This document shows, in pieces, positions 1 through 64,000 of a DNA stretch of 64,000 bases; position 1 is the first letter of the stretch, and each line of letters starts with the position of its first letter. The stretch lies in the NCBI GenBank assembly GCA_017443465.1, contig JAFRXO010000002.1:21880-85879 (forward strand). Reading direction: 5' to 3'. The notes beneath the pieces were generated by a model, which was not told where the DNA came from, searched no databases, and was given only the letters and a program-made list of their open reading frames with translations. The translations under genes and the position numbers were made by a program. This DNA comes from Bacteroidales bacterium. Lineage in GTDB: Bacteria > Bacteroidota > Bacteroidia > Bacteroidales > UBA932.

Positions 1-936
1 ATTCTGCCATTCCCTGCGGACACGCTTCTTCCAGGAAGCGATCTCCCTGGCCATGCTCCAGTCATCTGCGACCATCTTGACGGTACGCTCTGCCTGAGGC
101 AGGTAATACTGGTTCATGTAATCAGTCAGCATCCTGTTGGTAGTGAAATTGCTCGCTACAGAAGCGATAGTGTTCTTAATGTATTCTATCCATTTCGCAG
201 ACATCCCCGTCTTGGGATCCACATCATAATACAGCGGGGCGATCTCGTTCTCTATGATGTTGTATTCGCTGGCTGCGTCCAGTTCGTTCTGGTAGTTCTG
301 GTCGCTGTAGGTCTTCTCAAGGGGAAGGGCCCATCCTGCTCCGGGCTTGTATCCCTCAACCCACCATCCGTCGAGGACGGAGAAATGCATGACTCCGTTC
401 ATGGCAGCCTTCTCTCCGGAAGTACCGGAAGCCTCCTGGGGCCTCGTGGGATTGTTCATCCACACGTCGACTCCCTGCACCATCCTCTTGGCCAGGGTGA
501 TGTCATATCCCGGGACAAAGACGATCTTTCCTATGAACCTCTCCTGTTTGGAAATAGCGACGATCTGCTTGATAAGGTCCTGTCCTGCCTTGTCCGCGGG
601 ATGGGCCTTACCTGCGAAAATGAACTGGACCGGCATGTCCGGATTATTGACTATGGAGTCCAGCATGTCCAGGTCGGAGAATATGAGGGTAGCCCTCTTG
701 TAAGTCGCGAAACGGCGCGCGAAACCTATGGTAAGGACATCATCCCTGAGGGTTTCCTTGATAGTAACCACTTCACGGGGAGAATAATGTCCTCCCATCG
801 AAGGATCGGCAAGTTTCGCATTGACTACGTCTATGAGTTGCTTCTTGAGCAGTTTACGTGTCGCCCAGATTTCTTCGTCAGGGACATTGTAGATGCCTTC
901 GAAGCACTTCTTGTCATAATGGTGGGTCTGGAATTC
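1..936 (-). pseudogene. C-terminal glycogen phosphorylase part of the fusion, displaced in frame and cut by window edge
   Basis: This frame is open for 312 codons and continues the phosphorylase exactly where the preceding frame loses it (FQTHHYDKKCFEGIY). It carries the family's C-terminal signatures: GFARRFATYKRA, GKAHPAD, and NPTRPQEASGTSGEKAAMNG, which contains the expected pyridoxal-phosphate lysine. The domain therefore looks intact in sequence. Either the gene is functional and the base near 936 is a sequencing or assembly error, or it is a recent frameshift mutation. The stop codon lies beyond the left edge. Confidence 0.8.
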
Positions 937-3900
937 GGGCCGAAGACCTTCGCATGGATGGCTTTCCACTCCTTGGCTGCCCATGTAGGATAGTGGACTC
1001 CGTTGGTCACATAACTGATGAAAAGTTCCTCAGGCAGGTAACCCGGATACATCGGGGAAAGGATATCCTGGCTGACCTTGCCGTGGAGTTTGGACACTCC
1101 GTTCACGTTCTGGGATATGTTCGCAGCCAGATTGCTCATTGAGAACTTCTCGCCTGCATTCATCGGGTTCAGCTTACCCAAGGACATCATCCTCGTCCAG
1201 TCGATCTTCAAAAGGCTCGGGAGATGACCGAGATACTTCCTGAGAAGCCCTTCCTCGAAGGCATCGTGGCCGGCGGGGACTGGGGTATGTGTAGTGAACA
1301 GGGAGGAAGCCCTTACGACCTCCATAGCCTCCGAGAACTCCAGATTGTCATTCTGGATGTACTCGCGGAGCCTCTCGAGGCCCGTAAAGGCGGCATGGCC
1401 TTCGTTGCAATGGAAAACGGTCGGGTTGATCCCCAGCTTGCGCAATGCCCTGACTCCGCCTATGCCAAGAAGCAGTTCCTGCTTGAGACGGTTCTCCCAG
1501 TTGCCTCCGTAAAGGTGCCAGGTCACCTGGCGGTCCTCATCGGTGTTGGCCTCGAAATCTGTATCGAGAAGATAGAGGTCCGTACGTCCTACTGCTACCT
1601 TCCAGACCCTTGCAGTCAGATCCCTGCCGGGGAATGCGATCTGGACAGTGACCCAGTCCCCTTTCTCATCCATTACAGGCTGGGCCGGGGTACGCAGAAA
1701 GTCCTGAGGGTCATATCTCGCGATCTGGTCACCCTGGACTGACATGTACTGGGTGAAATAACCATAGCGGTAAAGCAATCCGACTGCAGTGAGGTTGACA
1801 TTCATGTCACTGGTTTCCTTGAGATAGTCACCTGCAAGGATTCCAAGTCCTCCTGAATAGATCTTCAGCGAGCTGTCCAGTCCGTACTCCATGCAGAAAT
1901 ATCCTATGGAAGGTTCGGTCCTCTCCTTCTTGGCAGCCATATAGGTGTCAAATTCGTCCATGACGGCGGCAAGTTTCCCGAGGAATTCCGAGTCGTGAGC
2001 CAGTTCCTTGAACCTTTTCAGGCTCACGGTGTCCAGGACTGCCATGGGATTGTGACCGGAACTATGCCATATGGCCGGATCAACAGACCTGAAAAGGGCT
2101 TTGGCGCTGTCATTCCAGCACCACCACAGGTTCTTGCAAAGCCTTTCCAGACCGGAGAGTTCCTCAGGCAGATGGCGTGTTACCATTACACTCTTCCAAG
2201 TTGGGGTACTGACTTCAGGCTGAATATATTCCATGTTCTTATTCTCTGTATATTGAGGGAAGGCCCCGTTCCTGGCAATGACTTTTTCCAGGGCTTTGGA
2301 ATAGGCCTCCCAATAGTAACCAATCTGATTTTTCCATAAAGCGATGGAGGCGACATCGCGGGCATTCTCCATGTATTTCCTGCGCTCGTCGAGTTCAAGT
2401 GTCGCGATCTCCATAACCCTCTCTGCAACTCTCCCGACTACCTCTTCATAGTTGGAGTCATTCCTCTCTACTACCATTACTCCGGGGTGTTCCCCTTCAT
2501 AATGGTTCAGGACCCACTGTCCGAAACCGGCAAGGGTAGTGGTGAGGGTGGGGACCCTGAATTCCGCTGCCTCGAGGGGAGTATAGCCCCAGGGCTCATA
2601 ATACGAGGGGAAAAGGGCGAGGTCGAAGCCGACAATGAGATCATAATACCTCATGCCGAAGATTCCGTCATCTCCGTTGAGATAAGACGGGACAAACCAG
2701 CACTTTACCTTGTCATTACGGTTCCGGTCGAAACCGAGCTGGGACATCCTGTTCATAATCATGTCATACTCCGGATTCTGGAGCATATGGGTAGAACAGG
2801 TAGTATAATAGGGATCACCCTTCCCTTCAAGCTTGGCGGCAAGGTTCCTGTCCGGACCGTTATGACCGGCGGGCACCATTATGAAAGCATGGATCTCCGG
2901 TCCGGTATATCCGGAATGATTGACCTGGTTAAGGGAGTCCAGGAATATGTCTACACCTTTGTTGCGGTACTCGTAACGTCCGCTTATGCCTACGAATACG
3001 GCGTCTTTCGGGACTTCCGTCCCGGACATGGCAGAAGCCACTTCGATGAGCCTTGCACGGGCCTTGGAGCGCTTTTCAAAGAATTCCTTGTCACTGGCAG
3101 GAGTGAAACTGTCCTCGAAACCGTTCGGAGTGACCACATCCACCTCCCTTGAAAGGAATTGCTTGCACTCGCGGGCCGTAGTTTCGCTCACCGTGGTGAA
3201 AATGTCCGCATGGGCCGCGGAGAATTTCTCAAGGGAATGACGTGACCTGTTGTTGAAGCGGTAAGCCATCTGGTCTCCGTCATATGTTCCAAGCTCATCG
3301 TACAATGGGAGGTTGTTCCCCGCGATGCAGCGGCCCATTACGGTCGCATGGGTGGTGAAGACAGTAGCAATGGGAAGTCCTGATGTCTTCAGGTAAAGGA
3401 GTCCGGCTCCGGTCTGCCACTCATGGAACTGGGCTACAACCTTGTCCGAGGCATCCAGGTTGAACCGGTAGAAACTCTCCACCACCTTTCCGGCGCAGTA
3501 GCCGAAAAGGGCGTTCTCCTTGTAATCCCAGTCTCCGGTTATGGAATCTACCTTGTACTTGTTCCAATAATCTGTAAGGATCTCATTCTGCCTGGTCAGG
3601 AACTGCCTGTAATCCACAAGGATGGCAATAGGATGACCCGGGACGTTCCACTTTCCGATACGGACCCTCAGCCCCTCGCGGGCAGCATAGGCCTTCCACG
3701 GCCTGTAGAGCGAAACGTCTTCGATGAAATCGGGGTTGCTTCCCGTTTCCATCCATTCATCAGGTCCTATAAGGATGTGATGACGCTTGAGTTCATTCTT
3801 GAGAAACAGCGACTTTGTCGCTATGACGGTGTAAACACCCCCAACCTTGTTGCACACTTCCCAGCTTATCTCAAAAAGATAATCCGGGATTAAAATATCA

Positions 3901-3941
3901 TTTGCCAATTTTGTCTGTTTTCTTGTTGTCAAAGTTAGCAC
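831..3941 (-). CDS. Glycogen synthase (GT3)-glycogen phosphorylase (GT35) fusion, frame-shifted
   Basis: The N-terminal 550 residues or so resemble the GT3 (eukaryote-type) glycogen synthase family, with SWEVCNKVGG near the start. From about residue 580 the protein becomes an alpha-glucan phosphorylase (CMEYGLDSS, YSGGLGILAGD, HCNEGHAAF, TTHTPVPAGHD). Synthesis and breakdown of alpha-1,4-glucan would thus sit on one cytoplasmic polypeptide. After KVFGP (about position 937) the frame turns into unrelated residues and stops at 831, while phosphorylase sequence continues in another frame to the left edge; one lost base explains this. The start drawn is GTG, overlapping the upstream GH57 gene by 44 nt. 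A TTG at 3908 (reading MANDILIPDY) is an equally plausible start. It is the last visible gene of the glycogen operon. Confidence 0.85.
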   Translation of the reverse strand: MLTLTTRKQTKLANDILIPDYLFEISWEVCNKVGGVYTVIATKSLFLKNELKRHHILIGPDEWMETGSNPDFIEDVSLYRPWKAYAAREGLRVRIGKWNVPGHPIAILVDYRQFLTRQNEILTDYWNKYKVDSITGDWDYKENALFGYCAGKVVESFYRFNLDASDKVVAQFHEWQTGAGLLYLKTSGLPIATVFTTHATVMGRCIAGNNLPLYDELGTYDGDQMAYRFNNRSRHSLEKFSAAHADIFTTVSETTARECKQFLSREVDVVTPNGFEDSFTPASDKEFFEKRSKARARLIEVASAMSGTEVPKDAVFVGISGRYEYRNKGVDIFLDSLNQVNHSGYTGPEIHAFIMVPAGHNGPDRNLAAKLEGKGDPYYTTCSTHMLQNPEYDMIMNRMSQLGFDRNRNDKVKCWFVPSYLNGDDGIFGMRYYDLIVGFDLALFPSYYEPWGYTPLEAAEFRVPTLTTTLAGFGQWVLNHYEGEHPGVMVVERNDSNYEEVVGRVAERVMEIATLELDERRKYMENARDVASIALWKNQIGYYWEAYSKALEKVIARNGAFPQYTENKNMEYIQPEVSTPTWKSVMVTRHLPEELSGLERLCKNLWWCWNDSAKALFRSVDPAIWHSSGHNPMAVLDTVSLKRFKELAHDSEFLGKLAAVMDEFDTYMAAKKERTEPSIGYFCMEYGLDSSLKIYSGGLGILAGDYLKETSDMNVNLTAVGLLYRYGYFTQYMSVQGDQIARYDPQDFLRTPAQPVMDEKGDWVTVQIAFPGRDLTARVWKVAVGRTDLYLLDTDFEANTDEDRQVTWHLYGGNWENRLKQELLLGIGGVRALRKLGINPTVFHCNEGHAAFTGLERLREYIQNDNLEFSEAMEVVRASSLFTTHTPVPAGHDAFEEGLLRKYLGHLPSLLKIDWTRMMSLGKLNPMNAGEKFSMSNLAANISQNVNGVSKLHGKVSQDILSPMYPGYLPEELFISYVTNGVHYPTWAAKEWKAIHAKVFGPNSRPTIMTRSASKASTMSLTKKSGRHVNCSRSNS

Positions 3942-5133
3942 TTAATACCGAAATTCCGTCCTCAACCCTGATGATAAAATCGCTCAAAACGTTCATATAG
4001 TTGATGAAAGCCTCATACGGGGTGTCATATGGGTTAAAATATTTGTGGACCTCTCCGTCGGAGAAGAATTTGGTACACATGTAATAGAGATGGTCGCTCT
4101 CCTGGAGGTGCCCGAAATCATTCCACAGGGCCGGGTCATTGAGGATCGCGACTTTTTCGTACTGCGCATAGAGTTTATTGAAAGCGTCCTGCTGGAGTTC
4201 ATTACCCAGCCACGCAGTGACATCGCGCTCTTCGTCCGCCCATGAAATCGGGTCAGGGACATCGAGCTGACTGACTACCTTGTTCGCCTTTACAGCACCA
4301 GAAGGCGTTACGAAAGACAAGGTTCCGTCAGAGATGACAGCTTCAGGGAGATACCTCATGAAATCGAAGATTCCGGATTCGGCTCCCTGATGCTCCCCGA
4401 AGGTTTCATAGTCCATGAAGAGATTGATCACGTCCCCTTCGGTCTCCTTGAGCCAGCCGAGGAATTTCTCTCCAGTCAGCGGCCATCCGTTCCAGCTCCT
4501 GTTGGAGAAACGGAAGGCTATGTCGTCACTGAGGGACCAGTTCCTCAGAAGAAGCTTGAGCTTCGGCTGGGCTGAATCGCTGTAAACGAAATTGGGATTA
4601 CGGTCACCCATGACGTGACGCGCTCCCTCTGTAAGCATGGTCTTGAAACCGAGGTCATAAACCTCAGCCCCTATGGCATTGGAATAGACCAGCTCGGTGT
4701 TGCGGAAGACCTTGGGAGTGACTCCGAAATACTGCTCGACAGCATCCTTGTGCTTCATTACCTGGTGCCTGAATTCTGCAGGCGCGGCAAGGGAAGCAAG
4801 GGAGTGGTAATAGGTCTCCGCCAGGAACTCCACACAACCGGTGTCGGCCAGGGCACGGAAAGAGTCCAGAACCTCCGGAGCATACCTGTCGAACTGCTCT
4901 ATCGCAGTACCGGAAATGGAGAACGCCACCTTGAATTTGCCGTCATGCTTCTTTATCTCCTCAAGAAGCAATTGGTTCATAGGAAGATAGCACTTCTGTG
5001 CAATCCTGCGCAGGATGGTCCTGTTGGCAAAATCGTCATAATAATGGGAATCCTTGCCGATATCGAAGAAGCGATAGAGCCTCAGCCTCATCGGCTGATG
5101 CACCTGGAAATAAAGGCATATATTCTTGCTCAT
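3898..5133 (-). CDS. GH57 family glycoside hydrolase (alpha-amylase/alpha-glucan-acting)
   Basis: A 411-residue cytoplasmic protein without a signal peptide. It opens with the GH57 HQP motif (YFQVHQPMRL) and carries MDYETFGEHQ near residue 235, the conserved Asp-bearing GH57 region. The family acts on alpha-1,4- and alpha-1,6-glucans. Exact specificity (amylase, amylopullulanase or branching) cannot be read from sequence. It sits between the GT4 gene and the synthase-phosphorylase fusion in the glycogen operon, so a role in trimming or remodelling intracellular glycogen is inferred. Its start codon lies in a CATATG context, like many genes here. Confidence 0.85.
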   Translation of the reverse strand: MSKNICLYFQVHQPMRLRLYRFFDIGKDSHYYDDFANRTILRRIAQKCYLPMNQLLLEEIKKHDGKFKVAFSISGTAIEQFDRYAPEVLDSFRALADTGCVEFLAETYYHSLASLAAPAEFRHQVMKHKDAVEQYFGVTPKVFRNTELVYSNAIGAEVYDLGFKTMLTEGARHVMGDRNPNFVYSDSAQPKLKLLLRNWSLSDDIAFRFSNRSWNGWPLTGEKFLGWLKETEGDVINLFMDYETFGEHQGAESGIFDFMRYLPEAVISDGTLSFVTPSGAVKANKVVSQLDVPDPISWADEERDVTAWLGNELQQDAFNKLYAQYEKVAILNDPALWNDFGHLQESDHLYYMCTKFFSDGEVHKYFNPYDTPYEAFINYMNVLSDFIIRVEDGISVLSANFDNKKTDKIGK

Positions 5134-5153
5134 ATGATTGTGTGTTTTTCAGT

Positions 5154-6443
5154 TTACTTATTGGCAACCTCTTCGTAAATAGCCTTGAGTTTGGCTGTCG
5201 CTATGTTCCATTTGAGCTGGTTGACCTCATCATATCCCTGCTTGCCCGCAAAATCGGCCAGCCCGGGATAGTTAAGGAGTGCATAGATGTCGTCCGCCAT
5301 GGCATCGATGTCCCAGAAGTCCACCTTGAAAGCGTACTTGAGCACTTCCGCGGCGCCCGACTGACGGGATATGACTGTAGGCACATTGGTGCGCATCGCT
5401 TCGAGCGGAGAGATTCCGAAGGGCTCGGACACCGAAGGCATCACATATACATCCGAAAGGGCGAACATCTCCTGGACCTCCTTCCCGCGAAGGAAACCGG
5501 TGAAATGGAAACGGTCTGAAATCCCCAGACGGGCGACGTGCCTGATACAGCGGTTCATCATATCCCCGCTTCCGGCCATCACGAACCGGACTCCCGAGGT
5601 CCTCTTCAGGACCTTCGCGGCAGCCTCGATGAAATATTCGGGTCCTTTCTGGAATGTGATCCTCCCGAGGAAGGTCACCACCTTGTCATGCACTCCCCTG
5701 CTCACCGACATATCCTGACGGCCGCTGAAGTCCACTGCATTATGGACGGTAACCACCTTGGAAGCATCTATTCCATAGCGGTTTATGACAATGTTCCTGG
5801 TAAGGTCGCTGACTGTCACGACGCGGTCGGCCACTTCCATGCCCCGCTTTTCGATAGCCAGGACCCGGGTGTCGATCATATCCTCGCTGCCCCTGTCATA
5901 TGAAGTGGCATGCACATGTACCACCAGAGGCTTGCCGGTGAGCTCTTTCGCAGCGATTCCGGCGAGATAGGTGAGCCAGTCATGGGCATGGATGACATCG
6001 AATTCATCGCGCCTCTGGACAGCTATCGTACCTCCGACCATCGCATAACGGGCGACCTCCTCCATGAGGTTCTTCCCGTATTTGCCGGAGAACTTGTACT
6101 TTGTCCCATATGACACCCTGAAGTCCTTTTCCTGCCTCCTGCGCTCATCCTCGACGACACTTGAGAATTCCTCGGGACTGACATACGGCACCATATTGCT
6201 GCCTATATGCACGAACTTGACCCTGTCCAGGAATTCATTCACATCCACTGAGACAGAATCCACAGAGACATCACTTGCATTGACTATGTCGATGCTCCGG
6301 TCTTCATCACCGGAAGCCGAAGGCATAACGAAAATGGTGTCCACTCCGTTATACGCCAAACCCTTTACGATACCGTAGCAGGCGGTGCCCAGACCTCCGG
6401 CGATATGAGGCGGGAACTCCCACCCAAACATCAGCACTCTCAT
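5154..6443 (-). CDS. GT4 family glycosyltransferase (GT-B fold)
   Basis: A 429-residue protein with the GT4 layout. An N-terminal acceptor domain begins MFGWEFPPHIAGGLG, the glycine loop typical of glycogen synthase and GT4 enzymes. The C-terminal donor domain has GRITFQKGPEYFIEAA and the E-x7-E-type signature SEPFGISPLEAM. The position inside the glycogen operon, with a 4-nt ATGA overlap with the debranching enzyme gene, suggests alpha-glucan synthesis or priming. The family also includes trehalose- and lipid-modifying enzymes, so donor and acceptor are not assigned. Confidence 0.85.
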   Translation of the reverse strand: MRVLMFGWEFPPHIAGGLGTACYGIVKGLAYNGVDTIFVMPSASGDEDRSIDIVNASDVSVDSVSVDVNEFLDRVKFVHIGSNMVPYVSPEEFSSVVEDERRRQEKDFRVSYGTKYKFSGKYGKNLMEEVARYAMVGGTIAVQRRDEFDVIHAHDWLTYLAGIAAKELTGKPLVVHVHATSYDRGSEDMIDTRVLAIEKRGMEVADRVVTVSDLTRNIVINRYGIDASKVVTVHNAVDFSGRQDMSVSRGVHDKVVTFLGRITFQKGPEYFIEAAAKVLKRTSGVRFVMAGSGDMMNRCIRHVARLGISDRFHFTGFLRGKEVQEMFALSDVYVMPSVSEPFGISPLEAMRTNVPTVISRQSGAAEVLKYAFKVDFWDIDAMADDIYALLNYPGLADFAGKQGYDEVNQLKWNIATAKLKAIYEEVANK

Positions 6444-8380
6444 CTGCGGTCCTCCTTGTATTTGTTCAACAGATAGTCAACTTTCAGGAGGGACGCCGTG
6501 CTGAGCGCAGAGGCTATTGCCCCGTGCGGCTCATGTGGCGGGTCCCCGTCATAGAGTTCGGAGAAAGCTCCCACTCCATGCTTGTTCATATCCTCGGCAA
6601 AGCCTTCCACCAGCCACTGTGCCTTCTTCCAGAAAGCCGGGCCTTTCATCCGGAACGAGACCTCCAGATAGGGTCCGAGCAGCGACGGACGCGTACTGCC
6701 TTGATGATATGCAAGGTCCCTGTCTACCTGGGTCCCTTCATATACTCCCTTGTAATTCGGATCGCGGGGTGAAAGGGTGCGGATTCCGCGTCTTGTTACC
6801 AGCTCCTTGTCAATTACCTGCATGATCCTCTGGGCCATCTCATCATCTACCGGCGATTTTTCAGCCCATATGGCATAGAGCATATTCGGGCGCACTTCCA
6901 TATGCTGTCCCCAATTATCTACGTAGTCTGCAAGATATCCCAGTGAAGGATTCCAGAACGTCCGCATGTAATTCTCCGAAATCATCCTGCGGATTTCCCT
7001 GAACTCGGCGATGAAAGAGGCATCGGAACCATATTTTTCCTCCATCTCTACGGCAAAGCATATGGAATTGTACCAGAATGCATTGGTCTCGACCTGGTAT
7101 CCGGCCCTCTCTGTCACAGGGCGCCCATGGAGATAGGCGTTCATCCAGGACAGGGCGACCCCGTCCATCTGGGCCCAGAGCAGTCCGTTGGGCTGCATCG
7201 CGACCTCTTTCCTCACGCCCGGGAGATAGCTGCGGAGCACTCCCTTGAGGGTTTCTCCGTATTTCTTCCACACGCGGGCGGGATCGGCACCGAAGCGGAT
7301 GTACTGTTCGAGCACTCCTGCAAGCCTCAGAGGCGCCTCAACCTGGGTAGTCCTGCGGAACAACCTCTCCTGCTCATCCGCGATAAGGTTGTCAAGGATC
7401 TCCTCGAATTCAGCCTTGTTGCCGTCACAGTAAAGGGTCATTCCGGGAAGGGCATATAAAGTCTCGCGGAGAAGCCCCGTGTAGAGCCATGAGAATCCGG
7501 CGGTGATACGCTTGTGACCATGGCGGTTCATCTTGAACATATTGGCCCAGTACACCAGCTGGTCATGGTAGGACTTTATCTCACCCCTGGAAGCGACTCC
7601 GGCATCAAAGCGGCGTTTCAGTCCGGCAGGCTTGACAACACCCACCGAAGCGGAGAAGACAATCGATCCGCCCGGTTTCATCTCAACCTCGAACTGCCCC
7701 GGGACATAAAGGTCCTCACGGCAGTCGAAACCGCGGCGGTATTCATCGGAATAGGTCACCCCCTTGTACCAGTTCGGATTCCACTTGAAAACCGAAGAAG
7801 ATGCGCTGAGCTGGAGGTTCAGGTCCGGGAAGCCTTCATACATATTGAAAGACACTCCGGAAGGAATCTCCTCGTAATCAAGCCTGGCCTGAGGATTCTG
7901 GACAGTAAGTGCGTGGATATTCCTGAATGCAAGGAAAGGCTTGAGTATCAGGGTGACAGGCGCCGGAGACTCAAGTACTTCGAATTTAATGAGCACCTGG
8001 TCACTGTCCTGCATCAGCTGGATGCTCTTCCTGAAGAGGATGCTTCCGACCCTGTAAGTGATCTGTGGAACCGGATCGGCCTGGAAATCCACTATATACT
8101 TATGGCCACGGGGTTCATAGATGTCCCCGTAGCAGTGGATACCGAGGTTGAACTGCTTGCCCCTCAGGATCAGGCTCTCATCCAGCGAAGACAGGAGAAG
8201 ATACTTGTCCTCGCCGAACCTGTCGATGGGGACAGCCAGCAGGCCATGGTACCTGCGGGTATTGCAAGTCACTATCGAAGTGTTGCAATAGGCTCCGGTC
8301 TTGTTAACGCTGATAATCTCCCTTCCAAGGGAGTAAGAAAGATTGACAAGTTCCGCTTTGTTGAATTTCAGAAATGCCAT
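6440..8380 (-). CDS. Glycogen debranching enzyme (amylo-alpha-1,6-glucosidase)
   Basis: A 646-residue protein of the GDE type. The N-terminal domain starts with LSYSLGREIISVNKTGAYCN and CNTRRYHGLLAVP, followed by a C-terminal (alpha/alpha)6 glucosidase domain with NGLLWAQMDGVALSWMNA and TQVDRDLAYHQGSTRP. The family hydrolyses alpha-1,6 branch points of glycogen limit dextrin. It lies 15 nt downstream of glgB and overlaps the GT4 gene by 4 nt, so translational coupling is likely. No signal peptide is seen, consistent with an intracellular role. Confidence 0.9.
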   Translation of the reverse strand: MAFLKFNKAELVNLSYSLGREIISVNKTGAYCNTSIVTCNTRRYHGLLAVPIDRFGEDKYLLLSSLDESLILRGKQFNLGIHCYGDIYEPRGHKYIVDFQADPVPQITYRVGSILFRKSIQLMQDSDQVLIKFEVLESPAPVTLILKPFLAFRNIHALTVQNPQARLDYEEIPSGVSFNMYEGFPDLNLQLSASSSVFKWNPNWYKGVTYSDEYRRGFDCREDLYVPGQFEVEMKPGGSIVFSASVGVVKPAGLKRRFDAGVASRGEIKSYHDQLVYWANMFKMNRHGHKRITAGFSWLYTGLLRETLYALPGMTLYCDGNKAEFEEILDNLIADEQERLFRRTTQVEAPLRLAGVLEQYIRFGADPARVWKKYGETLKGVLRSYLPGVRKEVAMQPNGLLWAQMDGVALSWMNAYLHGRPVTERAGYQVETNAFWYNSICFAVEMEEKYGSDASFIAEFREIRRMISENYMRTFWNPSLGYLADYVDNWGQHMEVRPNMLYAIWAEKSPVDDEMAQRIMQVIDKELVTRRGIRTLSPRDPNYKGVYEGTQVDRDLAYHQGSTRPSLLGPYLEVSFRMKGPAFWKKAQWLVEGFAEDMNKHGVGAFSELYDGDPPHEPHGAIASALSTASLLKVDYLLNKYKEDRR

Positions 8381-8395
8381 ATGCTAAGGTTTGTA

Positions 8396-10405
8396 TTATC
8401 TAACTTTTTTCAGGACGAGTGCACAGCGGCTGGGAAGGTACAACTCCAGCGTGTCGTCATAGGCCTGATTCCCGTTCGGACTCTTGACATGCATCGAAAC
8501 ATGTTCCTCTCCTGCTTTCAGGCGTGAGAATCCGTCGAAACGGTCCTCGTCGGAGTCCATTTCCAACCTCCATGTCCCGTCGGGTGCAGAAAAACCATAA
8601 TCCGCAAAAGACGAGACCGGGTTGAAATTGACTGCAAAGATAAGATTTCTGCGCCTGAAAATCAATATTTTCTTTTCCTCATCGGCTGTCAGGAGCTCCG
8701 GAGCAGAGCCCAGAATCCTTTCAGAGCGCGCCAGATTGATCATCGCAGAATCGAAATTCCCGAGATACTTGTAACGAAGGTAGTCCTTGTCTTCAAGCGA
8801 CCACTGTCTCCTGGCATATTTGTAAGACCATCCGTTCCCTTCCCTGGGGAAATCTATCCATTCGGGATGACCGAACTCATTCCCCATGAAATTGAGGTAA
8901 CCGTCACCCGACGTCGCAAGGGTAACCAGCTTTATCAGCTTGGAAAGGGCGATGCCCCTGTCCACGATCATGTTGTCCGAGCCTCTGTTCATGGAGGTGT
9001 ACATCTCTTTGTCCATGAGGCGGAATATGATAGTCTTGTCCCCGACAAGAGCCTGGTCATGGCACTCGGCATAGCTGATCGTCCTTTCGTCAGCCCTCTT
9101 GTTGGTCAGTTCGTACCAAATCTCTCCCGGGCTCCACTCTTCATCCGCCTTCTCCTTTATCCACTTGATCCAATGGTCGGCGATCCCCATCGCCATCCGG
9201 AAGCCGAATCCGACGCCTCCCTTGTCCAGGGGGGCAGCAAGTCCGGCCATGCCGCTCACGTCCTCGGCTATCGTGATGGCGTCGGGATTGATCTCGCGTA
9301 TCAGGATATTCGCAAGAGCCAGGTACTCAACGGCATTCTCATCAACTCCCTGGTTGAAATAGTTGTCATATCCCGTGAAATCCTTCCCGAGCCCATGGTC
9401 CCAGTAGAGCATGCTCGTGACTCCGTCGAAACGGAACCCGTCCAGATGGTATTCTTCCATCCAGAATTTACAGTTGGAGAGGAGGAAACACTTGGTCTCG
9501 TCCTTTCCATAGTCAAAACATCTTGAGCCCCAGGCCGGATGCCTCCCCTGTGGACCTTTATAGAAATAGAGGTCCTCCCGGCCGTCGAAAAGGCTCAGGC
9601 CTTCAGCCACGTTATCCACGGCATGGGAATGAACTATGTCCATCACCACGGCGATCCCCTTAGCATGAGCCTCGTCCACAAGGGCCTTGAACTCCTCTGG
9701 GGTTCCGAACCGCGAACTCAGGGCGAAGAAATTGGAGACCTGGTAGCCGAAGGATCCATAATAGGGATGTTCCTGGAGGGCCATGATCTGGAGGACATTG
9801 TAACCTCCACGGGCAACCCGGGGCAGCACATCCCGCCTGAAATCATCGAAAGAAGCGACTTTTTCCTGCTCCGAGGCCATGCCGATGTGACACTCATATA
9901 TGAGCGGATTCGCCCTTTTCCCGGGCGCAGGATGCTTCCATGCATATGGCTTGTCCGGAGCCCAGACCTGGGCGCAGAATATCTTCGTCACAGGATCCTG
10001 CACGCATCGCGTCGCATATGAAGGGAGCCTTTCCCCGCCGCCTCCGGGCCACTCCACGAAGATTTTGTAGAGAGCCATATGATGGAGGAAGAAAGACGGC
10101 AGGACGATTTCCCAGTTCCCTCCTCCTACAGGCTTGAGGGAACAGGCCTCGGTCCGCTTCCAGTTGTTGAACTCTCCGATCAGGTAGATCCGGGTTGCGT
10201 TCGGGGCGAACTCGCGGAACACCCATGACCCGTCCCCGTTCCTGTGGAGACCGTAATACAGATGATTGTTGATCCCGTCCGCAAGGGAGCCACCGCGGCC
10301 AAGATGAGCAGCGGCTTCCAGTATCCTGGCATGACGTGAGTCAATCGCAGCTTTGTAAGGCTTCAGCCAGGGATCGGTGTCGTAGATCATTTTTTTCTTT
10401 GCCAT
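8396..10405 (-). CDS. glgB: 1,4-alpha-glucan branching enzyme (GH13)
   Basis: A 669-residue protein with an N-terminal CBM48-type domain (WVFREFAPNATRIYLIGEFN) and a GH13 barrel. The catalytic regions are visible: DIVHSHAVDN, GFRFDGV (nucleophile Asp), ITIAEDVSGM (acid/base Glu) and SYAECHDQ. It forms the alpha-1,6 branches of glycogen. The length and the SHAVDN/WDHG forms match the eukaryote-like branching enzymes common in Bacteroidetes. It begins 2 nt after the xseB stop, so the glycogen operon is physically joined to the exonuclease VII genes. Confidence 0.93.
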   Translation of the reverse strand: MAKKKMIYDTDPWLKPYKAAIDSRHARILEAAAHLGRGGSLADGINNHLYYGLHRNGDGSWVFREFAPNATRIYLIGEFNNWKRTEACSLKPVGGGNWEIVLPSFFLHHMALYKIFVEWPGGGGERLPSYATRCVQDPVTKIFCAQVWAPDKPYAWKHPAPGKRANPLIYECHIGMASEQEKVASFDDFRRDVLPRVARGGYNVLQIMALQEHPYYGSFGYQVSNFFALSSRFGTPEEFKALVDEAHAKGIAVVMDIVHSHAVDNVAEGLSLFDGREDLYFYKGPQGRHPAWGSRCFDYGKDETKCFLLSNCKFWMEEYHLDGFRFDGVTSMLYWDHGLGKDFTGYDNYFNQGVDENAVEYLALANILIREINPDAITIAEDVSGMAGLAAPLDKGGVGFGFRMAMGIADHWIKWIKEKADEEWSPGEIWYELTNKRADERTISYAECHDQALVGDKTIIFRLMDKEMYTSMNRGSDNMIVDRGIALSKLIKLVTLATSGDGYLNFMGNEFGHPEWIDFPREGNGWSYKYARRQWSLEDKDYLRYKYLGNFDSAMINLARSERILGSAPELLTADEEKKILIFRRRNLIFAVNFNPVSSFADYGFSAPDGTWRLEMDSDEDRFDGFSRLKAGEEHVSMHVKSPNGNQAYDDTLELYLPSRCALVLKKVR

Positions 10406-10407
10406 GG

Positions 10408-10590
10408 TCAGGATTCTTTTTCGACGGTTTCACGAACGCTGCGGAGATAGTCCCTGCAGGAGGATATGAGTTCCCTGGAGCGTTTCACAAGCGCCCCGAT
10501 ATCATCCAGGCTGGTCTTCGGGTCTTCGACCTTCACCGCGATCGCCTCGAGTTCGGCCATTGCCTTGGAATAGTCAAATTTCTCTTCCAT
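10408..10590 (-). CDS. xseB: Exodeoxyribonuclease VII small subunit
   Basis: A 60-residue, mostly helical acidic protein with the XseB pattern: FDYSKAMAELEAIAVKVEDP followed by SLDDIGALVKRSRELI. XseB subunits bind XseA to form exonuclease VII, which degrades single-stranded DNA from both ends. The start codon is in a CATATG context. The gene lies 8 nt downstream of xseA and 2 nt upstream of glgB. Confidence 0.9.
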   Translation of the reverse strand: MEEKFDYSKAMAELEAIAVKVEDPKTSLDDIGALVKRSRELISSCRDYLRSVRETVEKES

Positions 10591-10598
10591 ATGTAATC

Positions 10599-11801
10599 TT
10601 ATTCTTTGTCCATATCAACTGCTGTGACCTTTTCTACCACAGCGTCCAGACGGCCGTCCGCAAACAGTACGGATATCCCGTCTCCCGGGGCCCTTCCGCC
10701 GGCGGACGTCATCCTGACTCCCTTTGAATCCAGTGCGAGGGAGAAACCTCTCTTAAGCACATTCCGGGGATCGGTAGCCGCAATTTTAGTCTCCAGGAGA
10801 CGCAGATCCGACTCAGCCCCGTCCAGGCGGGCCCGCACGGCGGACATCACATTCTTCTCATGGAGGTCCACCGAGGAAAGAAGGGCGGAAATGCGGTTCT
10901 GGAAAGCCAGGGAGAGTCTCGTAGCATATGAACTGATCCTCTCATCCTCGGCTGCAGTGCTCTCGATGAAAAGGTCGGCCAGGGCCGTAGGAGTCTTCAC
11001 ATATGCATGTGCTACCATGTCCGCTACGTGGAAGTCCTTGTCATGGCCGATTGCGGTTATTACGGGGAACGGGCTGCGGGCGATCGCCGAAGCCATCACG
11101 TATTCGTCAAAACAAGACAGGTCGGCGGCCGATCCGCCTCCCCTGAGGACGACGACTGCATCATAAGCGACCCCAGACTCCTCCACGAGCCGGAGGGCTT
11201 CGGCAACCGATTCAGGGGCATCCTCTCCCTGCATTGTCGCCGGGAAGAAGTCCAGACGGTAGGCGAAACCATATGCATTCTTCAGCAGATGCTCCCTGAA
11301 ATCCCCGAGCCCGGCGGCTCCTTCCGCGGAAACCACTGCAAGGCAGTAAGGCAGATCCGGGATGGACAGTTCCTTCTGAAGATCCATAAGCCCCTCTTCC
11401 TCAAGCCTTTCTATGGTACGCTTCTTCTTTAGTTCCTGCTCGCCGAGGGTAAAAGAGGGATCCAGGTCGTCTATGATGAGGGAAAAGCCGTAAATCTCAT
11501 GGTAGTTCACCTGGGCATGGACCAGGATCTCCTTTCCGGCGGACAGGGATGAACCCGTCGCCTGTTCGAACATGGAACTGAGTATCCGGTAATTGGCACT
11601 CCATATGATCGCCTTCGCCCTGGCAAGGACTTTCTCCTGGCGGATCTGGACGAGGTCCATGTAGCAATGGCCGTTCGCCTTGACACTGAGGGAGCCTATT
11701 TCGGCACGTACCCAGATTTTCTCCGGAAAAAGAGCTTCTAGACCGTCCCGGACAGCCGAGGAGAGCGTGTAAAGGTCTATAATTTCTTGTTCCATAGCCA
11801 T
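10599..11801 (-). CDS. xseA: Exodeoxyribonuclease VII large subunit
   Basis: About 400 residues. An N-terminal OB-fold (VRAEIGSLSVKANGHCYMDL) is followed by the catalytic domain (YDAVVVLRGGGSAADLSCFDEY, AIGHDKDFHVADMVAH) and a C-terminal helical part with the ATDPRNVLKRGFSLA segment. The frame extends six codons upstream to a TTG, but the ATG at 11801 (MAMEQEII) is the better start. It is the first gene of the operon running left through xseB into glycogen metabolism. It is slightly shorter than the E. coli enzyme because the coiled-coil part is reduced. Confidence 0.92.
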   Translation of the reverse strand: MAMEQEIIDLYTLSSAVRDGLEALFPEKIWVRAEIGSLSVKANGHCYMDLVQIRQEKVLARAKAIIWSANYRILSSMFEQATGSSLSAGKEILVHAQVNYHEIYGFSLIIDDLDPSFTLGEQELKKKRTIERLEEEGLMDLQKELSIPDLPYCLAVVSAEGAAGLGDFREHLLKNAYGFAYRLDFFPATMQGEDAPESVAEALRLVEESGVAYDAVVVLRGGGSAADLSCFDEYVMASAIARSPFPVITAIGHDKDFHVADMVAHAYVKTPTALADLFIESTAAEDERISSYATRLSLAFQNRISALLSSVDLHEKNVMSAVRARLDGAESDLRLLETKIAATDPRNVLKRGFSLALDSKGVRMTSAGGRAPGDGISVLFADGRLDAVVEKVTAVDMDKE

Positions 11802-11816
11802 TTGAACCTCTTCAGA

Positions 11817-11865
11817 CAAAAATAAGCATTTTTCTCCGCACTGCCGCTTTTTTTTGCTATCTTTG
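11817..11865. promoter_or_regulatory. Divergent promoter region between xseA and engB
   Basis: The plus strand carries TATCTTTG at 11858-11865, a perfect Bacteroidetes -7 element, 26 nt before engB. The minus strand carries TATTTTTG (complement of 11817-11824) 15 nt before the chosen xseA start. Neither has a clear -33 TTTG at the usual 19-20 nt spacing. The -7 matches are seen; promoter activity is inferred. Confidence 0.5.
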
Positions 11866-11891
11866 CACTGCCTTTCAAAACAGCCAGCCCG

Positions 11892-12491
11892 ATGATAATT
11901 ACCGACGCAACTTTCGCAGGGAGCAGCACCAGGGTTTCCCAGAGAACCTCCTCAGGACTGCCCGAGTTCGCCTTCATCGGCCGCTCCAATGTCGGGAAGT
12001 CCTCTCTCATAAACATGCTGACAGGACGCAGGGGGCTTGCGAAAACTTCATCGACCCCAGGCAAAACCCAACTGGTCAATCATTTCCTGATCAATAAAGA
12101 ATGGTATCTGGTCGACCTCCCCGGATATGGATACGCCAAGATGGGGAAGAAAGGACGGGCAGAGCTGTCGAACATAATCGATGACTACATCCTGAACTCG
12201 AAGGAGATGGTCCTCCTTTTCGTCCTGATCGATTCCCGGCATGACATCCAGCAGAACGACATGGATTTCCTTTCCTCTCTCGGAGAAAACGGAATCCCGT
12301 TCGCAATTATCTTCACCAAGTGCGACAAGCTCAGCCAGACGGCTTTCAATGCCCAGCTGGAACGGAACAAAGGCCAGCTTTCCGAACTATGGGACCCACT
12401 CCCCGACATGCTGTCAAGCTCCTCCGAGAACGGAAAAGGAAAGGACGAAATCCTCAACTACATAGATAACCTGATTAAATCTCTAGAATAA
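11892..12491 (+). CDS. engB: Ribosome biogenesis GTP-binding protein EngB (YihA/YsxC)
   Basis: A 199-residue TrmE-Era-EngA-EngB GTPase with one G domain: GRSNVGKSSLIN (G1), the DLPGYGYAK segment (G3) and FTKCDKLS (G4, TKCD). The family helps assemble the large ribosomal subunit. It is the first gene of a plus-strand run with prs, a small membrane protein and der, another ribosome-assembly GTPase. Its start is 26 nt downstream of a consensus -7 element. Confidence 0.93.
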   Translation: MIITDATFAGSSTRVSQRTSSGLPEFAFIGRSNVGKSSLINMLTGRRGLAKTSSTPGKTQLVNHFLINKEWYLVDLPGYGYAKMGKKGRAELSNIIDDYILNSKEMVLLFVLIDSRHDIQQNDMDFLSSLGENGIPFAIIFTKCDKLSQTAFNAQLERNKGQLSELWDPLPDMLSSSSENGKGKDEILNYIDNLIKSLE

Positions 12492-12493
12492 CT

Positions 12494-13471
12494 ATGCAAT
12501 CCGAACAGAAAATGGAAATCTTTGCGTGCAGGGCTTCACGGGACTTTGCACTGAAGGTAATCGACGAAATGAACAAAGACCGCAAGGCGGATGAGCCCCT
12601 TATCCACCTCGGGAGCTCCGAAGTGACCCAGTTCAGCGACGGAGAGTTCCAGCCCTCGTTCACCGAGAGCGTCAGAGGAGCCAAAGTCTTCATCATCCAG
12701 TCGACATTTCCCTCCGCCGACAACCTCATGGAGCTTTTGCTGTACATAGATGCGGCGAAAAGGGCATCTGCAGGCAGCGTCGCCGCAGTCATGCCATATT
12801 TCGGATGGGCCCGCCAGGATCGCAAGGACCGTCCCAGGGTTTCCATAGGAGCTAAACTGGTGGCCAACCTTCTCCAGGTGGCCGGAGCTGACAGGGTAAT
12901 GACCTGCGACCTCCACGCCGACCAGATACAGGGTTTCTTCAACACCCCCGTAGACCATGTGTACGCCAGCAAGGTCTTCATCCCCTACCTTAAATCCCTG
13001 AATCTGGAGAATCTCGCCATTGCTGCACCGGACATGGGCGGCGCGAAGAGGGCGAATTCATATGCCACAGCTCTCGCATGCCCCGTAATCATATGCCACA
13101 AATCCCGTGAGAAGGCCAACGTAGTGGGTTCTATCACTGCGATCGGAGATGTCCAGGACAAGAATGTGGTAATAGTGGACGACATGATCGACACCGCAGG
13201 CACTCTCTGCAAGGCAGCTGAAGTGCTCATGGGCAAGGGAGCCAGGAGCGTCCGCGCCTGCGCGACCCACCCAGTCCTCTCAGGCCCCGCATATGACAGG
13301 CTCGCCGCTTCGCCTATCACTGAGATCGTGGTTACGGATTCAATCCCCCTCTCACAGGATCCAGCCAAGGACAAGAGCAAGATCCACGTAGTGTCCCTCA
13401 CCCCGGTCTTCGCGAACGTGATCCGCAAAGTATATTGCTACCAGCCGATCAGCCCGGACTTCATATTCTGA
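12494..13471 (+). CDS. prs: Ribose-phosphate pyrophosphokinase
   Basis: A 325-residue class I PRPP synthetase. It makes 5-phosphoribosyl-1-pyrophosphate from ribose-5-phosphate and ATP for nucleotide, histidine and tryptophan synthesis. Visible signatures are the catalytic-loop region YFGWARQDRKDRPR, the metal/ATP-binding TCDLHADQIQGFF and the PRPP-binding loop VVIVDDMIDTAGT. The N-terminus (SEQKMEIFACRAS) lacks the usual compact MKIF start but the fold segments are all present. It begins 2 nt after engB ends. Confidence 0.93.
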   Translation: MQSEQKMEIFACRASRDFALKVIDEMNKDRKADEPLIHLGSSEVTQFSDGEFQPSFTESVRGAKVFIIQSTFPSADNLMELLLYIDAAKRASAGSVAAVMPYFGWARQDRKDRPRVSIGAKLVANLLQVAGADRVMTCDLHADQIQGFFNTPVDHVYASKVFIPYLKSLNLENLAIAAPDMGGAKRANSYATALACPVIICHKSREKANVVGSITAIGDVQDKNVVIVDDMIDTAGTLCKAAEVLMGKGARSVRACATHPVLSGPAYDRLAASPITEIVVTDSIPLSQDPAKDKSKIHVVSLTPVFANVIRKVYCYQPISPDFIF

Positions 13472-13477
13472 CGCCCC

Positions 13478-13756
13478 GTGAAAGTATTCCTGGCAGCTCT
13501 TCTGTTCATCGCTCTCTGCGTCCTCGGATTCGGAGTCAATATCTTCTTCAGGGGGAAACCCTTCCCGGAAGGAGAGGTGAGCCGCAATGAAGACATGAAA
13601 CGGCTGGGAATCAAGTGCATGCACCAGATAGATTCGGAAATCCACAGCAGGAAACCGGCCCGTAAGGCCGTGGATCCGGAAAGGATCTGCGACGGGAAAT
13701 TCGATGCTTCGTGCGAAAGCTGCGCCCTGTACAAATACGAAAAGAAACAGCTTTAA
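13478..13756 (+). CDS. Small membrane-anchored protein with a Cys-x-x-Cys tail
   Basis: A 92-residue protein starting at GTG, with one N-terminal hydrophobic segment (about residues 3-22) and a basic/acidic soluble part. The soluble part ends in a cysteine cluster (RICDGKFDASCESC) that could bind a metal or form disulfides. I do not recognise a function. The tight spacing, 6 nt after prs and 12 nt before der, argues that it is a real gene expressed with them. The segment looks like a signal anchor rather than a cleaved signal peptide. Confidence 0.65.
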   Translation: MKVFLAALLFIALCVLGFGVNIFFRGKPFPEGEVSRNEDMKRLGIKCMHQIDSEIHSRKPARKAVDPERICDGKFDASCESCALYKYEKKQL

Positions 13757-13768
13757 AACAAACATATC

Positions 13769-15079
13769 ATGAGTTTAGTAGCGATAGTCGGACGGCCTAA
13801 CGTAGGCAAATCGACCCTCTTCAACCGCCTCGTGGGCACACGCAAGGCCATAGTCGATGAGACCGCAGGAGTGACACGCGACCGTCACTACGGAAAATGC
13901 GAATGGAACGGGAGGGAGTTCTCCGTGGTTGACACCGGAGGATGGACCACCAATTCCGACGACATCTTCGAAAATGCGATACGCAGCCAGGTCCTGATAG
14001 CCATAGAAGAGTCAGATGCCGTACTGTTCATGGTTGAGGCCGGAACCGGGATCACCGATTATGACGCCCAGATCGCCGACGTGCTCCGCAGGAGCAAGAA
14101 ACCGGTGATCCTCTGCGTCAACAAGGTAGATACCGGAGAGAAACAATATGACGCCTATCAGTTTTACTCATTGGGACTTGGCGAGGTCTGGAGCGTTTCT
14201 GCAGCGAACGGAAGCGGCACAGGAGACCTGCTGGACGAGGTCCTGAGAGTCCTCCCGGACGACACTACCGCCAACAAGGACGAGCATCCGGAACTTCCGC
14301 ATATTGCAATCGTAGGACGGCCGAATGTCGGCAAGTCCTCCCTCGCGAACGCACTCTTGGGAGAAGACCGCAACATAGTGACCCCCCTGGCCGGAACGAC
14401 AAGGGACTCGATATCCTCCTACTACAACAAGTTCGGGCACGAGTTCATGCTGGTGGACACCGCCGGCATGCGCCGCAAGACCAAAGTCAAGGAAGACCTT
14501 GAATTCTACTCGGTCCTCCGCTCCATCAGGGCAATCGAGAATTCGGATGTCTGCATCCTCATGATTGACAGCAACCTGGGAATGGAAGCCCAGGACATGT
14601 CCATATTCAACCTCATCCTCAAGAACCGCAAAGGCTGCGTGCTGGTAGCCAACAAATGGGACCTCTTCGAGAAGGACAAAGATTCGGTAAAGAAATACAC
14701 CGATGGCCTGAAGGCCAGGATAGCCCCCTTCGACGACGTGCCCATCATATTCGCCTCTGTGCTCAAGATGCAGAGGATCCAGGATGTCCTTAACGCTGCG
14801 GAGACCGTGGCGGCAAACTACAGCCAGAAGATCCCGACTTCGAAACTGAACGAAGTCCTGCTTCCGGAAATAGAGAACTACCCGCCGCCTGCATGGAAAG
14901 GGAAATACATCAAGATCAAGTATGTAACCCAGCTTCCCACCAAGTTCCCGGCTTTCGTATTCTTCGCCAACCTCCCGCAGTACGTCAAGGATCCCTACAA
15001 GCGCTTCCTGGAGAACCAGATACGCAAGCACTTCAACTTCACAGGCTGCCCGATCCAGATCTACATCAGGCAGAAATAG
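13769..15079 (+). CDS. der: Ribosome biogenesis GTPase Der (EngA)
   Basis: A 436-residue protein with two tandem G domains, the hallmark of Der: [16 protein letters not shown] at the N-terminus and [16 protein letters not shown] near residue 180. Each is followed by a DTGG/DTAG switch motif and an N-K-x-D motif (NKVD, NKWD). A C-terminal KH-like domain follows ([13 protein letters not shown]). Der acts in 50S subunit maturation. It ends the plus-strand run that includes engB. Confidence 0.95.
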
Positions 15080-15121
15080 CTATTTCAAGTTTCCTCACGG
15101 CCCACGCACATTTTTTTATCT

Positions 15122-15211
15122 ACGTTACCCCTTCCCTAAGTCCCTTCCCTCGGGGAAGGGACTTGCTCGCCCTTTAGGGCTCGGAAACAGGTTGTTTCGC
15201 ACAAGCGAAAC
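15122..15211 (+). repeat. Structured repeat copy A with tandem hairpins, in a convergent gene gap
   Basis: The 133-nt gap between der and the sensor kinase holds three hairpins. The first (15138-15164) has a perfect 12-bp stem closed by the loop TCG. The second is GCCCT-TT-AGGGC (15169-15180). The third is GTTTCGC-ACAA-GCGAAAC (15194-15211), directly after the kinase stop codon on the minus strand. The block starting ACGTTACCCC at 15122 matches the minus strand of 63520-63553 at 28 of 34 positions, so it is a dispersed element. It probably also acts as a bidirectional terminator for the convergent genes. Confidence 0.7.
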
Positions 15212-18200
15212 TTAAATAATTATTTTCTTCGGGAACCTTACGGTAAAGCATGCTCCTCCGAGCATAAAGGACTTGGAGTAGGAAATCTCACCTCCGCATT
15301 TCTCCAGGATGTTTCGACATATGGCCAGTCCGAGGCCGGTGCCGCTGCTCTTGGTAGTGAAGTTCGGGGTAAAGAGTTTCTGCCGGTTTTCCTCGGAGAC
15401 TCCGGGACCGCTATCCTCGACCACGACGTCATAGAAGCCATCCTTACGGGAGTTCCTAAGCGACACCAGTATATTCCCTTCCCTTGGCTGGACGCCCTTC
15501 TCGATATCCTCTTCCCTCTGCCCCTCTATTGCCTGGACAGCATTGGTGAGCAGGTTTACGAAAACGCGGGTCAGCTGAGGCTTCGGACCTGAGATCATGG
15601 CATTCTCAAGGCCCATGTACTGCAGGGTGATATCCTCTTTGCTGTCGAACATGTCGATTTCCTCCTTCAGCAGCCTGTCAAGGTCTATGTCCACCGGTTC
15701 CTCGGTGTACAGACGAGCGAAAGTAGAGAACTCGTTGGCGGTGTCGGCAAGGATATCGATGTGGTCGAGCACCACCTTGCTCACCTCGTCGAACTTCTCC
15801 GCCCAAGACGGGTCTCCGCGCTGCTTCATCCTGATCAGCCTCTGGATCTGGAGCTTCATCGGGGTAAGCGGATTCTTGATCTCATGTGCTACCTGCCTTG
15901 CCATGCCGCTCCATGCCTTGTCACGCTCGGCGACTGCCAGCTTCTTTGTGGAATCCGACAAGTCGTGCACCATAAGGTTATATGCCCGCACAAGGGTCGA
16001 GATCTCATCGTTCCGGTCATATATGATATACTCCAGGTGGCCGATCTCAGCTGAATTCATCTTGCGTCCCATCTCTGAAAGCGGGCTGAACATCCTGTTG
16101 ACGACGAGGCCGACTCCAAGGCGGGAAAGGAGGAGCAGGATGATGAAGAGCATTATGACAATGGCCGAGTGAAGGATGGCCTCGGACCCGAGGTCGAAAC
16201 TCTCGTCCGAATAGGGTGCGCTCACGATTGCCAAAATACCTCCCGAGGAATTCATCACAGGAGCATACAGGGCCTGGTAGGAATGGTTGCCGATCTTCTC
16301 TGTGGCAACATAATAACGCTTGTGCGCAAGCATTATGTCGGCATATGCCTTGTCACTGATCCTCAATGGCAGGATACGCCGGTCGAAAAGCTGGGTCGCG
16401 GTCGAGCGGAACGCCATTCCGCCGGTCGTGTACAGGGTGATGTCTGTGGAATTGATGTTGCTCACCAGGTCCAGGAAGGTTGACACCTCCTGCGTGCTGA
16501 TTTCATCGACTGAATTCACGAAGCGCATACGGTCCTCCAGCATTGTCCGGATTGTCTTGATCTTGTCGGACATGTTGGAGTACATGTTGGCCCGGCTTCT
16601 CCTGATGATGAAATTCAGGCTCAGGGCCGACATGGACACCAGGGTCAGGAACAGGGAGATCATCAAGAGCCAGGTGATCCTCGACTTGTAGTAGTTGCGC
16701 TCAGCCCTCTTGCGCCTTACCATCGACAGGCCGAATAGGGAGAATACGAGGAAAAGCACTACCATCAGGACAAAGCCTGCGATCATATAGTAGAAAACGG
16801 GGATAAGCTGACGGGATATGACTATGACCTCGTCATCCCCCACGTCATGATAGAAATGCCTGTAGCCGTCATCTTTTTTCTCCCTCTCTCCCAAAGCGGT
16901 AGGATAGGCATATGCTCCCCAGCTCATCATGCACTTCCCTTCTATGTACCTGGAATAGGAGTACCTTCCCGGGAGCACTACCTGGCCTGGAGGGGTCAGG
17001 CCCAGGATACCGGAATAACCCATGGAGCCCCTGTTCGCCTTGGGCTCGACCTCTACCATGACTGTGGACATCCCATAGTCATTGTAATAGCGGAAGACAC
17101 CGGCATATCTGGGACCGCCGCTTTCATGGCGGGTGTAGATGAACCTGGATCCCGGAGCTATGATGGCACCTCCCCTGAGGCGGTCATTGTAATACTGTAT
17201 TGACTCCGGAGAACTGTCCGCATTGAATATCCTCACCGCCATGTCATAGTCAGAGACCAGCTGCGGGAAATAGATCTCCCTCAAGCGGTTCTGGATAAGG
17301 GTGACGGAATTCTCCAGGGCCGAAACCGATGCGATGAACCGGTCGGAGGCAATCTGGGTCTCCAGGCTGCGGAGGGTTATCTCCAGGGATATGTCCCTGT
17401 CCATGGACAAGCGGTTGGCCCAGACCTTCTCTATCTGATGCTCCTTGCGGAATCCCAGCACAGAGACCGATACGGTCATCAGGACCGCCAGCGCCAGCGA
17501 GAAGAAAATCCTGCCCCAAAGGGAGAAGACATCATATCTGAAAGAGAAGAGCTTCGCCACGGCAGGACGGGCCATCTGGAGAAGCAGCAGGACCGAAACC
17601 GCAAGGGATATGAAAATCATATAGACAACCGCGGTCTCCCAGGAAAGTTCCCTGATCCTGAAGAGGTCCAGGGTTATGTTGGAGTTAAGGATAATGCTCC
17701 GGAACGCCCACACGGCATACGCCGTAATACCAATGGAAAGAATCAGGAGAGCCGACAGGTTCAACACCGCGTTCCTGTCCGACTCCAGCATGGAGCGGGC
17801 GATGCCAAGGCGCGCCACATATGCATATATCACCGTCATGAAAACGGCCATAGCCACCATTACCTGGACTCCGAGCGAAGAGAAGACCGGGCCGTCGGCA
17901 TACAGGGTCGGAGAGAATATGCCGGAGGTCTCAGCCCGTCCGTGAGTCCACAGGAAGATCAGGGAGATGATCACCACCAGTCCGGCGGACGCGGCAAGCA
18001 CTCGCGGAAGGGTCTTGCGGATCGAGACATAGAAGACCGATCCGATCATATATATGAACAAGGCCAGCCATATGAAAAGCACGTCGGGACCTGTCGCGGC
18101 ATAGTCCGACTCGCTCATTATCTTGAAAACCGGCTTGCCTTCATACATCACAGGCGAACCGCCGCTGGCCGAAAGCACGTCTACGGAATATGCATCGCTC

Positions 18201-18727
18201 AGATGAAAACGCGGATTAACTCCATTATTCGACGTTTCATCCTGGAAATCAGCTATTTCCAGACCACATATGACTCTGTCGTCCTCTTCCCTGAACTCCC
18301 TGACGAGGTACCACTTCGAACCATAGTTCTCGAACGAAGGTTCCCCGGTCACATATGTCAGGGGTGAAACCAGGCTTTCGCTCAGGTTGGTAAGGGTCTG
18401 GAAGACCATAACCCTGGATATGTCGTCATTTATCAGCGGAAACGCCCCGGACCAGGCCTGCAGGCTGTCGTCTGCGTACCTGTATATGACCATGTCGGAA
18501 GGGATCTCCGCGATGTTAAGCCAGGAATAGTCGGTCTCGGACAGGGCCTGACGGGAGAACGCCTCCATCCGGGCCATCCGCTTCGCGAGGATGGACTCGA
18601 CCCTGGAAGCAGCGGCACGGGTATCCTTCGGCCCCCTGGTCACTGTAAAAGCCGCGATAATGAAGACGGCTGACAGTACCAGGAAAACGGCCGCGAAGAC
18701 CTTCCGTATGTTCATCCTGCGATTCAT
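15212..18727 (-). CDS. Large NtrY-like membrane sensor histidine kinase
   Basis: A 1171-residue protein. It has an N-terminal membrane segment, a first extracytoplasmic domain, a cluster of hydrophobic segments (about residues 205-420), a second extracytoplasmic domain, two more membrane segments, a sensory loop, a final membrane segment and a HAMP-like linker. The kinase core follows: H-box VAHEIKNPLTPM near residue 946, N-box NLLTNAVQAI, and G-boxes DSGPGVSE and GTGLGLAI. ARQVAHEIKNPLTPMKLQI is typical of the NtrY group, whose partners are NtrX-type regulators. A candidate partner is encoded at 22149. Its start overlaps the rlmH stop by 4 nt, so the two are co-transcribed. Stimulus unknown. 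Confidence 0.85.
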   Translation of the reverse strand: MNRRMNIRKVFAAVFLVLSAVFIIAAFTVTRGPKDTRAAASRVESILAKRMARMEAFSRQALSETDYSWLNIAEIPSDMVIYRYADDSLQAWSGAFPLINDDISRVMVFQTLTNLSESLVSPLTYVTGEPSFENYGSKWYLVREFREEDDRVICGLEIADFQDETSNNGVNPRFHLSDAYSVDVLSASGGSPVMYEGKPVFKIMSESDYAATGPDVLFIWLALFIYMIGSVFYVSIRKTLPRVLAASAGLVVIISLIFLWTHGRAETSGIFSPTLYADGPVFSSLGVQVMVAMAVFMTVIYAYVARLGIARSMLESDRNAVLNLSALLILSIGITAYAVWAFRSIILNSNITLDLFRIRELSWETAVVYMIFISLAVSVLLLLQMARPAVAKLFSFRYDVFSLWGRIFFSLALAVLMTVSVSVLGFRKEHQIEKVWANRLSMDRDISLEITLRSLETQIASDRFIASVSALENSVTLIQNRLREIYFPQLVSDYDMAVRIFNADSSPESIQYYNDRLRGGAIIAPGSRFIYTRHESGGPRYAGVFRYYNDYGMSTVMVEVEPKANRGSMGYSGILGLTPPGQVVLPGRYSYSRYIEGKCMMSWGAYAYPTALGEREKKDDGYRHFYHDVGDDEVIVISRQLIPVFYYMIAGFVLMVVLFLVFSLFGLSMVRRKRAERNYYKSRITWLLMISLFLTLVSMSALSLNFIIRRSRANMYSNMSDKIKTIRTMLEDRMRFVNSVDEISTQEVSTFLDLVSNINSTDITLYTTGGMAFRSTATQLFDRRILPLRISDKAYADIMLAHKRYYVATEKIGNHSYQALYAPVMNSSGGILAIVSAPYSDESFDLGSEAILHSAIVIMLFIILLLLSRLGVGLVVNRMFSPLSEMGRKMNSAEIGHLEYIIYDRNDEISTLVRAYNLMVHDLSDSTKKLAVAERDKAWSGMARQVAHEIKNPLTPMKLQIQRLIRMKQRGDPSWAEKFDEVSKVVLDHIDILADTANEFSTFARLYTEEPVDIDLDRLLKEEIDMFDSKEDITLQYMGLENAMISGPKPQLTRVFVNLLTNAVQAIEGQREEDIEKGVQPREGNILVSLRNSRKDGFYDVVVEDSGPGVSEENRQKLFTPNFTTKSSGTGLGLAICRNILEKCGGEISYSKSFMLGGACFTVRFPKKIII

Positions 18728-19194
18728 TCGTGATGGTAGGGCTCACCCCTCATTATAGTGAAAGCCCGGTAGAGCTGCTCTGCAAAAACCGTACGGACCA
18801 TCTGGTGGGGAAACGTCATTTTTGAGAGAGACAGTTTTCCTTCCGCCCGTGCATAAACCGCCTCCGAGAATCCATATGCTCCGCCTATGACGAAAACCAT
18901 GTCCTGACCGGACATCATCCTGTCCGAAAGCCAGGCGGAGAACTGCATTGAACTCATCTGGATTCCCCTCTCGTCCAGAAGGAAAACCTTGTCCCTCGGC
19001 TTGAGTGCCTTGAGGATAAGTTCCCCTTCCTTCACCTTGACCTGCGCCTCGCTCAGGGAAGATGCACCCTTCAGTTCAGGGATCTCGGAAAGGGTGAACG
19101 GCACATAATGTCCCAGCCGGGATATGTACATATCCAGCCCCTGCCTTACCCAGGCAACATCCGTCTTCCCTACTGTGAGCAGCGTAATGTGCAT
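18724..19194 (-). CDS. rlmH: 23S rRNA (pseudouridine1915-N3)-methyltransferase RlmH
   Basis: A 156-residue SPOUT methyltransferase that acts on helix 69 of 23S rRNA. The start is set at MHITLLTVGKTD, the usual family N-terminus; the frame runs 18 codons further upstream but that extension is not conserved in kind. Family motifs are seen: FLLDERGIQMSS, FVIGGAYGFSEAV and the C-terminal FPHQMVRTVFAEQLYRAFTI followed by YHHE. It overlaps the large sensor kinase gene by 4 nt. Confidence 0.93.
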   Translation of the reverse strand: MHITLLTVGKTDVAWVRQGLDMYISRLGHYVPFTLSEIPELKGASSLSEAQVKVKEGELILKALKPRDKVFLLDERGIQMSSMQFSAWLSDRMMSGQDMVFVIGGAYGFSEAVYARAEGKLSLSKMTFPHQMVRTVFAEQLYRAFTIMRGEPYHHE

Positions 19195-19259
19195 AAATTG
19201 ACGGTTATATGTGCAAATATAATAAATGCGGCTTGTTTTTTGCAACAAAACGGGGCGTT

Positions 19260-19664
19260 ATGGAAATCCTCCGGAAATTGACGCTTGCTGCAGTGCTCGC
19301 GTTTGCCTGCCTTGGACTGAAAGCCCAGGGCGGGAGTTACGATGTCTTCGTTCCCATAGCGAAATACATCAGCCAGGGGGATGCCGACAGGCTCTCAGCA
19401 TGGTTCGCCGACAACCTGGAAATATCCATCCAGTCAAAGTCTGTCGAATCCAGTAAAACCCAGGCCAGGCAGATCATGCGCACGTTTTTCGGCACTCACA
19501 CTCCCCAGACATTCGACATCACCCACACTGCAAGCCGGTCCAATGTCAAGTATGCACTCGGTTCACTGAGTACCGGAGGTGAAGTCTATATGGTCACCAT
19601 ATTCGTGTCTTCGGACGGAAGGACTTACAAGATACAGCAGTTGAAAATCGACAAAAATCGATAA
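19260..19664 (+). CDS. DUF4783-like secreted protein
   Basis: About 134 residues from the ATG at 19260, with a signal peptide (LTLAAVLAFACLGLKAQG). The mature part resembles the small NTF2-like DUF4783 proteins of Bacteroidetes: DVFVPIAKYISQGDADRLSAWF, then a beta-rich segment ending FVSSDGRTYKIQQLKI. Function is unknown. The frame is open 17 codons upstream, but a signal peptide directly after the internal ATG decides the start. It is divergent from rlmH across about 65 nt and convergent with efp. Confidence 0.75.
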   Translation: MEILRKLTLAAVLAFACLGLKAQGGSYDVFVPIAKYISQGDADRLSAWFADNLEISIQSKSVESSKTQARQIMRTFFGTHTPQTFDITHTASRSNVKYALGSLSTGGEVYMVTIFVSSDGRTYKIQQLKIDKNR

Positions 19665-19697
19665 AGTAAACAAACTAAAGCAATTTTGACGCCTTTT

Positions 19698-19713
19698 TGG
19701 CACAAGACTTGCA
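19698..19713 (+). promoter_or_regulatory. Consensus sigma-54 (-24/-12) promoter
   Basis: The sequence TGGCACAAGACTTGCA matches the sigma-54 consensus TGGCAC-N5-TTGCA at every defined position and with the exact spacing. A T-rich tract precedes it, as is usual. The predicted start of transcription is near 19724. No coding frame follows before the terminator at 19760-19793, so the promoter would serve a short RNA. The sequence match is direct; activity is inferred. Confidence 0.7.
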
Positions 19714-19723
19714 AATAAATCGG

Positions 19724-19793
19724 ACGGTTAGTTTAGTTAATAATAGGGTTAAAATCAAGAAAAGGAGACAGCCGCGAGGTTCTCTCCTTTTTT
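19724..19793 (+). ncRNA. Candidate sigma-54-dependent small RNA (about 70 nt)
   Basis: The interval from the predicted start to the end of the T-run is about 70 nt. It has an AT-rich single-stranded 5' part and ends in a classic hairpin plus six Ts. It contains no open frame of note and no tRNA-like or other known RNA fold that I recognise. It lies between convergent DUF4783 and efp genes. The main alternative is that the hairpin only terminates those genes and the promoter match is chance. Confidence 0.45.
19760..19793 (+). terminator. Intrinsic terminator
   Basis: AAAAGGAGA (19760-19768) pairs with TCTCCTTTT (19783-19791), extendable by two more pairs. The loop is 14 nt and the T-run is on the plus strand. 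It would end transcription from the sigma-54-like promoter, from DUF4783, or both. The minus-strand side is only moderately T-rich, so it is a weaker terminator for efp. Confidence 0.75.
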
Positions 19794-19821
19794 CATTATG
19801 TGTATTTCGAAGTGAAGTCTG

Positions 19822-20391
19822 CTACCTCTCGACCCTCTGGCCGTAAGTGCGGTCAACAGTGTTGACGGTGATCACATCACCGGTATTGATGAACAAGGGG
19901 ACCATCACCTTTGCTCCGGTCTCGAGAGTGCATTCCTTCTGCGCGTTGGTAGAAGTGTTGCCCTTGACTGCGGGTTCCGAATAAGTGACCTCGAGAGTGA
20001 CATATGTCGGGAGCTCACATGTGAGGCACCTCTCCTCGGGCTCGGTCACGAACATCATCTCGACATGCTGTCCTTCCTTCATGAGGTCGTTGTTGGCCAC
20101 TACGTCCTGGGGGATGGAAACCTGCTCATAGGTCTCTTCATGCATGAAGACGAAGTTGTCACCCTCGGCATAGAGGTACTGGTAAGGACGCCTTTCGACA
20201 GAGATGGTTTCTACCCTGGCGCCGGCGTTGTAAGTGTTCTCGAGAATCCTTCCGTTCTCAAGGTTGCGGAGCTTTACCTTCACGAAAGCGGGGCCCTTTC
20301 CGGGTTTCACATGCTGGAACCATACGATGACACAGGGTTTCCCGTTGAAATCGAGATAAAGACCGTTCTTAAAATCAGCTGTTGTTGCCAT
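19822..20391 (-). CDS. efp: Translation elongation factor P
   Basis: A 189-residue protein with the three-domain EF-P layout. It relieves ribosome stalling at proline stretches. The conserved tip loop reads HVKPGKGPAF with Lys32 at the position that is post-translationally modified in many bacteria. The C-terminal domain contains TLETGAKVMVPLFINTGD, the EF-P signature region. No modification enzyme gene is visible nearby. The start lies in a CATATG context, 37 nt downstream of a promoter element inside the ispH 3' end. Confidence 0.95.
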   Translation of the reverse strand: MATTADFKNGLYLDFNGKPCVIVWFQHVKPGKGPAFVKVKLRNLENGRILENTYNAGARVETISVERRPYQYLYAEGDNFVFMHEETYEQVSIPQDVVANNDLMKEGQHVEMMFVTEPEERCLTCELPTYVTLEVTYSEPAVKGNTSTNAQKECTLETGAKVMVPLFINTGDVITVNTVDRTYGQRVER

Positions 20392-20428
20392 ATGTTTGTA
20401 AAATATTAATATTGACTGATAAATCGTG

Positions 20429-20460
20429 CAAATTTAGTGATATCTCAGGCAAAGTGCAAA
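20429..20460 (-). promoter_or_regulatory. Promoter for efp
   Basis: On the minus strand, TTTG (complement of 20457-20460) and TAAATTTG (complement of 20429-20436) are separated by 20 nt, matching the Bacteroidetes -33/-7 layout. The start of efp follows about 38 nt downstream. The -33 part lies inside the last codons of ispH, so efp can be expressed independently of cmk-ispH. Confidence 0.6.
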
Positions 20461-21353
20461 ATTTTCTCGGCAACCTCCTCAAGCAGCCACTTGGGAGTAG
20501 AGGTAGCGCCGCACACTCCGACCCTGTCATCGGCCCTGAACCACTCCCTGCGGATATCCTCACACTGGCCTATCTGGTAAGTCCTGATATTCACAGACCT
20601 GCACAGGTCGCAAAGGACCTTCCCGTTTGAACTTGAACGTCCCGAGACAAAGATGACTACATCGTGGCTGCGCGCAAACTCTTCCAGCTCGCTGTGACGC
20701 GAAGCCACCTGTGAGCATATGGTGTCATGCACGGTCAGCTCACCTCCGTCACGGGTCACAAGGCGCGAGAGGGCCGAGCATATGTCTACATACCCGGTCG
20801 GGCTCTTGGTGGTCTGGGAGAATATTTCAATCGGCCCGCCGGTACGGATTTTCCCTTCCGCGACAGCCTGGTCGAACATCGTCCTGTCCTCGATGACTAT
20901 GGCGTCTCCGCCGATCTGGCCGAGGAGGCCGAGGACTTCGGCATGTGCCGCCTTTCCGAAAATGACCACCTGCCCGTTCCTTCCGTCGGAGTGGAGACGG
21001 TCATATGCTTCCTTTATGCTTTTCTGAAGTTTGAGGACTACCGGACACGTGCAGTCAATCACCTTGAATCCAAGTCTTTCCGCTATGCTGTAGGTCTCGG
21101 GAGGTTCTCCGTGCGCGCGAATCAGGAGGGTCTCTCCCCCGGCGTCTACCATCTGTCGGAGATCCTCGGGATCAAGGGTGACAAGTCCCTTCCCTTCAAG
21201 GCGTCCGAGCTCAGCTTCATTGTGTACTATGGAACCCAGGGAGTACAGACGGCTCCCCTTCTTGTCTTCCAGCCAGGATTCGGCTATCCGGATAGCACGG
21301 GTGACACCGCCGCAGAATCCGGAATTGGGATCGATATCGACTTCAAGCGACAT
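20445..21353 (-). CDS. ispH: 4-hydroxy-3-methylbut-2-enyl diphosphate reductase
   Basis: A 302-residue LytB/IspH protein, the last enzyme of the MEP isoprenoid pathway, making IPP and DMAPP with a [4Fe-4S] cluster. Conserved elements are Cys14 in NSGFCGGVTRAI, IVHNEAE, RAHGEPP, the second cysteine region DCTCPVV, and the third in RVGVCGATSTPKWLLEEV. It follows cmk by 2 nt; the cmk-ispH pairing is common in Bacteroidales. Confidence 0.95.
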   Translation of the reverse strand: MSLEVDIDPNSGFCGGVTRAIRIAESWLEDKKGSRLYSLGSIVHNEAELGRLEGKGLVTLDPEDLRQMVDAGGETLLIRAHGEPPETYSIAERLGFKVIDCTCPVVLKLQKSIKEAYDRLHSDGRNGQVVIFGKAAHAEVLGLLGQIGGDAIVIEDRTMFDQAVAEGKIRTGGPIEIFSQTTKSPTGYVDICSALSRLVTRDGGELTVHDTICSQVASRHSELEEFARSHDVVIFVSGRSSSNGKVLCDLCRSVNIRTYQIGQCEDIRREWFRADDRVGVCGATSTPKWLLEEVAEKILHFA

Positions 21354-21355
21354 TT

Positions 21356-22063
21356 TCAGCTCCGGATATCGAACCGTCCCATCAGGAGTCCGGTCACCCA
21401 GACTATCTCCTCATGGAAATTCATGTCCGAATTGTCCAGGACGAAGGCGTCCTCGGCCTGGCGGAGAGGGTTGACCTCCCTGTGGGAATCGATGTAATCC
21501 CTCTCGGCGAGGTTCTTCATAACCTCTTCCATCACAGGATCCTGGCCCTTCGCCTTCATCTCGTCGAAACGTCTCTGGGCACGGACTTCATCCCTGGCAA
21601 CCACGAAAATCTTGAGCTGGGCATCAGGGAAGACAGCAGTACCTATGTCGCGCCCGTCCATGACGACACGTCCCTTCCTGCCGAATTCGTGGAGCTTGTC
21701 ATCTACGAATGCACGCACGAACGGAACGGTGGCGATCGGGCTGACCTGTGAAGAAACCGCCATTGTGCGGATCTCCTTTTCCACGTTCCTCTCGCCGATG
21801 AATGTCTGGCTCCCTTCGGGACTGTACTCGAAGCGGAGGTCAGGAGCCTCAGGGCCCTCCAGGGCTGCCTTCAGGCCTTTTTCATCGATATTGTTGGCGG
21901 AATCGATCAGTCCCCTCTCCTGGGCGAAAAGGGTGACGGCCCGGTACATTGCTCCCGAGTCCAGGTAAAGGAAGGAAAACTCCGATGCGATAAGCTTCGC
22001 AAGAGTGCTTTTGCCTGTAGAAGAATAACCGTCTATGGCAATGATTATGTCAGGGATAGTCAT
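21356..22063 (-). CDS. cmk: Cytidylate kinase
   Basis: A 235-residue P-loop NMP kinase (IAIDGYSSTGKSTLAKLIA) converting CMP/dCMP to the diphosphates. MDGRDIGTAVFPDA and YIDSHREVNPLRQAEDA are typical Cmk segments (substrate binding and lid). A minus-strand -7 match TAATTTTG (complement of 22089-22096) lies 26 nt upstream of the start; no -33 is clear. It heads the cmk-ispH unit. Confidence 0.94.
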   Translation of the reverse strand: MTIPDIIIAIDGYSSTGKSTLAKLIASEFSFLYLDSGAMYRAVTLFAQERGLIDSANNIDEKGLKAALEGPEAPDLRFEYSPEGSQTFIGERNVEKEIRTMAVSSQVSPIATVPFVRAFVDDKLHEFGRKGRVVMDGRDIGTAVFPDAQLKIFVVARDEVRAQRRFDEMKAKGQDPVMEEVMKNLAERDYIDSHREVNPLRQAEDAFVLDNSDMNFHEEIVWVTGLLMGRFDIRS

Positions 22064-22148
22064 GGATAAAGACTAATAGGTTGAAATGCAAAATTAGGAA
22101 AGTTTTATGTAATTTGCGATATTTGTAAAATCATATACTCATTGCTAA

Positions 22149-23303
22149 ATGAAAATCCTGGTAGTCGACGACGAGAAGTCAATCCGTAATTCCCTCAGGG
22201 AGATCCTCTCCGACGAGGGTTATGAGGTTGATGTGGCCGAGGATGGTCCCATCGCCCTCAAGATGACCGCTGACGAGAAATACGACATAATATTCTGCGA
22301 CATCAAGATGCCGGGGATGGACGGGACCGAGGTGCTGTCGACCCTGGCCGGTTCGGGTTACGATGCCGCGATAATCATGATTTCCGGGCACGGAGACATC
22401 GACACCGCAGTGGACTGCATCAAGAAAGGAGCATATGATTTCATCCAGAAGCCCCTGGACCTCAACCGCATTCTCATAACCATAAAGAACGCTACCGACA
22501 AGACCAAGCTCGTCCAGGAGACCAAGACCCTCAAGAAGAAAGTCTACGGCGGACAGCATATGGTAGGCAGTTCTGCCGCCCTTCAGCATATCCGCGACAT
22601 AATCTCCAAAGTAGCGGCGACGGATGCCAGGGTCCTTATCGAAGGAGCCAACGGCACGGGAAAGGAGCTGGTCGCCAGGTCCCTCTATCAGGAAAGCGAC
22701 AGGGCCAACATGCCTTACATCGAGGTAAACTGTGCGGCTATCCCCTCTGAACTGATCGAGAGCGAACTGTTCGGACATGAAAAAGGCTCCTTCACCTCGG
22801 CCATCAAGCAGCACAAGGGAAAATTCGAGCAGGCTGACGGCGGAACTTTGTTCCTGGACGAGATAGGAGACATGTCCCTCGCCGCACAGGCGAAGGTCTT
22901 GAGGGTTCTCCAGGAGAAGAAGCTCTCCAGGGTCGGAAGCGACAAGGACATCGAAGTCAACGTAAGGGTGATCGCGGCTACCAACAAGGACCTCAAGGCC
23001 GAGATCGAGAAGGGGAATTTCCGTGAAGACCTGTATCACAGGCTCTCTGTGATCATTATCCGCGTCCCCACCCTGGATGAACGTAAGGAAGACATCCCTG
23101 AACTGGTACAGTATTTCACGGCACAGATATGCGCTGAGAGCGGAAAGCCACTCCGCACCTTCTCTCCGGAAGCTGTCAAAGCCCTGCAGGCCAAGAGCTG
23201 GCCCGGAAACATCCGTGAGTTGCGCAACGTAGTGGAGAGGCTGCTGATCCTCGGCAATGAACCGGTCACGGCTAAAGACGTGTCCGACTATGCCTCTGCC
23301 TGA
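22149..23303 (+). CDS. NtrX/NtrC-family response regulator lacking a DNA-binding domain
   Basis: A 384-residue protein. The receiver domain covers residues 1-120 (acid pocket Asp7/Asp8, phosphoacceptor Asp51 in FCDIKMPG). An AAA+ domain follows with Walker A GANGTGKE, Walker B GGTLFLDEIGD and the arginine-finger region NFREDLYHRLSV. The sigma-54-contacting GAFTGA loop is altered to GSFTSA (residues 213-218). The protein ends 30 or so residues after the AAA+ domain (VTAKDVSDYASA), with no Fis-type helix-turn-helix. It may act through another protein or without DNA contact. The NtrY-like kinase at 15212-18727 is a candidate partner. Confidence 0.88.
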   Translation: MKILVVDDEKSIRNSLREILSDEGYEVDVAEDGPIALKMTADEKYDIIFCDIKMPGMDGTEVLSTLAGSGYDAAIIMISGHGDIDTAVDCIKKGAYDFIQKPLDLNRILITIKNATDKTKLVQETKTLKKKVYGGQHMVGSSAALQHIRDIISKVAATDARVLIEGANGTGKELVARSLYQESDRANMPYIEVNCAAIPSELIESELFGHEKGSFTSAIKQHKGKFEQADGGTLFLDEIGDMSLAAQAKVLRVLQEKKLSRVGSDKDIEVNVRVIAATNKDLKAEIEKGNFREDLYHRLSVIIIRVPTLDERKEDIPELVQYFTAQICAESGKPLRTFSPEAVKALQAKSWPGNIRELRNVVERLLILGNEPVTAKDVSDYASA

Positions 23304-23333
23304 CGAAAGAGTTAAAAGACACAAAACAATAAT

Positions 23334-24707
23334 ATGAAGAGAATCATGATTTTCGCAGGAATATGCCTGATGGCTGTCTCCTGCGCTTCCAATGGGAAGA
23401 AAGCGGAAAACGATGCTGCAGTCAAGCTGATCACCCTGGATCCCGGGCACTTCCACGCTGCCCTCGTCCAGAAGCGTTCCTATCCCCAGGTAGACAACAA
23501 TGTCTATGTCTATGCGCCCCAGGGAGACGACCTGAAGGAGCATCTCAAGAAAGTCGAAGCTTACAACAACAGGGAAGACGACCCCACTTCCTGGAACGAG
23601 GTGGTTTACGCCGGGGATGACTTCCTTCAGAAGATGATCGACGAGAAGAAAGGCAACGTAGTAGTCCTCGCCGGAAACAACAAGGAGAAAGTCAATTACA
23701 TCGAAAAATCCCTCGACGCTGGGTTCAACGTCCTTGCCGACAAGCCGATGGCAATTGACCCCGCAGGCTTCCGCCAGCTCCAGAAATGCTTCGACAAGGC
23801 CAAGGAAAAAGGGCTTGTCTTCTACGACATCATGACTGAGCGCAACGAGATCACCACTATGCTCCAGAAAGAGCTGTCAATGGTACCTTCCGTTTACGGA
23901 ACCCAGCTCCAGGGAACTCCCCAGGAGCCAGCTTTCTACACTGAAAGCGTCCACCACCTCTACAAGGAGGTTTCAGGAGTACCCCTGATCCGTCCGGACT
24001 GGTTCTACGATGTCGAGTGCCAGGGTGAAGGCATAGTCGATGTCACCACACACCTTGTGGACCTTGTCCAGTGGGAAACCTTCCCGGGACAGTCTATCGA
24101 CTATGACAGGGACATAGAGCTCCTGGATGCAAACCGCTGGCCCACCCCCGTTTCCCTGAAGCAGTTCACAATGTCCACCACTAAGACCGAGTTCCCCGAT
24201 TTCCTCAAGAAATACGTAAAGGATGACGTCCTGGACTACTATTGCAACGGTGACATCCTCTACAAGATCAAGGGAGTGACGGCAAAGGTTTCCGTAACCT
24301 GGGAGTTCTCCTATCCTGAAGGAGGCGGTGACACCCACTACTCCATCATGAAGGGAAGCAAGGCCGACCTGATCATCCGCCAGGGCAAGGAGCAGTCCTT
24401 CCGTCCTGAACTCTACATCGAGGCCGTAAAAGCAGATGCAGATTACGGGAAAGCCCTCGAGGCCGCCATTGCCAAGCTCGCGGAGAAATATCCCGGTATC
24501 GCCCTCGTCAACCTCTCTGAAGGGAAATGGCAGGTTACTATTCCCGACGTCTATCGCGTAGGACATGAGGCTCACTTCGGCCAGGTAATGGACAATTACC
24601 TAGAATACCTGCAGAACGGAAATATGCCTGAGTGGGAAGTTCCCGGAATGATCGCCAAATACCGCCTGACCACTTCCGCCCTGGAAATGGCCCGCAGCAA
24701 GAAATAA
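23334..24707 (+). CDS. Secreted Gfo/Idh/MocA-like oxidoreductase, lipoprotein
   Basis: A 457-residue protein with a lipoprotein signal (ICLMAVSC, lipobox Cys17). An NAD(P)-binding Rossmann-like part follows, in which KPMAIDP replaces the usual EKP motif. The large C-terminal domain contains TESVHHLYKEVSG and TTHLVDLVQWE. Bacteroidetes carry many such predicted oxidoreductases with sugar-acid or glycan-derived substrates; the substrate here is unknown. The gene follows the response regulator by 30 nt on the same strand, so co-expression is possible. Confidence 0.8.
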   Translation: MKRIMIFAGICLMAVSCASNGKKAENDAAVKLITLDPGHFHAALVQKRSYPQVDNNVYVYAPQGDDLKEHLKKVEAYNNREDDPTSWNEVVYAGDDFLQKMIDEKKGNVVVLAGNNKEKVNYIEKSLDAGFNVLADKPMAIDPAGFRQLQKCFDKAKEKGLVFYDIMTERNEITTMLQKELSMVPSVYGTQLQGTPQEPAFYTESVHHLYKEVSGVPLIRPDWFYDVECQGEGIVDVTTHLVDLVQWETFPGQSIDYDRDIELLDANRWPTPVSLKQFTMSTTKTEFPDFLKKYVKDDVLDYYCNGDILYKIKGVTAKVSVTWEFSYPEGGGDTHYSIMKGSKADLIIRQGKEQSFRPELYIEAVKADADYGKALEAAIAKLAEKYPGIALVNLSEGKWQVTIPDVYRVGHEAHFGQVMDNYLEYLQNGNMPEWEVPGMIAKYRLTTSALEMARSKK

Positions 24708-24722
24708 TAAAGGCTTGAAATA

Positions 24723-25523
24723 CTAAAGCGGTTGCCCGTCCTCTGCTCCGGCAGGGTGACGGGCTTCCCATTCTGCCTTGGCCCTCTCCACTGAAACGGA
24801 ACGCTTCAGTACGAAGCCGGCACCGAGGTATTTGGTCCGCACATCCTCATCAGAGGCCAGTTGCTGAGGAGTCCCTTCCTGAAGGATGGATCCCTCATAG
24901 AGAAGATAAGCCCTGTCGGTAATGGCCAGGGTCTCACCTACGTTGTGGTCTGTTATGATGACTCCGATGTTCTTGTACTTGAGCTTGGCGATAATGTACT
25001 GGATGTCCTCGACCGCGATAGGGTCAACTCCCGCGAAAGGCTCATCCAGAAGGATGAATTTCGGGTCGATGGCAAGGGCCCGGGCTATTTCGCAGCGTCT
25101 TCTCTCTCCTCCCGAGAGCTGGATTCCAAGGCTCTTGCGGACTTTCGACAGATTGAATTCGTCGATAAGGGATTCCAGCCTGTCTTTGCGCTCCTGCTTA
25201 GTCATATCGGACAATTCCATTACCGACATGATATTGTCTTCTACCGACATTTTCCTGAAGACGGAAGCCTCCTGAGGAAGATAGCCGATCCCCTTCTGGG
25301 CACGCCTGTACATCGGCAGGTCGGTTATCTCTTCGTCATCGAGGAAAACCCGGCCGTCATTCGGGACGATCTGGCCGGTAATCATATAGAAGCTGGTGGT
25401 CTTTCCCGCTCCGTTCGGACCGAGGAAACCTACGATCTCCCCCTGCTCCACTTCCATGGAGACACCCTTGACGACGGTACGGACCCCGTATTTCTTGACA
25501 AGTTTCTCTGCGCGTAACTTCAT
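24723..25523 (-). CDS. lptB: LPS export ABC transporter ATP-binding protein LptB
   Basis: About 266 residues from [13 protein letters not shown]. It is a complete ABC ATPase: Walker [11 protein letters not shown]-loop YLPQEASVF, signature LSGGERRR, Walker [13 protein letters not shown] and H-loop ITDHNV. QEASVF and the short insert-free layout are typical of LptB, the cytoplasmic motor that drives lipopolysaccharide to the outer membrane. A C-terminal tail of about 30 residues extends beyond the usual end. It starts 16 nt after the dnaX stop. Confidence 0.9.
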
Positions 25524-25539
25524 GGTCTGAAATTCTTTG

Positions 25540-27279
25540 TCACACATCCAGGTCCAGGTCCCTTACCAGGTTCCTGACCTCGCCGTTCTTTGACATCAGG
25601 TCCTTGGCCTGGTCCGACGGCATATACTTGACATCCTTTGTCTCTTCCTGAGGAGTGATCCCAACCTCAAGGCGCACTTTCCCTGTCCCCAGGATGGTCT
25701 GGAAGTCCCTCTCCAGACTGCGGAGCATCTTTTCCCTGAGCCACTGCTCCTGTGCTACGTTCAGCACGTTGAACGTCACTTCCTTGTAACCGTCTTTAGA
25801 GGCTATTTCCAGCTTGGAACCGGAAAGGGCCGTAGCAAGACGGGGGCGGGAAGCATATTTCTGGGCAAGTTCGTTCCATTTCTCGCGGATACTGTCATCT
25901 TCGGGCACAATATCCTCTGAGGGAGCAACGGGCTTGGCGGCCTCCGTCTTCCCCTGGCGGTTCATCATGGCGCTCAGAGACAGGGCTGAACCCCTTGAAC
26001 TGACAGGTGCAGCCGGTTTTTCCGCCTTAGGTTCCGGTTTCTCCGCTTTCACTTCAGGCTGCTCCGGCTTGGGTTCTGCTTTCTCAGCCTTGGGAGCCGG
26101 CTTCTCAACTTTCGGCGCAGGCTTCTCTGCCGGCTGGGCTTGCTGACGTGCTGCAGCTGCAACAGGTTTGGCAGGCGCCTCACCCTGGCGACAGAGCCAG
26201 GCCAGTTTCATCAAAGTGAATTCGATGTGGAGTCTGGGATTCACTGCATATTTGTACTCCGCCTCACATGCAGTGGTAAGTGCAAGGGCGCTGTAAAGGA
26301 AATTCAGGGGGCAGCGCGATGCCTGCTCGAGATAACGCTGGCGGAGGGAATCGGGAAGTTCCAGAAGCGAATCCAGTCCCCCGCTACCTGCAACCACCAG
26401 GTCACGCAGATGCGATGACAGGGAGGCCATGAAATGAAGGGAGTTGAATCCCTTCGAAAGTATCTCGTCGAATATCAGGAGCGGCTGGGCGAAATCTCCC
26501 GTCAGGAAACAGTCGACCAGTCTGAACGAATACTCGTAATCCAGGACATTCAGATTGCGGATAACGTCGTCATATGCCACGTCTGTGCCGCAGAACGCCA
26601 CTGTCTGGTCAAAGATAGTAAGCGCGTCACGCATCGCGCCGTCCGCCTTCCCGGCTATGACGTAGAGGGACCTGTCGTCTATGGTAACTCCTTCCTTGCT
26701 GGCGATGGACCTCAGGTTGGCAACCATGTCAGAGATGCTGATACGGTTGAAATCATATGTCTGGCACCTGGAGAGGATCGTGGGAAGTATCTTGTGCTTC
26801 TCGGTTGTGGCAAGGATGAATATCGCATGTGCAGGCGGCTCCTCGAGCGTCTTGAGGAAGGCGTTGAAGGCCTGGGAGGAAAGCATATGCACCTCGTCGA
26901 TGATGAAGACGCTGTATTTGCCGACCTGCGGAGGTATGTTCACCTGGTCGATAAGCGCCTTCATGTCCTCGATTCCGTTATTGGACGCGGCATCCAGTTC
27001 ATGGATGCAATAGGAGCGTCCTTCCTGGAAGGAAACACATGATTCACAATGGCCGCAGGGCTCCAGTCCCGGTCCGGGATCGGTGCAGTTTATGGTCTTC
27101 GCGAAGATGCGGGCAGTACTGGTCTTGCCGACTCCGCGGGGGCCGCAGAAAAGATATGCATGGGCCAGCTTACCCCTCTGGATGGAGTTCTTGAGGGTCT
27201 GGGCTATGTTGTCCTGGCCTATTAATTCGGAAAAGGAGTCAGGCCTGTACTTCCTCGCCGATACGATATATTCCGCCAT
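25540..27279 (-). CDS. dnaX: DNA polymerase III subunits gamma and tau
   Basis: About 579 residues from [13 protein letters not shown]. The clamp-loader AAA+ domain shows Walker [11 protein letters not shown], the zinc cysteines in [25 protein letters not shown], and sensor 1/SRC ([17 protein letters not shown]). After the collar domain comes a Pro/Lys/Glu-rich linker with near-repeats of AEKPEPK (about residues 385-440), then a tau-like C-terminal domain. TAACTTTG (complement of 27286-27293) lies only 7 nt upstream of the start, so the mRNA may be nearly leaderless or start elsewhere. Confidence 0.93.
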
Positions 27280-27315
27280 ATATTGCAAAGTTAACAAATT
27301 ATGGCGGTCTTTTTG

Positions 27316-27323
27316 TACATTTG
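27316..27323 (+). promoter_or_regulatory. -7 promoter element for the secreted-protein/M16 operon
   Basis: TACATTTG fits the Bacteroidetes -7 consensus TAnnTTTG and lies 21 nt before the ATG at 27345. A -33 TTTG at the expected distance is not present. The region is shared with the divergent dnaX promoter. Confidence 0.45.
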
Positions 27324-27344
27324 CATAGAGAAAAAGATACGTCT

Positions 27345-28205
27345 ATGCAAAAACCATCATTCTTAAGGTCACTGCCTCTTCTCGCGAGCCTGCTTCTTTC
27401 AATCATCGTTTGCAGTCCCGCAAGTGCACAAGCAAAGATTGAGACCAGGGAATACAAGCTGGCCGACTTTACCCACAAGACCATCAAGGTGGTCCTCAGC
27501 GGCAATGACATTTTCGATGAAGCGCTCAAGGCAGAGGTAGGGAGCAGATGGAATCTCAACCCATTCGAGTTCTGCACGATGGATTCCTTCAAACAGCTCC
27601 GCAAAAGCAAGGATTTCTATTTCATGATCCCTGTCAAGGAAACCGGCAAGGACGGCAGGGCCACCATTTATTTCCTGACCATAGTCAAGGGAGGGACCGG
27701 AGAGGAGCTCAGCGATATGCTTGAAGTCGCATCATTCCCCATATGCCCGGCTGAAAACCTGGGCGGACGCGAACTCGTGTTCATGGGAGCGATAGTCGAA
27801 TCCCTCCAGGAATATGCGACAAAAGGCACGGGAGGATCCACTGCCGTGACAATGCGCAATGCATATGGCCGTAGCGTCAACCGCTCCACCCAGACGAAGA
27901 GGATCATATTCTCAGAAGAAGACATATGCCCTATAGTGGACAGGACGGGCTTTGACGCCGACATGATGACTGCGGAAGAGGAAGAAGCATGCAAGATGTA
28001 CTCGGAAGGATCATATAACCTCCTCGGCAGCTATGTAATCGCCCCTGAGGACCCCAAGAAAGGCGATTGGTGCACCTGTTTCCTCTTCGGAGCCGATGAC
28101 CAGAAGATCTACTACATGGCGTCCCACAAGATAGGGGGGAAGAACGGGGCCGGCTTCACCACAAAGGACATCAAGAAAATCATAAAGTCCAGGAAACTGA
28201 AATAA
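27345..28205 (+). CDS. Secreted protein of unknown function
   Basis: About 286 residues from MQKPSFLRSLP, with a clear signal peptide ending near SPASAQA. The mature protein is mixed alpha/beta with no motif I recognise. It holds stretches such as YFMIPVKETGKDGRATIYFLTIVKGG and a C-terminal basic tail. It is first in a tightly packed operon whose next gene, the M16 peptidase, starts within its stop codon (TAATG). A periplasmic location is inferred from the signal peptide. Confidence 0.7.
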   Translation: MQKPSFLRSLPLLASLLLSIIVCSPASAQAKIETREYKLADFTHKTIKVVLSGNDIFDEALKAEVGSRWNLNPFEFCTMDSFKQLRKSKDFYFMIPVKETGKDGRATIYFLTIVKGGTGEELSDMLEVASFPICPAENLGGRELVFMGAIVESLQEYATKGTGGSTAVTMRNAYGRSVNRSTQTKRIIFSEEDICPIVDRTGFDADMMTAEEEEACKMYSEGSYNLLGSYVIAPEDPKKGDWCTCFLFGADDQKIYYMASHKIGGKNGAGFTTKDIKKIIKSRKLK

Positions 28206-29470
28206 TGCTCACAGGCAGGACTCCATACGGACTCCGCTATGCATTGAAGCGGCGTTCCGGTTCTTCGGTCGCATATGTCGCCCTGACCATCCGCTGCGGC
28301 ACCAGGGATGAAACCGGTTTCCCGGGCGGAACCGCGCATTTCACTGAACATACCATATTCAAAGGGACCGCCCATAAGACCGCTTCCAGGATAAACAGCT
28401 GCCTGGAAAGAGTCGGAGGCGACCTTAACGCCTACACCAACAAGGAGGAGATAGTCATCCACGCCACAGTGCTCAAGGAAGACATCGGCAGGGCCGCCCG
28501 CCTTCTCTTCGAGCTTGCCAGGACTCCCTCTTTCCCCGAGACGGAAATAGAAACTGAAAGAGGCGTTGTAATAGAGGAAATCCATTCCTACAAGGACTCC
28601 CACGCGGATGACATATTCGACCGTTTCGAGGAGATGCTTTTCAAGGGGCATCCTCTCGGCGGCCTGATCCTGGGGTCTGCAGCAACCGTCCGCAAGATAA
28701 CTCCGGACATGTTGAGAGACTTCGTCAGTACCCGCTTCACTCCTGACAGGATGGCTTTTTCAGTGGTTGCTGACATGGATGAAAAGAAGTTGGAAGCCTC
28801 GCTGCTGAAAGATGCCATGCCTTTCTTCGAGGATGCTTCCCCGGTCCCCGCCCCGGATTCACCGATGTCTGCTCCGGAGCCCTCAATGACCACCGAATAC
28901 CGGCTGCCCGCTCCCCTTCACTTCAACAAGACAGTGGACAAACGCAGCCACGAAGCCGATGTAATAATCGGCGGCCTGGCCCCTTCTCTTTATGAGACGT
29001 CCGAGCGGACAGCCCTGACCCTTCTGGGCAACATCCTGGGAGGGCCCGGTTCGAATTCTCTCCTGAACACTTCGCTGCGCGAGAAACACGGGTGGGTCTA
29101 TGGCATTGAAACCTGGTACAACCGCTATGCAGAGACCGGATCCTTCGGAATCAGTTTCGGATGTGACAAAGCCAACATAGACAAGTGCTTTTCCGAGATC
29201 GGGAAGATCTGCAGCAAGGTCAGGGAGAAACCTTTCACCCCTTCATTCCTCAAGGCTGCGAAAAAACAACTCTACGGCCAGATGGCGATCAGTTCCGACT
29301 TCGGAGAGACGTCCTGCCTGTCCATGGGAAAGAATCTCATGGCTTTCAACAAGATAGCTACATCCTCCGAAATCATGGAGGCCTTTGACGCTATAACTCC
29401 CGACGACCTGTGCTCTGTCGCAGCCAAAGTCCTGGATCCGGACAGGCTCTCCACCCTGGTATATCTCTAG
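28205..29470 (+). CDS. M16 family (insulinase-like) zinc metallopeptidase
   Basis: A 421-residue protein with the inverted zinc motif HFTEH in GTAHFTEHTIFKGT and the third ligand in ERGVVIEEIHSY. It has the two-domain M16B layout, with a C-terminal domain containing NILGGPGSNSLLN and REKHGWVYGIE. No signal peptide is evident, so it is probably cytoplasmic, unlike many Bacteroidetes relatives. M16B peptidases degrade or process peptides. Its start overlaps the preceding stop by one base. Confidence 0.9.
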   Translation: MLTGRTPYGLRYALKRRSGSSVAYVALTIRCGTRDETGFPGGTAHFTEHTIFKGTAHKTASRINSCLERVGGDLNAYTNKEEIVIHATVLKEDIGRAARLLFELARTPSFPETEIETERGVVIEEIHSYKDSHADDIFDRFEEMLFKGHPLGGLILGSAATVRKITPDMLRDFVSTRFTPDRMAFSVVADMDEKKLEASLLKDAMPFFEDASPVPAPDSPMSAPEPSMTTEYRLPAPLHFNKTVDKRSHEADVIIGGLAPSLYETSERTALTLLGNILGGPGSNSLLNTSLREKHGWVYGIETWYNRYAETGSFGISFGCDKANIDKCFSEIGKICSKVREKPFTPSFLKAAKKQLYGQMAISSDFGETSCLSMGKNLMAFNKIATSSEIMEAFDAITPDDLCSVAAKVLDPDRLSTLVYL

Positions 29471-29473
29471 CAT

Positions 29474-30106
29474 ATGCTCAGCGAAGAAGAAAAATACATC
29501 CTGGAACACAGTTCCCCGCAGGAAGAAGGGCTCGACTGGATAATAAAGCAGACAAATATCCGGACCCATTACCAGCAGATGCTCGCCGGTCCCGTACAGG
29601 GGCGGCTGTTGAAAATGCTGGCGGCGGCCACCGGTGCCAGGAGAGCATTGGAAATAGGCACATTCACCGGGTACTCCTCAGCTTGCATAGCCCTGGGGAT
29701 GCCCCCTGACGGGCACATCGACAGCCTTGAAAAGAACGACGAACTGGAGGACCTCATCCTCGAAGGATGGAAGCGCACCGGTGTCGGACACAAAACCCGA
29801 CTCATTATCGGAGATGCCCTCCAGACCCTTAAAGGACTAGAGGGCCCATATGACCTGGTCTTCATCGACGGAGCGAAAAGCGAATACTGCGACTATCTCG
29901 CAATGGTAGTTGACAAAGTGCGAAGCGACGGGCTCATAATAGCAGACGACACCCTTTGGGCCGGGCGCCTGTGGGAAAAACCTATGCCCGGGGATCCTCA
30001 GACCACAGGGATTGCCGCCTTCAACGACATGGCGGCTTCGGACCCGCGATTGGAATGTGTGCTCCTGCCACTTCGGCACGGACTTTCAATAATCAGAAAA
30101 CGCTGA
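29474..30106 (+). CDS. O-methyltransferase (CCoAOMT-like class I SAM enzyme)
   Basis: A 210-residue SAM-dependent methyltransferase. SAM motif I reads ALEIGTFTGYSS. The metal-binding motif VFIDGAKSEY and the downstream IIADDTLWAG match the COMT-type cation-dependent O-methyltransferases. Bacterial relatives methylate catechols or tRNA hydroxyuridine (TrmR-like); I cannot decide which. It starts 3 nt after the M16 stop in a CATATG context and is followed 5 nt later by the epimerase gene. Confidence 0.88.
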   Translation: MLSEEEKYILEHSSPQEEGLDWIIKQTNIRTHYQQMLAGPVQGRLLKMLAAATGARRALEIGTFTGYSSACIALGMPPDGHIDSLEKNDELEDLILEGWKRTGVGHKTRLIIGDALQTLKGLEGPYDLVFIDGAKSEYCDYLAMVVDKVRSDGLIIADDTLWAGRLWEKPMPGDPQTTGIAAFNDMAASDPRLECVLLPLRHGLSIIRKR

Positions 30107-30111
30107 AACAT

Positions 30112-31266
30112 ATGAAAAGACGAGATTTCCTGAAAAACACGGCTGCGATCGCAGCAGGAGCTGCCCTTACCGGGACCGGAGCGGTTTCATGCACCGGAAA
30201 CGGCCGGAACGTCCCCGCGGCCAACATCATCCTCGGTGCCGGAGGAAAGATGGAGCTCCGGTTCTTTCCATATGAACTCCAGCTTGCACACACTTTCACC
30301 GTAGCCACCTACTCCCGCAAAACCACTCCGGATGTCCAGGTAGAGATCCGATATGAAGGCCTGACAGGATATGGTGAGGCTTCAATGCCCCCCTATCTCG
30401 GCCAGAGCGTAGAGAGCGTCACGGCATTCCTCAAGAAAGTAGACCTGTCTTCCTTCAACGACCCCACGAAACTGGAAGACATCCTCGCATATGTAGATTC
30501 TATCTCCGAGGGCGACACGGCGGCGAAGGCAGCTATAGATATCGCCCTCCACGACCTGGTGGGCAAGATCCTGGGAGCCCCATGGTACCGCATATGGGGA
30601 CTGGATCCTCTAAAGGCTCCCGACACCACTTTCACAATCGGGATTGACACCCCGGAGGTGGTCACCCAGAAAACCCGCGAATGCGCCGACCGGTTCAACA
30701 TCCTGAAAGTCAAGGTCGGCCTCGACAACGATAAAGAGATGATAGAGACCATACGCAAAGTCACTGACCTTCCTATCGCCGTTGACGCCAACCAGGGCTG
30801 GACCGACCGGTCCAAAGCCCTGGATGAGATTTTCTGGCTGAAAGAGCAGGGAATCGTAATGGTAGAGCAGCCGATGCCAAAGGAACGGATGGATGACAAT
30901 GCCTGGATCACCGAGCACAGCCCACTCCCCATTTTCGCAGACGAATCCATCCAGAGGCTCCGGGACATCCCATCGGTCAAGGGGGCCTACACCGGGATAA
31001 ACATCAAGCTCATGAAATGTACCGGAATGAGAGAGGCCTGGAAAATGCTGAACTATGCAAGGGCTGAAGGCATGAAGGTAATGATCGGATGCATGACCGA
31101 AACCTCCTGCGCAGTCTCGGCCGCAGCCCAACTGTCTCCTGCAGTGGACTTTGCAGACCTGGACGGCAACCTACTCATTAAAAACGACCGATTCTCGGGC
31201 GTAACTGTCGAGAAGGGAAAACTCACCCTTCCCGACCGCCCGGGAATCGGACTCGAATTGCTTTAA
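30112..31266 (+). CDS. Dipeptide epimerase (L-Ala-D/L-Glu epimerase-like), exported by Tat
   Basis: About 384 residues. It begins with a twin-arginine signal (KRRDFLKN, then a hydrophobic alanine-rich stretch) that ends in a lipobox-like AVSC, so a Tat-exported lipoprotein is likely. The enolase-superfamily barrel shows KVKVGLDND (catalytic lysine), IAVDANQGW and FADESIQ (metal ligands) and NIKLMKCTG. Relatives epimerise L-Ala-D-Glu from peptidoglycan to L-Ala-L-Glu. The upstream M16 peptidase suggests a shared peptide-recycling role, which is inference. The frame is open far upstream, but the RR signal fixes the start. Confidence 0.88.
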   Translation: MKRRDFLKNTAAIAAGAALTGTGAVSCTGNGRNVPAANIILGAGGKMELRFFPYELQLAHTFTVATYSRKTTPDVQVEIRYEGLTGYGEASMPPYLGQSVESVTAFLKKVDLSSFNDPTKLEDILAYVDSISEGDTAAKAAIDIALHDLVGKILGAPWYRIWGLDPLKAPDTTFTIGIDTPEVVTQKTRECADRFNILKVKVGLDNDKEMIETIRKVTDLPIAVDANQGWTDRSKALDEIFWLKEQGIVMVEQPMPKERMDDNAWITEHSPLPIFADESIQRLRDIPSVKGAYTGINIKLMKCTGMREAWKMLNYARAEGMKVMIGCMTETSCAVSAAAQLSPAVDFADLDGNLLIKNDRFSGVTVEKGKLTLPDRPGIGLELL

Positions 31267-31276
31267 GCCGTTAAAG
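31261..31276. terminator. Inverted repeat containing both convergent stop codons
   Basis: CTTTAA-GCCG-TTAAAG is a perfect 6-bp palindrome with a 4-nt loop. The stop codon of the epimerase (plus) and that of the GH88 gene (minus) lie in its two arms, with only 4 nt between the genes. It may serve as a weak bidirectional terminator; no T-run follows. Confidence 0.4.
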
Positions 31277-32446
31277 TTTCTGACGCCTCAGGAGAGCCTC
31301 GAGGAGATAGTAATCCGCATAGTTCAGCGGCACGTCAACATCGGAGCCGCCAGGAACGGAGCCACAAGAGTGCATCAGGATGAAGTTTCCGTTTTCGCCC
31401 TGTGCAGCACGGTACTCCGGCTTTGCGAGTGACTCTATGATCTTGTCCGCGCTGTCAAGATAAACCTGCTTACCGGTGATGGAATACAGCTCGCAGAAAG
31501 CGGATGCCATGATCGATGCGCAGGTGACTTCCTTATATGTGTTCGGAATGTCCGGGCAGTTGAAATCCCAGAACGGAACAAGGTCTTCCGGCATGGTCTT
31601 GTTGGTCAGGAGGAAATCGGCGATTTTCTCTGCCTGTGAGAGGTAACGCGGATCCTTGGTGAAGCGATATGCCATGGTGAAGCCGTAAAGACCCCAGGAC
31701 TGTCCCCTGGCCCAGGCAGACTCGTCTGCATAACCCTGGGCAGTCTGGCGGGCACGGATCTCTCCGGTCTCGGGATCGTAATCCACTACATGATAAGTGC
31801 TGTAGTCCGGACGGAAATGGTTCTGGATGGTCTTGTCGGCATGGCTGACGGCAACCTTCCAATAAGTGGAGTCTCCGGAGAACTGGGTAGCCTTGAAGAG
31901 GAGCTCGAGGTTCATCATGTTGTCGATGATGACAGGGCAGAGCCACTTGGCTGAAGTGTTCCAGGACTGGATGATCCCGGCTCCCGGATGGAACCTGGTG
32001 CAAAGGGATTTCGCCGACTGGATCAGGACTTCCTTGTAAGCCTTCTGATCAACCAGGTCAGGAGCATACTGGAGTGCTCCGCCGTAGCTGGAATTCATCA
32101 TGAAACCGATGTCATGATGAGAAGTCAGGAACTTGATTTCTTCCAGGTTCTCAGTCTGACGCTTGGCATAATCGGCGAAGGTCTTGTCGCCGGTAAGCGC
32201 ATACATTTCCCACAGTGTGCCGGCGAAGAAACCAGAGGTCCATGCAGACTTTCCGACGAACTTGATCTGTCCGTTCTGGTAGGAATAAGGGATCTTTACT
32301 TCGGAGCCGTTGTCAGAAGCCGCAGCAAGGGCTTTTACCTGGACTTCAGCATTGCGGACATGGTCTTTGATAACCTTCTTGATGGGAGAGCCACAGGAAG
32401 TGACCGCGAAGGCAAGCACGACCGCGCATACATTGTAGAACTTCAT
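31271..32446 (-). CDS. GH88 family unsaturated glucuronyl hydrolase, lipoprotein
   Basis: A 391-residue protein with a lipoprotein signal (VLAFAVTSC). It folds as an (alpha/alpha)6 barrel by family. The sequence shows GKSAWTSGFFAGTLWEMY, the HHDIGFMMN segment with the conserved catalytic Asp, and ESAWARGQSWGLYGF. GH88 enzymes remove unsaturated uronic acids left by polysaccharide lyases. No lyase or SusC/D genes are adjacent, so the glycan is unknown. A minus-strand TATATTTG (complement of 32472-32479) lies 26 nt upstream. Confidence 0.9.
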   Translation of the reverse strand: MKFYNVCAVVLAFAVTSCGSPIKKVIKDHVRNAEVQVKALAAASDNGSEVKIPYSYQNGQIKFVGKSAWTSGFFAGTLWEMYALTGDKTFADYAKRQTENLEEIKFLTSHHDIGFMMNSSYGGALQYAPDLVDQKAYKEVLIQSAKSLCTRFHPGAGIIQSWNTSAKWLCPVIIDNMMNLELLFKATQFSGDSTYWKVAVSHADKTIQNHFRPDYSTYHVVDYDPETGEIRARQTAQGYADESAWARGQSWGLYGFTMAYRFTKDPRYLSQAEKIADFLLTNKTMPEDLVPFWDFNCPDIPNTYKEVTCASIMASAFCELYSITGKQVYLDSADKIIESLAKPEYRAAQGENGNFILMHSCGSVPGGSDVDVPLNYADYYLLEALLRRQKL

Positions 32447-32520
32447 GGTGATGGATGGTTATTTGTTTTGACAAATATACTAATCTTTTTGCTATATTCG
32501 TAACTGGAGGACGGAATCTG

Positions 32521-33888
32521 ATGGCATCAACCGCTACAAATGCAAGAAACCAGGGAAGGCCTGACAACAGGACCTTCCTGACTACTGCGCCCGTCGGCAA
32601 AGTAATCTCCACGATGGCGGTTCCTACTGTAGTAAGCATGCTGGTAACAAGCATTTACAACATTGCCGACACTTATTTTGTGGGACTGATAAACACCCAG
32701 GCCACCGCTGCGGTAGGAGTCGTCTTCCCTGTAATGTCCATCATCCAGGCCATAGGCTTCTTCTTCGGGCAGGGATCCGGCACCTACATATCCCGCAAGC
32801 TGGGGGCAGATGAGAAACACGATGCAGACCTGATGGCATCGACGGCCTTCTTCAGCGCCCTCGCATCCGGACTTCTGGTCACACTCCTGGGGCTCGCATG
32901 GCTCCGCCCCCTCTCCAGGGCCCTGGGTTCCACCCCTACGATCCTGCCCTACACCATAGATTACCTGGGTGTAATCCTCCTTGGCGCCCCGCTGATGACA
33001 TGCTCGATGGTCCTCAACAACCAGATGCGTTTCCAGGGCAATGCCGGGAAGGCCATGTTCGGAATGCTTGCCGGAGCCGGAATGAACCTCATCCTGGTGC
33101 CCCTGTTCATATTCGGCTTCAAGATGGGAATCCTGGGCTGCGCCATAGGAACCGTCCTGGCCCAGGCTTTCGGCTTCTTCACCCTGCTGGCCATGTCGCG
33201 GAGCAAAGAAAATATCAGCATCAAGGCCAAATCATTTTCCACCCATAGGATCTACTACAGGGAAATACTCCGCGGCGGCACTCCGTCCCTCACCAGGCAG
33301 GTGCTCGCCTGCATATCCACAATCCTCCTCAACGTCGCGGCCGGGGCATATGGAGACGCGGCAATCGCGGGAATGTCCATAGTAGGACGCCTGTCATTCG
33401 TCATATTCGCTACAATACTCGGCATAGGACAGGGCTTCCAGCCATTCTGCGGTTTCAATTACGGCGCGGGGAACTACGAACGGGTCCGCAAAGGAATATT
33501 CTACAGCATCAAGCTCTCGCTCAGCTTCCTGGCCCTGCTCTGCATCCCCTGCTTCATCTTCTCGCCTGAAATCATCTATCTGCTCCGTCACGACCCGCAG
33601 GTAGTAGCGGTCGGATCCACTGCATTCAGATGGCAGCTGTGCACCTATCCCCTTGCGGCTATAATAGTCGTGTCCACAATGGCCCTTCAGACAAGCGGAC
33701 GGGCACTGATGGCCAACATCCTCTCCGCTTCCAGGAACGGACTGTTTTTCATTCCCCTGATCCTTATCCTTCCAAGGATCTTCGGGCTGCTGGGAGTAGA
33801 AATGTGCCAGGCTGTTGCCGACCTGTTCTCATTCCTGGCCACCATACCGATAATGTACCGCTACCTTGAATCGATAAGGCAGCGGTAA
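32521..33888 (+). CDS. MATE family efflux transporter
   Basis: About 455 residues with twelve predicted membrane helices in two homologous halves. The start is MASTATNARNQG, after which TMAVPTVVSMLVTSIYNIADTYFVG is the characteristic MATE first helix. The second half begins near TRQVLACISTILLNVAAGAYG. MATE pumps export cationic drugs or metabolites using Na+ or H+ gradients; the substrate is not predictable. It is divergent from the GH88 gene and convergent with a secreted protein gene. Confidence 0.9.
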   Translation: MASTATNARNQGRPDNRTFLTTAPVGKVISTMAVPTVVSMLVTSIYNIADTYFVGLINTQATAAVGVVFPVMSIIQAIGFFFGQGSGTYISRKLGADEKHDADLMASTAFFSALASGLLVTLLGLAWLRPLSRALGSTPTILPYTIDYLGVILLGAPLMTCSMVLNNQMRFQGNAGKAMFGMLAGAGMNLILVPLFIFGFKMGILGCAIGTVLAQAFGFFTLLAMSRSKENISIKAKSFSTHRIYYREILRGGTPSLTRQVLACISTILLNVAAGAYGDAAIAGMSIVGRLSFVIFATILGIGQGFQPFCGFNYGAGNYERVRKGIFYSIKLSLSFLALLCIPCFIFSPEIIYLLRHDPQVVAVGSTAFRWQLCTYPLAAIIVVSTMALQTSGRALMANILSASRNGLFFIPLILILPRIFGLLGVEMCQAVADLFSFLATIPIMYRYLESIRQR

Positions 33889-33899
33889 CATATGGATCT

Positions 33900-33920
33900 G
33901 CAGTCCGGTCAGAGGACTGC
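33900..33920. terminator. Hairpin in the gap between convergent genes
   Basis: GCAGTCC (33900-33906) pairs with GGACTGC (33914-33920) around a 7-nt loop, within and beside the 20-nt gap after the MATE gene. No T-run follows on either strand, so termination strength is uncertain. Confidence 0.35.
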
Positions 33921-34913
33921 TACGGTCTGGAGTGAATTGTAGAGAGCCTCGATCACTGACGAGAAAGAATCTCCTGCAAATGTCTCGGTGAAAGTTCCGG
34001 CCTCGGTCACAATGCTCATCTTGCGGACTCCCGAAGAGAGCTGCTTGACCTGGTCGGCAGTCGGATAAAGGACAACCTCATTGTAAGTATCCCTCTGCTG
34101 CTTCATCTCGAGGATCGATCCGTCAGCGAAAGTGAAAGTCACTGGAATGTCGAAGCCCAGCAGGCGTTTTGCGGAGTCGTTCAGCCTGATGCTCAGGTCG
34201 TAATCTTCCTTGTTGGAGGATTTGTAATAGATATAATTCATATTCACTCCGGTGACAAGGGATGCGCCTTCGACTTTGAGAGTCTTGGACACCACTGTCT
34301 TGGAGGAATTGTTGTCCGCATAGCGTGCTACGTTGTCAACAAGCTCTCCTGAAGGCTTGCCTGCCTTCTTGACAGTCTCGGCCAGCTTACGCAGGTTCGA
34401 GGCAAACTCATCATTCGGGAAAGATTTCTGGATATATGAATCCGGATTCCAGCCGGTAGCCACATCGATGGACTTGACCCCTGAAAGGAGCCGGTTGAAA
34501 TCGGAAGTTTCGTAAAGGTATTTGCCCACGTTCCAGTAAACCCTCTTGCCCGAGCTGTTTACGAAGGCCCTCTTGTCACCGGCAGGAGATTCCATCTGCT
34601 TGCTGTTGACAACCTTGCTGTCATTGAGAGTGGCCCCGAGATTGACTCCCTTGGGAATGTTTACTGACGAAGCCTCTTCGAAATCCAGCTCCACTATCCA
34701 CGCATCAGACTTGCCGTCAGGGAAGAGGATATACTCCAGACTCATCCAGAAAGGATGGACGTCGGTCTTTCCGCTGGCCACCCATATGCGTTCAGTGCGG
34801 ACACGAGTGTAACCGTTGTACTTATAATTGTGTCTGAGGAGGTTCTGAGCTCCTGAGGGGAGAGCCATCAGAATAAAAGCGGCCGCAGCCGTCATAAATC
34901 CAGATAATTTCAT
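33909..34913 (-). CDS. Secreted protein of unknown function
   Basis: About 334 residues from MKLSGFMTAAAAF, with a signal peptide cleaved near LPSGAQ. The frame extends two codons to a TTG, but the ATG at 34913 is preferred. The mature part is beta-rich with no recognised motif; segments such as LEYILFPDGKSDAWIVELDFE and a repeated beta-strand pattern suggest a carbohydrate-binding-like or lipoprotein-like fold. A minus-strand TAAATTTG (complement of 34939-34946) lies 25 nt upstream and fits a -7 element. Confidence 0.65.
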   Translation of the reverse strand: MKLSGFMTAAAAFILMALPSGAQNLLRHNYKYNGYTRVRTERIWVASGKTDVHPFWMSLEYILFPDGKSDAWIVELDFEEASSVNIPKGVNLGATLNDSKVVNSKQMESPAGDKRAFVNSSGKRVYWNVGKYLYETSDFNRLLSGVKSIDVATGWNPDSYIQKSFPNDEFASNLRKLAETVKKAGKPSGELVDNVARYADNNSSKTVVSKTLKVEGASLVTGVNMNYIYYKSSNKEDYDLSIRLNDSAKRLLGFDIPVTFTFADGSILEMKQQRDTYNEVVLYPTADQVKQLSSGVRKMSIVTEAGTFTETFAGDSFSSVIEALYNSLQTVAVL

Positions 34914-35029
34914 TGTCAAAAAAGCCAGTTTTACTGTGCAAATTTATAATAATTCCGCTTTAAATTAATATCTTTACGGAACGTACAATCACATACACAG
35001 ACTTTACTCAACAATAACCGCACCACTTC

Positions 35030-36409
35030 ATGACCGCATTAATGATTATTGAGCTCCTGATCGTGCTCGCCGCATTGTATGTTGGATCCCGCTATGGAAG
35101 CCTGGCCCTCGGAGCCATTTCCGGAATCGGCCTTGCCATCCTGGTCTTCGGCTTCGGCCTCAAGCCCGGCACTCCTCCTACGGACGTCATCTACATAATC
35201 ATAGCAGCAGTAACCTGCGCAGGAACCTTACAGGCATCGGGAGGTATGGACTGGATGATCCAGATTGCTGAGAAGATGCTCCGCAAGCATCCCCAGCACA
35301 TTACTTTCCTTGCTCCTTTCACGACTTTCTTCCTGACGGTCCTTGTAGGAACCGGACATGTCGTCTACACAATCATGCCGATCATATGCGACATCGCCCT
35401 CAAGAAAGGGATCAGGCCTGAAAGGCCCTGCGGAGTCGCTTCGGTGGCCTCACAGGTAGGAATCACCTGCTCCCCGATCGCGGCTGCGGTTGTCGGTTTC
35501 GTAACCATTTCCAACGCCAACGGCTACATGGTTTCCATCCCTCAGGTGCTTATGGTAACCATTCCCGCATGTATGTGCGGACTGCTCTGCGCCGCAGCGG
35601 CATCCTACAACAGGGGAAAAGACCTCGACAAGGACCCGGTGTTCCAGGCGAAAATCGCCAATCCGGAGCAGCGTGCATATGTTTACGGCGGTTCCGCCAC
35701 AACCCTTGAGAAGGTCATCAGCAAGAACGCCAAGATCTCCGTTTACGTTTTCCTGACCGCACTTCTGGTGATTGTCGGCTTCGCTTTCTGCCAGATGATC
35801 CACGTCAACAAGGGAGGCGAGGAAGTCACACTCGCTGCCGCCATGGGCATTCCGAAGATGAACATTATCATCCAGATCATCATGCTCACCGCAGCTGCCA
35901 TAAACATAATGCTCTGCAAAGCCGACCCGAAGAAAGCAGTGGCAGGAGCCGTCTGGCAGTCCGGAATGGTTGCAGTGGTCGCTATTTTCGGTATCGCCTG
36001 GCTGGCCGATACCTACTTCGCCAACTACATGGATGAGATGAAGAGCATGCTGGCCGGAATCGTAGAACAATATCCATGGGCAATCGCCCTGGTCTTCTTC
36101 CTGGTATCGGTCCTGATCAACTCCCAGGGCGCAGTAGTGGTGGCAATGCTCCCCCTCGCCTATTCACTCGGAATTCCGGGGCACGTACTTCTGGGTGTCC
36201 TCCCCAGCGTCTATGGCTATTTCTTCATCCCGAACTATCCTTCTGACATCGCCACGGTCAACTTCGACCGTTCAGGCACAACCGTCATCGGAAAGTACCT
36301 GCTGAACCATTCGTTCATGATGCCGGGACTGATCAGCATCGTGGTTTCGACGATACTGGGATATATGATCACAACAGTCCTTTTCCCCGGCTTCTTCTCC
36401 TCATTCTAG
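35030..36409 (+). CDS. dcuB: Anaerobic C4-dicarboxylate transporter (DcuA/DcuB family)
   Basis: A 459-residue inner-membrane protein with about 11-12 hydrophobic segments. The Dcu family pattern is visible: LGAISGIGLAILVFGFGLKPG, TFFLTVLVGTGHVVYTIMPII and RPCGVASVASQVGITCSPIAAAV. Dcu carriers exchange fumarate, malate, aspartate and succinate during anaerobic fumarate respiration, which fits a succinate-producing gut Bacteroidetes. The last bases overlap the stop of the convergent LytTR regulator (CTAG at 36406-36409). A near-consensus -7 (TATCTTTA, 34969-34976) lies upstream. DcuA versus DcuB is not certain. Confidence 0.9.
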   Translation: MTALMIIELLIVLAALYVGSRYGSLALGAISGIGLAILVFGFGLKPGTPPTDVIYIIIAAVTCAGTLQASGGMDWMIQIAEKMLRKHPQHITFLAPFTTFFLTVLVGTGHVVYTIMPIICDIALKKGIRPERPCGVASVASQVGITCSPIAAAVVGFVTISNANGYMVSIPQVLMVTIPACMCGLLCAAAASYNRGKDLDKDPVFQAKIANPEQRAYVYGGSATTLEKVISKNAKISVYVFLTALLVIVGFAFCQMIHVNKGGEEVTLAAAMGIPKMNIIIQIIMLTAAAINIMLCKADPKKAVAGAVWQSGMVAVVAIFGIAWLADTYFANYMDEMKSMLAGIVEQYPWAIALVFFLVSVLINSQGAVVVAMLPLAYSLGIPGHVLLGVLPSVYGYFFIPNYPSDIATVNFDRSGTTVIGKYLLNHSFMMPGLISIVVSTILGYMITTVLFPGFFSSF

Positions 36410-37134
36410 TTGCCCAGGAACTTGGAATCTATATAAGCTGAAAGGGAGTCTTTGTAGAGGTCCCCTATGGGGAGGGTGACATCGCCCTCGAGTTGGACGT
36501 GCCCCTTGGTCACCGACTTTATCTTCTTGAGATTGATTATGTAGGACCGGTGGATCCTCATGAAGGAATCCGACGGGAGCCGGTCCTCCATCTTCTTGAG
36601 GCTCAGCAGGACTACGATAGCATCCTTCTGGCCCTCAAGCCAGATCTTTATGTACTCGCTCATGCTCTCTACATAGCGGATAGACGGGACCTCGACTCTG
36701 AGTACCTTATAATCGGTCTTGAAAAAGAGGGCGTTGTCGCTGTCGGCCTTGGAGACCAGGGACTCGGCATGAAGAAGGTTCCACTGTTTCCTCACTTTTT
36801 CAGCCACCTGCCGGAAATCATTGAAACTGAATGGCTTTAGAAGATAACCCAAAGCTTCGACCTTGTAACCCTCGACGGCATATTCCGAGTAGGCGGTGGT
36901 AAGCACCACCATAGGAGGGTCAGGCAGGAAACGGACCAGGTCCAAGCCGTTCATGTCCGGCATGTTGACATCCACGAACATCACATCAACCTGATTGGCC
37001 AAGAGATACTTCTGGGCTTCAACCGAGCTCTGGAACGAGCCTGCGAGTTCAAAGTAAGGAACTTTGCCTATGTAGGAAACCAGCTGTTGGAGAGCCAGCG
37101 GTTCATCATCTATTGCAACACAACGAATCATCAT
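36406..37134 (-). CDS. LytTR-family response regulator
   Basis: A 242-residue protein. The receiver domain (CVAIDDEPLALQQL, phosphoacceptor Asp in MFVDVNMPDMNGLDL) is followed by a LytTR DNA-binding domain with RVEVPSIRYVESMSEYIKIW and FMRIHRSYIINLKKIKSV. It overlaps the upstream kinase gene by 4 nt, so the two form a LytS/LytT-type pair. Targets are not evident; adjacent genes are a Dcu transporter and an outer-membrane barrel. Confidence 0.93.
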   Translation of the reverse strand: MMIRCVAIDDEPLALQQLVSYIGKVPYFELAGSFQSSVEAQKYLLANQVDVMFVDVNMPDMNGLDLVRFLPDPPMVVLTTAYSEYAVEGYKVEALGYLLKPFSFNDFRQVAEKVRKQWNLLHAESLVSKADSDNALFFKTDYKVLRVEVPSIRYVESMSEYIKIWLEGQKDAIVVLLSLKKMEDRLPSDSFMRIHRSYIINLKKIKSVTKGHVQLEGDVTLPIGDLYKDSLSAYIDSKFLGN

Positions 37135-38282
37135 ACCTGAGTGTTGGTCTGGGACGGGGGTATTTCCAGATGTACGTGATAATCTTCCGGTTTCTTGTCA
37201 ATATCCAGCACGTACTGGCTGCCGTAAAGCAAAGATAATCTTTTTCTCACATTCTCCATTCCAATACCTCCGTAATTGTCCCGGCTTTCATGTCGCTTGT
37301 TGCTGCAGTCGAATACCAGGCCGCCTGAGGGGGAAGGACGCATGCTGATATCGATGGAACTGTCCGATGTATAGCTGATTCCGTGCTTGAAAGCATTCTC
37401 CACGAAATTGACCAGCAGAAGCGGCGGCACCATCACCCCCGGCATATCTTCGGGAAAATCCAGGTTGATCTTAACGGAATCCGAGTACCTGATGCTCATA
37501 AGCGACACGTACTGACGAAGGAAATTCGCCTCTTTTTCATATGTGATCAGATTCTGGTCACCATCATAGAGAACATACCTCATCAGTTTCGAGAGCTCCA
37601 CTATCACTTCCTTCGCTTTTTCCAGATCGATATCCACAAGGGAGTGGATATTGTTCAAGGTATTCATGAAGAAATGCGGATTGATCTGGTTCCTCAGATA
37701 CTGCAGTTCCTGGGATATCTTCTCTTTCTCCAGTTCGGCTATCCGTTTGCGTTCATCCTCGACGGTCCTGGCATACACTATCCCGAAGTCAGCCATTACG
37801 AGCAACACGGCCAGCAGGGACTTCATCATTTCAGGCGACATCGGCCTGTTTTTCTCCCCGGGACGTCCTTTCGGCCCCGGCATCATCCGGGGACCTCCCT
37901 GCATATCTTTACGGGGAGGCATATGCCCTGGAGGCGCTTCATGCCAACGGGCCGGCTCCGGAAGATTTCCGGGCACGTCCTTCCTGACCTGGAGAAGGAT
38001 GAAGCCCCCGAGGAGAAGGACGGTTATGATACCGGGAAGCAGGAATCTCCCCGTCCTGATCCATAGCTGGACCGCAGTCAGTTCGAAAACGACCAGAAGG
38101 ATCAGGAACGGCAGGAGAGCCTGGAATACAGTCTTGAAAGTAGACAGGATATCTATCTGGTTCCCTCCCCGGACTGCTTCTCCGAAGCACATCACCACCA
38201 CGAGGACCAGATAGATTGCGGCCGGGACTCCTAACACCTGGCCGGCACGCTTAATCAGTTTTTTGCCTTTAAAACCTGACAT
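37131..38282 (-). CDS. LytS-type membrane sensor histidine kinase
   Basis: About 383 residues from MSGFKGKKLIKRAG. Several N-terminal membrane segments are followed by a Pro/Gly/Met-rich loop (APPGHMPPRKDMQGGPRMMP), another membrane segment, a short coiled coil and the His_kinase domain. The phosphorylated His is in LRNQINPHFFMNTLNNIHSL, and the ATPase-type domain has NFVENAFKHG and GGIGMENVRKRL. The frame is open ten codons upstream. The Met/His/Pro-rich loop could bind metal, which is only suggestive. Confidence 0.9.
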   Translation of the reverse strand: MSGFKGKKLIKRAGQVLGVPAAIYLVLVVVMCFGEAVRGGNQIDILSTFKTVFQALLPFLILLVVFELTAVQLWIRTGRFLLPGIITVLLLGGFILLQVRKDVPGNLPEPARWHEAPPGHMPPRKDMQGGPRMMPGPKGRPGEKNRPMSPEMMKSLLAVLLVMADFGIVYARTVEDERKRIAELEKEKISQELQYLRNQINPHFFMNTLNNIHSLVDIDLEKAKEVIVELSKLMRYVLYDGDQNLITYEKEANFLRQYVSLMSIRYSDSVKINLDFPEDMPGVMVPPLLLVNFVENAFKHGISYTSDSSIDISMRPSPSGGLVFDCSNKRHESRDNYGGIGMENVRKRLSLLYGSQYVLDIDKKPEDYHVHLEIPPSQTNTQV

Positions 38283-38288
38283 AACATT

Positions 38289-38316
38289 CCCGGTGCGAAG
38301 ATAACAGCGCACCGGG
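38289..38316 (-). promoter_or_regulatory. Hairpin in the leader of the LytS-type kinase gene
   Basis: CCCGGTGC (38289-38296) pairs with GCACCGGG (38309-38316), an 8-bp stem with a 12-nt loop, 6 nt upstream of the kinase start codon. It could limit ribosome access or be an operator palindrome. Only the inverted repeat is seen directly. Confidence 0.35.
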
Positions 38317-38321
38317 GACTT

Positions 38322-38346
38322 TCAAAAAGGATTCAGCGAATCCTTT
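38322..38346 (-). terminator. Intrinsic terminator downstream of the outer-membrane barrel gene
   Basis: AAAGGATT (38326-38333) and AATCCTTT (38339-38346) form an 8-bp stem with a 5-nt loop. On the minus strand the stem is followed by TTTTTG. It lies 34 nt after the stop of the 38380-38880 gene and so separates that gene from the LytS/LytT pair. Confidence 0.65.
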
Positions 38347-38379
38347 GTTCTTCTCTGCGAAAAGTTTACGCGAGGATTG

Positions 38380-38880
38380 TCAGAACAGATAGCGGATGCT
38401 GAGTACCGGGAAAAATATGTTTCCGGCATCGAACACATCATTCCAGAACTCTCCGTCGGAATATCCGAGGATCGGACGAACGTCAGCGGAGATCTGCAGC
38501 GGGAACCAGAACTGGAACTCGAGACCGAACTGGCCTACGACTCCGAACATGGCCTTGTTCTCCCAGCTTCCATCCTCCTGCTTCTTTGGCACGGACCCGA
38601 CTGCGACACCTGGACCTGCGTACCATGACCAGCTACCGCGTGGAGTCCAGTCAGGCTGGGCGAAAACCCAGTTGTATGTTCCTGTAGCAAGAAAACCGGA
38701 ATGATTGCTATAAGTATATGCACCCAGATCGATCTCCATGAAATTGGGGTCACCGATATAGTGCTCGTAGCTGGCCTCAAGAGGACCATAGCCGAATCTT
38801 CCACCGATAGCCTTGGGCTGGGCGGAAGCGACGGCTCCCATGGTAATTATCGCGACAGCGATGAGAATGATCTTTTTCAT
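38380..38880 (-). CDS. Small outer-membrane beta-barrel protein
   Basis: A 166-residue protein from MKKIILIAVAIITMGA, with a signal peptide ending ASAQ. The mature part alternates polar and aromatic residues in about eight short strands and ends with the aromatic terminus SIRYLF, as outer-membrane barrels do for BAM recognition. No specific function is recognised. TATATTTG (complement of 38909-38916) lies 28 nt upstream as a -7 element. The frame is open 19 codons further upstream without signal-peptide character. Confidence 0.75.
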   Translation of the reverse strand: MKKIILIAVAIITMGAVASAQPKAIGGRFGYGPLEASYEHYIGDPNFMEIDLGAYTYSNHSGFLATGTYNWVFAQPDWTPRGSWSWYAGPGVAVGSVPKKQEDGSWENKAMFGVVGQFGLEFQFWFPLQISADVRPILGYSDGEFWNDVFDAGNIFFPVLSIRYLF

Positions 38881-38927
38881 TTTCACTTTCTGTTTAGCAT
38901 TACAGATACAAATATAACTTTTTTTCC

Positions 38928-40052
38928 TCAAAGGCAATTGTCCACCGGATTGGAATAGATGCCAAGGAAAATGTCCCTCAGGGCGTCCATGTCATCCACA
39001 TCATATGTATCCAGGATCTTCATATGCTCCTCGAATGCCTTTTTCTGCGCAGACGTGTAGCGGGAGTGGAAATGCCTGGAGCCATAGCGGATGTCATGGG
39101 CTATGAAATTGTTGGGATACAGACGGTAGCCCTTGAATATCCTCGAGTCTATGAGTGAAGCCACGGCACGGTTGAACTCCACCTTCGTAAGGGAGTCATA
39201 TGCCTGCAGGTCGCTTTCGGTTATACGCGGACATATGCAGTAATGCACCCTGCCCTTGAATGAAGTGATTCCGCTGAGGATGCTGCTGATGTCCTCTCCG
39301 GGCTTCTTGACATATTTCTGGCTTCGCGACTGATAGAGCTCCAGGGCCTTCTGGACGTCACAGGGCTCCCATTCATATGACACCGCCACAGGTACGATGT
39401 TCTCGCTTGCAAGCGCGCGGACCTTGTCGTTGGACTGGCTCATTCCGAACATCTTTATGATTCCCTGGTCGGTCCTGTCATTGCCATCCTTCGTCCTGCC
39501 GTTGCGCTGGGCGATCCAGACGGAAGCGCCCTTATCCACTATGGCCTGCCTGATGTAATCGGAAAGATGACGGGACTTGTTGTAGAAATCCTTGGGCGAG
39601 CCTCCCCTCTCTACGCGGAACATCTTGTTGGAACGGCCTATGTCAACTACCAGCTGGGGAGACATCAGGTTGGCTCCGAATGTGATTTCGCTGGTATCCA
39701 TCCCATTGTCCACCAGGATGTTCTGAAGCAGGGATGCATCCAGCATGATGTCACGGTGGTTGGCCACGAAAAGATGGGCCGCGCCCTTGTCCAGGGAATC
39801 GACCCCTTCATATGTCAGTTCAGAGATGCTCCGCCTGATTACCTGCTCATTGACATAGTACATCACCTTGTGCTGGAACTCCCACACGGTCCCGATCGAC
39901 GCGACCATCTCCCTCACGTCCTCCACGCTCCTGTCAGGAAAGACATATGCAGCCAGAAGGGCGAAGAAATCGCTGGAAGCGATACGCTTCATCGCATCCG
40001 GCACTTCCCCGTCCCGATAAGGCCTTATGTCGTCGAAAAGGTCCTGACCCAT
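38928..40052 (-). CDS. PlsC-like lysophospholipid/glycerophosphate acyltransferase
   Basis: A 374-residue protein with an acyltransferase core. The catalytic motif is NHRDIMLD near residue 105 and a substrate-binding block near RNGRTKDGNDRTDQG replaces the usual EGTR form. The long N- and C-terminal extensions are typical of a Bacteroidetes subgroup annotated as acyltransferases. It starts 4 nt after the ligase gene stop and ends the lipid-related stretch of the dnaG-metG operon. Acyl donor and acceptor are unknown. Confidence 0.82.
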   Translation of the reverse strand: MGQDLFDDIRPYRDGEVPDAMKRIASSDFFALLAAYVFPDRSVEDVREMVASIGTVWEFQHKVMYYVNEQVIRRSISELTYEGVDSLDKGAAHLFVANHRDIMLDASLLQNILVDNGMDTSEITFGANLMSPQLVVDIGRSNKMFRVERGGSPKDFYNKSRHLSDYIRQAIVDKGASVWIAQRNGRTKDGNDRTDQGIIKMFGMSQSNDKVRALASENIVPVAVSYEWEPCDVQKALELYQSRSQKYVKKPGEDISSILSGITSFKGRVHYCICPRITESDLQAYDSLTKVEFNRAVASLIDSRIFKGYRLYPNNFIAHDIRYGSRHFHSRYTSAQKKAFEEHMKILDTYDVDDMDALRDIFLGIYSNPVDNCL

Positions 40053-40056
40053 CTTT

Positions 40057-41361
40057 CTACTTTTTGCGCATGTCTATGAATTTAACCGGCTTGCGGCTCT
40101 TTGCCGGGAAGTTGATACGCTGCACCTCCTCTACCGGAGCCACTTCCACTCCCGGAGCGACCCGCAACCTTGCACGGAAACGGTTCTTGAGTTCGCTGAC
40201 GGCATCCTCCTTCGTCCCCTTAAGTCCTACCTTTACAACCACTTCGTCGGTACCGGCATCCGAATCCTTCACATATATCACGTAGTTCTCCACGAAATCC
40301 GTATTGTCCAGCACATCATTGATGGCAGGAGGATACAGGGTCGTGCCCTTGAGCTTGATCATATTGTTCTTGCGGCCTACAAGAGGTGTAAGCCTGTAGG
40401 AATTCCTCCCGCAGCGGCAGGGCTCGACCACCTTGGCGGCGATGTCCCCGGTACGGAAACGGAGCAGGGGCATTCCCTCTACGCCGAGGGTGGTCACCAC
40501 TATCTCCCCGCTCTGCCCGTCAGGGACAGGCATGCCGTCTTCGCCTATGATCTCCACTATAATCAGTTCGGGATGGACATGTCCTCCCTTGCCTTCGGGG
40601 CACTCGGAGAAAGTAGCACCCATCTCGGTGGATGAGTAGGTCGCAAAGAGATCCACATCCCACTTTTCCTTGATCTTGCTGCCGAGGAGGTTCAGGCTGA
40701 AATCCTGGTTACGGAGTCCTTCCCCAATCCCTATGATCCTCTTTATGCTGGAATTACGGTAGTCGATTCCGTGGTCCTCGGCGTACTGGACGAGCTTGAG
40801 GATGAAACTGGGAACGCACATTATGGAATCCGGACGGATCCTCCTGATAGTGTCCCACTGCAGTTCAGGGATGCCGTTCCCGACCCTGATCACTCCGACT
40901 CCCAACTTCCTGAGGCCCAACCAATAGGCCAGTCCAGCCATGAACCTCTTATCGATGGTGCACATGAGCTGGAGGGTATCCCCGGGCTTCAGTCCGGCGC
41001 AGTCGAAGGATTTGGCCTCATTCCAGGCCAGCCTCTCCAGGTCCTTGTCGGTGCAGCAGAATGTAACCGGATCCCCGAGCGTGCCGGAAGTGGTGACATA
41101 GTCTATCACTTTCTCACGGGGGCAGCACAGAAAGTCCTCACTGTAAAGCTGGAGGTCCTTCTTCTCCGTAAAGGGGATCTTGACCAGGTCTTCAAGATGC
41201 CTGATCTGGCTTATATCTGTACCGAATTTACGGAAAACCCTCTGATAGTAAGGCGAATTGGCCTTAAGATATCCCAAAGCTTCCTTCAGTTTTTCCTCCT
41301 GGAAGGACTTGATGGTTTCAACGCTTTGGAACTCAATGTCATTATCCTTATTGAACATCAT
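40057..41361 (-). CDS. Phenylacetate-CoA ligase-like AMP-forming enzyme
   Basis: A 434-residue PaaK-family adenylating enzyme. The nucleotide loop reads TTSGTLGDPVTFC, followed by YSSTEMGATFSECP and a C-terminal lid with GRKNNMIKLKGTTLYP. PaaK-like proteins activate aryl or fatty acids as AMP esters or CoA thioesters. PaaK homologues occur beside acyltransferases and MMPL exporters in aryl-polyene and related lipid clusters, which fits its neighbours here. TATCTTTG (complement of 41382-41389) lies 20 nt upstream, so an internal promoter is possible. Confidence 0.87.
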   Translation of the reverse strand: MMFNKDNDIEFQSVETIKSFQEEKLKEALGYLKANSPYYQRVFRKFGTDISQIRHLEDLVKIPFTEKKDLQLYSEDFLCCPREKVIDYVTTSGTLGDPVTFCCTDKDLERLAWNEAKSFDCAGLKPGDTLQLMCTIDKRFMAGLAYWLGLRKLGVGVIRVGNGIPELQWDTIRRIRPDSIMCVPSFILKLVQYAEDHGIDYRNSSIKRIIGIGEGLRNQDFSLNLLGSKIKEKWDVDLFATYSSTEMGATFSECPEGKGGHVHPELIIVEIIGEDGMPVPDGQSGEIVVTTLGVEGMPLLRFRTGDIAAKVVEPCRCGRNSYRLTPLVGRKNNMIKLKGTTLYPPAINDVLDNTDFVENYVIYVKDSDAGTDEVVVKVGLKGTKEDAVSELKNRFRARLRVAPGVEVAPVEEVQRINFPAKSRKPVKFIDMRKK

Positions 41362-41390
41362 CTTTGCCTAAAGTATCAAGGCAAAGATAA

Positions 41391-42224
41391 TCATTTTTTC
41401 ATATGGAATTCCTGCCAGATATCCACCCATCCGGAGGATGGTTCCGGATTCACGGAGGAGGATACCCCATAGCCGTGTCCTCCCTTCCCGTACTGAATGT
41501 ACATATGCGGAATCCCCTTTGCGGTAAGGGCGCTGTCCATAACCTCCGAATTGCGCCAGTCCACTATCGGGTCATCCTTGCAGTTCGTAAGGAAGACCTG
41601 GGGCATATTGTCAGGGACATTTTTCTCCATGCTGAGACTGTCACGCAGGGATGCTTCCTTCAGGCGGCTGCCCAAAAGAGCCCGGCGGGAGCGCTCATGC
41701 ACAATGTCTTCCCGGCACATGGTCACTACAGGATAGACAGCCACTATGAAATCCGGCCTGTCCCCCTCCCGGGATCCGTGCCCGAAAAACGGCCGGCCGT
41801 TCCCGAAGAATTCTCCGGAACTCAGGGCGAGATGTCCTCCTGCAGAGAAGCCCATAACACCTACCTTCGAATAGCCCCCGGAACGGACGGTGCGTATCGC
41901 ATCCAGCAGGTCCTCATGAGCGTCGGGCCAGTGGTTCTGGGGAAACGCCAGGCTGCGGAAGAGGAAATACCTGGTCCCGGACCGGCGGTAATGAAGCACA
42001 TATGCGGCATATCCCATATCCCTGAGCTTCCCGGCGACTTCGGTACCTTCCACCTTCTTCGACAGCCAGTGATAGCTTCCGCCCGGACATATGATCACCG
42101 CCTCTCCGTTGGCCTTTCCGGGATCCGGGAGGAAGACTTTCAGGGAGCCGGCCCTGGCCTGCAGGGACAGCAGGCAGAGGAGGACCAGCAACACAAGCCG
42201 AGGCATATGATTCATATTATTCAT
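41391..42224 (-). CDS. Secreted alpha/beta-hydrolase (esterase/BD-FAE-like)
   Basis: A 277-residue protein with an N-terminal signal peptide (LVLLVLLCLLSLQARA). The hydrolase fold shows an HGGG-like oxyanion region (IICPGGSYHWLS), the nucleophile elbow GFSAGGH and a late Asp/His pair (CKDDPIVDW, YGKGGHGYG). Such proteins often deacetylate or de-feruloylate plant polysaccharides. It overlaps the MMPL fusion gene by 4 nt. Three in-frame ATGs compete for the start (42224, 42215, 42206); the first is used for the overlap, the last has the CATATG context. Confidence 0.82.
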   Translation of the reverse strand: MNNMNHMPRLVLLVLLCLLSLQARAGSLKVFLPDPGKANGEAVIICPGGSYHWLSKKVEGTEVAGKLRDMGYAAYVLHYRRSGTRYFLFRSLAFPQNHWPDAHEDLLDAIRTVRSGGYSKVGVMGFSAGGHLALSSGEFFGNGRPFFGHGSREGDRPDFIVAVYPVVTMCREDIVHERSRRALLGSRLKEASLRDSLSMEKNVPDNMPQVFLTNCKDDPIVDWRNSEVMDSALTAKGIPHMYIQYGKGGHGYGVSSSVNPEPSSGWVDIWQEFHMKK

Positions 42225-45200
42225 TGGGCGTCAATCGTTTCCTCGAGGCTGAAGTGCAGATTCGGAGGAAGGCAGGAGCAATGGGATGCTATGGCTATCT
42301 TGTCCGGATCAGGATCGGTAGCATATACCTTGGTCTCCGGATGCATCAGGGCGTAGATCCATGCATATTCTCCCTGTCCGCAGCCACGTATGGTGACTGC
42401 ACCGTCCTCCGCCTCAAGGCTGCCGTCGTGCAGCCAGGCCATTGAATCCATCCTGGAAAGGGCGCGGCGGGCCGAAGCCTCCACATCCGGTCCCTTGTAA
42501 ATGTACTTGCCCATGACGTACGGCCTCAAGTACCCGGGAGTCTCGAGTTCACGGCAGATTTCACCGTAACGGGTCTTGAAGAAGCGGCTGAAGGACTTAG
42601 TATCCTCCCTGTAATCTCCGGAAGGCTTCATCCTCTGTCCCACCTCGATGGACATCTCTCCCTTCCTCAACATGAAGTCCTGTTTCGGAAGGACATGCCA
42701 TGCCCCATGGATGAAGACCGGCAGGATGTCCAGCCCGAGTTCCTCGGCCAGATAGAACGCTCCCTTATGGAAGCGCCCGGGCTTCCCGGTCAGGGTACGA
42801 GTCCCCTCAGGGAAGACCGCCGGACAGTAGCCCCTCTCCACCAGGCCGCGGATCTTGTCTATGTTACCGCTGAGATCATCCCCGACAGGCATATATTCGG
42901 CCTTCCTCAGCACATAGCTGTAAAGGGGATTGTTCCACGCCGTGCGGTTCGTGAAGAAGATCATTTTCGGGGACAGCATCATCAGGCACATCAGGTCCAG
43001 ATGCGACTGATGGTTGCATATGACTACGGCCGGCTTATCGAACAGGGGCGACACTTCTTCGAGGCTCTGGCGCATCTTGAAGCCGACTCCGGGGACATGG
43101 TTTGCGATGAAGGTGGCGACCTTCTGGAGGAAGATATGATAACGCATCTTCGACTTTTCGGTCTTTCCTCCGGTAAGGAACCAGAAGAAGGTGACCGGAT
43201 AGACGAAAAGGAACATTATCACCAGGAAGAAAAGCATAGCCAGCAGGGAGCGCAGCAGGCGGCCCGCGGTAATCGGAACCGGCCGGGGCTCACCTCCCTT
43301 GGTTGTCAGCCAGCTGAAAATCACAGGAGGCAGGTAATAGGCCATCAGGAGAACCACTACCATCCCCACCAGGGTAACCTCGGCAAGAGAACGCATGGCA
43401 GGATGCTTCGCAACGATCAGCGCGCCTATGCCTATGAACATTATGAGGGCCGAATGCACTATGGAGTCCTTGTAAGTCGCGAAGCGCTTGCGGCCATATG
43501 CATATTCATATATGAGGCCTTCGGTGGTGAAGATGGTATAATCGTCTCCCTGGCCGAAGATAAATGTAGCCAGGATCACATTTACCACATTGAACTCCAT
43601 GGAGCCAAGATGCATAAGTCCGAGTATCCACCACCAGCTGAAAGCCAGGGGCAGGAAGGCGATCAGACTGATTTCCAGGCGGCGGAAAGTCAGCAGAAGG
43701 AATATGAAGACTATCAGCGAGCATATGCTTCCGATCCAGTCGAAACTCTCCCTCATGACATTCACGAGCTGGTTGCCTACATCTGAACTGTCGAAAATCA
43801 ATGCCTGCCCGCAGGATTCCCTGAGCGTGGAGGATTCCACGTCACCGTACACCCGGTTGACTATGCATGGCCTGCCGCCGACGTCCAGGATGTAAGTCCC
43901 TTTGTAATTGTCGATAACCGGCCTGAAATGCTCCAGCGGCACAGGCTCCCATGGAGCTTTTACCGCCTCCTCGAAAGGAGCGAAGGCTCCGGGACTGAAA
44001 CCCAGCGAAGATGCTTCGCTACGCAACTCGTCCAGCACCGCATCGCCCCGGGAGGACCAGAATTCCTTCCATCTCGAGAGAGCCTCGGCCTGTGATTCAG
44101 CTGAAGGAAGGAAATTCCCTATGCCGGCCACCTTGGAAATGACTCCCTTTTCTCTCTGCGCCTCCAGGCTGGACGTCAGTTCATCATTGAGGCGCACCGC
44201 AGTCTCCAGGTCAGTCCCCTCACTGACGGCATATATCTCATTTTCATATGGTTCCGCGGTTCCGGAGGCAAGGAATTCCATGTCGCTCCTCTGCATGGAG
44301 GTCATGTAATTGATGTGCTGCAGGTCAGAATCGAAAGAGGTCTTCCGGCTGAGGAAGAACATCACCGCAGTCATTGCCAGGACACCCAGGAAAAGCCAGG
44401 TGCTTGTCGGGACTTTGTCGGGAAGTATCTTTCCGACCTCGATTCCACGGTGGCTGATTACATGCTCCGGCTTGACGAAAAGAGGAAGGACCACAAGGGT
44501 GACAAGTATGGTCGCCACGAGCAGGAAGGACCAGAAAAGACCGAGGTCCCGCATGGCCCTGGCTTCCATTAGCAGGAGGCTCAGGAAAGCCGCGACCGTC
44601 GTGATGTTCCCGATCAGGAGCGGAGCCACCATCTCTTCCAGATTCCTTCGCTGAGGCACTCCGCCACGGAGGCCGTCGATGTAATGGAGAGGATAATTGA
44701 TCGCTATGCCTATGATTATAGTCCCCACTCCAAGTACTATTATGGACATAGAGTCCTTGAACAGTGACATCAAGGCCACTGCCGCGATCCAGCCCGCCGC
44801 GGTTGTCGCGAAGATCCAGGCTATGCTGCTGAAACGGCGGTAAGTAAGAGCCAGTAGCAAGAATATGAGCGCCAGCGCAATGACTGCGGCGGTCATGCTG
44901 TCATGCTTGATCCGCGATGCATTGCTTACCGCTATCAGCCCGGGACCTACCGAAGAGATTTTCACTGAAGGATTCGAGGCTTCAGTCTCCGCGATGACCT
45001 TTTCGACTAACGAGGCCACCCTGGAGTTCATTCCCGACTCGCTGGAGCCATATGCTGAAGTCATGAAACCCAGACCGACCCCTTTTGAGAAGAGGTATCC
45101 GTCCGACACCTCATATTTGTCGGTACCGGCAGTGGAACGAAGGCGCTGGAGGACCGGGGTGAACAGTCTGAGGGGGTCTCCCTGGATGTTTTCGGCCACC

Positions 45201-45706
45201 ATGTCTCCCGGAACGAACATGAGAGTCTGGCGGTCTTCCGAAAGAGTATGCCGGATATATCCCGGAATATTTAGGAGAGAATCCGCCCTGAGGTAATCCT
45301 CTTTTGTCAGGAAGAATGGCAGGTTTGATCCGACGAAGGACATCAGGCCGACGGTCGCCCCGGCATCCGTACGAAGCTGCCGGGAGGGAATCAGCCCGGT
45401 GGAGTCGGCTTCGGCCCAGTTGGCTTCGAAACTGTCCATGGCATCTTCCACAGAGTATCTCCAGTCACTGGCCGTAGTGTCGGTACGGAAGAGGAGAACA
45501 ATGTTTCCCTTCGTACCAAGAGCCTCGTAAATTTCTGAATACCTTTCACTTCCCGGATCGGAAGGCAGGAACTCCGAAATATCTTCGGCATATTTCATGC
45601 GTGCCGCAAGTGCGATGCACAAGGCCAGAACGGCCAGCATCCCGACAGCAGACAGTCCCTTCCTTCTGGAAAGAAAGTCGAAGATATTCAGGAAAAATGC
45701 CTTCAT
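42221..45706 (-). CDS. MMPL-family exporter fused to PlsC acyltransferase and a methyltransferase-like tail
   Basis: A 1161-residue three-part protein. Residues 1-830 are an RND/MMPL lipid exporter with two periplasmic domains and about 12 membrane helices. Residues from roughly 850 to 1065 are a PlsC acyltransferase (NHQSHLD near 899, FPEGTRTL near 965). The last 90 residues resemble the start of a SAM methyltransferase (VTIRGCGQGEYAWIYAL, then an acidic strand-end VYATDPDPD) but stop early. MMPL proteins export lipids or pigments across the inner membrane; MMPL plus acyltransferase combinations occur in aryl-polyene/flexirubin clusters. No ketosynthase or acyl carrier protein is in the window. 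Confidence 0.87.
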   Translation of the reverse strand: MKAFFLNIFDFLSRRKGLSAVGMLAVLALCIALAARMKYAEDISEFLPSDPGSERYSEIYEALGTKGNIVLLFRTDTTASDWRYSVEDAMDSFEANWAEADSTGLIPSRQLRTDAGATVGLMSFVGSNLPFFLTKEDYLRADSLLNIPGYIRHTLSEDRQTLMFVPGDMVAENIQGDPLRLFTPVLQRLRSTAGTDKYEVSDGYLFSKGVGLGFMTSAYGSSESGMNSRVASLVEKVIAETEASNPSVKISSVGPGLIAVSNASRIKHDSMTAAVIALALIFLLLALTYRRFSSIAWIFATTAAGWIAAVALMSLFKDSMSIIVLGVGTIIIGIAINYPLHYIDGLRGGVPQRRNLEEMVAPLLIGNITTVAAFLSLLLMEARAMRDLGLFWSFLLVATILVTLVVLPLFVKPEHVISHRGIEVGKILPDKVPTSTWLFLGVLAMTAVMFFLSRKTSFDSDLQHINYMTSMQRSDMEFLASGTAEPYENEIYAVSEGTDLETAVRLNDELTSSLEAQREKGVISKVAGIGNFLPSAESQAEALSRWKEFWSSRGDAVLDELRSEASSLGFSPGAFAPFEEAVKAPWEPVPLEHFRPVIDNYKGTYILDVGGRPCIVNRVYGDVESSTLRESCGQALIFDSSDVGNQLVNVMRESFDWIGSICSLIVFIFLLLTFRRLEISLIAFLPLAFSWWWILGLMHLGSMEFNVVNVILATFIFGQGDDYTIFTTEGLIYEYAYGRKRFATYKDSIVHSALIMFIGIGALIVAKHPAMRSLAEVTLVGMVVVLLMAYYLPPVIFSWLTTKGGEPRPVPITAGRLLRSLLAMLFFLVIMFLFVYPVTFFWFLTGGKTEKSKMRYHIFLQKVATFIANHVPGVGFKMRQSLEEVSPLFDKPAVVICNHQSHLDLMCLMMLSPKMIFFTNRTAWNNPLYSYVLRKAEYMPVGDDLSGNIDKIRGLVERGYCPAVFPEGTRTLTGKPGRFHKGAFYLAEELGLDILPVFIHGAWHVLPKQDFMLRKGEMSIEVGQRMKPSGDYREDTKSFSRFFKTRYGEICRELETPGYLRPYVMGKYIYKGPDVEASARRALSRMDSMAWLHDGSLEAEDGAVTIRGCGQGEYAWIYALMHPETKVYATDPDPDKIAIASHCSCLPPNLHFSLEETIDAQ

Positions 45707-45718
45707 GGGAATGAAGGG

Positions 45719-46792
45719 CTACTTGGTTTCAAGCCTGAGAGAAGGCCCTGTGGCAGTGGATGAAGGTTCCCCGCCGGAGACGTGAGGCCATCCTTCCTTG
45801 TCCCACTGAATCTTGTCCATCATCAGGCAGCGGCCTTTGTAATCGTTCCCCTTCCAGAATGCATGATAGAACATCCAGTCATCACCCTTGTCATCAGTGA
45901 CGATCTCCGAATTGTGCCCCGTACCGATGAATACCTTGTCCTGGCTGGCATGAAGCATGACATAATCATAGTCATCCTCAAGCATGGATTTCCCGGAAGG
46001 ACTTACGAAAGGCCCGAGGGGAGATTTACTGCGGCCGACAATCACCCTGTAGGTGCTTTTCTCGCCTTCACAACAGCTTCCGATGCTGGCAAAAAGATAA
46101 TAGTCCTTGCCATGTTTGTGGAGATAGGCACCTTCGGTATCAACCCTGGTAAGCTGGACTGCCGATTTCGGGTCTTTCAGGCTGAGTCCGTCCGACGAGA
46201 GTTCTGCCCCCCATATGCCCGAGCCTTTGCCGAAACTGCCCCAGCAGAGATAACGCCTGCCGTCACTGTCTTCGAAGAAGTTGGCATCGATGCAGTTGGT
46301 CACTCCTGTGGAAGCATAGTCCACTATCATCCCCTTGTCCTCAAAGGGCCCTGTAGGAGAATCACTTACAGCAACTCCGGCACAGCTGTGGATGTGGTCT
46401 CCCCAGACCCCCATCGCGTAATAAAGCACATAGTGTCCGTCAACATAGTTGGCATCCGGAGCCCAGAGACGGGCTCCTTCTACCCATGCCGGATGGCCTT
46501 CTGCAGTAAAGGCAGCCCCGCAAGGCTCCCAGTCCACGAGGTCCTTCGAGCGGTAAACCGGAATGTATTTGATTGCATCCCCGCTGCCGCTCTGGGTAGA
46601 ATATGCGTAAAAATATCCGTCCCTGCTCCTGTTGTCGAGAACGGAAGGATCCGGGCAGTTGCTTGGGATCACAGGATTGGAATACTCCCTGGAGACAGGC
46701 TCCGGTCTGCCACCGGAACAGGAGAAAAGCAAAAGGCCCATCAGGGCCGAAACCAGGAGATTCTTAAAGGGATTGATATTCATCTTATTCAT
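45719..46792 (-). CDS. GH43 family glycoside hydrolase, lipoprotein
   Basis: A 357-residue protein with a lipoprotein signal (MGLLLFSC). The five-bladed propeller family is recognised by NPVIPSNCPDPSVL (catalytic base Asp), RLWAPDANYVDGHYVLYY (pKa-modulating Asp) and DTEGAYLHKHG (acid Glu). GH43 enzymes act on arabinan, xylan and side-chain arabinose. The start codon overlaps the stop of the preceding GT2 gene (TAATG). Its place between lipid-export genes is odd for a glycan hydrolase. Confidence 0.9.
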   Translation of the reverse strand: MNKMNINPFKNLLVSALMGLLLFSCSGGRPEPVSREYSNPVIPSNCPDPSVLDNRSRDGYFYAYSTQSGSGDAIKYIPVYRSKDLVDWEPCGAAFTAEGHPAWVEGARLWAPDANYVDGHYVLYYAMGVWGDHIHSCAGVAVSDSPTGPFEDKGMIVDYASTGVTNCIDANFFEDSDGRRYLCWGSFGKGSGIWGAELSSDGLSLKDPKSAVQLTRVDTEGAYLHKHGKDYYLFASIGSCCEGEKSTYRVIVGRSKSPLGPFVSPSGKSMLEDDYDYVMLHASQDKVFIGTGHNSEIVTDDKGDDWMFYHAFWKGNDYKGRCLMMDKIQWDKEGWPHVSGGEPSSTATGPSLRLETK

Positions 46793-47562
46793 TATTTAAT
46801 CTGTCGGCGGTTCAGCCTTGCCTGATAGCGAAGGAAGCGCGCAGGCAGGCCGTAAACTATGGCCAGGACACAAAGGACGCAATTCAGGACGCTGATCCTG
46901 GCAAAGTCCAGGAAAGGACGGAAATGTGTAACCCTCTCCCCTTCTGGAGGATACCATACCCCTACCGGGACCGAAAGGATCGGGACCCCTTTCCAGCATT
47001 GGAAGACCAGCAGTTCCAGTTCGGCTTCGTAACGGCTTGTCAGCAGGGGCATCTTTCCAAGTGTCTCCAGCTGGTAGAGCCTGAATCCGCTCTGGGTGTC
47101 CGGAAGGTCCACTCCGGTTTGGAACCGGAACCAGAAATTGGAGAAACGGTTGGCGAATGTGTTCCTTGCAGGCATCCCGTCAGCTGAAATGTTTCTTGAG
47201 CCCATGATCATTGCGTCAGGACGCATCGAATTGACTGACAGGAATTTCGGGATATCCTCAGGGAAATGCTGCCCGTCCGCGTCCATTGTTATCGCCACCG
47301 AAAAGCCTTCGGCCTTTGCGGCGAGGAAACCGTCTTTAAGGGCCCGACCCTTGCCCCGGTTCCTGGAATGTGTGACAACCCTGAGCCGCGGTTCCTGCGA
47401 GCTGAGTTCCCGGAGCAAAGATGCGGTCTCGTCAGTGCTTCCGTCGTCCACCACAAAGACATCGGAGACATATGCCAGGGCGCCTTTTATGACAGAGACT
47501 ATTGTCCCTGCGTTCTCAAACGCAGGGATTATCACGCATATGCCTTTGCTCCCGGCTGACAT
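46792..47562 (-). CDS. GT2 family glycosyltransferase
   Basis: A 256-residue cytoplasmic GT-A enzyme. It shows IPAFENAGTIVSVI, the nucleotide-binding VVDDGSTDET, the metal-binding TMDADGQHFPED (DxD) and a C-terminal WYPPEGERVTHFRPFLDFARIS before one hydrophobic segment. This C-terminal pattern is shared by the short GT2 proteins found with MMPL exporters in aryl-polyene-type clusters (family knowledge). Both its start and stop overlap neighbouring genes by one base (TAATG), so it is translationally coupled to metG and to the GH43 gene. Confidence 0.87.
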   Translation of the reverse strand: MSAGSKGICVIIPAFENAGTIVSVIKGALAYVSDVFVVDDGSTDETASLLRELSSQEPRLRVVTHSRNRGKGRALKDGFLAAKAEGFSVAITMDADGQHFPEDIPKFLSVNSMRPDAMIMGSRNISADGMPARNTFANRFSNFWFRFQTGVDLPDTQSGFRLYQLETLGKMPLLTSRYEAELELLVFQCWKGVPILSVPVGVWYPPEGERVTHFRPFLDFARISVLNCVLCVLAIVYGLPARFLRYQARLNRRQIK

Positions 47563-49787
47563 TACAGGACCTGTGATCCGTTGGCGACCGGAGAAGACGG
47601 GGTAATCACGCTGAGAGAGCCGTCTCCCTGCTCTGCTGTCAGGATCATTCCCCTGGACTCGATGCCGCGGAGGGTCCTGGGAGCCAGGTTGGCCAGGATG
47701 CAGACCTGCTTCCCTACCAGGTCTTCAGGAGCATACCATTTGGCGATTCCGGAAACAATAGTCCTGGTATCGAGCCCCGTATCGAGGGTGAACTTGAGCA
47801 GTTTGTCGGTCTTGGGCACCCGCTCTGCAGTCAGGATGGTTGCAGTACGGATATCCAGCTTGGTGAAATCGTCGAAGGAGGCCTCTCCCTTGATCGGTTC
47901 TACACGCTCGCGGGCAGCCGCGGCGGCTTTTTCAGCTGCTGCAGCCTCGTTGGCTTTTCTGATGGAGACAAGCCTGTTCACCTGGGCCTCGACTACGGAG
48001 TCGTCTATCTTCGCAAAGAGAAGTTCAGCCTTTCCGAGTTCGTGACCTGCAGGAAGAAGGTCTTTCCCTTCGCTGAGGGATTTCCAGCTCAGGATGATGC
48101 CGCCTTCGGGAGCGGCTTCTCCAGCATGCCTGGTATGGAGGGCGCAGCCTTCGTCAAGGCGATAGAAGTTCTCCCCGGCAGTCCCCTTGACCCCGAATTC
48201 ACTTGCTGGTACGGAGCCGTCGCCCAGACGGTGGTCGGTACCGGCATCGAGACCTACGCGGAGGAATCCGCGGAGCTTCTCAGCCGAGAAGGGAAGGAAC
48301 GGTTCGAAAACGACTGAGAGCCAACCGCATATCTGGAGGCAGACATGAAGGATGGACGCCGTCCTGGCCATATCGGTCTTGGCAGTGTTCCACGGAGCCA
48401 TGTCGGATATGTATTTGTTTCCGATGCGGGCGATGTTCATCGCGTCTGCGAGGGCGGCCTTGAAGTGGAAGGTCTCGAGATTCTTCTCCAGGGACTCCCT
48501 GCAGGGGATGAGGGAAGCCAAAGTCTCGGCATCGATCGGTTCCGGTGACTCGTCTGCAGGCACTACTCCACCGAAGTACTTCTGTGTCAGCACCACTGCA
48601 CGGTTGACGAAGTTTCCGAAAATGGCCACCAATTCGGTGTTATTGCGGGTCTGGAAGTCCTTCCAGGTGAAATCGTTGTCCTTCCCTTCGGGGGCGTTGG
48701 CGCAGAGGACATAACGGAGTACGTCCTGCTGTCCCTCGAAGTCCTTGAGGTACTCGTGGAGCCAGACCGCCCAGTTGCGGGAAGTAGAGATCTTGTCGTT
48801 CTCCAGGTTCAGGAACTCGTTTGCCGGCACATTGTCCGGGAGGACATATCCGCCATATGACTTGAGCATCGACGGGAAGACGATGCAGTGGAAGACTATA
48901 TTGTCCTTTCCGATGAAATGGACCAGGCGGCTGTCTTCGCTGCGCCACCATTTCTCCCAGTCCTTGGGCATAAGTTCCTGGGTGTTCGACACGTATCCCA
49001 GAGGAGCGTCGAACCACACGTATAGGACCTTGCCTTCAGCTCCTTCAATCGGAACCGGGATACCCCAGTCCAGGTCTCGGGTTACGGCACGGGGCTGGAG
49101 ATGACCGTCAAGCCAGGACTTGCACTGACCGTAAACATTTGATTTCCACTCCTTGTGCTGCTCCAGGATCCAGTCACGGAGCCAGGGCTCATATTCATTC
49201 AGTGGAAGATACCAGTGCTTGGTCTTTACCTTGACGGGGGCAGCGCCGGAAAGGGCGGAATGCGGGTCCTTGAGTTCTTCGGGGCTCAGGGTTGAACCGC
49301 ACTTCTCGCACTGGTCGCCATATGCATTCGGATTGCCGCAGCGGGGGCAGGTGCCGGTGATGTAGCGGTCGGCAAGGAAGACCTTGGCCTCGGGGTCGAA
49401 ATACTGTTCCGACTCCTGGGTGACGAATTTCCCGTCATCATAAAGCTTGCGGAAGAACTCTGAGGCGTTCTTGCCGTGAACCTTCGATGTGGTACGGGAG
49501 TATATGTCGAAATTGAAGCCTATGCCGGTGAAGGCGTCCTTCATGATCCTGTGGTACTTGTCCACTATGTCCTGAGGGCTCACTCCCTGCTCACGGGCCT
49601 TTATGGTGATGGGGACTCCATGCTCATCGCTGCCGCACACGAAAACGACGTCCTCGCCGCGCAGGCGGAGATATCTCACGTAGATGTCTCCGGGCAGATA
49701 ACATCCTGCGATATGACCTATATGCACAGGTCCGTTGGCATATGGCAGGGCGCATGTTACGATTGTCCTTTTGAATCTGTCTTCCAT
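47562..49787 (-). CDS. metG: Methionyl-tRNA synthetase
   Basis: A 741-residue class I synthetase from [20 protein letters not shown]. The HIGH motif is HIGHIAG and the zinc-binding knuckle is [17 protein letters not shown]. The KMSKS position reads KISTS in [14 protein letters not shown], the form common in this enzyme group. A C-terminal tRNA-binding OB domain follows ([14 protein letters not shown]). The open frame continues upstream into the dnaG gene's 3' end, but that part has no synthetase character. Confidence 0.95.
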
Positions 49788-49792
49788 ATTTC

Positions 49793-51778
49793 CTAGTTTT
49801 TCTTTTCCCGTCCGAGGGCCAGGTTGATTTCCCCGAGCCATCTGCGGTTTTCCTGTATTTGAGTTAATATTTCTGTCGTTTCTTCCTCTGAAGTGGCCTT
49901 GGCCATGCTCTGCTTCAGGCTCTCGATGCTGCTTTCCAGGCACTTGGCGTTGTACACCATGATTGCCCGGGGTACATATTTCACGAGCCATGACGAAGTC
50001 GCGGTGAGGGAGTCTTCGAAGTTCTTGATGGTAAGGCGGTACCGCGCCACTCCGAGATTCGCGCATATGTTCCTCACCTTGTCGTCGGGGCTGAAAAGCA
50101 TATGCCTGATGATATCTTCCTGTCCGAGTCCCTGGGCGCTGAGTTCCATGTACGAGTCGAGCACTTTCCGGAAGGCCAGGTTGGAGAAGGGGTTATCCTG
50201 GACCGCAGCCTGGATAAACTGGGCGACCGTGGCGGTTTCTTCAGAGTAATATGGGGAATCCGTCTCAAATTCGAGCTTCTCTTCTCCGTTGCGAAGGATG
50301 AACCCGAGGAGCTCTTCTTCGGAAGATGCTGTCGTGCGGTTGGTTACATATGCCGAGAACGGATCCGGTTCGGTGCGGCGGACCGGTGGAAGCGGGGTCC
50401 CTTCTGCCTCTGCGGCCTTCCCTGCCTCATATTCCTGCCTGTGCCTCTCGACCGCAGCCTTACGCTCGTTTTCGAGTATCCCGCCTCGGGACTGCTTCAC
50501 CCTGGCAGCTATCATCTCTTCGCCTATGTCGAATTTCTGGGCGCAGGTGCGGGTATAGACCGAGCGGGTAATCTCGTCGGGGATGTTGGCTATGGTGTCC
50601 GCGATGTCGTTGATGAGGGCGGCTTTCTTCAGGGGATCGCTGCCGGCATCCTTGAGGAGGAAGTCGGTCTTGAACTCTATGAAGTCCTTCTCATTGTCGC
50701 GGATGAAGTCCTGCACTTCCTGGAGGGTGTGAGCCCTTGCGAACGAGTCCGGGTCGTCATCCCCGTCAAGAAGCACCACTTTTACGTTGAGCCCCTCCCT
50801 GAGCACCAGGTTGATTCCCCTGAGGGCTGCGTTGATCCCGGCCCTGTCCCCGTCGTACATTATGGTGACGTTCTGGGTGAAGCGGTGGATCAGCTTACAC
50901 TGCTCTTCGGTAAGGGAGGTGCCGCTGGAAGCGACTACGTTGGTGATTCCGAGCTGATGCATGCTCAGCACATCCAGGTAGCCCTCAACCAGGATGCATT
51001 TGTCCGCGCGGGCTATCTCGTTCTTGGCGAAATACAGGCCGTAAAGGTTGCGCTCCTTGAGGTAGATGTCAGTCGTCTTGGAGTTGATGTACTTGGCCGT
51101 AGGGTGCCCGCTCTGGAGTGTCCTGGCGCCGAAGCCTATAACCCTTCCGCTCAGAGAATGAATTGGAAAGGTGACCCTGTCGAAGAATTTGTCGGCAAGA
51201 CGTCCGTCTTCGTAGCGCACGCAGAGGTCGGCATCTACGAGATAATCATCATTGAAGCCCCTGGCCCTGGCCTCATCCAGAAGAGCGTGGCGTCCGGACG
51301 GAGCCCATCCAAGTCCATATTTCTCTATGGTGGCGTCTTCCAGTCCCCTGCTGTGGAAATACTGGAGGCCGACATCCCTGCCCTCACCGCTTTTGAGGGC
51401 GTCCTGGAAAAACTTCTCCGCGAAATCCGTGACGACGTATAGGGATTCGGTCCTCTGCCTGGCGGCTATCTCTTCGGCGCTTTCTTCTTTCTCCTCAACC
51501 TTGATGTGGTATTTGTTCGCCAGCCATCTGAGGGCCTCCGGATAGGTCATGGATTCATGTTCCATCAGGAAGGTTATCGCCGAACCTGCCTTCCCGCATC
51601 CGAAACACTTGTAGATTCCCTTGGTCGGGGAGACGTAGAATGAGGGGGTCTTTTCGTTGTGGAAAGGACAGCATGCAATCCAGTTGGCTCCGCGGCGCTT
51701 TAGCGTCACGAAGTCACCTATCACGTCCACTATCCTCGTGGCGTCCAGTATTTCATTAACTGTCGCCTGCGGGATCAT
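49793..51778 (-). CDS. dnaG: DNA primase
   Basis: A 661-residue primase. The N-terminal CHC2 zinc finger is [12 protein letters not shown] with CFGCGKAG. The TOPRIM core includes [17 protein letters not shown] and [12 protein letters not shown]-terminal helicase-interaction domain ends in a basic helix. It lays RNA primers on the lagging strand. It lies 5 nt upstream of metG and heads the long minus-strand operon. The preceding 150 nt hold an inverted-repeat unit rather than a recognisable promoter. Confidence 0.95.
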
Positions 51779-51781
51779 CTG

Positions 51782-51946
51782 AGAAGCTGTTTTGAACTGT
51801 TTCCCGAAGTTTATTATGCGGATTTTTCGAGACAGTTACGGTTATAGAAGAGGGAGCGTAGCAGTAGCTACGTGACCGATGAGATAAACGGAAATGGCCG
51901 GAAAGGCAGTATAAGAAACAAGAGGAAATCATTTCAAACAGCTTCT
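51782..51946. repeat. 165-bp inverted-repeat unit between dnaG and the DUF308 gene
   Basis: AGAAGCTGTTTTGAA (51782-51796) and TTCAAACAGCTTCT (51933-51946) are inverted copies differing by one base in the T-run. Inside is a perfect hairpin CGTAGC-AGTA-GCTACG (51857-51872). The right arm overlaps the last codons of the DUF308 gene. The layout resembles a MITE or a conserved palindromic unit. No transposase is encoded. Confidence 0.6.
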
Positions 51947-52590
51947 GAATCTTCGACCTTTGTATATTCCACTTCCTTGGCCGTTTCCAGCGCGGTCTTG
52001 TCAATCTTGGCTGTCTGGTCCCTCTGGGCCTTGCGGATTTCCCACTGTTGTCCGGCATCCCTGAGCTTGTAGGTCTGGATGAGTTCCTGCGCCCCGTACA
52101 TTATCAGGGCGATCCCGGCGATCCATGAGAGTACCGTCTGCCCGAAATTGCTGAACACTATCATTACACCTCCGATAATCGCCAGGCAGGACAGGATAAG
52201 AGAGGTGAAGCCCGCCCCGATCAGGGACATGGCCCCTGCCATCACGATGAACTGGAGGGCTCCGAAGCACAGGAGGGCTATTCCCACGAGGGTGATTATG
52301 AAGCCTGAAACTACCGACGGGAAGAAGAAGAGCAGGAGACCTATGATGAGGTCTGCAGCCCCGTTCACCCACATCAGGTCCACGGCTCCTTCTGTGCGGT
52401 GTTTCCATCCATATATGAACGTGACGACACCGGCAATCATCAGGAATGCCGCTATGATTTTCACTACTATCTCGACGGCGGAGGCGCCTTCGCCCCTGCC
52501 GGTCCCGAAAAGCAGGACCAGGCCTATCGCTATCGCGGAAAGGCCCCTGAGAATGCTGTTGAACTTGCTTTTGTATCCGAAGAGAATCAT
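51934..52590 (-). CDS. DUF308 (HdeD-like) membrane protein
   Basis: A 218-residue inner-membrane protein with about six hydrophobic helices in three similar pairs (ILRGLSAIAIGLVLLFG; ADLIIGLLLFFFPSVVSGFII; LAIIGGVMIVFSNF), then a charged cytoplasmic tail (RKAQRDQTAKIDKTALE). This is the DUF308/HdeD layout; HdeD is linked to acid resistance in E. coli, but the family's general function is unknown. The stop codon and last residues fall inside the right arm of the 165-bp inverted repeat, so the tail may have been shaped by that insertion. Confidence 0.85.
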   Translation of the reverse strand: MILFGYKSKFNSILRGLSAIAIGLVLLFGTGRGEGASAVEIVVKIIAAFLMIAGVVTFIYGWKHRTEGAVDLMWVNGAADLIIGLLLFFFPSVVSGFIITLVGIALLCFGALQFIVMAGAMSLIGAGFTSLILSCLAIIGGVMIVFSNFGQTVLSWIAGIALIMYGAQELIQTYKLRDAGQQWEIRKAQRDQTAKIDKTALETAKEVEYTKVEDSEAV

Positions 52591-52663
52591 GTGACTTCAA
52601 AAAAATGATTATCTGCAAATTTACTCATTTTTAATGAAGATTCACATAGTTCCTTCATATGCT

Positions 52664-52866
52664 GCCCCTCCCCGGACCGGGGCGCGCCTCATGCGTCGAC
52701 GTCAGGGCAGCACTTCGCTCCACCGGCTCGACGGCTAACTCAGGACTTTTATTCGCCTGACGGCGCATAACGTCCTTCAAACAAACGCCGTCGCGAGACG
52801 CCGTCTCCGCTCGTGCTGCCGGGAACCTGACGTCTCCAAATCGGCTTACCCGGTTCGGGGAGGGGC
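52664..52866. repeat. 203-bp multi-stem palindromic element (copy 1)
   Basis: The outer 18-nt arms (52664-52681 and 52849-52866) are inverted copies with one mismatch, core CCCCTCCCCGG. Nested arms follow: GACGTCAGG with CCTGACGTC, GGCAGCAC with GTGCTGCC, and CGACGGC with GCCGTCG. The whole unit could fold into one long interrupted hairpin. It has no coding frame of note. A collapsed second copy lies at 53784-53833. It occupies part of the 600-nt gene-free stretch upstream of the AT-rich gene. Confidence 0.7.
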
Positions 52867-52899
52867 ACCTGAAAAGCATTCCTTATACCACCCTTTGCA

Positions 52900-53007
52900 A
52901 CAGAATGGCTCTAAAGGGTCAAATTCTCATTCTGTCGCAGTATTTCCAGGCTGGAGGGGTGCTTCCGTGCGATAGAATGGCTCTGGCACCCGAAATTCCC
53001 ATTCTGT
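52900..53007. repeat. Pair of direct repeats, each a short stem-loop
   Basis: Two units about 73 nt apart share the pattern AGAATGGCTCT, about 13 nt, AATTC, CATTCTGT. In unit 1, ACAGAATG (52900-52907) pairs with CATTCTGT (52928-52935). In unit 2, AGAATGG (52974-52980) pairs with CCATTCT (52999-53005). The loops differ (CTAAAGGGT versus CTGGCACCCG) while the stems are kept. They lie between the palindromic element and the AT-rich gene; function unknown. Confidence 0.5.
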
Positions 53008-53058
53008 GGACAGTTTGCCTATTTCAGACGAAGACATCTGCTTTTCTTCTGAATTCCT

Positions 53059-53066
53059 TATATTTG
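53059..53066 (+). promoter_or_regulatory. -7 promoter element upstream of the AT-rich gene
   Basis: TATATTTG matches TAnnTTTG. Transcription would start near 53070, giving a leader of about 125 nt before the 53195 start. That leader contains a 15-codon open frame (53089-53136, beginning MLRFKSLLLF) that reads like a signal-peptide start and stops early. No -33 element is clear. Confidence 0.4.
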
Positions 53067-53194
53067 TGAAACGATCAAACCTCTATCAATGCTTCGCTTC
53101 AAATCTCTCCTGCTATTTTCCCTTGCCCGTCACTAAACAATAGCCCGAATGCGCCTATGATCCCAACACAACCGACATATTATGTCCCAAAGCT

Positions 53195-53635
53195 ATGAAT
53201 ACCATAAAAGAAACGATATCAAGAATATTCACAAAAACAATAATACTTTTGGGTATATTGCTCATATTGTATTCTTGTATCTATTTTCTATGGGATAAAC
53301 GCATTAACTATTTACTTAATACCAAAGGATATCAAACAGTAGCAACAATTATACGAAAAGAGGGCTGTCATTTTCAATATGATATTGAATACAAAGGAGA
53401 GTATTATCGTAGATGGATTGACCTTACAAAAAAAGCAGCTAAAGCTACCATTATTGGGGAACGCTTCCATGCATTGATTCTGCCTGATATGCTAGAACAT
53501 GATCATGAGAATGGAATAACCCCCCGATATATCAAGATAATTCTAATACCTCTTCCAGACGATCAACAAAATATAAATGAAGAGCAAAAAAGAATTAAGT
53601 CTATGTATGGTTACCGTTTTAAAACAATGGAATAA
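53195..53635 (+). CDS. AT-rich gene for a small single-pass membrane protein, probably acquired
   Basis: A 146-residue protein with one N-terminal membrane helix (TIILLGILLILYSCIYFL) and a soluble part (YQTVATIIRKEGCHFQYDIEYKGEYYRRW) whose layout recalls DUF3592-type proteins: an anchor followed by a small beta domain. I do not recognise it with confidence. Its base composition, about one third G+C with A/T-ending codons, differs strongly from every neighbour. It sits between two copies of a palindromic element. All of this points to horizontal acquisition; a cargo or immunity-type role is possible but unproven. Confidence 0.7.
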   Translation: MNTIKETISRIFTKTIILLGILLILYSCIYFLWDKRINYLLNTKGYQTVATIIRKEGCHFQYDIEYKGEYYRRWIDLTKKAAKATIIGERFHALILPDMLEHDHENGITPRYIKIILIPLPDDQQNINEEQKRIKSMYGYRFKTME

Positions 53636-53783
53636 ATGATATGGTAACCCATTCCTGCACACACAATCGTTGAAATCTATAAACATCTCCAACAGGGCCT
53701 CCATCGTCACCACATCTGATGCCTGTGACCGTCGTCGCCCGCGGACGGCGAGTGTCTGTTTTTCTCGACGTGTGCTGGAAGTA

Positions 53784-53833
53784 CTGCCCGGACCGGTACG
53801 CGCCTCATACGTCGCCGGTTCGGGGAGGGGCAG
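53784..53833. repeat. Collapsed copy of the palindromic element (copy 2)
   Basis: The right arm CCGGTTCGGGGAGGGGCAG (53815-53833) is the inverse of the left arm of the 203-bp element (52662-52680) at 18 of 19 positions. CGCGCCTCATACGTCG (53799-53814) matches CGCGCCTCATGCGTCG (52683-52698) at 15 of 16. The middle of the larger element is missing, so both ends are brought together. The rest of the 210-nt gap after the AT-rich gene (53636-53783) shows only G+C-rich short inverted repeats (GTCGTCGCCCGCGGACGGCGAG). Confidence 0.65.
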
Positions 53834-53847
53834 CTAAAACGATAGTG

Positions 53848-55818
53848 CTATTTTCCCAGCACGTAGATCGTGAATGTGTAGGGCGGGATGACCGCCGGGA
53901 AAGCATTCCCTGAGCCGATGAAGGGGACCTCATGCGGCACGATTTTCTGGGGAAGGTCGAGGGTATTGTCCTCGTCAAGGGCCGCAGAAGACAGGACCTC
54001 GGCCGATATAGCTTTGATGGTCTCCTTCTTCCCCTGCCCGGAGAAATTGAGCTCTATCTCACGGGGTGAATCGGACGTATTAATGACCTTGACATATATC
54101 TTGTCACCATCCTTGACCGCACTCGCGAACAGACCGTCCTGGTCAGGATTCCCGGCCACGGGCTTTCCGCCCATCGTAAGCGGAAGCACATTCTCCCCGC
54201 GATACTTCCCGTAAAGATGCTGTACCTGCCAGCTCGCCGTCCTCATCGAACGCAAGTTGTCAAACCATATGAGGTCCGGACGCCACTGCCATCCCTCGAC
54301 ATGGGCGAAAAGCGGCGCATATGTAGCCATATGCACTATGTCCGCGTTCCTCTCAAGTCCCGTCATGAACGCCGCTTCCAGCAGGGAAGCATGGAAATGG
54401 TTCCACTTCTTTCCAGCACCATGGCAGGCATACTCCCCGGCAAAGACCTTTGGGCCTTTCCTGTCGTAGTTGTCATAGCGATTGCCCTGGGACAGGAACC
54501 ATTTTTCCGGACGATAGAAATGCTCATCCACAAGGTCGGCACCCAGCCTTCTCATCTCAGGCCATAGGTAATCGAACCGATCCCCTTCAGAACCGGGCCC
54601 CGAAGATCCCACGATCTTGATTTCAGGATGCTCCTTCCTGAGGGCCTTTACGAAGGGCTCCAGACGCTCGGTATAAAGCTTGTCCCACTGCTCATTGCCG
54701 ATACCCAGATACTTAAGGTTGAATGGGGCCGGATGCCCCATCTCAGCACGGAGACCTCCCCATTTGGTAGAGACATCCCCGTTAGCGAACTCAATCAGGT
54801 CGAGGGCATCCTGGATATATGGCTGAAGCTCATCAACCGGGACATGGGCCGAAACATCGTCATTCTGGAACTGGCACGCCAGACCGACGCTTATGATCGG
54901 AAGCGGCTCTGAGCCAATTTCCTCGCTGAGGAGGAAGAACTCGTAGAATCCCAGTCCGTAACTCTGGTAATAGTCAGGGAAGAAGCGATATGCAAAGGTG
55001 TACTGCCAGCGGTTCTGGTTGAGGGGACGGTTCTCCACAGGCCCGATGCTGTTCTTCCAGTTGTAGCGGGTCTCGAGTTCGGTCCCTTCAACGATGCAGC
55101 CGCCCGGGAACCGGAAGATTCCGGGATGAAGATCGTAGAGAGCCTGAGCCAGGTCCTTCCTCAAGCCATTCTCATGGCCCATCCAGGTATCCGTCGGAAA
55201 CAGGGAGACATGCTCCAGGTCCACCGTGTTCCTTTTACCGGCAAGGAAGATCCTCAGAACGGCCTTGTCTATCGTTTCACTGGGGGAAAGGATGACCTGG
55301 TACTTCTTCCACTCTCCTCCGGAAATTTCCAGGTTCTGCTGGCAAAGGAAGTCCCTCTCTCCAGCCGAAGCGGTGTTTACCAGTTCTATCCTGAGATCGG
55401 CAGTTCCGCCATCCGGAACCCTGGCCCATGCGGAGAAACGATAGGTCTCGCCTTTCTTCAACCCTATCCCGAAGAATCCTTCATTGTCAAGACCTGTCCA
55501 TTTGTGGGAATGACCCGGATCGGAGAGCCTGACATAGTGGGGATTGCGATCGAAGGGACCGTCCTCCAGGACTTTCACACTGCCGAAGGCCTTCCAGCCT
55601 TGGAGCGGGTCCGAAGGGAACTCGAAAGAGCGATTCTTTACAAGCTCGGCATACAGTCCGCCATCAGCCGCGAAGTTGATGTCCTCGAAGAAAATCCCGT
55701 ACATCGTCTCCTGGATGGGAGCACCGACCTTACCCAGGTCGATATCCATGCGATGAGGCTGCGCATGAAGGATCAGGCCCCAAAATAGGATTGCGACTAC
55801 AAAAAATCTTTTAATCAT
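53848..55818 (-). CDS. GH51 family alpha-L-arabinofuranosidase, secreted
   Basis: A 656-residue protein with a signal peptide (FFVVAILFWGLILHAQ). An N-terminal GH51 start (IQETMYGIFFEDINFAADGG) is followed by a carbohydrate-binding-like insert, the barrel with FRFPGGCIVEG, the acid/base GIGNEQW and the nucleophile region VDEHFYRP, and a C-terminal beta domain. It releases arabinose from arabinoxylan or arabinan. It stands alone, with no SusC/D pair. An imperfect palindrome at 55839-55860 lies just upstream. Confidence 0.93.
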   Translation of the reverse strand: MIKRFFVVAILFWGLILHAQPHRMDIDLGKVGAPIQETMYGIFFEDINFAADGGLYAELVKNRSFEFPSDPLQGWKAFGSVKVLEDGPFDRNPHYVRLSDPGHSHKWTGLDNEGFFGIGLKKGETYRFSAWARVPDGGTADLRIELVNTASAGERDFLCQQNLEISGGEWKKYQVILSPSETIDKAVLRIFLAGKRNTVDLEHVSLFPTDTWMGHENGLRKDLAQALYDLHPGIFRFPGGCIVEGTELETRYNWKNSIGPVENRPLNQNRWQYTFAYRFFPDYYQSYGLGFYEFFLLSEEIGSEPLPIISVGLACQFQNDDVSAHVPVDELQPYIQDALDLIEFANGDVSTKWGGLRAEMGHPAPFNLKYLGIGNEQWDKLYTERLEPFVKALRKEHPEIKIVGSSGPGSEGDRFDYLWPEMRRLGADLVDEHFYRPEKWFLSQGNRYDNYDRKGPKVFAGEYACHGAGKKWNHFHASLLEAAFMTGLERNADIVHMATYAPLFAHVEGWQWRPDLIWFDNLRSMRTASWQVQHLYGKYRGENVLPLTMGGKPVAGNPDQDGLFASAVKDGDKIYVKVINTSDSPREIELNFSGQGKKETIKAISAEVLSSAALDEDNTLDLPQKIVPHEVPFIGSGNAFPAVIPPYTFTIYVLGK

Positions 55819-55838
55819 AATATATGCAAAGATGTTAT

Positions 55839-55860
55839 CAGTTCCAGTGTTACTGGACTG
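55839..55860. promoter_or_regulatory. Palindrome upstream of the arabinofuranosidase gene
   Basis: TCCAGT-GTT-ACTGGA (55843-55857) is a perfect 6-bp inverted repeat with a 3-nt centre, extended outwards by CAG/CTG with one bulge. It lies 21 nt upstream of the start codon. A minus-strand TAGATTTG (complement of 55870-55877) could be the -7 element, placing the palindrome near the transcription start as an operator or a leader hairpin. Function inferred. Confidence 0.4.
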
Positions 55861-55900
55861 TTATCTTCGCAAATCTATGAAATCTTTCTGGAATTAATGG

Positions 55901-57142
55901 TTACCCCAGCAGATGGATTGCCAGACCGGAACGGAGCTTAGGCTCTAACCATGTGGTCTTGGGAGGCATGATGTTGCCGCTGTCAGCGATGTCCATGAGC
56001 TGGGTCATGGAAACCGGATAAAGGGCGAATGCAACCTTCATCTCACCGGAATCCACACGGCGGGAAAGCTCGCCGAGTCCCCTGATGCCACCCACGAAAT
56101 CAATCCTGTTGTCAGTACGCAGGTCCTTGATGCCGAGGATCTTGTCCAGGACGAGTCCGGAAAGGATGGTCACGTCCAGGACACCTATCGGGTCACTGTC
56201 GTCATAGCGTCCGGGCTTTGCGGTAAGGCTGTACCATTTCCCGCTGAGGTACATCGAGAAATTGTGGAGTCCGGACGGCCTGTAAGGCTCACCGGCCGAA
56301 GCCAGGGACACCTCGAAATCCTTTCCGAGAAGGTCCAGGAACTCCTCCTCCGAATGACCGTTCAGGTCACGGACTACACGATTGTAATCCAGGATCCTGA
56401 GCTGGCTCTCCGGGAAGCATACTGCCATGAAGAAATTGTATTCCTCATCACCGGTATGGTTCGGGTTGAGAGATTTCTTTTCTGCGCCGACACGGGCCGC
56501 GGCAGCTGTACGGTGATGACCGTCTGCGACATAGAATGCATCCACCTCGGAAGAGAAGATCTCAGTGATCCTGTCTATCTCACTCTGGGAGTCGATCACC
56601 CAGAAAGTGTGGCCGAAACCGTTCTCGTCCGTGAAATCATATTCCGGAGTCCCGCTTGCGGACTTCATCATTATGGAAAGCAACTCGGGATTGTCCTTAT
56701 ATGCAAAGAAGACAGGTTCGATGTTGGCATTCTGGATGCGCACGTGGATCATGCGGTCATCCTCTTTGTCTTTGCGGGTCAGCTCGTGTTTTTTGATCTT
56801 TCCGGTCATGTAATCCTCGGTGTTCGCACAGAGGACAAGCCCGTACTGGGTACGCTCACCCATTCGCTGGGCATAGACATAATAGCAGGGTTTCGGGTCC
56901 TGCACCAGCCAGCCGTTCGAACGCCAGAGCTTGAAATTCTTCACAGCCTCGTCATATACCCTCTGGTCATGGTCCGGAAGGATGGGATCGAAGTCAATCT
57001 CAGGCTTGGTGATGTGAAGCAGGGACTTCTCCCCTGCCATCTTCTTGGCCTCTTCGGAGTTCAGCACATCATACGGAGGCGCAGTGACCTCAGTCTCGAG
57101 GCCACGGGGAGGACGGACGGCAGCAAAAGGTCTAACGTTCAT
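55901..57142 (-). CDS. DUF1015 family protein in the serine biosynthesis operon
   Basis: A 413-residue DUF1015 protein (RPFAAVRPP at the N-terminus, VTAPPYDVLNSEEAKK, the VADGHHRTAAAARVG motif). The family is often encoded next to serA and serC in Bacteroidetes and some other phyla, and has been linked to phosphoserine metabolism. The DGHHR motif resembles a catalytic or metal-binding centre. It follows serA by 12 nt with a start in a CATATG context. A role in serine synthesis is inferred from context only. Confidence 0.88.
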   Translation of the reverse strand: MNVRPFAAVRPPRGLETEVTAPPYDVLNSEEAKKMAGEKSLLHITKPEIDFDPILPDHDQRVYDEAVKNFKLWRSNGWLVQDPKPCYYVYAQRMGERTQYGLVLCANTEDYMTGKIKKHELTRKDKEDDRMIHVRIQNANIEPVFFAYKDNPELLSIMMKSASGTPEYDFTDENGFGHTFWVIDSQSEIDRITEIFSSEVDAFYVADGHHRTAAAARVGAEKKSLNPNHTGDEEYNFFMAVCFPESQLRILDYNRVVRDLNGHSEEEFLDLLGKDFEVSLASAGEPYRPSGLHNFSMYLSGKWYSLTAKPGRYDDSDPIGVLDVTILSGLVLDKILGIKDLRTDNRIDFVGGIRGLGELSRRVDSGEMKVAFALYPVSMTQLMDIADSGNIMPPKTTWLEPKLRSGLAIHLLG

Positions 57143-57154
57143 ATGTCCGGGATT

Positions 57155-58075
57155 CTAGCGGTTAACCTGGAAGCGAGTGCAGCCTTCGGCAAAATATGCC
57201 ACGATCTGGCGCGCAGCGGCGATTCCGGCATTCACGTTTGCCTCCTTGGTCTGGGCGCCCATCTTCTTGGGTGTAGCGAAGACCCTGACCCCGAACTTCT
57301 CGCAAAGAGCCTCATAGTTGGACGGCATCACATCCGTAACATATTTCAGGTCAGGACGTTCCTCCAAAGCTTTCTCCAATCCCGCCTCATCGATAACCTC
57401 CTTGCGGGCTGTATTGATCAGCAATGCGCCCTTAGGCATCCTGGAGATCAGGTCATATCCTATCGAGCCAATGGTCTCGGGAGTAGCGGGAATGTGGATG
57501 GACAGGAAATCGCTGGTGGAATAAAGGTCTGCAAGGGAATGCACAGGAGTTGCTCCGCCTTCGATTATCTTCTCGTCGGTGAGGTAGGGATCGATTGCCT
57601 GGATCTTCATTCCGAGGGCTTTGGCCTTGGCTCCGACCAGCCTTCCGACATTTCCGAAAGCCTGGATTCCGAGAGTCTTTCCCTGAAGCTCGATTCCTGC
57701 GGCCGGAGTGAACTGGTTCCTGGACATGTAGATCATCATGGCGAGCGCCAGTTCGGCCACTGCATTGGAATTCTGGCCGGGAGTATTCTCCACTACGACC
57801 TCGTGGGCAGTAGCAGACTCGAGATCGACATTGTCGAATCCGGCGCCTGCACGTACTACTATCTTGAGTTTCGGGGCAGCCTCAAGCACAGCGGGAGTCA
57901 CCTTGTCCGAGCGGACTATGATGGCATCTGCATCCGCCACGGCGAAGCAGAGATCAGCCTCAGATTCATATCTCTCCAGCAGGGCCACTTCATGACCGGC
58001 ACCGGTGAGTATGGCTGTTATATCGTCCACGGCTTCCTTTGCGAACGGCTTCTGGGTTGCAACTAGAACTTTCAT
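57155..58075 (-). CDS. serA: D-3-phosphoglycerate dehydrogenase
   Basis: A 306-residue protein from MKVLVATQKPFAKEAV. It is a short-form SerA without the C-terminal ACT domain. The D-2-hydroxyacid dehydrogenase fold shows VRAGAGFDNVD, the NAD-binding GNVGRLVGAKAKALG, and the late INTARKEVIDE. Catalytic residues are not all resolvable by eye: the usual HxxP-like segment reads MGAQTKEAN. It oxidises 3-phosphoglycerate in the first step of serine synthesis. Absence of ACT suggests no direct serine feedback. It lies 13 nt after serC. Confidence 0.92.
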   Translation of the reverse strand: MKVLVATQKPFAKEAVDDITAILTGAGHEVALLERYESEADLCFAVADADAIIVRSDKVTPAVLEAAPKLKIVVRAGAGFDNVDLESATAHEVVVENTPGQNSNAVAELALAMMIYMSRNQFTPAAGIELQGKTLGIQAFGNVGRLVGAKAKALGMKIQAIDPYLTDEKIIEGGATPVHSLADLYSTSDFLSIHIPATPETIGSIGYDLISRMPKGALLINTARKEVIDEAGLEKALEERPDLKYVTDVMPSNYEALCEKFGVRVFATPKKMGAQTKEANVNAGIAAARQIVAYFAEGCTRFQVNR

Positions 58076-58088
58076 GATCTTTGTTTGG

Positions 58089-59162
58089 TTAGATATGTTT
58101 TTCCTCAAATCCCTTCATGCAGTCTACGAGGGCCTGGACATCTTCGATGGTCGCAGCATTGTAAAGGGATGCGCGGAACCCGCCGACCGAGCGGTGGCCC
58201 TTGATGCCCACTATGCCGCTGGCCTTGGCATCTGCGAGGAATTCGTCTGCGAGGTCTTCCTTCCCGGGAGCCATTACGAAAGTCACGTTCATGATAGAGC
58301 GGTCCTCCACGTCGGCAGTCCCCTTGAAGAAACTGTTGCGGTCGATTTCAGAATAAAGCAGGGCAGCCTTCTTCTCGTCGAGAGCATGGATGGCATCGAT
58401 GCCTCCCACGTCCTTGAGCCACTTCAGGGTCTCGTTCATCACGAAGATGGAGAATACCGGTGGTGTATTGAACATGGACTCCTTGTCGATGTGTACACGG
58501 TAGTCCAGCATGGTCGGGATGTAGCGGCTGACCTTGCCGAGAGCGGACTTGCGGATGATCGCGAATGCGACTCCGGCAGGACCTGCATTCTTCTGGGCAC
58601 CACCGTATATCATGGCATATTTCGAAACATCTATCCTGCGGGTCAGGATGTCGGATGACATGTCAGCGATCAGAGGGACCGGGCAGTCCATGTCGGTCTT
58701 TATCTCAGTACCCTTGATGGTGTTGTTCGTAGTGATGTGGAGATAGTCGAGATCCTTCGGAATCTCGAATCCCTTGGGGATGTAGCAGTAATTGCGGTCA
58801 GCAGAGGAAGCGACTGCATATGCATTGCCAAGGCCCTGGGCCTCGATCAGCGCCTTGTGCGCCCAGGTACCGGTGTCAAGATAACCTGCCTTTTTCTCCA
58901 GGAAATTCATTGCGACATAAAGGAACTGGAGCGATGCGCCTCCTCCCAGCATGACTACTTCGTAATCGTCCGGAATGGAAAGGAGCTCCTTCCAGTTTGC
59001 ACGGACTTCATCCATTACCTCGCCCCATTCCTTGGTGCGGTGTGATATGGAAAGGACAGAAACTCCGGTGCCTTTGAAATCCTTGATAGCATCTATGGAC
59101 CTGTCATATACCTGCTGCGGCAACAGACACGGACCAGCATTGAAAACATGAAGTTTTGACAT
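58089..59162 (-). CDS. serC: Phosphoserine aminotransferase
   Basis: A 357-residue PLP enzyme from MSKLHVFNAGPCLLP. Family landmarks are SISHRTKEW, MLGGGASLQF, YLDTGTWAHKA, DMSSDILTRR and the PLP-lysine region YGGAQKNAGPAG. It converts 3-phosphohydroxypyruvate to phosphoserine. The frame is open 44 codons upstream, across its own promoter, so the ATG at 59162 is the real start. It heads serC-serA-DUF1015. Confidence 0.95.
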   Translation of the reverse strand: MSKLHVFNAGPCLLPQQVYDRSIDAIKDFKGTGVSVLSISHRTKEWGEVMDEVRANWKELLSIPDDYEVVMLGGGASLQFLYVAMNFLEKKAGYLDTGTWAHKALIEAQGLGNAYAVASSADRNYCYIPKGFEIPKDLDYLHITTNNTIKGTEIKTDMDCPVPLIADMSSDILTRRIDVSKYAMIYGGAQKNAGPAGVAFAIIRKSALGKVSRYIPTMLDYRVHIDKESMFNTPPVFSIFVMNETLKWLKDVGGIDAIHALDEKKAALLYSEIDRNSFFKGTADVEDRSIMNVTFVMAPGKEDLADEFLADAKASGIVGIKGHRSVGGFRASLYNAATIEDVQALVDCMKGFEEKHI

Positions 59163-59178
59163 AAGTTCACTATTTCGA

Positions 59179-59209
59179 CAAAGATAACCTATTTTAAGAA
59201 AACGGCAAA
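59179..59209 (-). promoter_or_regulatory. Promoter for serC-serA-DUF1015
   Basis: On the minus strand TTTG (complement of 59206-59209), a 19-nt spacer and TATCTTTG (complement of 59179-59186) form a textbook Bacteroidetes promoter. It lies about 17 nt upstream of the serC start, giving a very short leader. Confidence 0.75.
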
Positions 59210-59211
59210 GG

Positions 59212-59814
59212 TTAAGCGGTGGCTTCTTCACAAGAAAGGCCTGGAATGTTGCCCGCGCTACGAAGGAAATCCTCCTCCAGGGAAAGACGCACACGCACCT
59301 CTACGGTGCAATCCTCGGCATATGACTGGGCACGCGCCGGAAGCGACATGGACTTTATCATGGACATCACCGAAGGCATGGAAGCATATCCGAAACCCAG
59401 CCTGAACCACTTCCCGGCCACTTTTTCCACGACCTGCGCCCCAGCTATCGCCTCAGCCGCGGAAGTCTTGTAGGCCTTGATGAGGCCCGGAACCCCGAGC
59501 TTGATTCCGCCGAACCAGCGGACTACCACCACGAGTATGTCGCTGAGGCCTGCCGAATCGATCTGCCCGAGGATCTGCCGCCCGGCGGAACCTGAAGGCT
59601 CCCCGTCATCGCTGGCGCGGAATTCGTCCCCCAGATAGCCTATCCTCCATGCGAAACAATGATGGCGCGCGTCATGGTACTCTTTTTTCAGCGACGCGAC
59701 TATTCCCTTGGCCTCCTCGGCCGACTCCACGGGAAAGGCCAATGCCAGGAACCGGCTGCCCCTGTCCTTGTAAAGTCCTTCAGACCGCTCCTTTATGCTC
59801 TTGTACGTGTCCAT
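59212..59814 (-). CDS. YigZ/IMPACT family protein
   Basis: A 200-residue protein with the UPF0029/IMPACT N-terminal domain: KDRGSRFLALAFPVESAEEA, then HHCFAWRIG, the DDGEPSGSAGRQIL motif and VVVVRWFGGIKLG. A small C-terminal DUF1949-like domain follows. Relatives influence translation or bind ribosomes, but no defined activity is known for the bacterial group. It ends 50 nt upstream of the serC start on the same strand and its stop lies just beyond the serC -33 element. Confidence 0.9.
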   Translation of the reverse strand: MDTYKSIKERSEGLYKDRGSRFLALAFPVESAEEAKGIVASLKKEYHDARHHCFAWRIGYLGDEFRASDDGEPSGSAGRQILGQIDSAGLSDILVVVVRWFGGIKLGVPGLIKAYKTSAAEAIAGAQVVEKVAGKWFRLGFGYASMPSVMSMIKSMSLPARAQSYAEDCTVEVRVRLSLEEDFLRSAGNIPGLSCEEATA

Positions 59815-59862
59815 GCGGTAACGAAATTAGCACAAAAAGGGATGCCGAGCAAAAAAAATGAC

Positions 59863-59870
59863 TATCTTTG
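59863..59870 (+). promoter_or_regulatory. -7 promoter element for the acidic-tail protein and miaA
   Basis: TATCTTTG lies 33 nt before the start at 59904. The region upstream is A-rich without a clear -33 TTTG. It would drive the plus-strand run from 59904 through miaA and the lipoprotein gene. Confidence 0.5.
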
Positions 59871-59903
59871 ATATCTGGATATGATTTTTACTCTTAGAAG
59901 ACA

Positions 59904-60509
59904 ATGGTCTATACTTACACGGTTACGCTTGAGGGCATAAAAGGGTTCCGCAGGGTTTACAGGCTGAATCCCGAAACGACACTGTATGAATTCCACAAGA
60001 AGATGGTCTCCGACATGGATTTTCCAAGGGACCAGCTCATGCTTTTCAAGGCCCTGAATGCAGGAGGCGGAGTCGCAGCCCGCTACGGGATGTTCGACCT
60101 GGGAAACGGAACCGTAGATGAAGTAACACTCGGAAAGACCGTTGAGGACGGCATCCGGTCCTTCGTCTATTTCTACGATGCGATCAACAAGAAGAAGGTC
60201 ATCGTCACCTTCGAGTCCGAAGACGAGGAGGCAGCTCCCCTGCCCGGCCCCGTCCTCGACCCTTCATTCAACAAGGGACCGAATCCCGTGGAATTCGAGA
60301 ACGGTTACATCGCATATGAAGACCTCCCCGACGACCAGAAGCATCTTCCGGGAGAGTCGCTGTGGAAGAAGAAATTCGCCGATGAAGACAGCGGCGGGGA
60401 TGATGACGACGACATTGACACCGATGAAGACGGCGATGATCCTGACGAAGAGGATGACGACGAGGACGGAAAGGAAATCTACGACGAATCCGAAGGCGTA
60501 AATCTTTAA
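59904..60509 (+). CDS. pRiA4b ORF-3-like domain protein with a highly acidic tail
   Basis: A 201-residue protein. The first 90 residues (YTYTVTLEGIKGFRRVYRL, TLYEFHKKMVSDMDF) resemble the plasmid pRiA4b ORF-3-like fold seen in many Bacteroidetes proteins. The rest becomes increasingly acidic and ends in an Asp/Glu-rich stretch (about residues 160-195) that is probably disordered and may bind basic partners. Function unknown. It precedes miaA by 9 nt. The domain name is linked to transposon passenger proteins, but nothing else here suggests a mobile element. Confidence 0.75.
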   Translation: MVYTYTVTLEGIKGFRRVYRLNPETTLYEFHKKMVSDMDFPRDQLMLFKALNAGGGVAARYGMFDLGNGTVDEVTLGKTVEDGIRSFVYFYDAINKKKVIVTFESEDEEAAPLPGPVLDPSFNKGPNPVEFENGYIAYEDLPDDQKHLPGESLWKKKFADEDSGGDDDDDIDTDEDGDDPDEEDDDEDGKEIYDESEGVNL

Positions 60510-60518
60510 TGAACCTCT

Positions 60519-61382
60519 ATGCCCGGGACTTTGAAAATAATTCTGGGCCCCACAGCCGTAGGCAAGACTGACTATGCCATAAAGGAAGCCCTATCCCTGG
60601 GCTCACCTGTAATATCCTGTGACTCAAGGCAGGTATTCCGCGAAATGACTATTGGGACTGCAGTCCCCGACTCCTCGCAGCTCGCTGCGGTAAAGCATTA
60701 TTTCATCCACACCCGCTCAGTCACTGAGCCCTACACTGCCGGGATGTACGAGCTGGACGCCATTGCGCTGATAGAGTCCCTCTTCGCACAAGGGCACGAG
60801 ACCCTCGTAATGGCCGGAGGTTCCATGTTCTACATCGACGCCGTCTGCCGCGGGCTGGACGACCTTCCCCCGGGAGACCCCCTGATCCGTTCCGCCCTGG
60901 CCGGGAGACTGGCGGAAGAAGGGGTTGAATCCCTCGCCCGCCAGCTCAGGGAACTGGATCCCGTAACATATGACGAGATAGACATTTCCAACGGACGCCG
61001 CGTGATACGCGCCTTGGAAGTCTGCCTCTCAACGGGAAAGCCGCTATCATCCTACAAGACCCGCACCCCCAAGCAAAGGAGCTTCGGGATAGTCAAGATA
61101 GGACTGAGGCGCCAAAGGGACGACCTTCGCGAGAGGATCCGCAGGCGTACTGAGCATATGTTCGAAGAAGGACTTGAGGATGAAGCGCGTTCACTCCTCC
61201 CATTCCGCGGCCTGACCTCGCTGGACACGGTCGGTTACAGGGAGATGTTCGATTATATTGACGGGAAATGCAGCCTGCAGGAAGCGCAGGAAGCCATATG
61301 CTCCCACACATGGAACTATGCCCGCCGCCAGATGACTTGGTGGAAACGCGACCCCGGAATCATATGGAAAGACTTGACATAA
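60519..61382 (+). CDS. miaA: tRNA dimethylallyltransferase
   Basis: A 287-residue MiaA, slightly shorter than the 300 to 315 usual. The P-loop is LGPTAVGKTDYA, followed by the ISCDSRQVFREMTIGT motif, the MAGGSMFYIDAV acceptor motif and LDTVGYREMFDYIDG in the C-terminal part. It transfers a dimethylallyl group to A37 of tRNAs that read UNN codons. IspH, which supplies the substrate DMAPP, is encoded in the same window but not linked. Confidence 0.94.
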   Translation: MPGTLKIILGPTAVGKTDYAIKEALSLGSPVISCDSRQVFREMTIGTAVPDSSQLAAVKHYFIHTRSVTEPYTAGMYELDAIALIESLFAQGHETLVMAGGSMFYIDAVCRGLDDLPPGDPLIRSALAGRLAEEGVESLARQLRELDPVTYDEIDISNGRRVIRALEVCLSTGKPLSSYKTRTPKQRSFGIVKIGLRRQRDDLRERIRRRTEHMFEEGLEDEARSLLPFRGLTSLDTVGYREMFDYIDGKCSLQEAQEAICSHTWNYARRQMTWWKRDPGIIWKDLT

Positions 61383-61399
61383 AAACCGTTATCATGCAT

Positions 61400-62215
61400 A
61401 TGCGCAAATTTTGTCCACTCTCCGTCCTCGCTGTCCTGCTCCTGATACTGGCAGGATGCGGAAGCATTAAACCTCTCGCCAACAACTATCCAAAGCCTAA
61501 AAGAAGTGTCCGGCTGATGACCTATAACGTCGGGGCATTCGGGAAATATTCCGAGAACAGCACAGAAATGGTCGCAACGATGATCAAGGAACTCGGAGCG
61601 GACATAGTAGGCCTCCAGGAACTCGACAGCTGCAACACCAGGCACAACTGGAACCAGGTCAAGGCCCTTGCCGAGGCAACAGGAAAGTGGAACTGCACCT
61701 TCACGGCGGCTATGCCCTACAGGGACGGTTCCTACGGGGTGGGCATAATCTCCAGAAAGAGGTTCGGCAAGAAATACGACCTCCACATCCCGAAGGGAGA
61801 AGGAGGCGAACCAAGGGCGTGTTCTATTGTGGAAACGCCTGATTTCGTGTTCGCAACAACCCATCTGGACCACATTTCGGACGGATCCAGGATAGCCGGA
61901 GCCAAGATAATCGACGATTTCCTGTGGAACAGATACAAGGATTCCGACAAGCCTGTGTTCCTGTGCGGAGACATGAATTCATCCCCCAGCGGAGCAGCGA
62001 TTGCCTTTTTTTACACCCATTTCCGCAACCTGGCCGAAGGCTGCCCCGGCACATACCCTTCATCAGGAGGCAGGAACTGTATTGACTATATTTTCTGCCT
62101 CAGGAACAAAGCCTCAGTCACAGTAAAGGGTTTTGATGTCCCTACAAAATACGACAAGGCAGATGCCGCGGTTGCCTCGGACCATCTGCCTGTGATCGTA
62201 GATGTGAAATTCTGA
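61400..62215 (+). CDS. Endonuclease/exonuclease/phosphatase-fold lipoprotein
   Basis: About 271 residues with a lipoprotein signal (VLLLILAGC). The EEP fold is shown by RLMTYNVGAF, the metal-ligand Glu in GLQELDSC, TTHLDHISDG, LCGDMNSSPSG and the final catalytic SDHLPVIVDV. Such extracytoplasmic proteins act on nucleic acids, sphingomyelin or inositol phosphates; the substrate is unknown. The ATG at 61400 (MRKFCPL, in CATATG) is chosen. An ATG two codons earlier (61394) is possible, and the frame is open into miaA. Confidence 0.85.
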   Translation: MRKFCPLSVLAVLLLILAGCGSIKPLANNYPKPKRSVRLMTYNVGAFGKYSENSTEMVATMIKELGADIVGLQELDSCNTRHNWNQVKALAEATGKWNCTFTAAMPYRDGSYGVGIISRKRFGKKYDLHIPKGEGGEPRACSIVETPDFVFATTHLDHISDGSRIAGAKIIDDFLWNRYKDSDKPVFLCGDMNSSPSGAAIAFFYTHFRNLAEGCPGTYPSSGGRNCIDYIFCLRNKASVTVKGFDVPTKYDKADAAVASDHLPVIVDVKF

Positions 62216-62227
62216 AATAATCCGGAA

Positions 62228-63409
62228 CTATTTCACCAGATGACGCTTGGCGAAAGCCAGGTAGTTCTGCCAGTCGTAATCTGACAGGGCATGTCCGCCG
62301 GTGCGGATGTGATAGCCTACGCTCCCGTCCATGTCAGGAGTGTCCGGAGCGGGCATCGTGTCCTTCCCCAGGCCCTTCTTGCCGAAGAGGGCGTACACCG
62401 GGGTGAGGCTCTTTGCGCAGATCCATTCCCCTTTCGGGTCAGCCCACTGGTCTTCAGTCGCGCTCGCTACGTAGAACGGCCTGGGAGCGAAAGTGGCTGC
62501 AAGGCAATTCTGGTCACCGGGGAAATCGTTCTCACGTCCCTTGTACTTCTGGAAATTCTTGCAGAACCAATGAGGGAACCTTGAGGCGATCACCTCGAAA
62601 GTCTCACCGAATGCACGCCTTGAGATAGCGGCTCCGCAGCAGCCGGAGTCATTGGAAACCACAAGGGCGAAACGCGGGTCACAGGCACCAGCCCACATGG
62701 CGGTCTTTCCAAGACGGGAGTGACCGATGACCGCTACCTTCGAGGCATCCACTGCGGGATCCGTCTCGAAATAGTCAAGAATGCGGCTCAGCGCCCACGC
62801 CCATGCGGAGATTGCGCCCCAGTCGCCGCCTTTGTTGTACCAGCTGCGGACTCCCTTGTCAGTGTTCTTCGGATCGTCCGGTTCTATCTCATCGCGCCAG
62901 GCAGTGGCAACGCAGAAACCGGACTTGACTATGTACTCATATGGCCAGCTGCCAATGGAACGGCCTGTTATGGTCGCTTCATTGCCGTAGAAATTGATGC
63001 CGGCGAAAGCGGGAACCGGCTTGGTAGCACCGGCAGGGAGATGGATGAGTATGTCAAACCAATGTTCTTCACCCTTGTCCAGGAAAGCCCTGACAACCTT
63101 CCTTTCGGCGATTCCGCCGTACACGGTCTCCTTGCTGAGAAGCTTGAAATGAAGACCTTCCGGGCGGGCGGGAATATGACCGTACATCTGGTCCGCGAAA
63201 GTCTCGACTATTTCCGGAGCACGCTTGCGGGTCCACTGGCGGGCAGACTTCACAGCCTTGCCGTTGTTCATTACCAGAGGGTCGGGCAGGACGTAACTCG
63301 GAACCTTGCTTTCATCATAATTGGTTTCCTGTGCAGAAGCCGGCACTCCTGCCAAAAGGGCAGCCACGCAGGCTGTGGACAATGCAAAGAAAAGACTGCG
63401 GAATTTCAT
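62228..63409 (-). CDS. CE15-like glucuronoyl esterase, secreted
   Basis: A 393-residue protein from MKFRSLFFALSTACV, with a signal peptide ending PASAQ. The serine hydrolase fold shows GINFYGNEA, the CE15-type nucleophile motif GHSRLGKTAMWAG, the RPFYVASATEDQWADP region (Glu/Asp member) and TGGHALSDYDW (His). CE15 enzymes cut ester links between lignin and glucuronoxylan or related esters. It has its own promoter and no adjacent glycan genes. Confidence 0.9.
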   Translation of the reverse strand: MKFRSLFFALSTACVAALLAGVPASAQETNYDESKVPSYVLPDPLVMNNGKAVKSARQWTRKRAPEIVETFADQMYGHIPARPEGLHFKLLSKETVYGGIAERKVVRAFLDKGEEHWFDILIHLPAGATKPVPAFAGINFYGNEATITGRSIGSWPYEYIVKSGFCVATAWRDEIEPDDPKNTDKGVRSWYNKGGDWGAISAWAWALSRILDYFETDPAVDASKVAVIGHSRLGKTAMWAGACDPRFALVVSNDSGCCGAAISRRAFGETFEVIASRFPHWFCKNFQKYKGRENDFPGDQNCLAATFAPRPFYVASATEDQWADPKGEWICAKSLTPVYALFGKKGLGKDTMPAPDTPDMDGSVGYHIRTGGHALSDYDWQNYLAFAKRHLVK

Positions 63410-63431
63410 AATCGATGTGGTTTTAATATTC

Positions 63432-63463
63432 CAAAGATAATAATAGGCGGGCATTTTTACAAA
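63432..63463 (-). promoter_or_regulatory. Promoter for the CE15-like esterase gene
   Basis: On the minus strand TTTG (complement of 63460-63463), a 20-nt spacer and TATCTTTG (complement of 63432-63439) match the -33/-7 consensus, 23 nt before the start codon. Confidence 0.7.
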
Positions 63464-63495
63464 AAAAAGCTGCCGTTTGACAGTGAAGGATCGGA

Positions 63496-63553
63496 GGCCG
63501 GAGGCCGACTAAGCCACCGCCCCGAGGGCGGGGGTTTAGGGGTGGGGTAACGT
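63496..63553 (-). repeat. Structured repeat copy B
   Basis: The minus strand of 63520-63553 reads ACGTTACCCC, then CCCTAA, then CCCTCGGGG, matching 15122-15155 at 28 of 34 positions. Hairpin 1 is CCGCCC-CGA-GGGCGG (63517-63531 on the plus strand). Hairpin 2 is GGCC-GGA-GGCC (63496-63506). Both stems differ in sequence from copy A but remain paired, and the 3-nt loop of hairpin 1 is the same. It lies upstream of the CE15-like gene. Confidence 0.65.
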
Positions 63554-63586
63554 GGAAGAATCGGCGCTCTGCGCCGTATTCCACGT
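63550..63586. repeat. Hairpin beside structured repeat copy B
   Basis: ACGTGGAA (63550-63557) pairs with TTCCACGT (63579-63586), and CGGCGC (63562-63567) pairs with GCGCCG (63571-63576) around TCT. It shares the ACGT end with the adjoining repeat and may be part of the same element. Confidence 0.55.
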
Positions 63587-63594
63587 GGGGCAAA

Positions 63595-63621
63595 CAAAAA
63601 AGGCTTGCCGCTTGGCAAGCC
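63595..63621 (-). terminator. Intrinsic terminator (minus strand)
   Basis: GGCTTGCC (63602-63609), loop GCTT, GGCAAGCC (63614-63621) is a perfect 8-bp stem. On the minus strand it is followed directly by TTTTTTG. It probably ends transcription from the partial gene at the right edge, about 250 nt upstream. Confidence 0.7.
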
Positions 63622-63628
63622 ATTTTCG

Positions 63629-63798
63629 TAGCCCCAAGTGACATAATATCGAACCTTTTTCTGGAGGACTTGAATAGGATCTGGGAACTCAAAAAGTGGA
63701 TTCCAGACCCTTGTAATCCATATTTACACTATCTAAAAGCGGAGCAAAAAGATGATAATCGACCTTAAGAATTAGGCGACTATTTCACTTGGGGCCAC
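63629..63798. repeat. 170-bp segment bounded by an inverted repeat
   Basis: GTAGCCCCAAGTGA (63629-63642) and TCACTTGGGGCCAC (63785-63798) are inverted copies with one mismatch. The AT-richer interior has a plus-strand open stretch ending at a TAA near 63772 (LEDLNRIWELKKW), but no start codon or family match. It could be a gene remnant or a small mobile unit. Confidence 0.4.
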
Positions 63799-63873
63799 TC
63801 AATTAAATGGTTTTTCAATCGGCTTCCAGTTCAGGTCAATACGGGAAGGACATGCTCTTACCTTAATTCAACA

Positions 63874-64000
63874 CTAATCATTCTTACCACGATTAATGAG
63901 AGTTTCGTAAAGCCTCTCGCGCCAGAATGTACGGGAACGGATATCGTCGCCAAAGAGTTCCTCCACGCTACGAAGCACTTCAAATAGATCAAACACAGTC
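63874..64000 (-). CDS. C-terminal end of an unrecognised protein (partial)
   Basis: The last 41 codons of a minus-strand gene whose start lies beyond the right edge. The peptide is amphipathic and highly charged (FDLFEVLRSVEELFGDD, then FWRERLYETLIN) and ends GKND, like a C-terminal helical pair. The codon pattern and length of open frame up to the edge suggest a real gene, and a terminator lies downstream. Family not recognised. Confidence 0.5.
   Translation of the reverse strand, partial: TVFDLFEVLRSVEELFGDDIRSRTFWRERLYETLINRGKND

Follow-up and report, generated by a model that had tools for sequence, protein, structure and literature searches.

Does a sigma-54 promoter string in the short gap between two convergent genes, with a terminator-like hairpin behind it, mark a small RNA gene, or do a chance match and an ordinary terminator merely stand side by side? 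The question arose from a 64,000-nucleotide stretch of DNA from a Bacteroidales bacterium (the window), whose genus we infer to be Candidatus Cryptobacteroides. A sequence-only reading had proposed a sigma-54-dependent RNA of about 70 nt at this site, and that proposal is supported by a promoter and leader that are conserved in relatives and by a hairpin whose pairing is kept. We put the probability at roughly 85% that the site belongs to a paralogous family of sRNA genes that are driven by sigma-54, end in a terminator and occur in the window's genus; a transcript is predicted from sequence comparison. The family nature of the gene was absent from the sequence-only reading. The locus holds the following features:

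15212..18727, minus strand: NtrY-like sensor kinase, candidate partner of NtrX (HATPase_c above the Pfam cut-off)
19260..19664, plus strand: DUF4783 gene directly upstream of the sRNA (Pfam PF16022, E 1.2e-27), the neighbour of the commonest copy type
19698..19713, plus strand: sigma-54 -24/-12 promoter, TGGCAC-N5-TTGCA, exact consensus match (TGGCACAAGACTTGCA)
19724..19757, plus strand: predicted unpaired 5' leader of the sRNA (from folding and relatives; 5' end from promoter spacing)
19758..19793, plus strand: terminator hairpin with a GCGA tetraloop (GNRA class) and a U-run, the predicted 3' end of the sRNA (from folding and pairing in relatives)
19822-20391, minus strand: EF-P (efp) gene, convergent, downstream of the hairpin
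22149..23303, plus strand: NtrX-like sigma-54 activator with receiver and AAA+ domains only (Pfam), candidate activator of the sRNA promoter

Open reading frames and Pfam confirmed that the site lies between an NtrY-like and an NtrX-like gene, as first described; in the kinase, HisKA and sCache_3_3 scored slightly under their Pfam cut-offs. The promoter string has the GG of the -24 element and the GC of the -12 element at the fixed spacing of sigma-54-dependent promoters, and the exact match upholds its original description as the consensus. TGGCACN5TTGCA occurred exactly once in the 64-kb window and twice in the 2.65-Mb genome, and its reversed control gave no exact match. With up to two mismatches allowed, 12 sites were observed in the window against 14.95 expected, which is chance level. 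Because the degenerate motif occurs at chance frequency, a single TGGCACAAGACTTGCA site proves little alone, and proof has to come from comparative evidence. Taking C19712 as -12 places +1 near 19724. No listed open reading frame of at least 70 aa covers promoter, leader or hairpin, the nearest ending at 19664 and 19822, in agreement with the claim that no gene lies between promoter and hairpin.

RNA polymerase with sigma-54 would thus start near 19724 and stop at the hairpin that ends near 19793, giving a predicted RNA of about 70 nt from the start to the end of the T-run. Such an RNA would consist of a conserved unpaired leader and a terminator, with its paralogs intergenic and one to few per genome, and its synthesis would need RpoN. 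The leader holds no C from 19726 to 19755. The hairpin consists of 11 pairs, a C/C mismatch, 4 pairs and the GCGA loop, and the fold of 19755-19797 has an energy of -18.3 kcal/mol (z -4.7). The position and T-run of the hairpin were as the sequence-only reading had them, and its 9 to 11 bp became 11 + 4 pairs around the mismatch. A simple terminator scan of the window did not place 19758-19793 among its listed terminators.

The minus-strand version of the hairpin also folds (-14.3 kcal/mol), and since the flanking genes converge, it could serve both strands and end the efp transcript as well. This bears on the simplest alternative, in which DUF4783 and efp merely share the hairpin as a two-way terminator and the promoter-like string arose by chance. 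Folding on both strands, the convergence of the two genes at this point and the chance-level count of two-mismatch promoter versions all suit such an account. It makes no provision, however, for a promoter and leader that turn up as a pair next to unrelated genes and are more strongly conserved than the sequence of the hairpin. That is the pattern found in relatives, as set out below, and we regard the two-way terminator as a very improbable explanation of the site.

When the 171 bases around the site were compared with 100 relatives and the window's own genome, 21 of the 101 genomes matched: its own, 19 of the same genus and 1 of another family. In the genus matches the aligned part was mostly promoter and leader. 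The loci that were read usually showed TGGCAY-N4/5-TTGN, followed after 16-21 nt by a leader resembling GGTTAGTTTAGTT(GTT)AATAATAGGGTT and next by a hairpin, in most cases with a T-run; the hairpin sequence was quite different between copies, and the order of parts was the same in nearly all loci.

A scan with a 20-base leader pattern against named genomes, in which the promoter was not used, returned at least 124 instances in at least 118 stretches. Among the matches listed, the promoter TGGC[AG][CT]N4-5TTGN stood upstream of 116 of 124 instances, at a gap of 16-21 nt apart from two at 25 nt. The first 80 loci had it in 79/84 instances (16-19 nt upstream, one at 25) and the other 38 loci in 37/40 (16-18 nt, one at 21 and one at 25). 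The eight promoter-less instances among the matches listed comprised six chance matches, one copy cut by the end of its locus and one with a base off; the L209 copy reads AGGCAT in place of TGGCAT. All six chance matches lay outside the genus (Paludibacter, two Flavobacteriales, Clostridium, a 'Bacteroidetes' MAG and an 'archaeon' MAG), and their tails fold at -5 to -11.5 kcal/mol. The last base of the -12 element varies, strict TTGC being present in 97 of the 124 instances among the matches listed. A full unit (L205) was also seen in a MAG labelled Oscillospiraceae; it is very like L178 and probably comes from a misbinned contig.

A covariance model of leader and hairpin was built from five copies in register, after a MAFFT alignment of all copies had misplaced the stems and was dropped. 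The promoter was left out of the model so that the promoter test should stay independent. At E 0.01 this RNA-only model gave 76 matches in 57 of 101 genus genomes; 39 of them, in 33 genomes, scored at least 37.9 bits, with two in each of six genomes and one in the window's own genome. A promoter stood upstream of 39/39 matches at or above 37.9 bits. In one set, 70 of the 76 matches were read with their upstream DNA, 37 strong (at least 37.9 bits) and 33 weaker. TGGCA[CT]N4-5TTG preceded 37/37 strong matches (strict TTGC in 30/37), and of the weaker ones 12/33 had the promoter or a TGG variant and 21/33 did not; shuffled upstream regions held the promoter pattern in 5/14000 cases.

The leader core was exact in 23 of the 37 strong copies, had one substitution in 5 and at least three in 9. 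Pattern-found copies have an exact core by construction, and since both model and pattern were built from window-like copies, they count too few diverged members and make the leader look more conserved than it is. No model match at E 0.01 was found in 44 of the 101 genus genomes, and 24 more had weaker matches only; many of these genomes are incomplete MAGs, and the large scans used stricter filters. Two weak genus matches were rejected: L244 and L245 turned out to be a lipoprotein 5' UTR read on its reverse strand. Four other weak matches (L082, L088, L093, L096) resemble sRNA genes; they have a TGGCACGnnnnTGG-type promoter, GNRA hairpins and a leader unlike that of the family, with CATATTGAATA in two of them, and are possibly a sister sigma-54 sRNA family.

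These comparisons show promoter, leader and terminator to be one conserved unit. A hairpin conserved where the promoter is not would have spoken against the sRNA; relatives show the opposite, with promoter and leader kept and the hairpin sequence changing, and the original interpretation survives. Hairpins that drift freely beside a kept promoter and leader also make the family a natural experiment for telling which parts of an sRNA are important.

Pairing in the hairpin was analyzed in 98 matches, 96 of them distinct, with an alignment that was fitted to the structure model and flatters the numbers: 94.8% of pair cells were paired across the 96 distinct relatives, and double-sided changes filled 618 cells compared to 177.6 in shuffles, the covariation that the sequence-only reading had called for. 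Each of the 14 pairs had changes on both sides in some copies. When the partner was slid by 1-3 columns, pairing fell to 41-52%, and single-sequence folds agreed with the model-based pairing. These comparative data show that the hairpin is under selection for pairing. The locus combines a conserved structure, compensatory changes and the absence of a coding frame, as expected of a terminator-bounded small RNA.

The setting of the copies was then used to weigh other origins for the RNA. Across the first 80 loci, 39 of 84 leader instances followed immediately after a DUF4783 gene of their own strand; RlmH was near at least 36 of these 39 and an NtrY-like kinase near at least 25, judged from the nearest four pieces per locus. 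The remaining copies follow a variety of genes, and two or three copies occur on some contigs. Contig SUYM01000021.1 (L138, L126) has copies at about 20.8, 25.0 and 27.0 kb, the first of them amid long ORFs, and another contig of the same MAG, SIG150, bears a fourth (L181). In a set of 78 copies none lay inside a called ORF. The gene downstream converged on the copy in 43, shared its strand in 24 and was not in view in 11; as this gene and its direction vary, the element is not the leader of one operon. The same 78-copy setting, with its lack of ORF overlap and its varied downstream genes, speaks against a cis-leader or attenuator.

The upstream side leaves room for a different source, an RNA that is mainly 3'-UTR-derived and cut from the upstream mRNA (here that of DUF4783), sharing its terminator and using the promoter as a second source. 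In 64/78 copies the upstream gene shares the strand of the sRNA, and the median distance from its stop codon to the promoter is 15 nt, as this would predict. Yet copies behind unrelated genes retain the -24/-12 element at its usual distance from the leader, and the upstream gene is divergent in 9/78 copies and out of view in 5/78. Processing from the upstream mRNA is in our judgement an unlikely main source, and the sRNA is better read as the product of its own sigma-54 promoter.

The phylogenetic range was surveyed with a wider model made from 98 copies, for which 19 candidates per genome were scored in the family and 16 in the order. At E 0.001 matches occurred in 24 of 249 family genomes (20 of them of the genus) and 8 of 295 order genomes (2 of the genus). 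The ten matches outside the genus were read by eye: eight had no promoter, and two were weak with a sigma-54-like element. The latter (L241, L242) come from two other genera of the family and have that element, a diverged leader and a terminator. Nothing convincing was thus seen outside the genus in the 249 family and 295 order genomes, and viral contigs held no exact leader core. In sister genera, 67 DUF4783 loci were found, 50 fetched and 48 readable, and no promoter lay within 320 nt behind DUF4783 in the 48 (one of which then runs into Ns). At this search sensitivity the family looks confined to the genus, and it looks young or fast-changing. Sister-genus loci without the sRNA keep the neighbourhood, with NtrY near 24/50 and RlmH near 37/50; the NtrY-RlmH-DUF4783 neighbourhood is thus older than the sRNA, and gene order by itself is no proof of a link between the sRNA and NtrX.

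The family is apparently previously undescribed, within the literature and Rfam searched. No Rfam family reached threshold anywhere in the window, and permissive Rfam scans of 19000-20500 and of the loci of ten relatives returned no match at the sRNA. In Proteobacteria, Qrr, GlmY and CrcZ are known examples of sRNAs that depend on sigma-54. The Qrr RNAs of Vibrio occur as several paralogs per genome with sigma-54 promoters, a shared core and an intrinsic terminator; their activator is LuxO, which is homologous to NtrC and has a DNA-binding domain. The family described here resembles Qrr in its multi-copy sigma-54 logic and differs in the DNA-binding domain of the Qrr activator, in host phylum and in targets, and it has no Rfam match. 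MicA and RybB, sigma-E sRNAs that silence outer-membrane proteins in an Hfq-dependent manner, have another sigma factor and other sequences; they would be functional analogues only if the lead on SusC-like and lipoprotein targets given below, for which the evidence is weak, is right.

Within the Bacteroidales, the closest likeness is to the FopS RNAs of Bacteroides, which are likewise paralogous and mostly intergenic sRNAs according to the sections of PMC11697453 available. Both have a single-stranded conserved 5' part followed by a terminator, and both are multicopy (here two copies in six of 33 genomes, one in the window genome). The same sections report susC mRNA as a FopS target and, as a difference, promoters of the canonical sigma-ABfr type and a copy number of 12-15 per genome for named Bacteroides species. 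A by-eye look at the copies of our family showed sigma-54 elements instead of the sigma-ABfr motif. Our model had no convincing match in 295 order genomes (16 candidates each) that would point to homology with the FopS leader (R1 seed). The two families are set apart by description, with sigma-54 promoters and one to few copies here.

In Flavobacterium psychrophilum, the SM4 (sigma-54) promoters are comparable in belonging to Bacteroidota, with mapped transcription starts, three PF00158 proteins and an envelope-stress link; the available text describes them at protein-coding genes and names no sigma-54-driven sRNA (PMC9723704). The main text of a comparative sigma-54 regulon study does not contain the words sRNA or small RNA (PMC12316311). 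The literature searched held no sigma-54-driven sRNA in Bacteroidota and no such RNA in Cryptobacteroides, in line with the initial impression that a sigma-54-controlled sRNA would be new for Bacteroidetes. The poorly known sigma-54 system of gut Bacteroidales would gain from this locus a concrete RNA output and a candidate activator that has no DNA-binding domain.

The window's genome encodes both RpoN (one PF04552 match) and AAA+ activators, with three strong and five weak PF00158 matches. The three strong ones are the window's NtrX-like protein, a receiver-AAA-HTH protein (L219) and an AAA-HTH protein beside an LptE-like gene (L220); the translations of the last two end in an apparent Fis-type HTH. 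In the NtrX-like protein (384 residues), Pfam matches reach residue 379 and include no DNA-binding domain. Among 36 NtrX matches from the genus and its sister genera, 35, the window's own included, run to the protein end and stop at most 6 residues from it, and the other was aligned to residue 201 only. By this comparison, the NtrX-like activator is without a DNA-binding domain throughout the genus and sister genera.

Activators of this type, such as FlgR and CtcC, do not strictly need an upstream site. Upstream words were counted in about 250 nt of the 37 non-DUF4783 copies, since a first run on all copies was swamped by DUF4783 coding conservation. No word, gapped or ungapped, was clearly enriched in this test, which is weak for degenerate sites; a few occurred in one or two sequences more than in the best of 10 shuffles. 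The lack of a DNA-binding domain together with the lack of a clear upstream site makes NtrX, we infer, the likeliest activator of the sRNA promoter. The nearby NtrX would then act from solution under NtrY control, a step we hold to be about evenly balanced. A soluble activator without an enhancer site would fit both the missing domain and the missing site, and it would let the gene sit just behind a stop codon.

The serious competitor is activation by the L219 or L220 protein through a site that escaped detection. Both are encoded in the genome, match PF00158 and have apparent Fis-type HTH ends, whereas no clearly enriched upstream word was seen in the 37 non-DUF4783 copies, with the stated weakness for degenerate sites. 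We consider this somewhat short of an even bet. The initial link of an NtrY/NtrX-type system to sigma-54 is thus plausible from the local pair and the missing DNA-binding domain, and unproven given the two other activators.

The sRNA probably functions post-transcriptionally. Its leader would likely act in trans, as a base-pairing seed or as the docking site of an RNA-binding protein; a core free of C and predicted to be unpaired suits either role. Antisense searches used leader 16-mers and an 18-mer in 20 genus genomes. The 18-mer gave 40 antisense matches outside sRNA genes compared to 45 for the reversed pattern, which is no excess. Their placement differed: a start codon followed at 1-24 nt in target orientation for 23/40 and in mirror orientation for 4/40, compared to 7/45 and 3/45 for the reversed pattern (Fisher p 8e-5). 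With a tighter cut, chosen after seeing the data, the control had 1/45 within 24 nt (p 9e-9). By eye, the genes of the 23 comprised 16 SusC-like and 5 lipoprotein genes, with some orthologs counted twice; the best antisense matches, 17/18, precede a gene for a SusC-like protein at G140:C7 and one for a lipoprotein at G198:C18.

Other observations tempered this placement. Complementarity was not clearly extended beyond the 18 nt searched, the flanks of target-like matches agreeing at 3.35 of 9 and 2.26 of 8 bases compared to 2.53 and 2.41 in the remaining matches. Gene starts that were not picked by the pattern showed no excess of leader matches, whether SusC-like (n=17, loose phmmer cut, mean z -0.04) or lipoprotein; starts of the signal-peptide class leaned slightly toward a leader match (p 0.04), and a smaller gene-start sample likewise did not support targeting. 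A common SusC 5'-UTR motif could explain the clustering at start codons. Targeting of SusC-like and lipoprotein genes by the leader, drawn from complementarity, is therefore a lead only. As a tentative suggestion, firing of the kinase would lead to repression of some SusC-like transporters and lipoproteins, whose translation starts would be among the targets.

The conserved leader might instead be a protein sponge or docking array, with no antisense seed, which would suit an RRM-type protein such as RbpB. The leader core has no C and repeats UAGUU, the common leader form holding three, and the conserved stretch exceeds the usual seed length. RbpB of B. thetaiotaomicron favours single-stranded RNA, according to the sections of PMC11697453 available. 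We think a pure docking array doubtful next to a leader that may pair with mRNAs.

Joined together, these parts would describe a Bacteroidota counterpart of envelope-stress sRNAs, in which NtrY and a soluble NtrX fire dispersed paralogous sRNAs via sigma-54 and the C-free leader core covers the translation starts of a subset of SusC-like transporter and surface lipoprotein genes. The full scheme is speculative, and we rate it as unlikely to hold in every part. If true, it would mean that glycan uptake is shut down under envelope stress, and that new copies can arise behind almost any stop codon because the promoter needs no enhancer site. Two minor observations came from the same searches. A leader-antisense match with 2 mismatches in 16 lies in the 5' UTR of nucleoside diphosphate kinase-like genes of three genomes (L323, L324, L331), and the control pattern led to a sequence repeated three times at 105-bp spacing in L472 (G255:C2, 807-1034).
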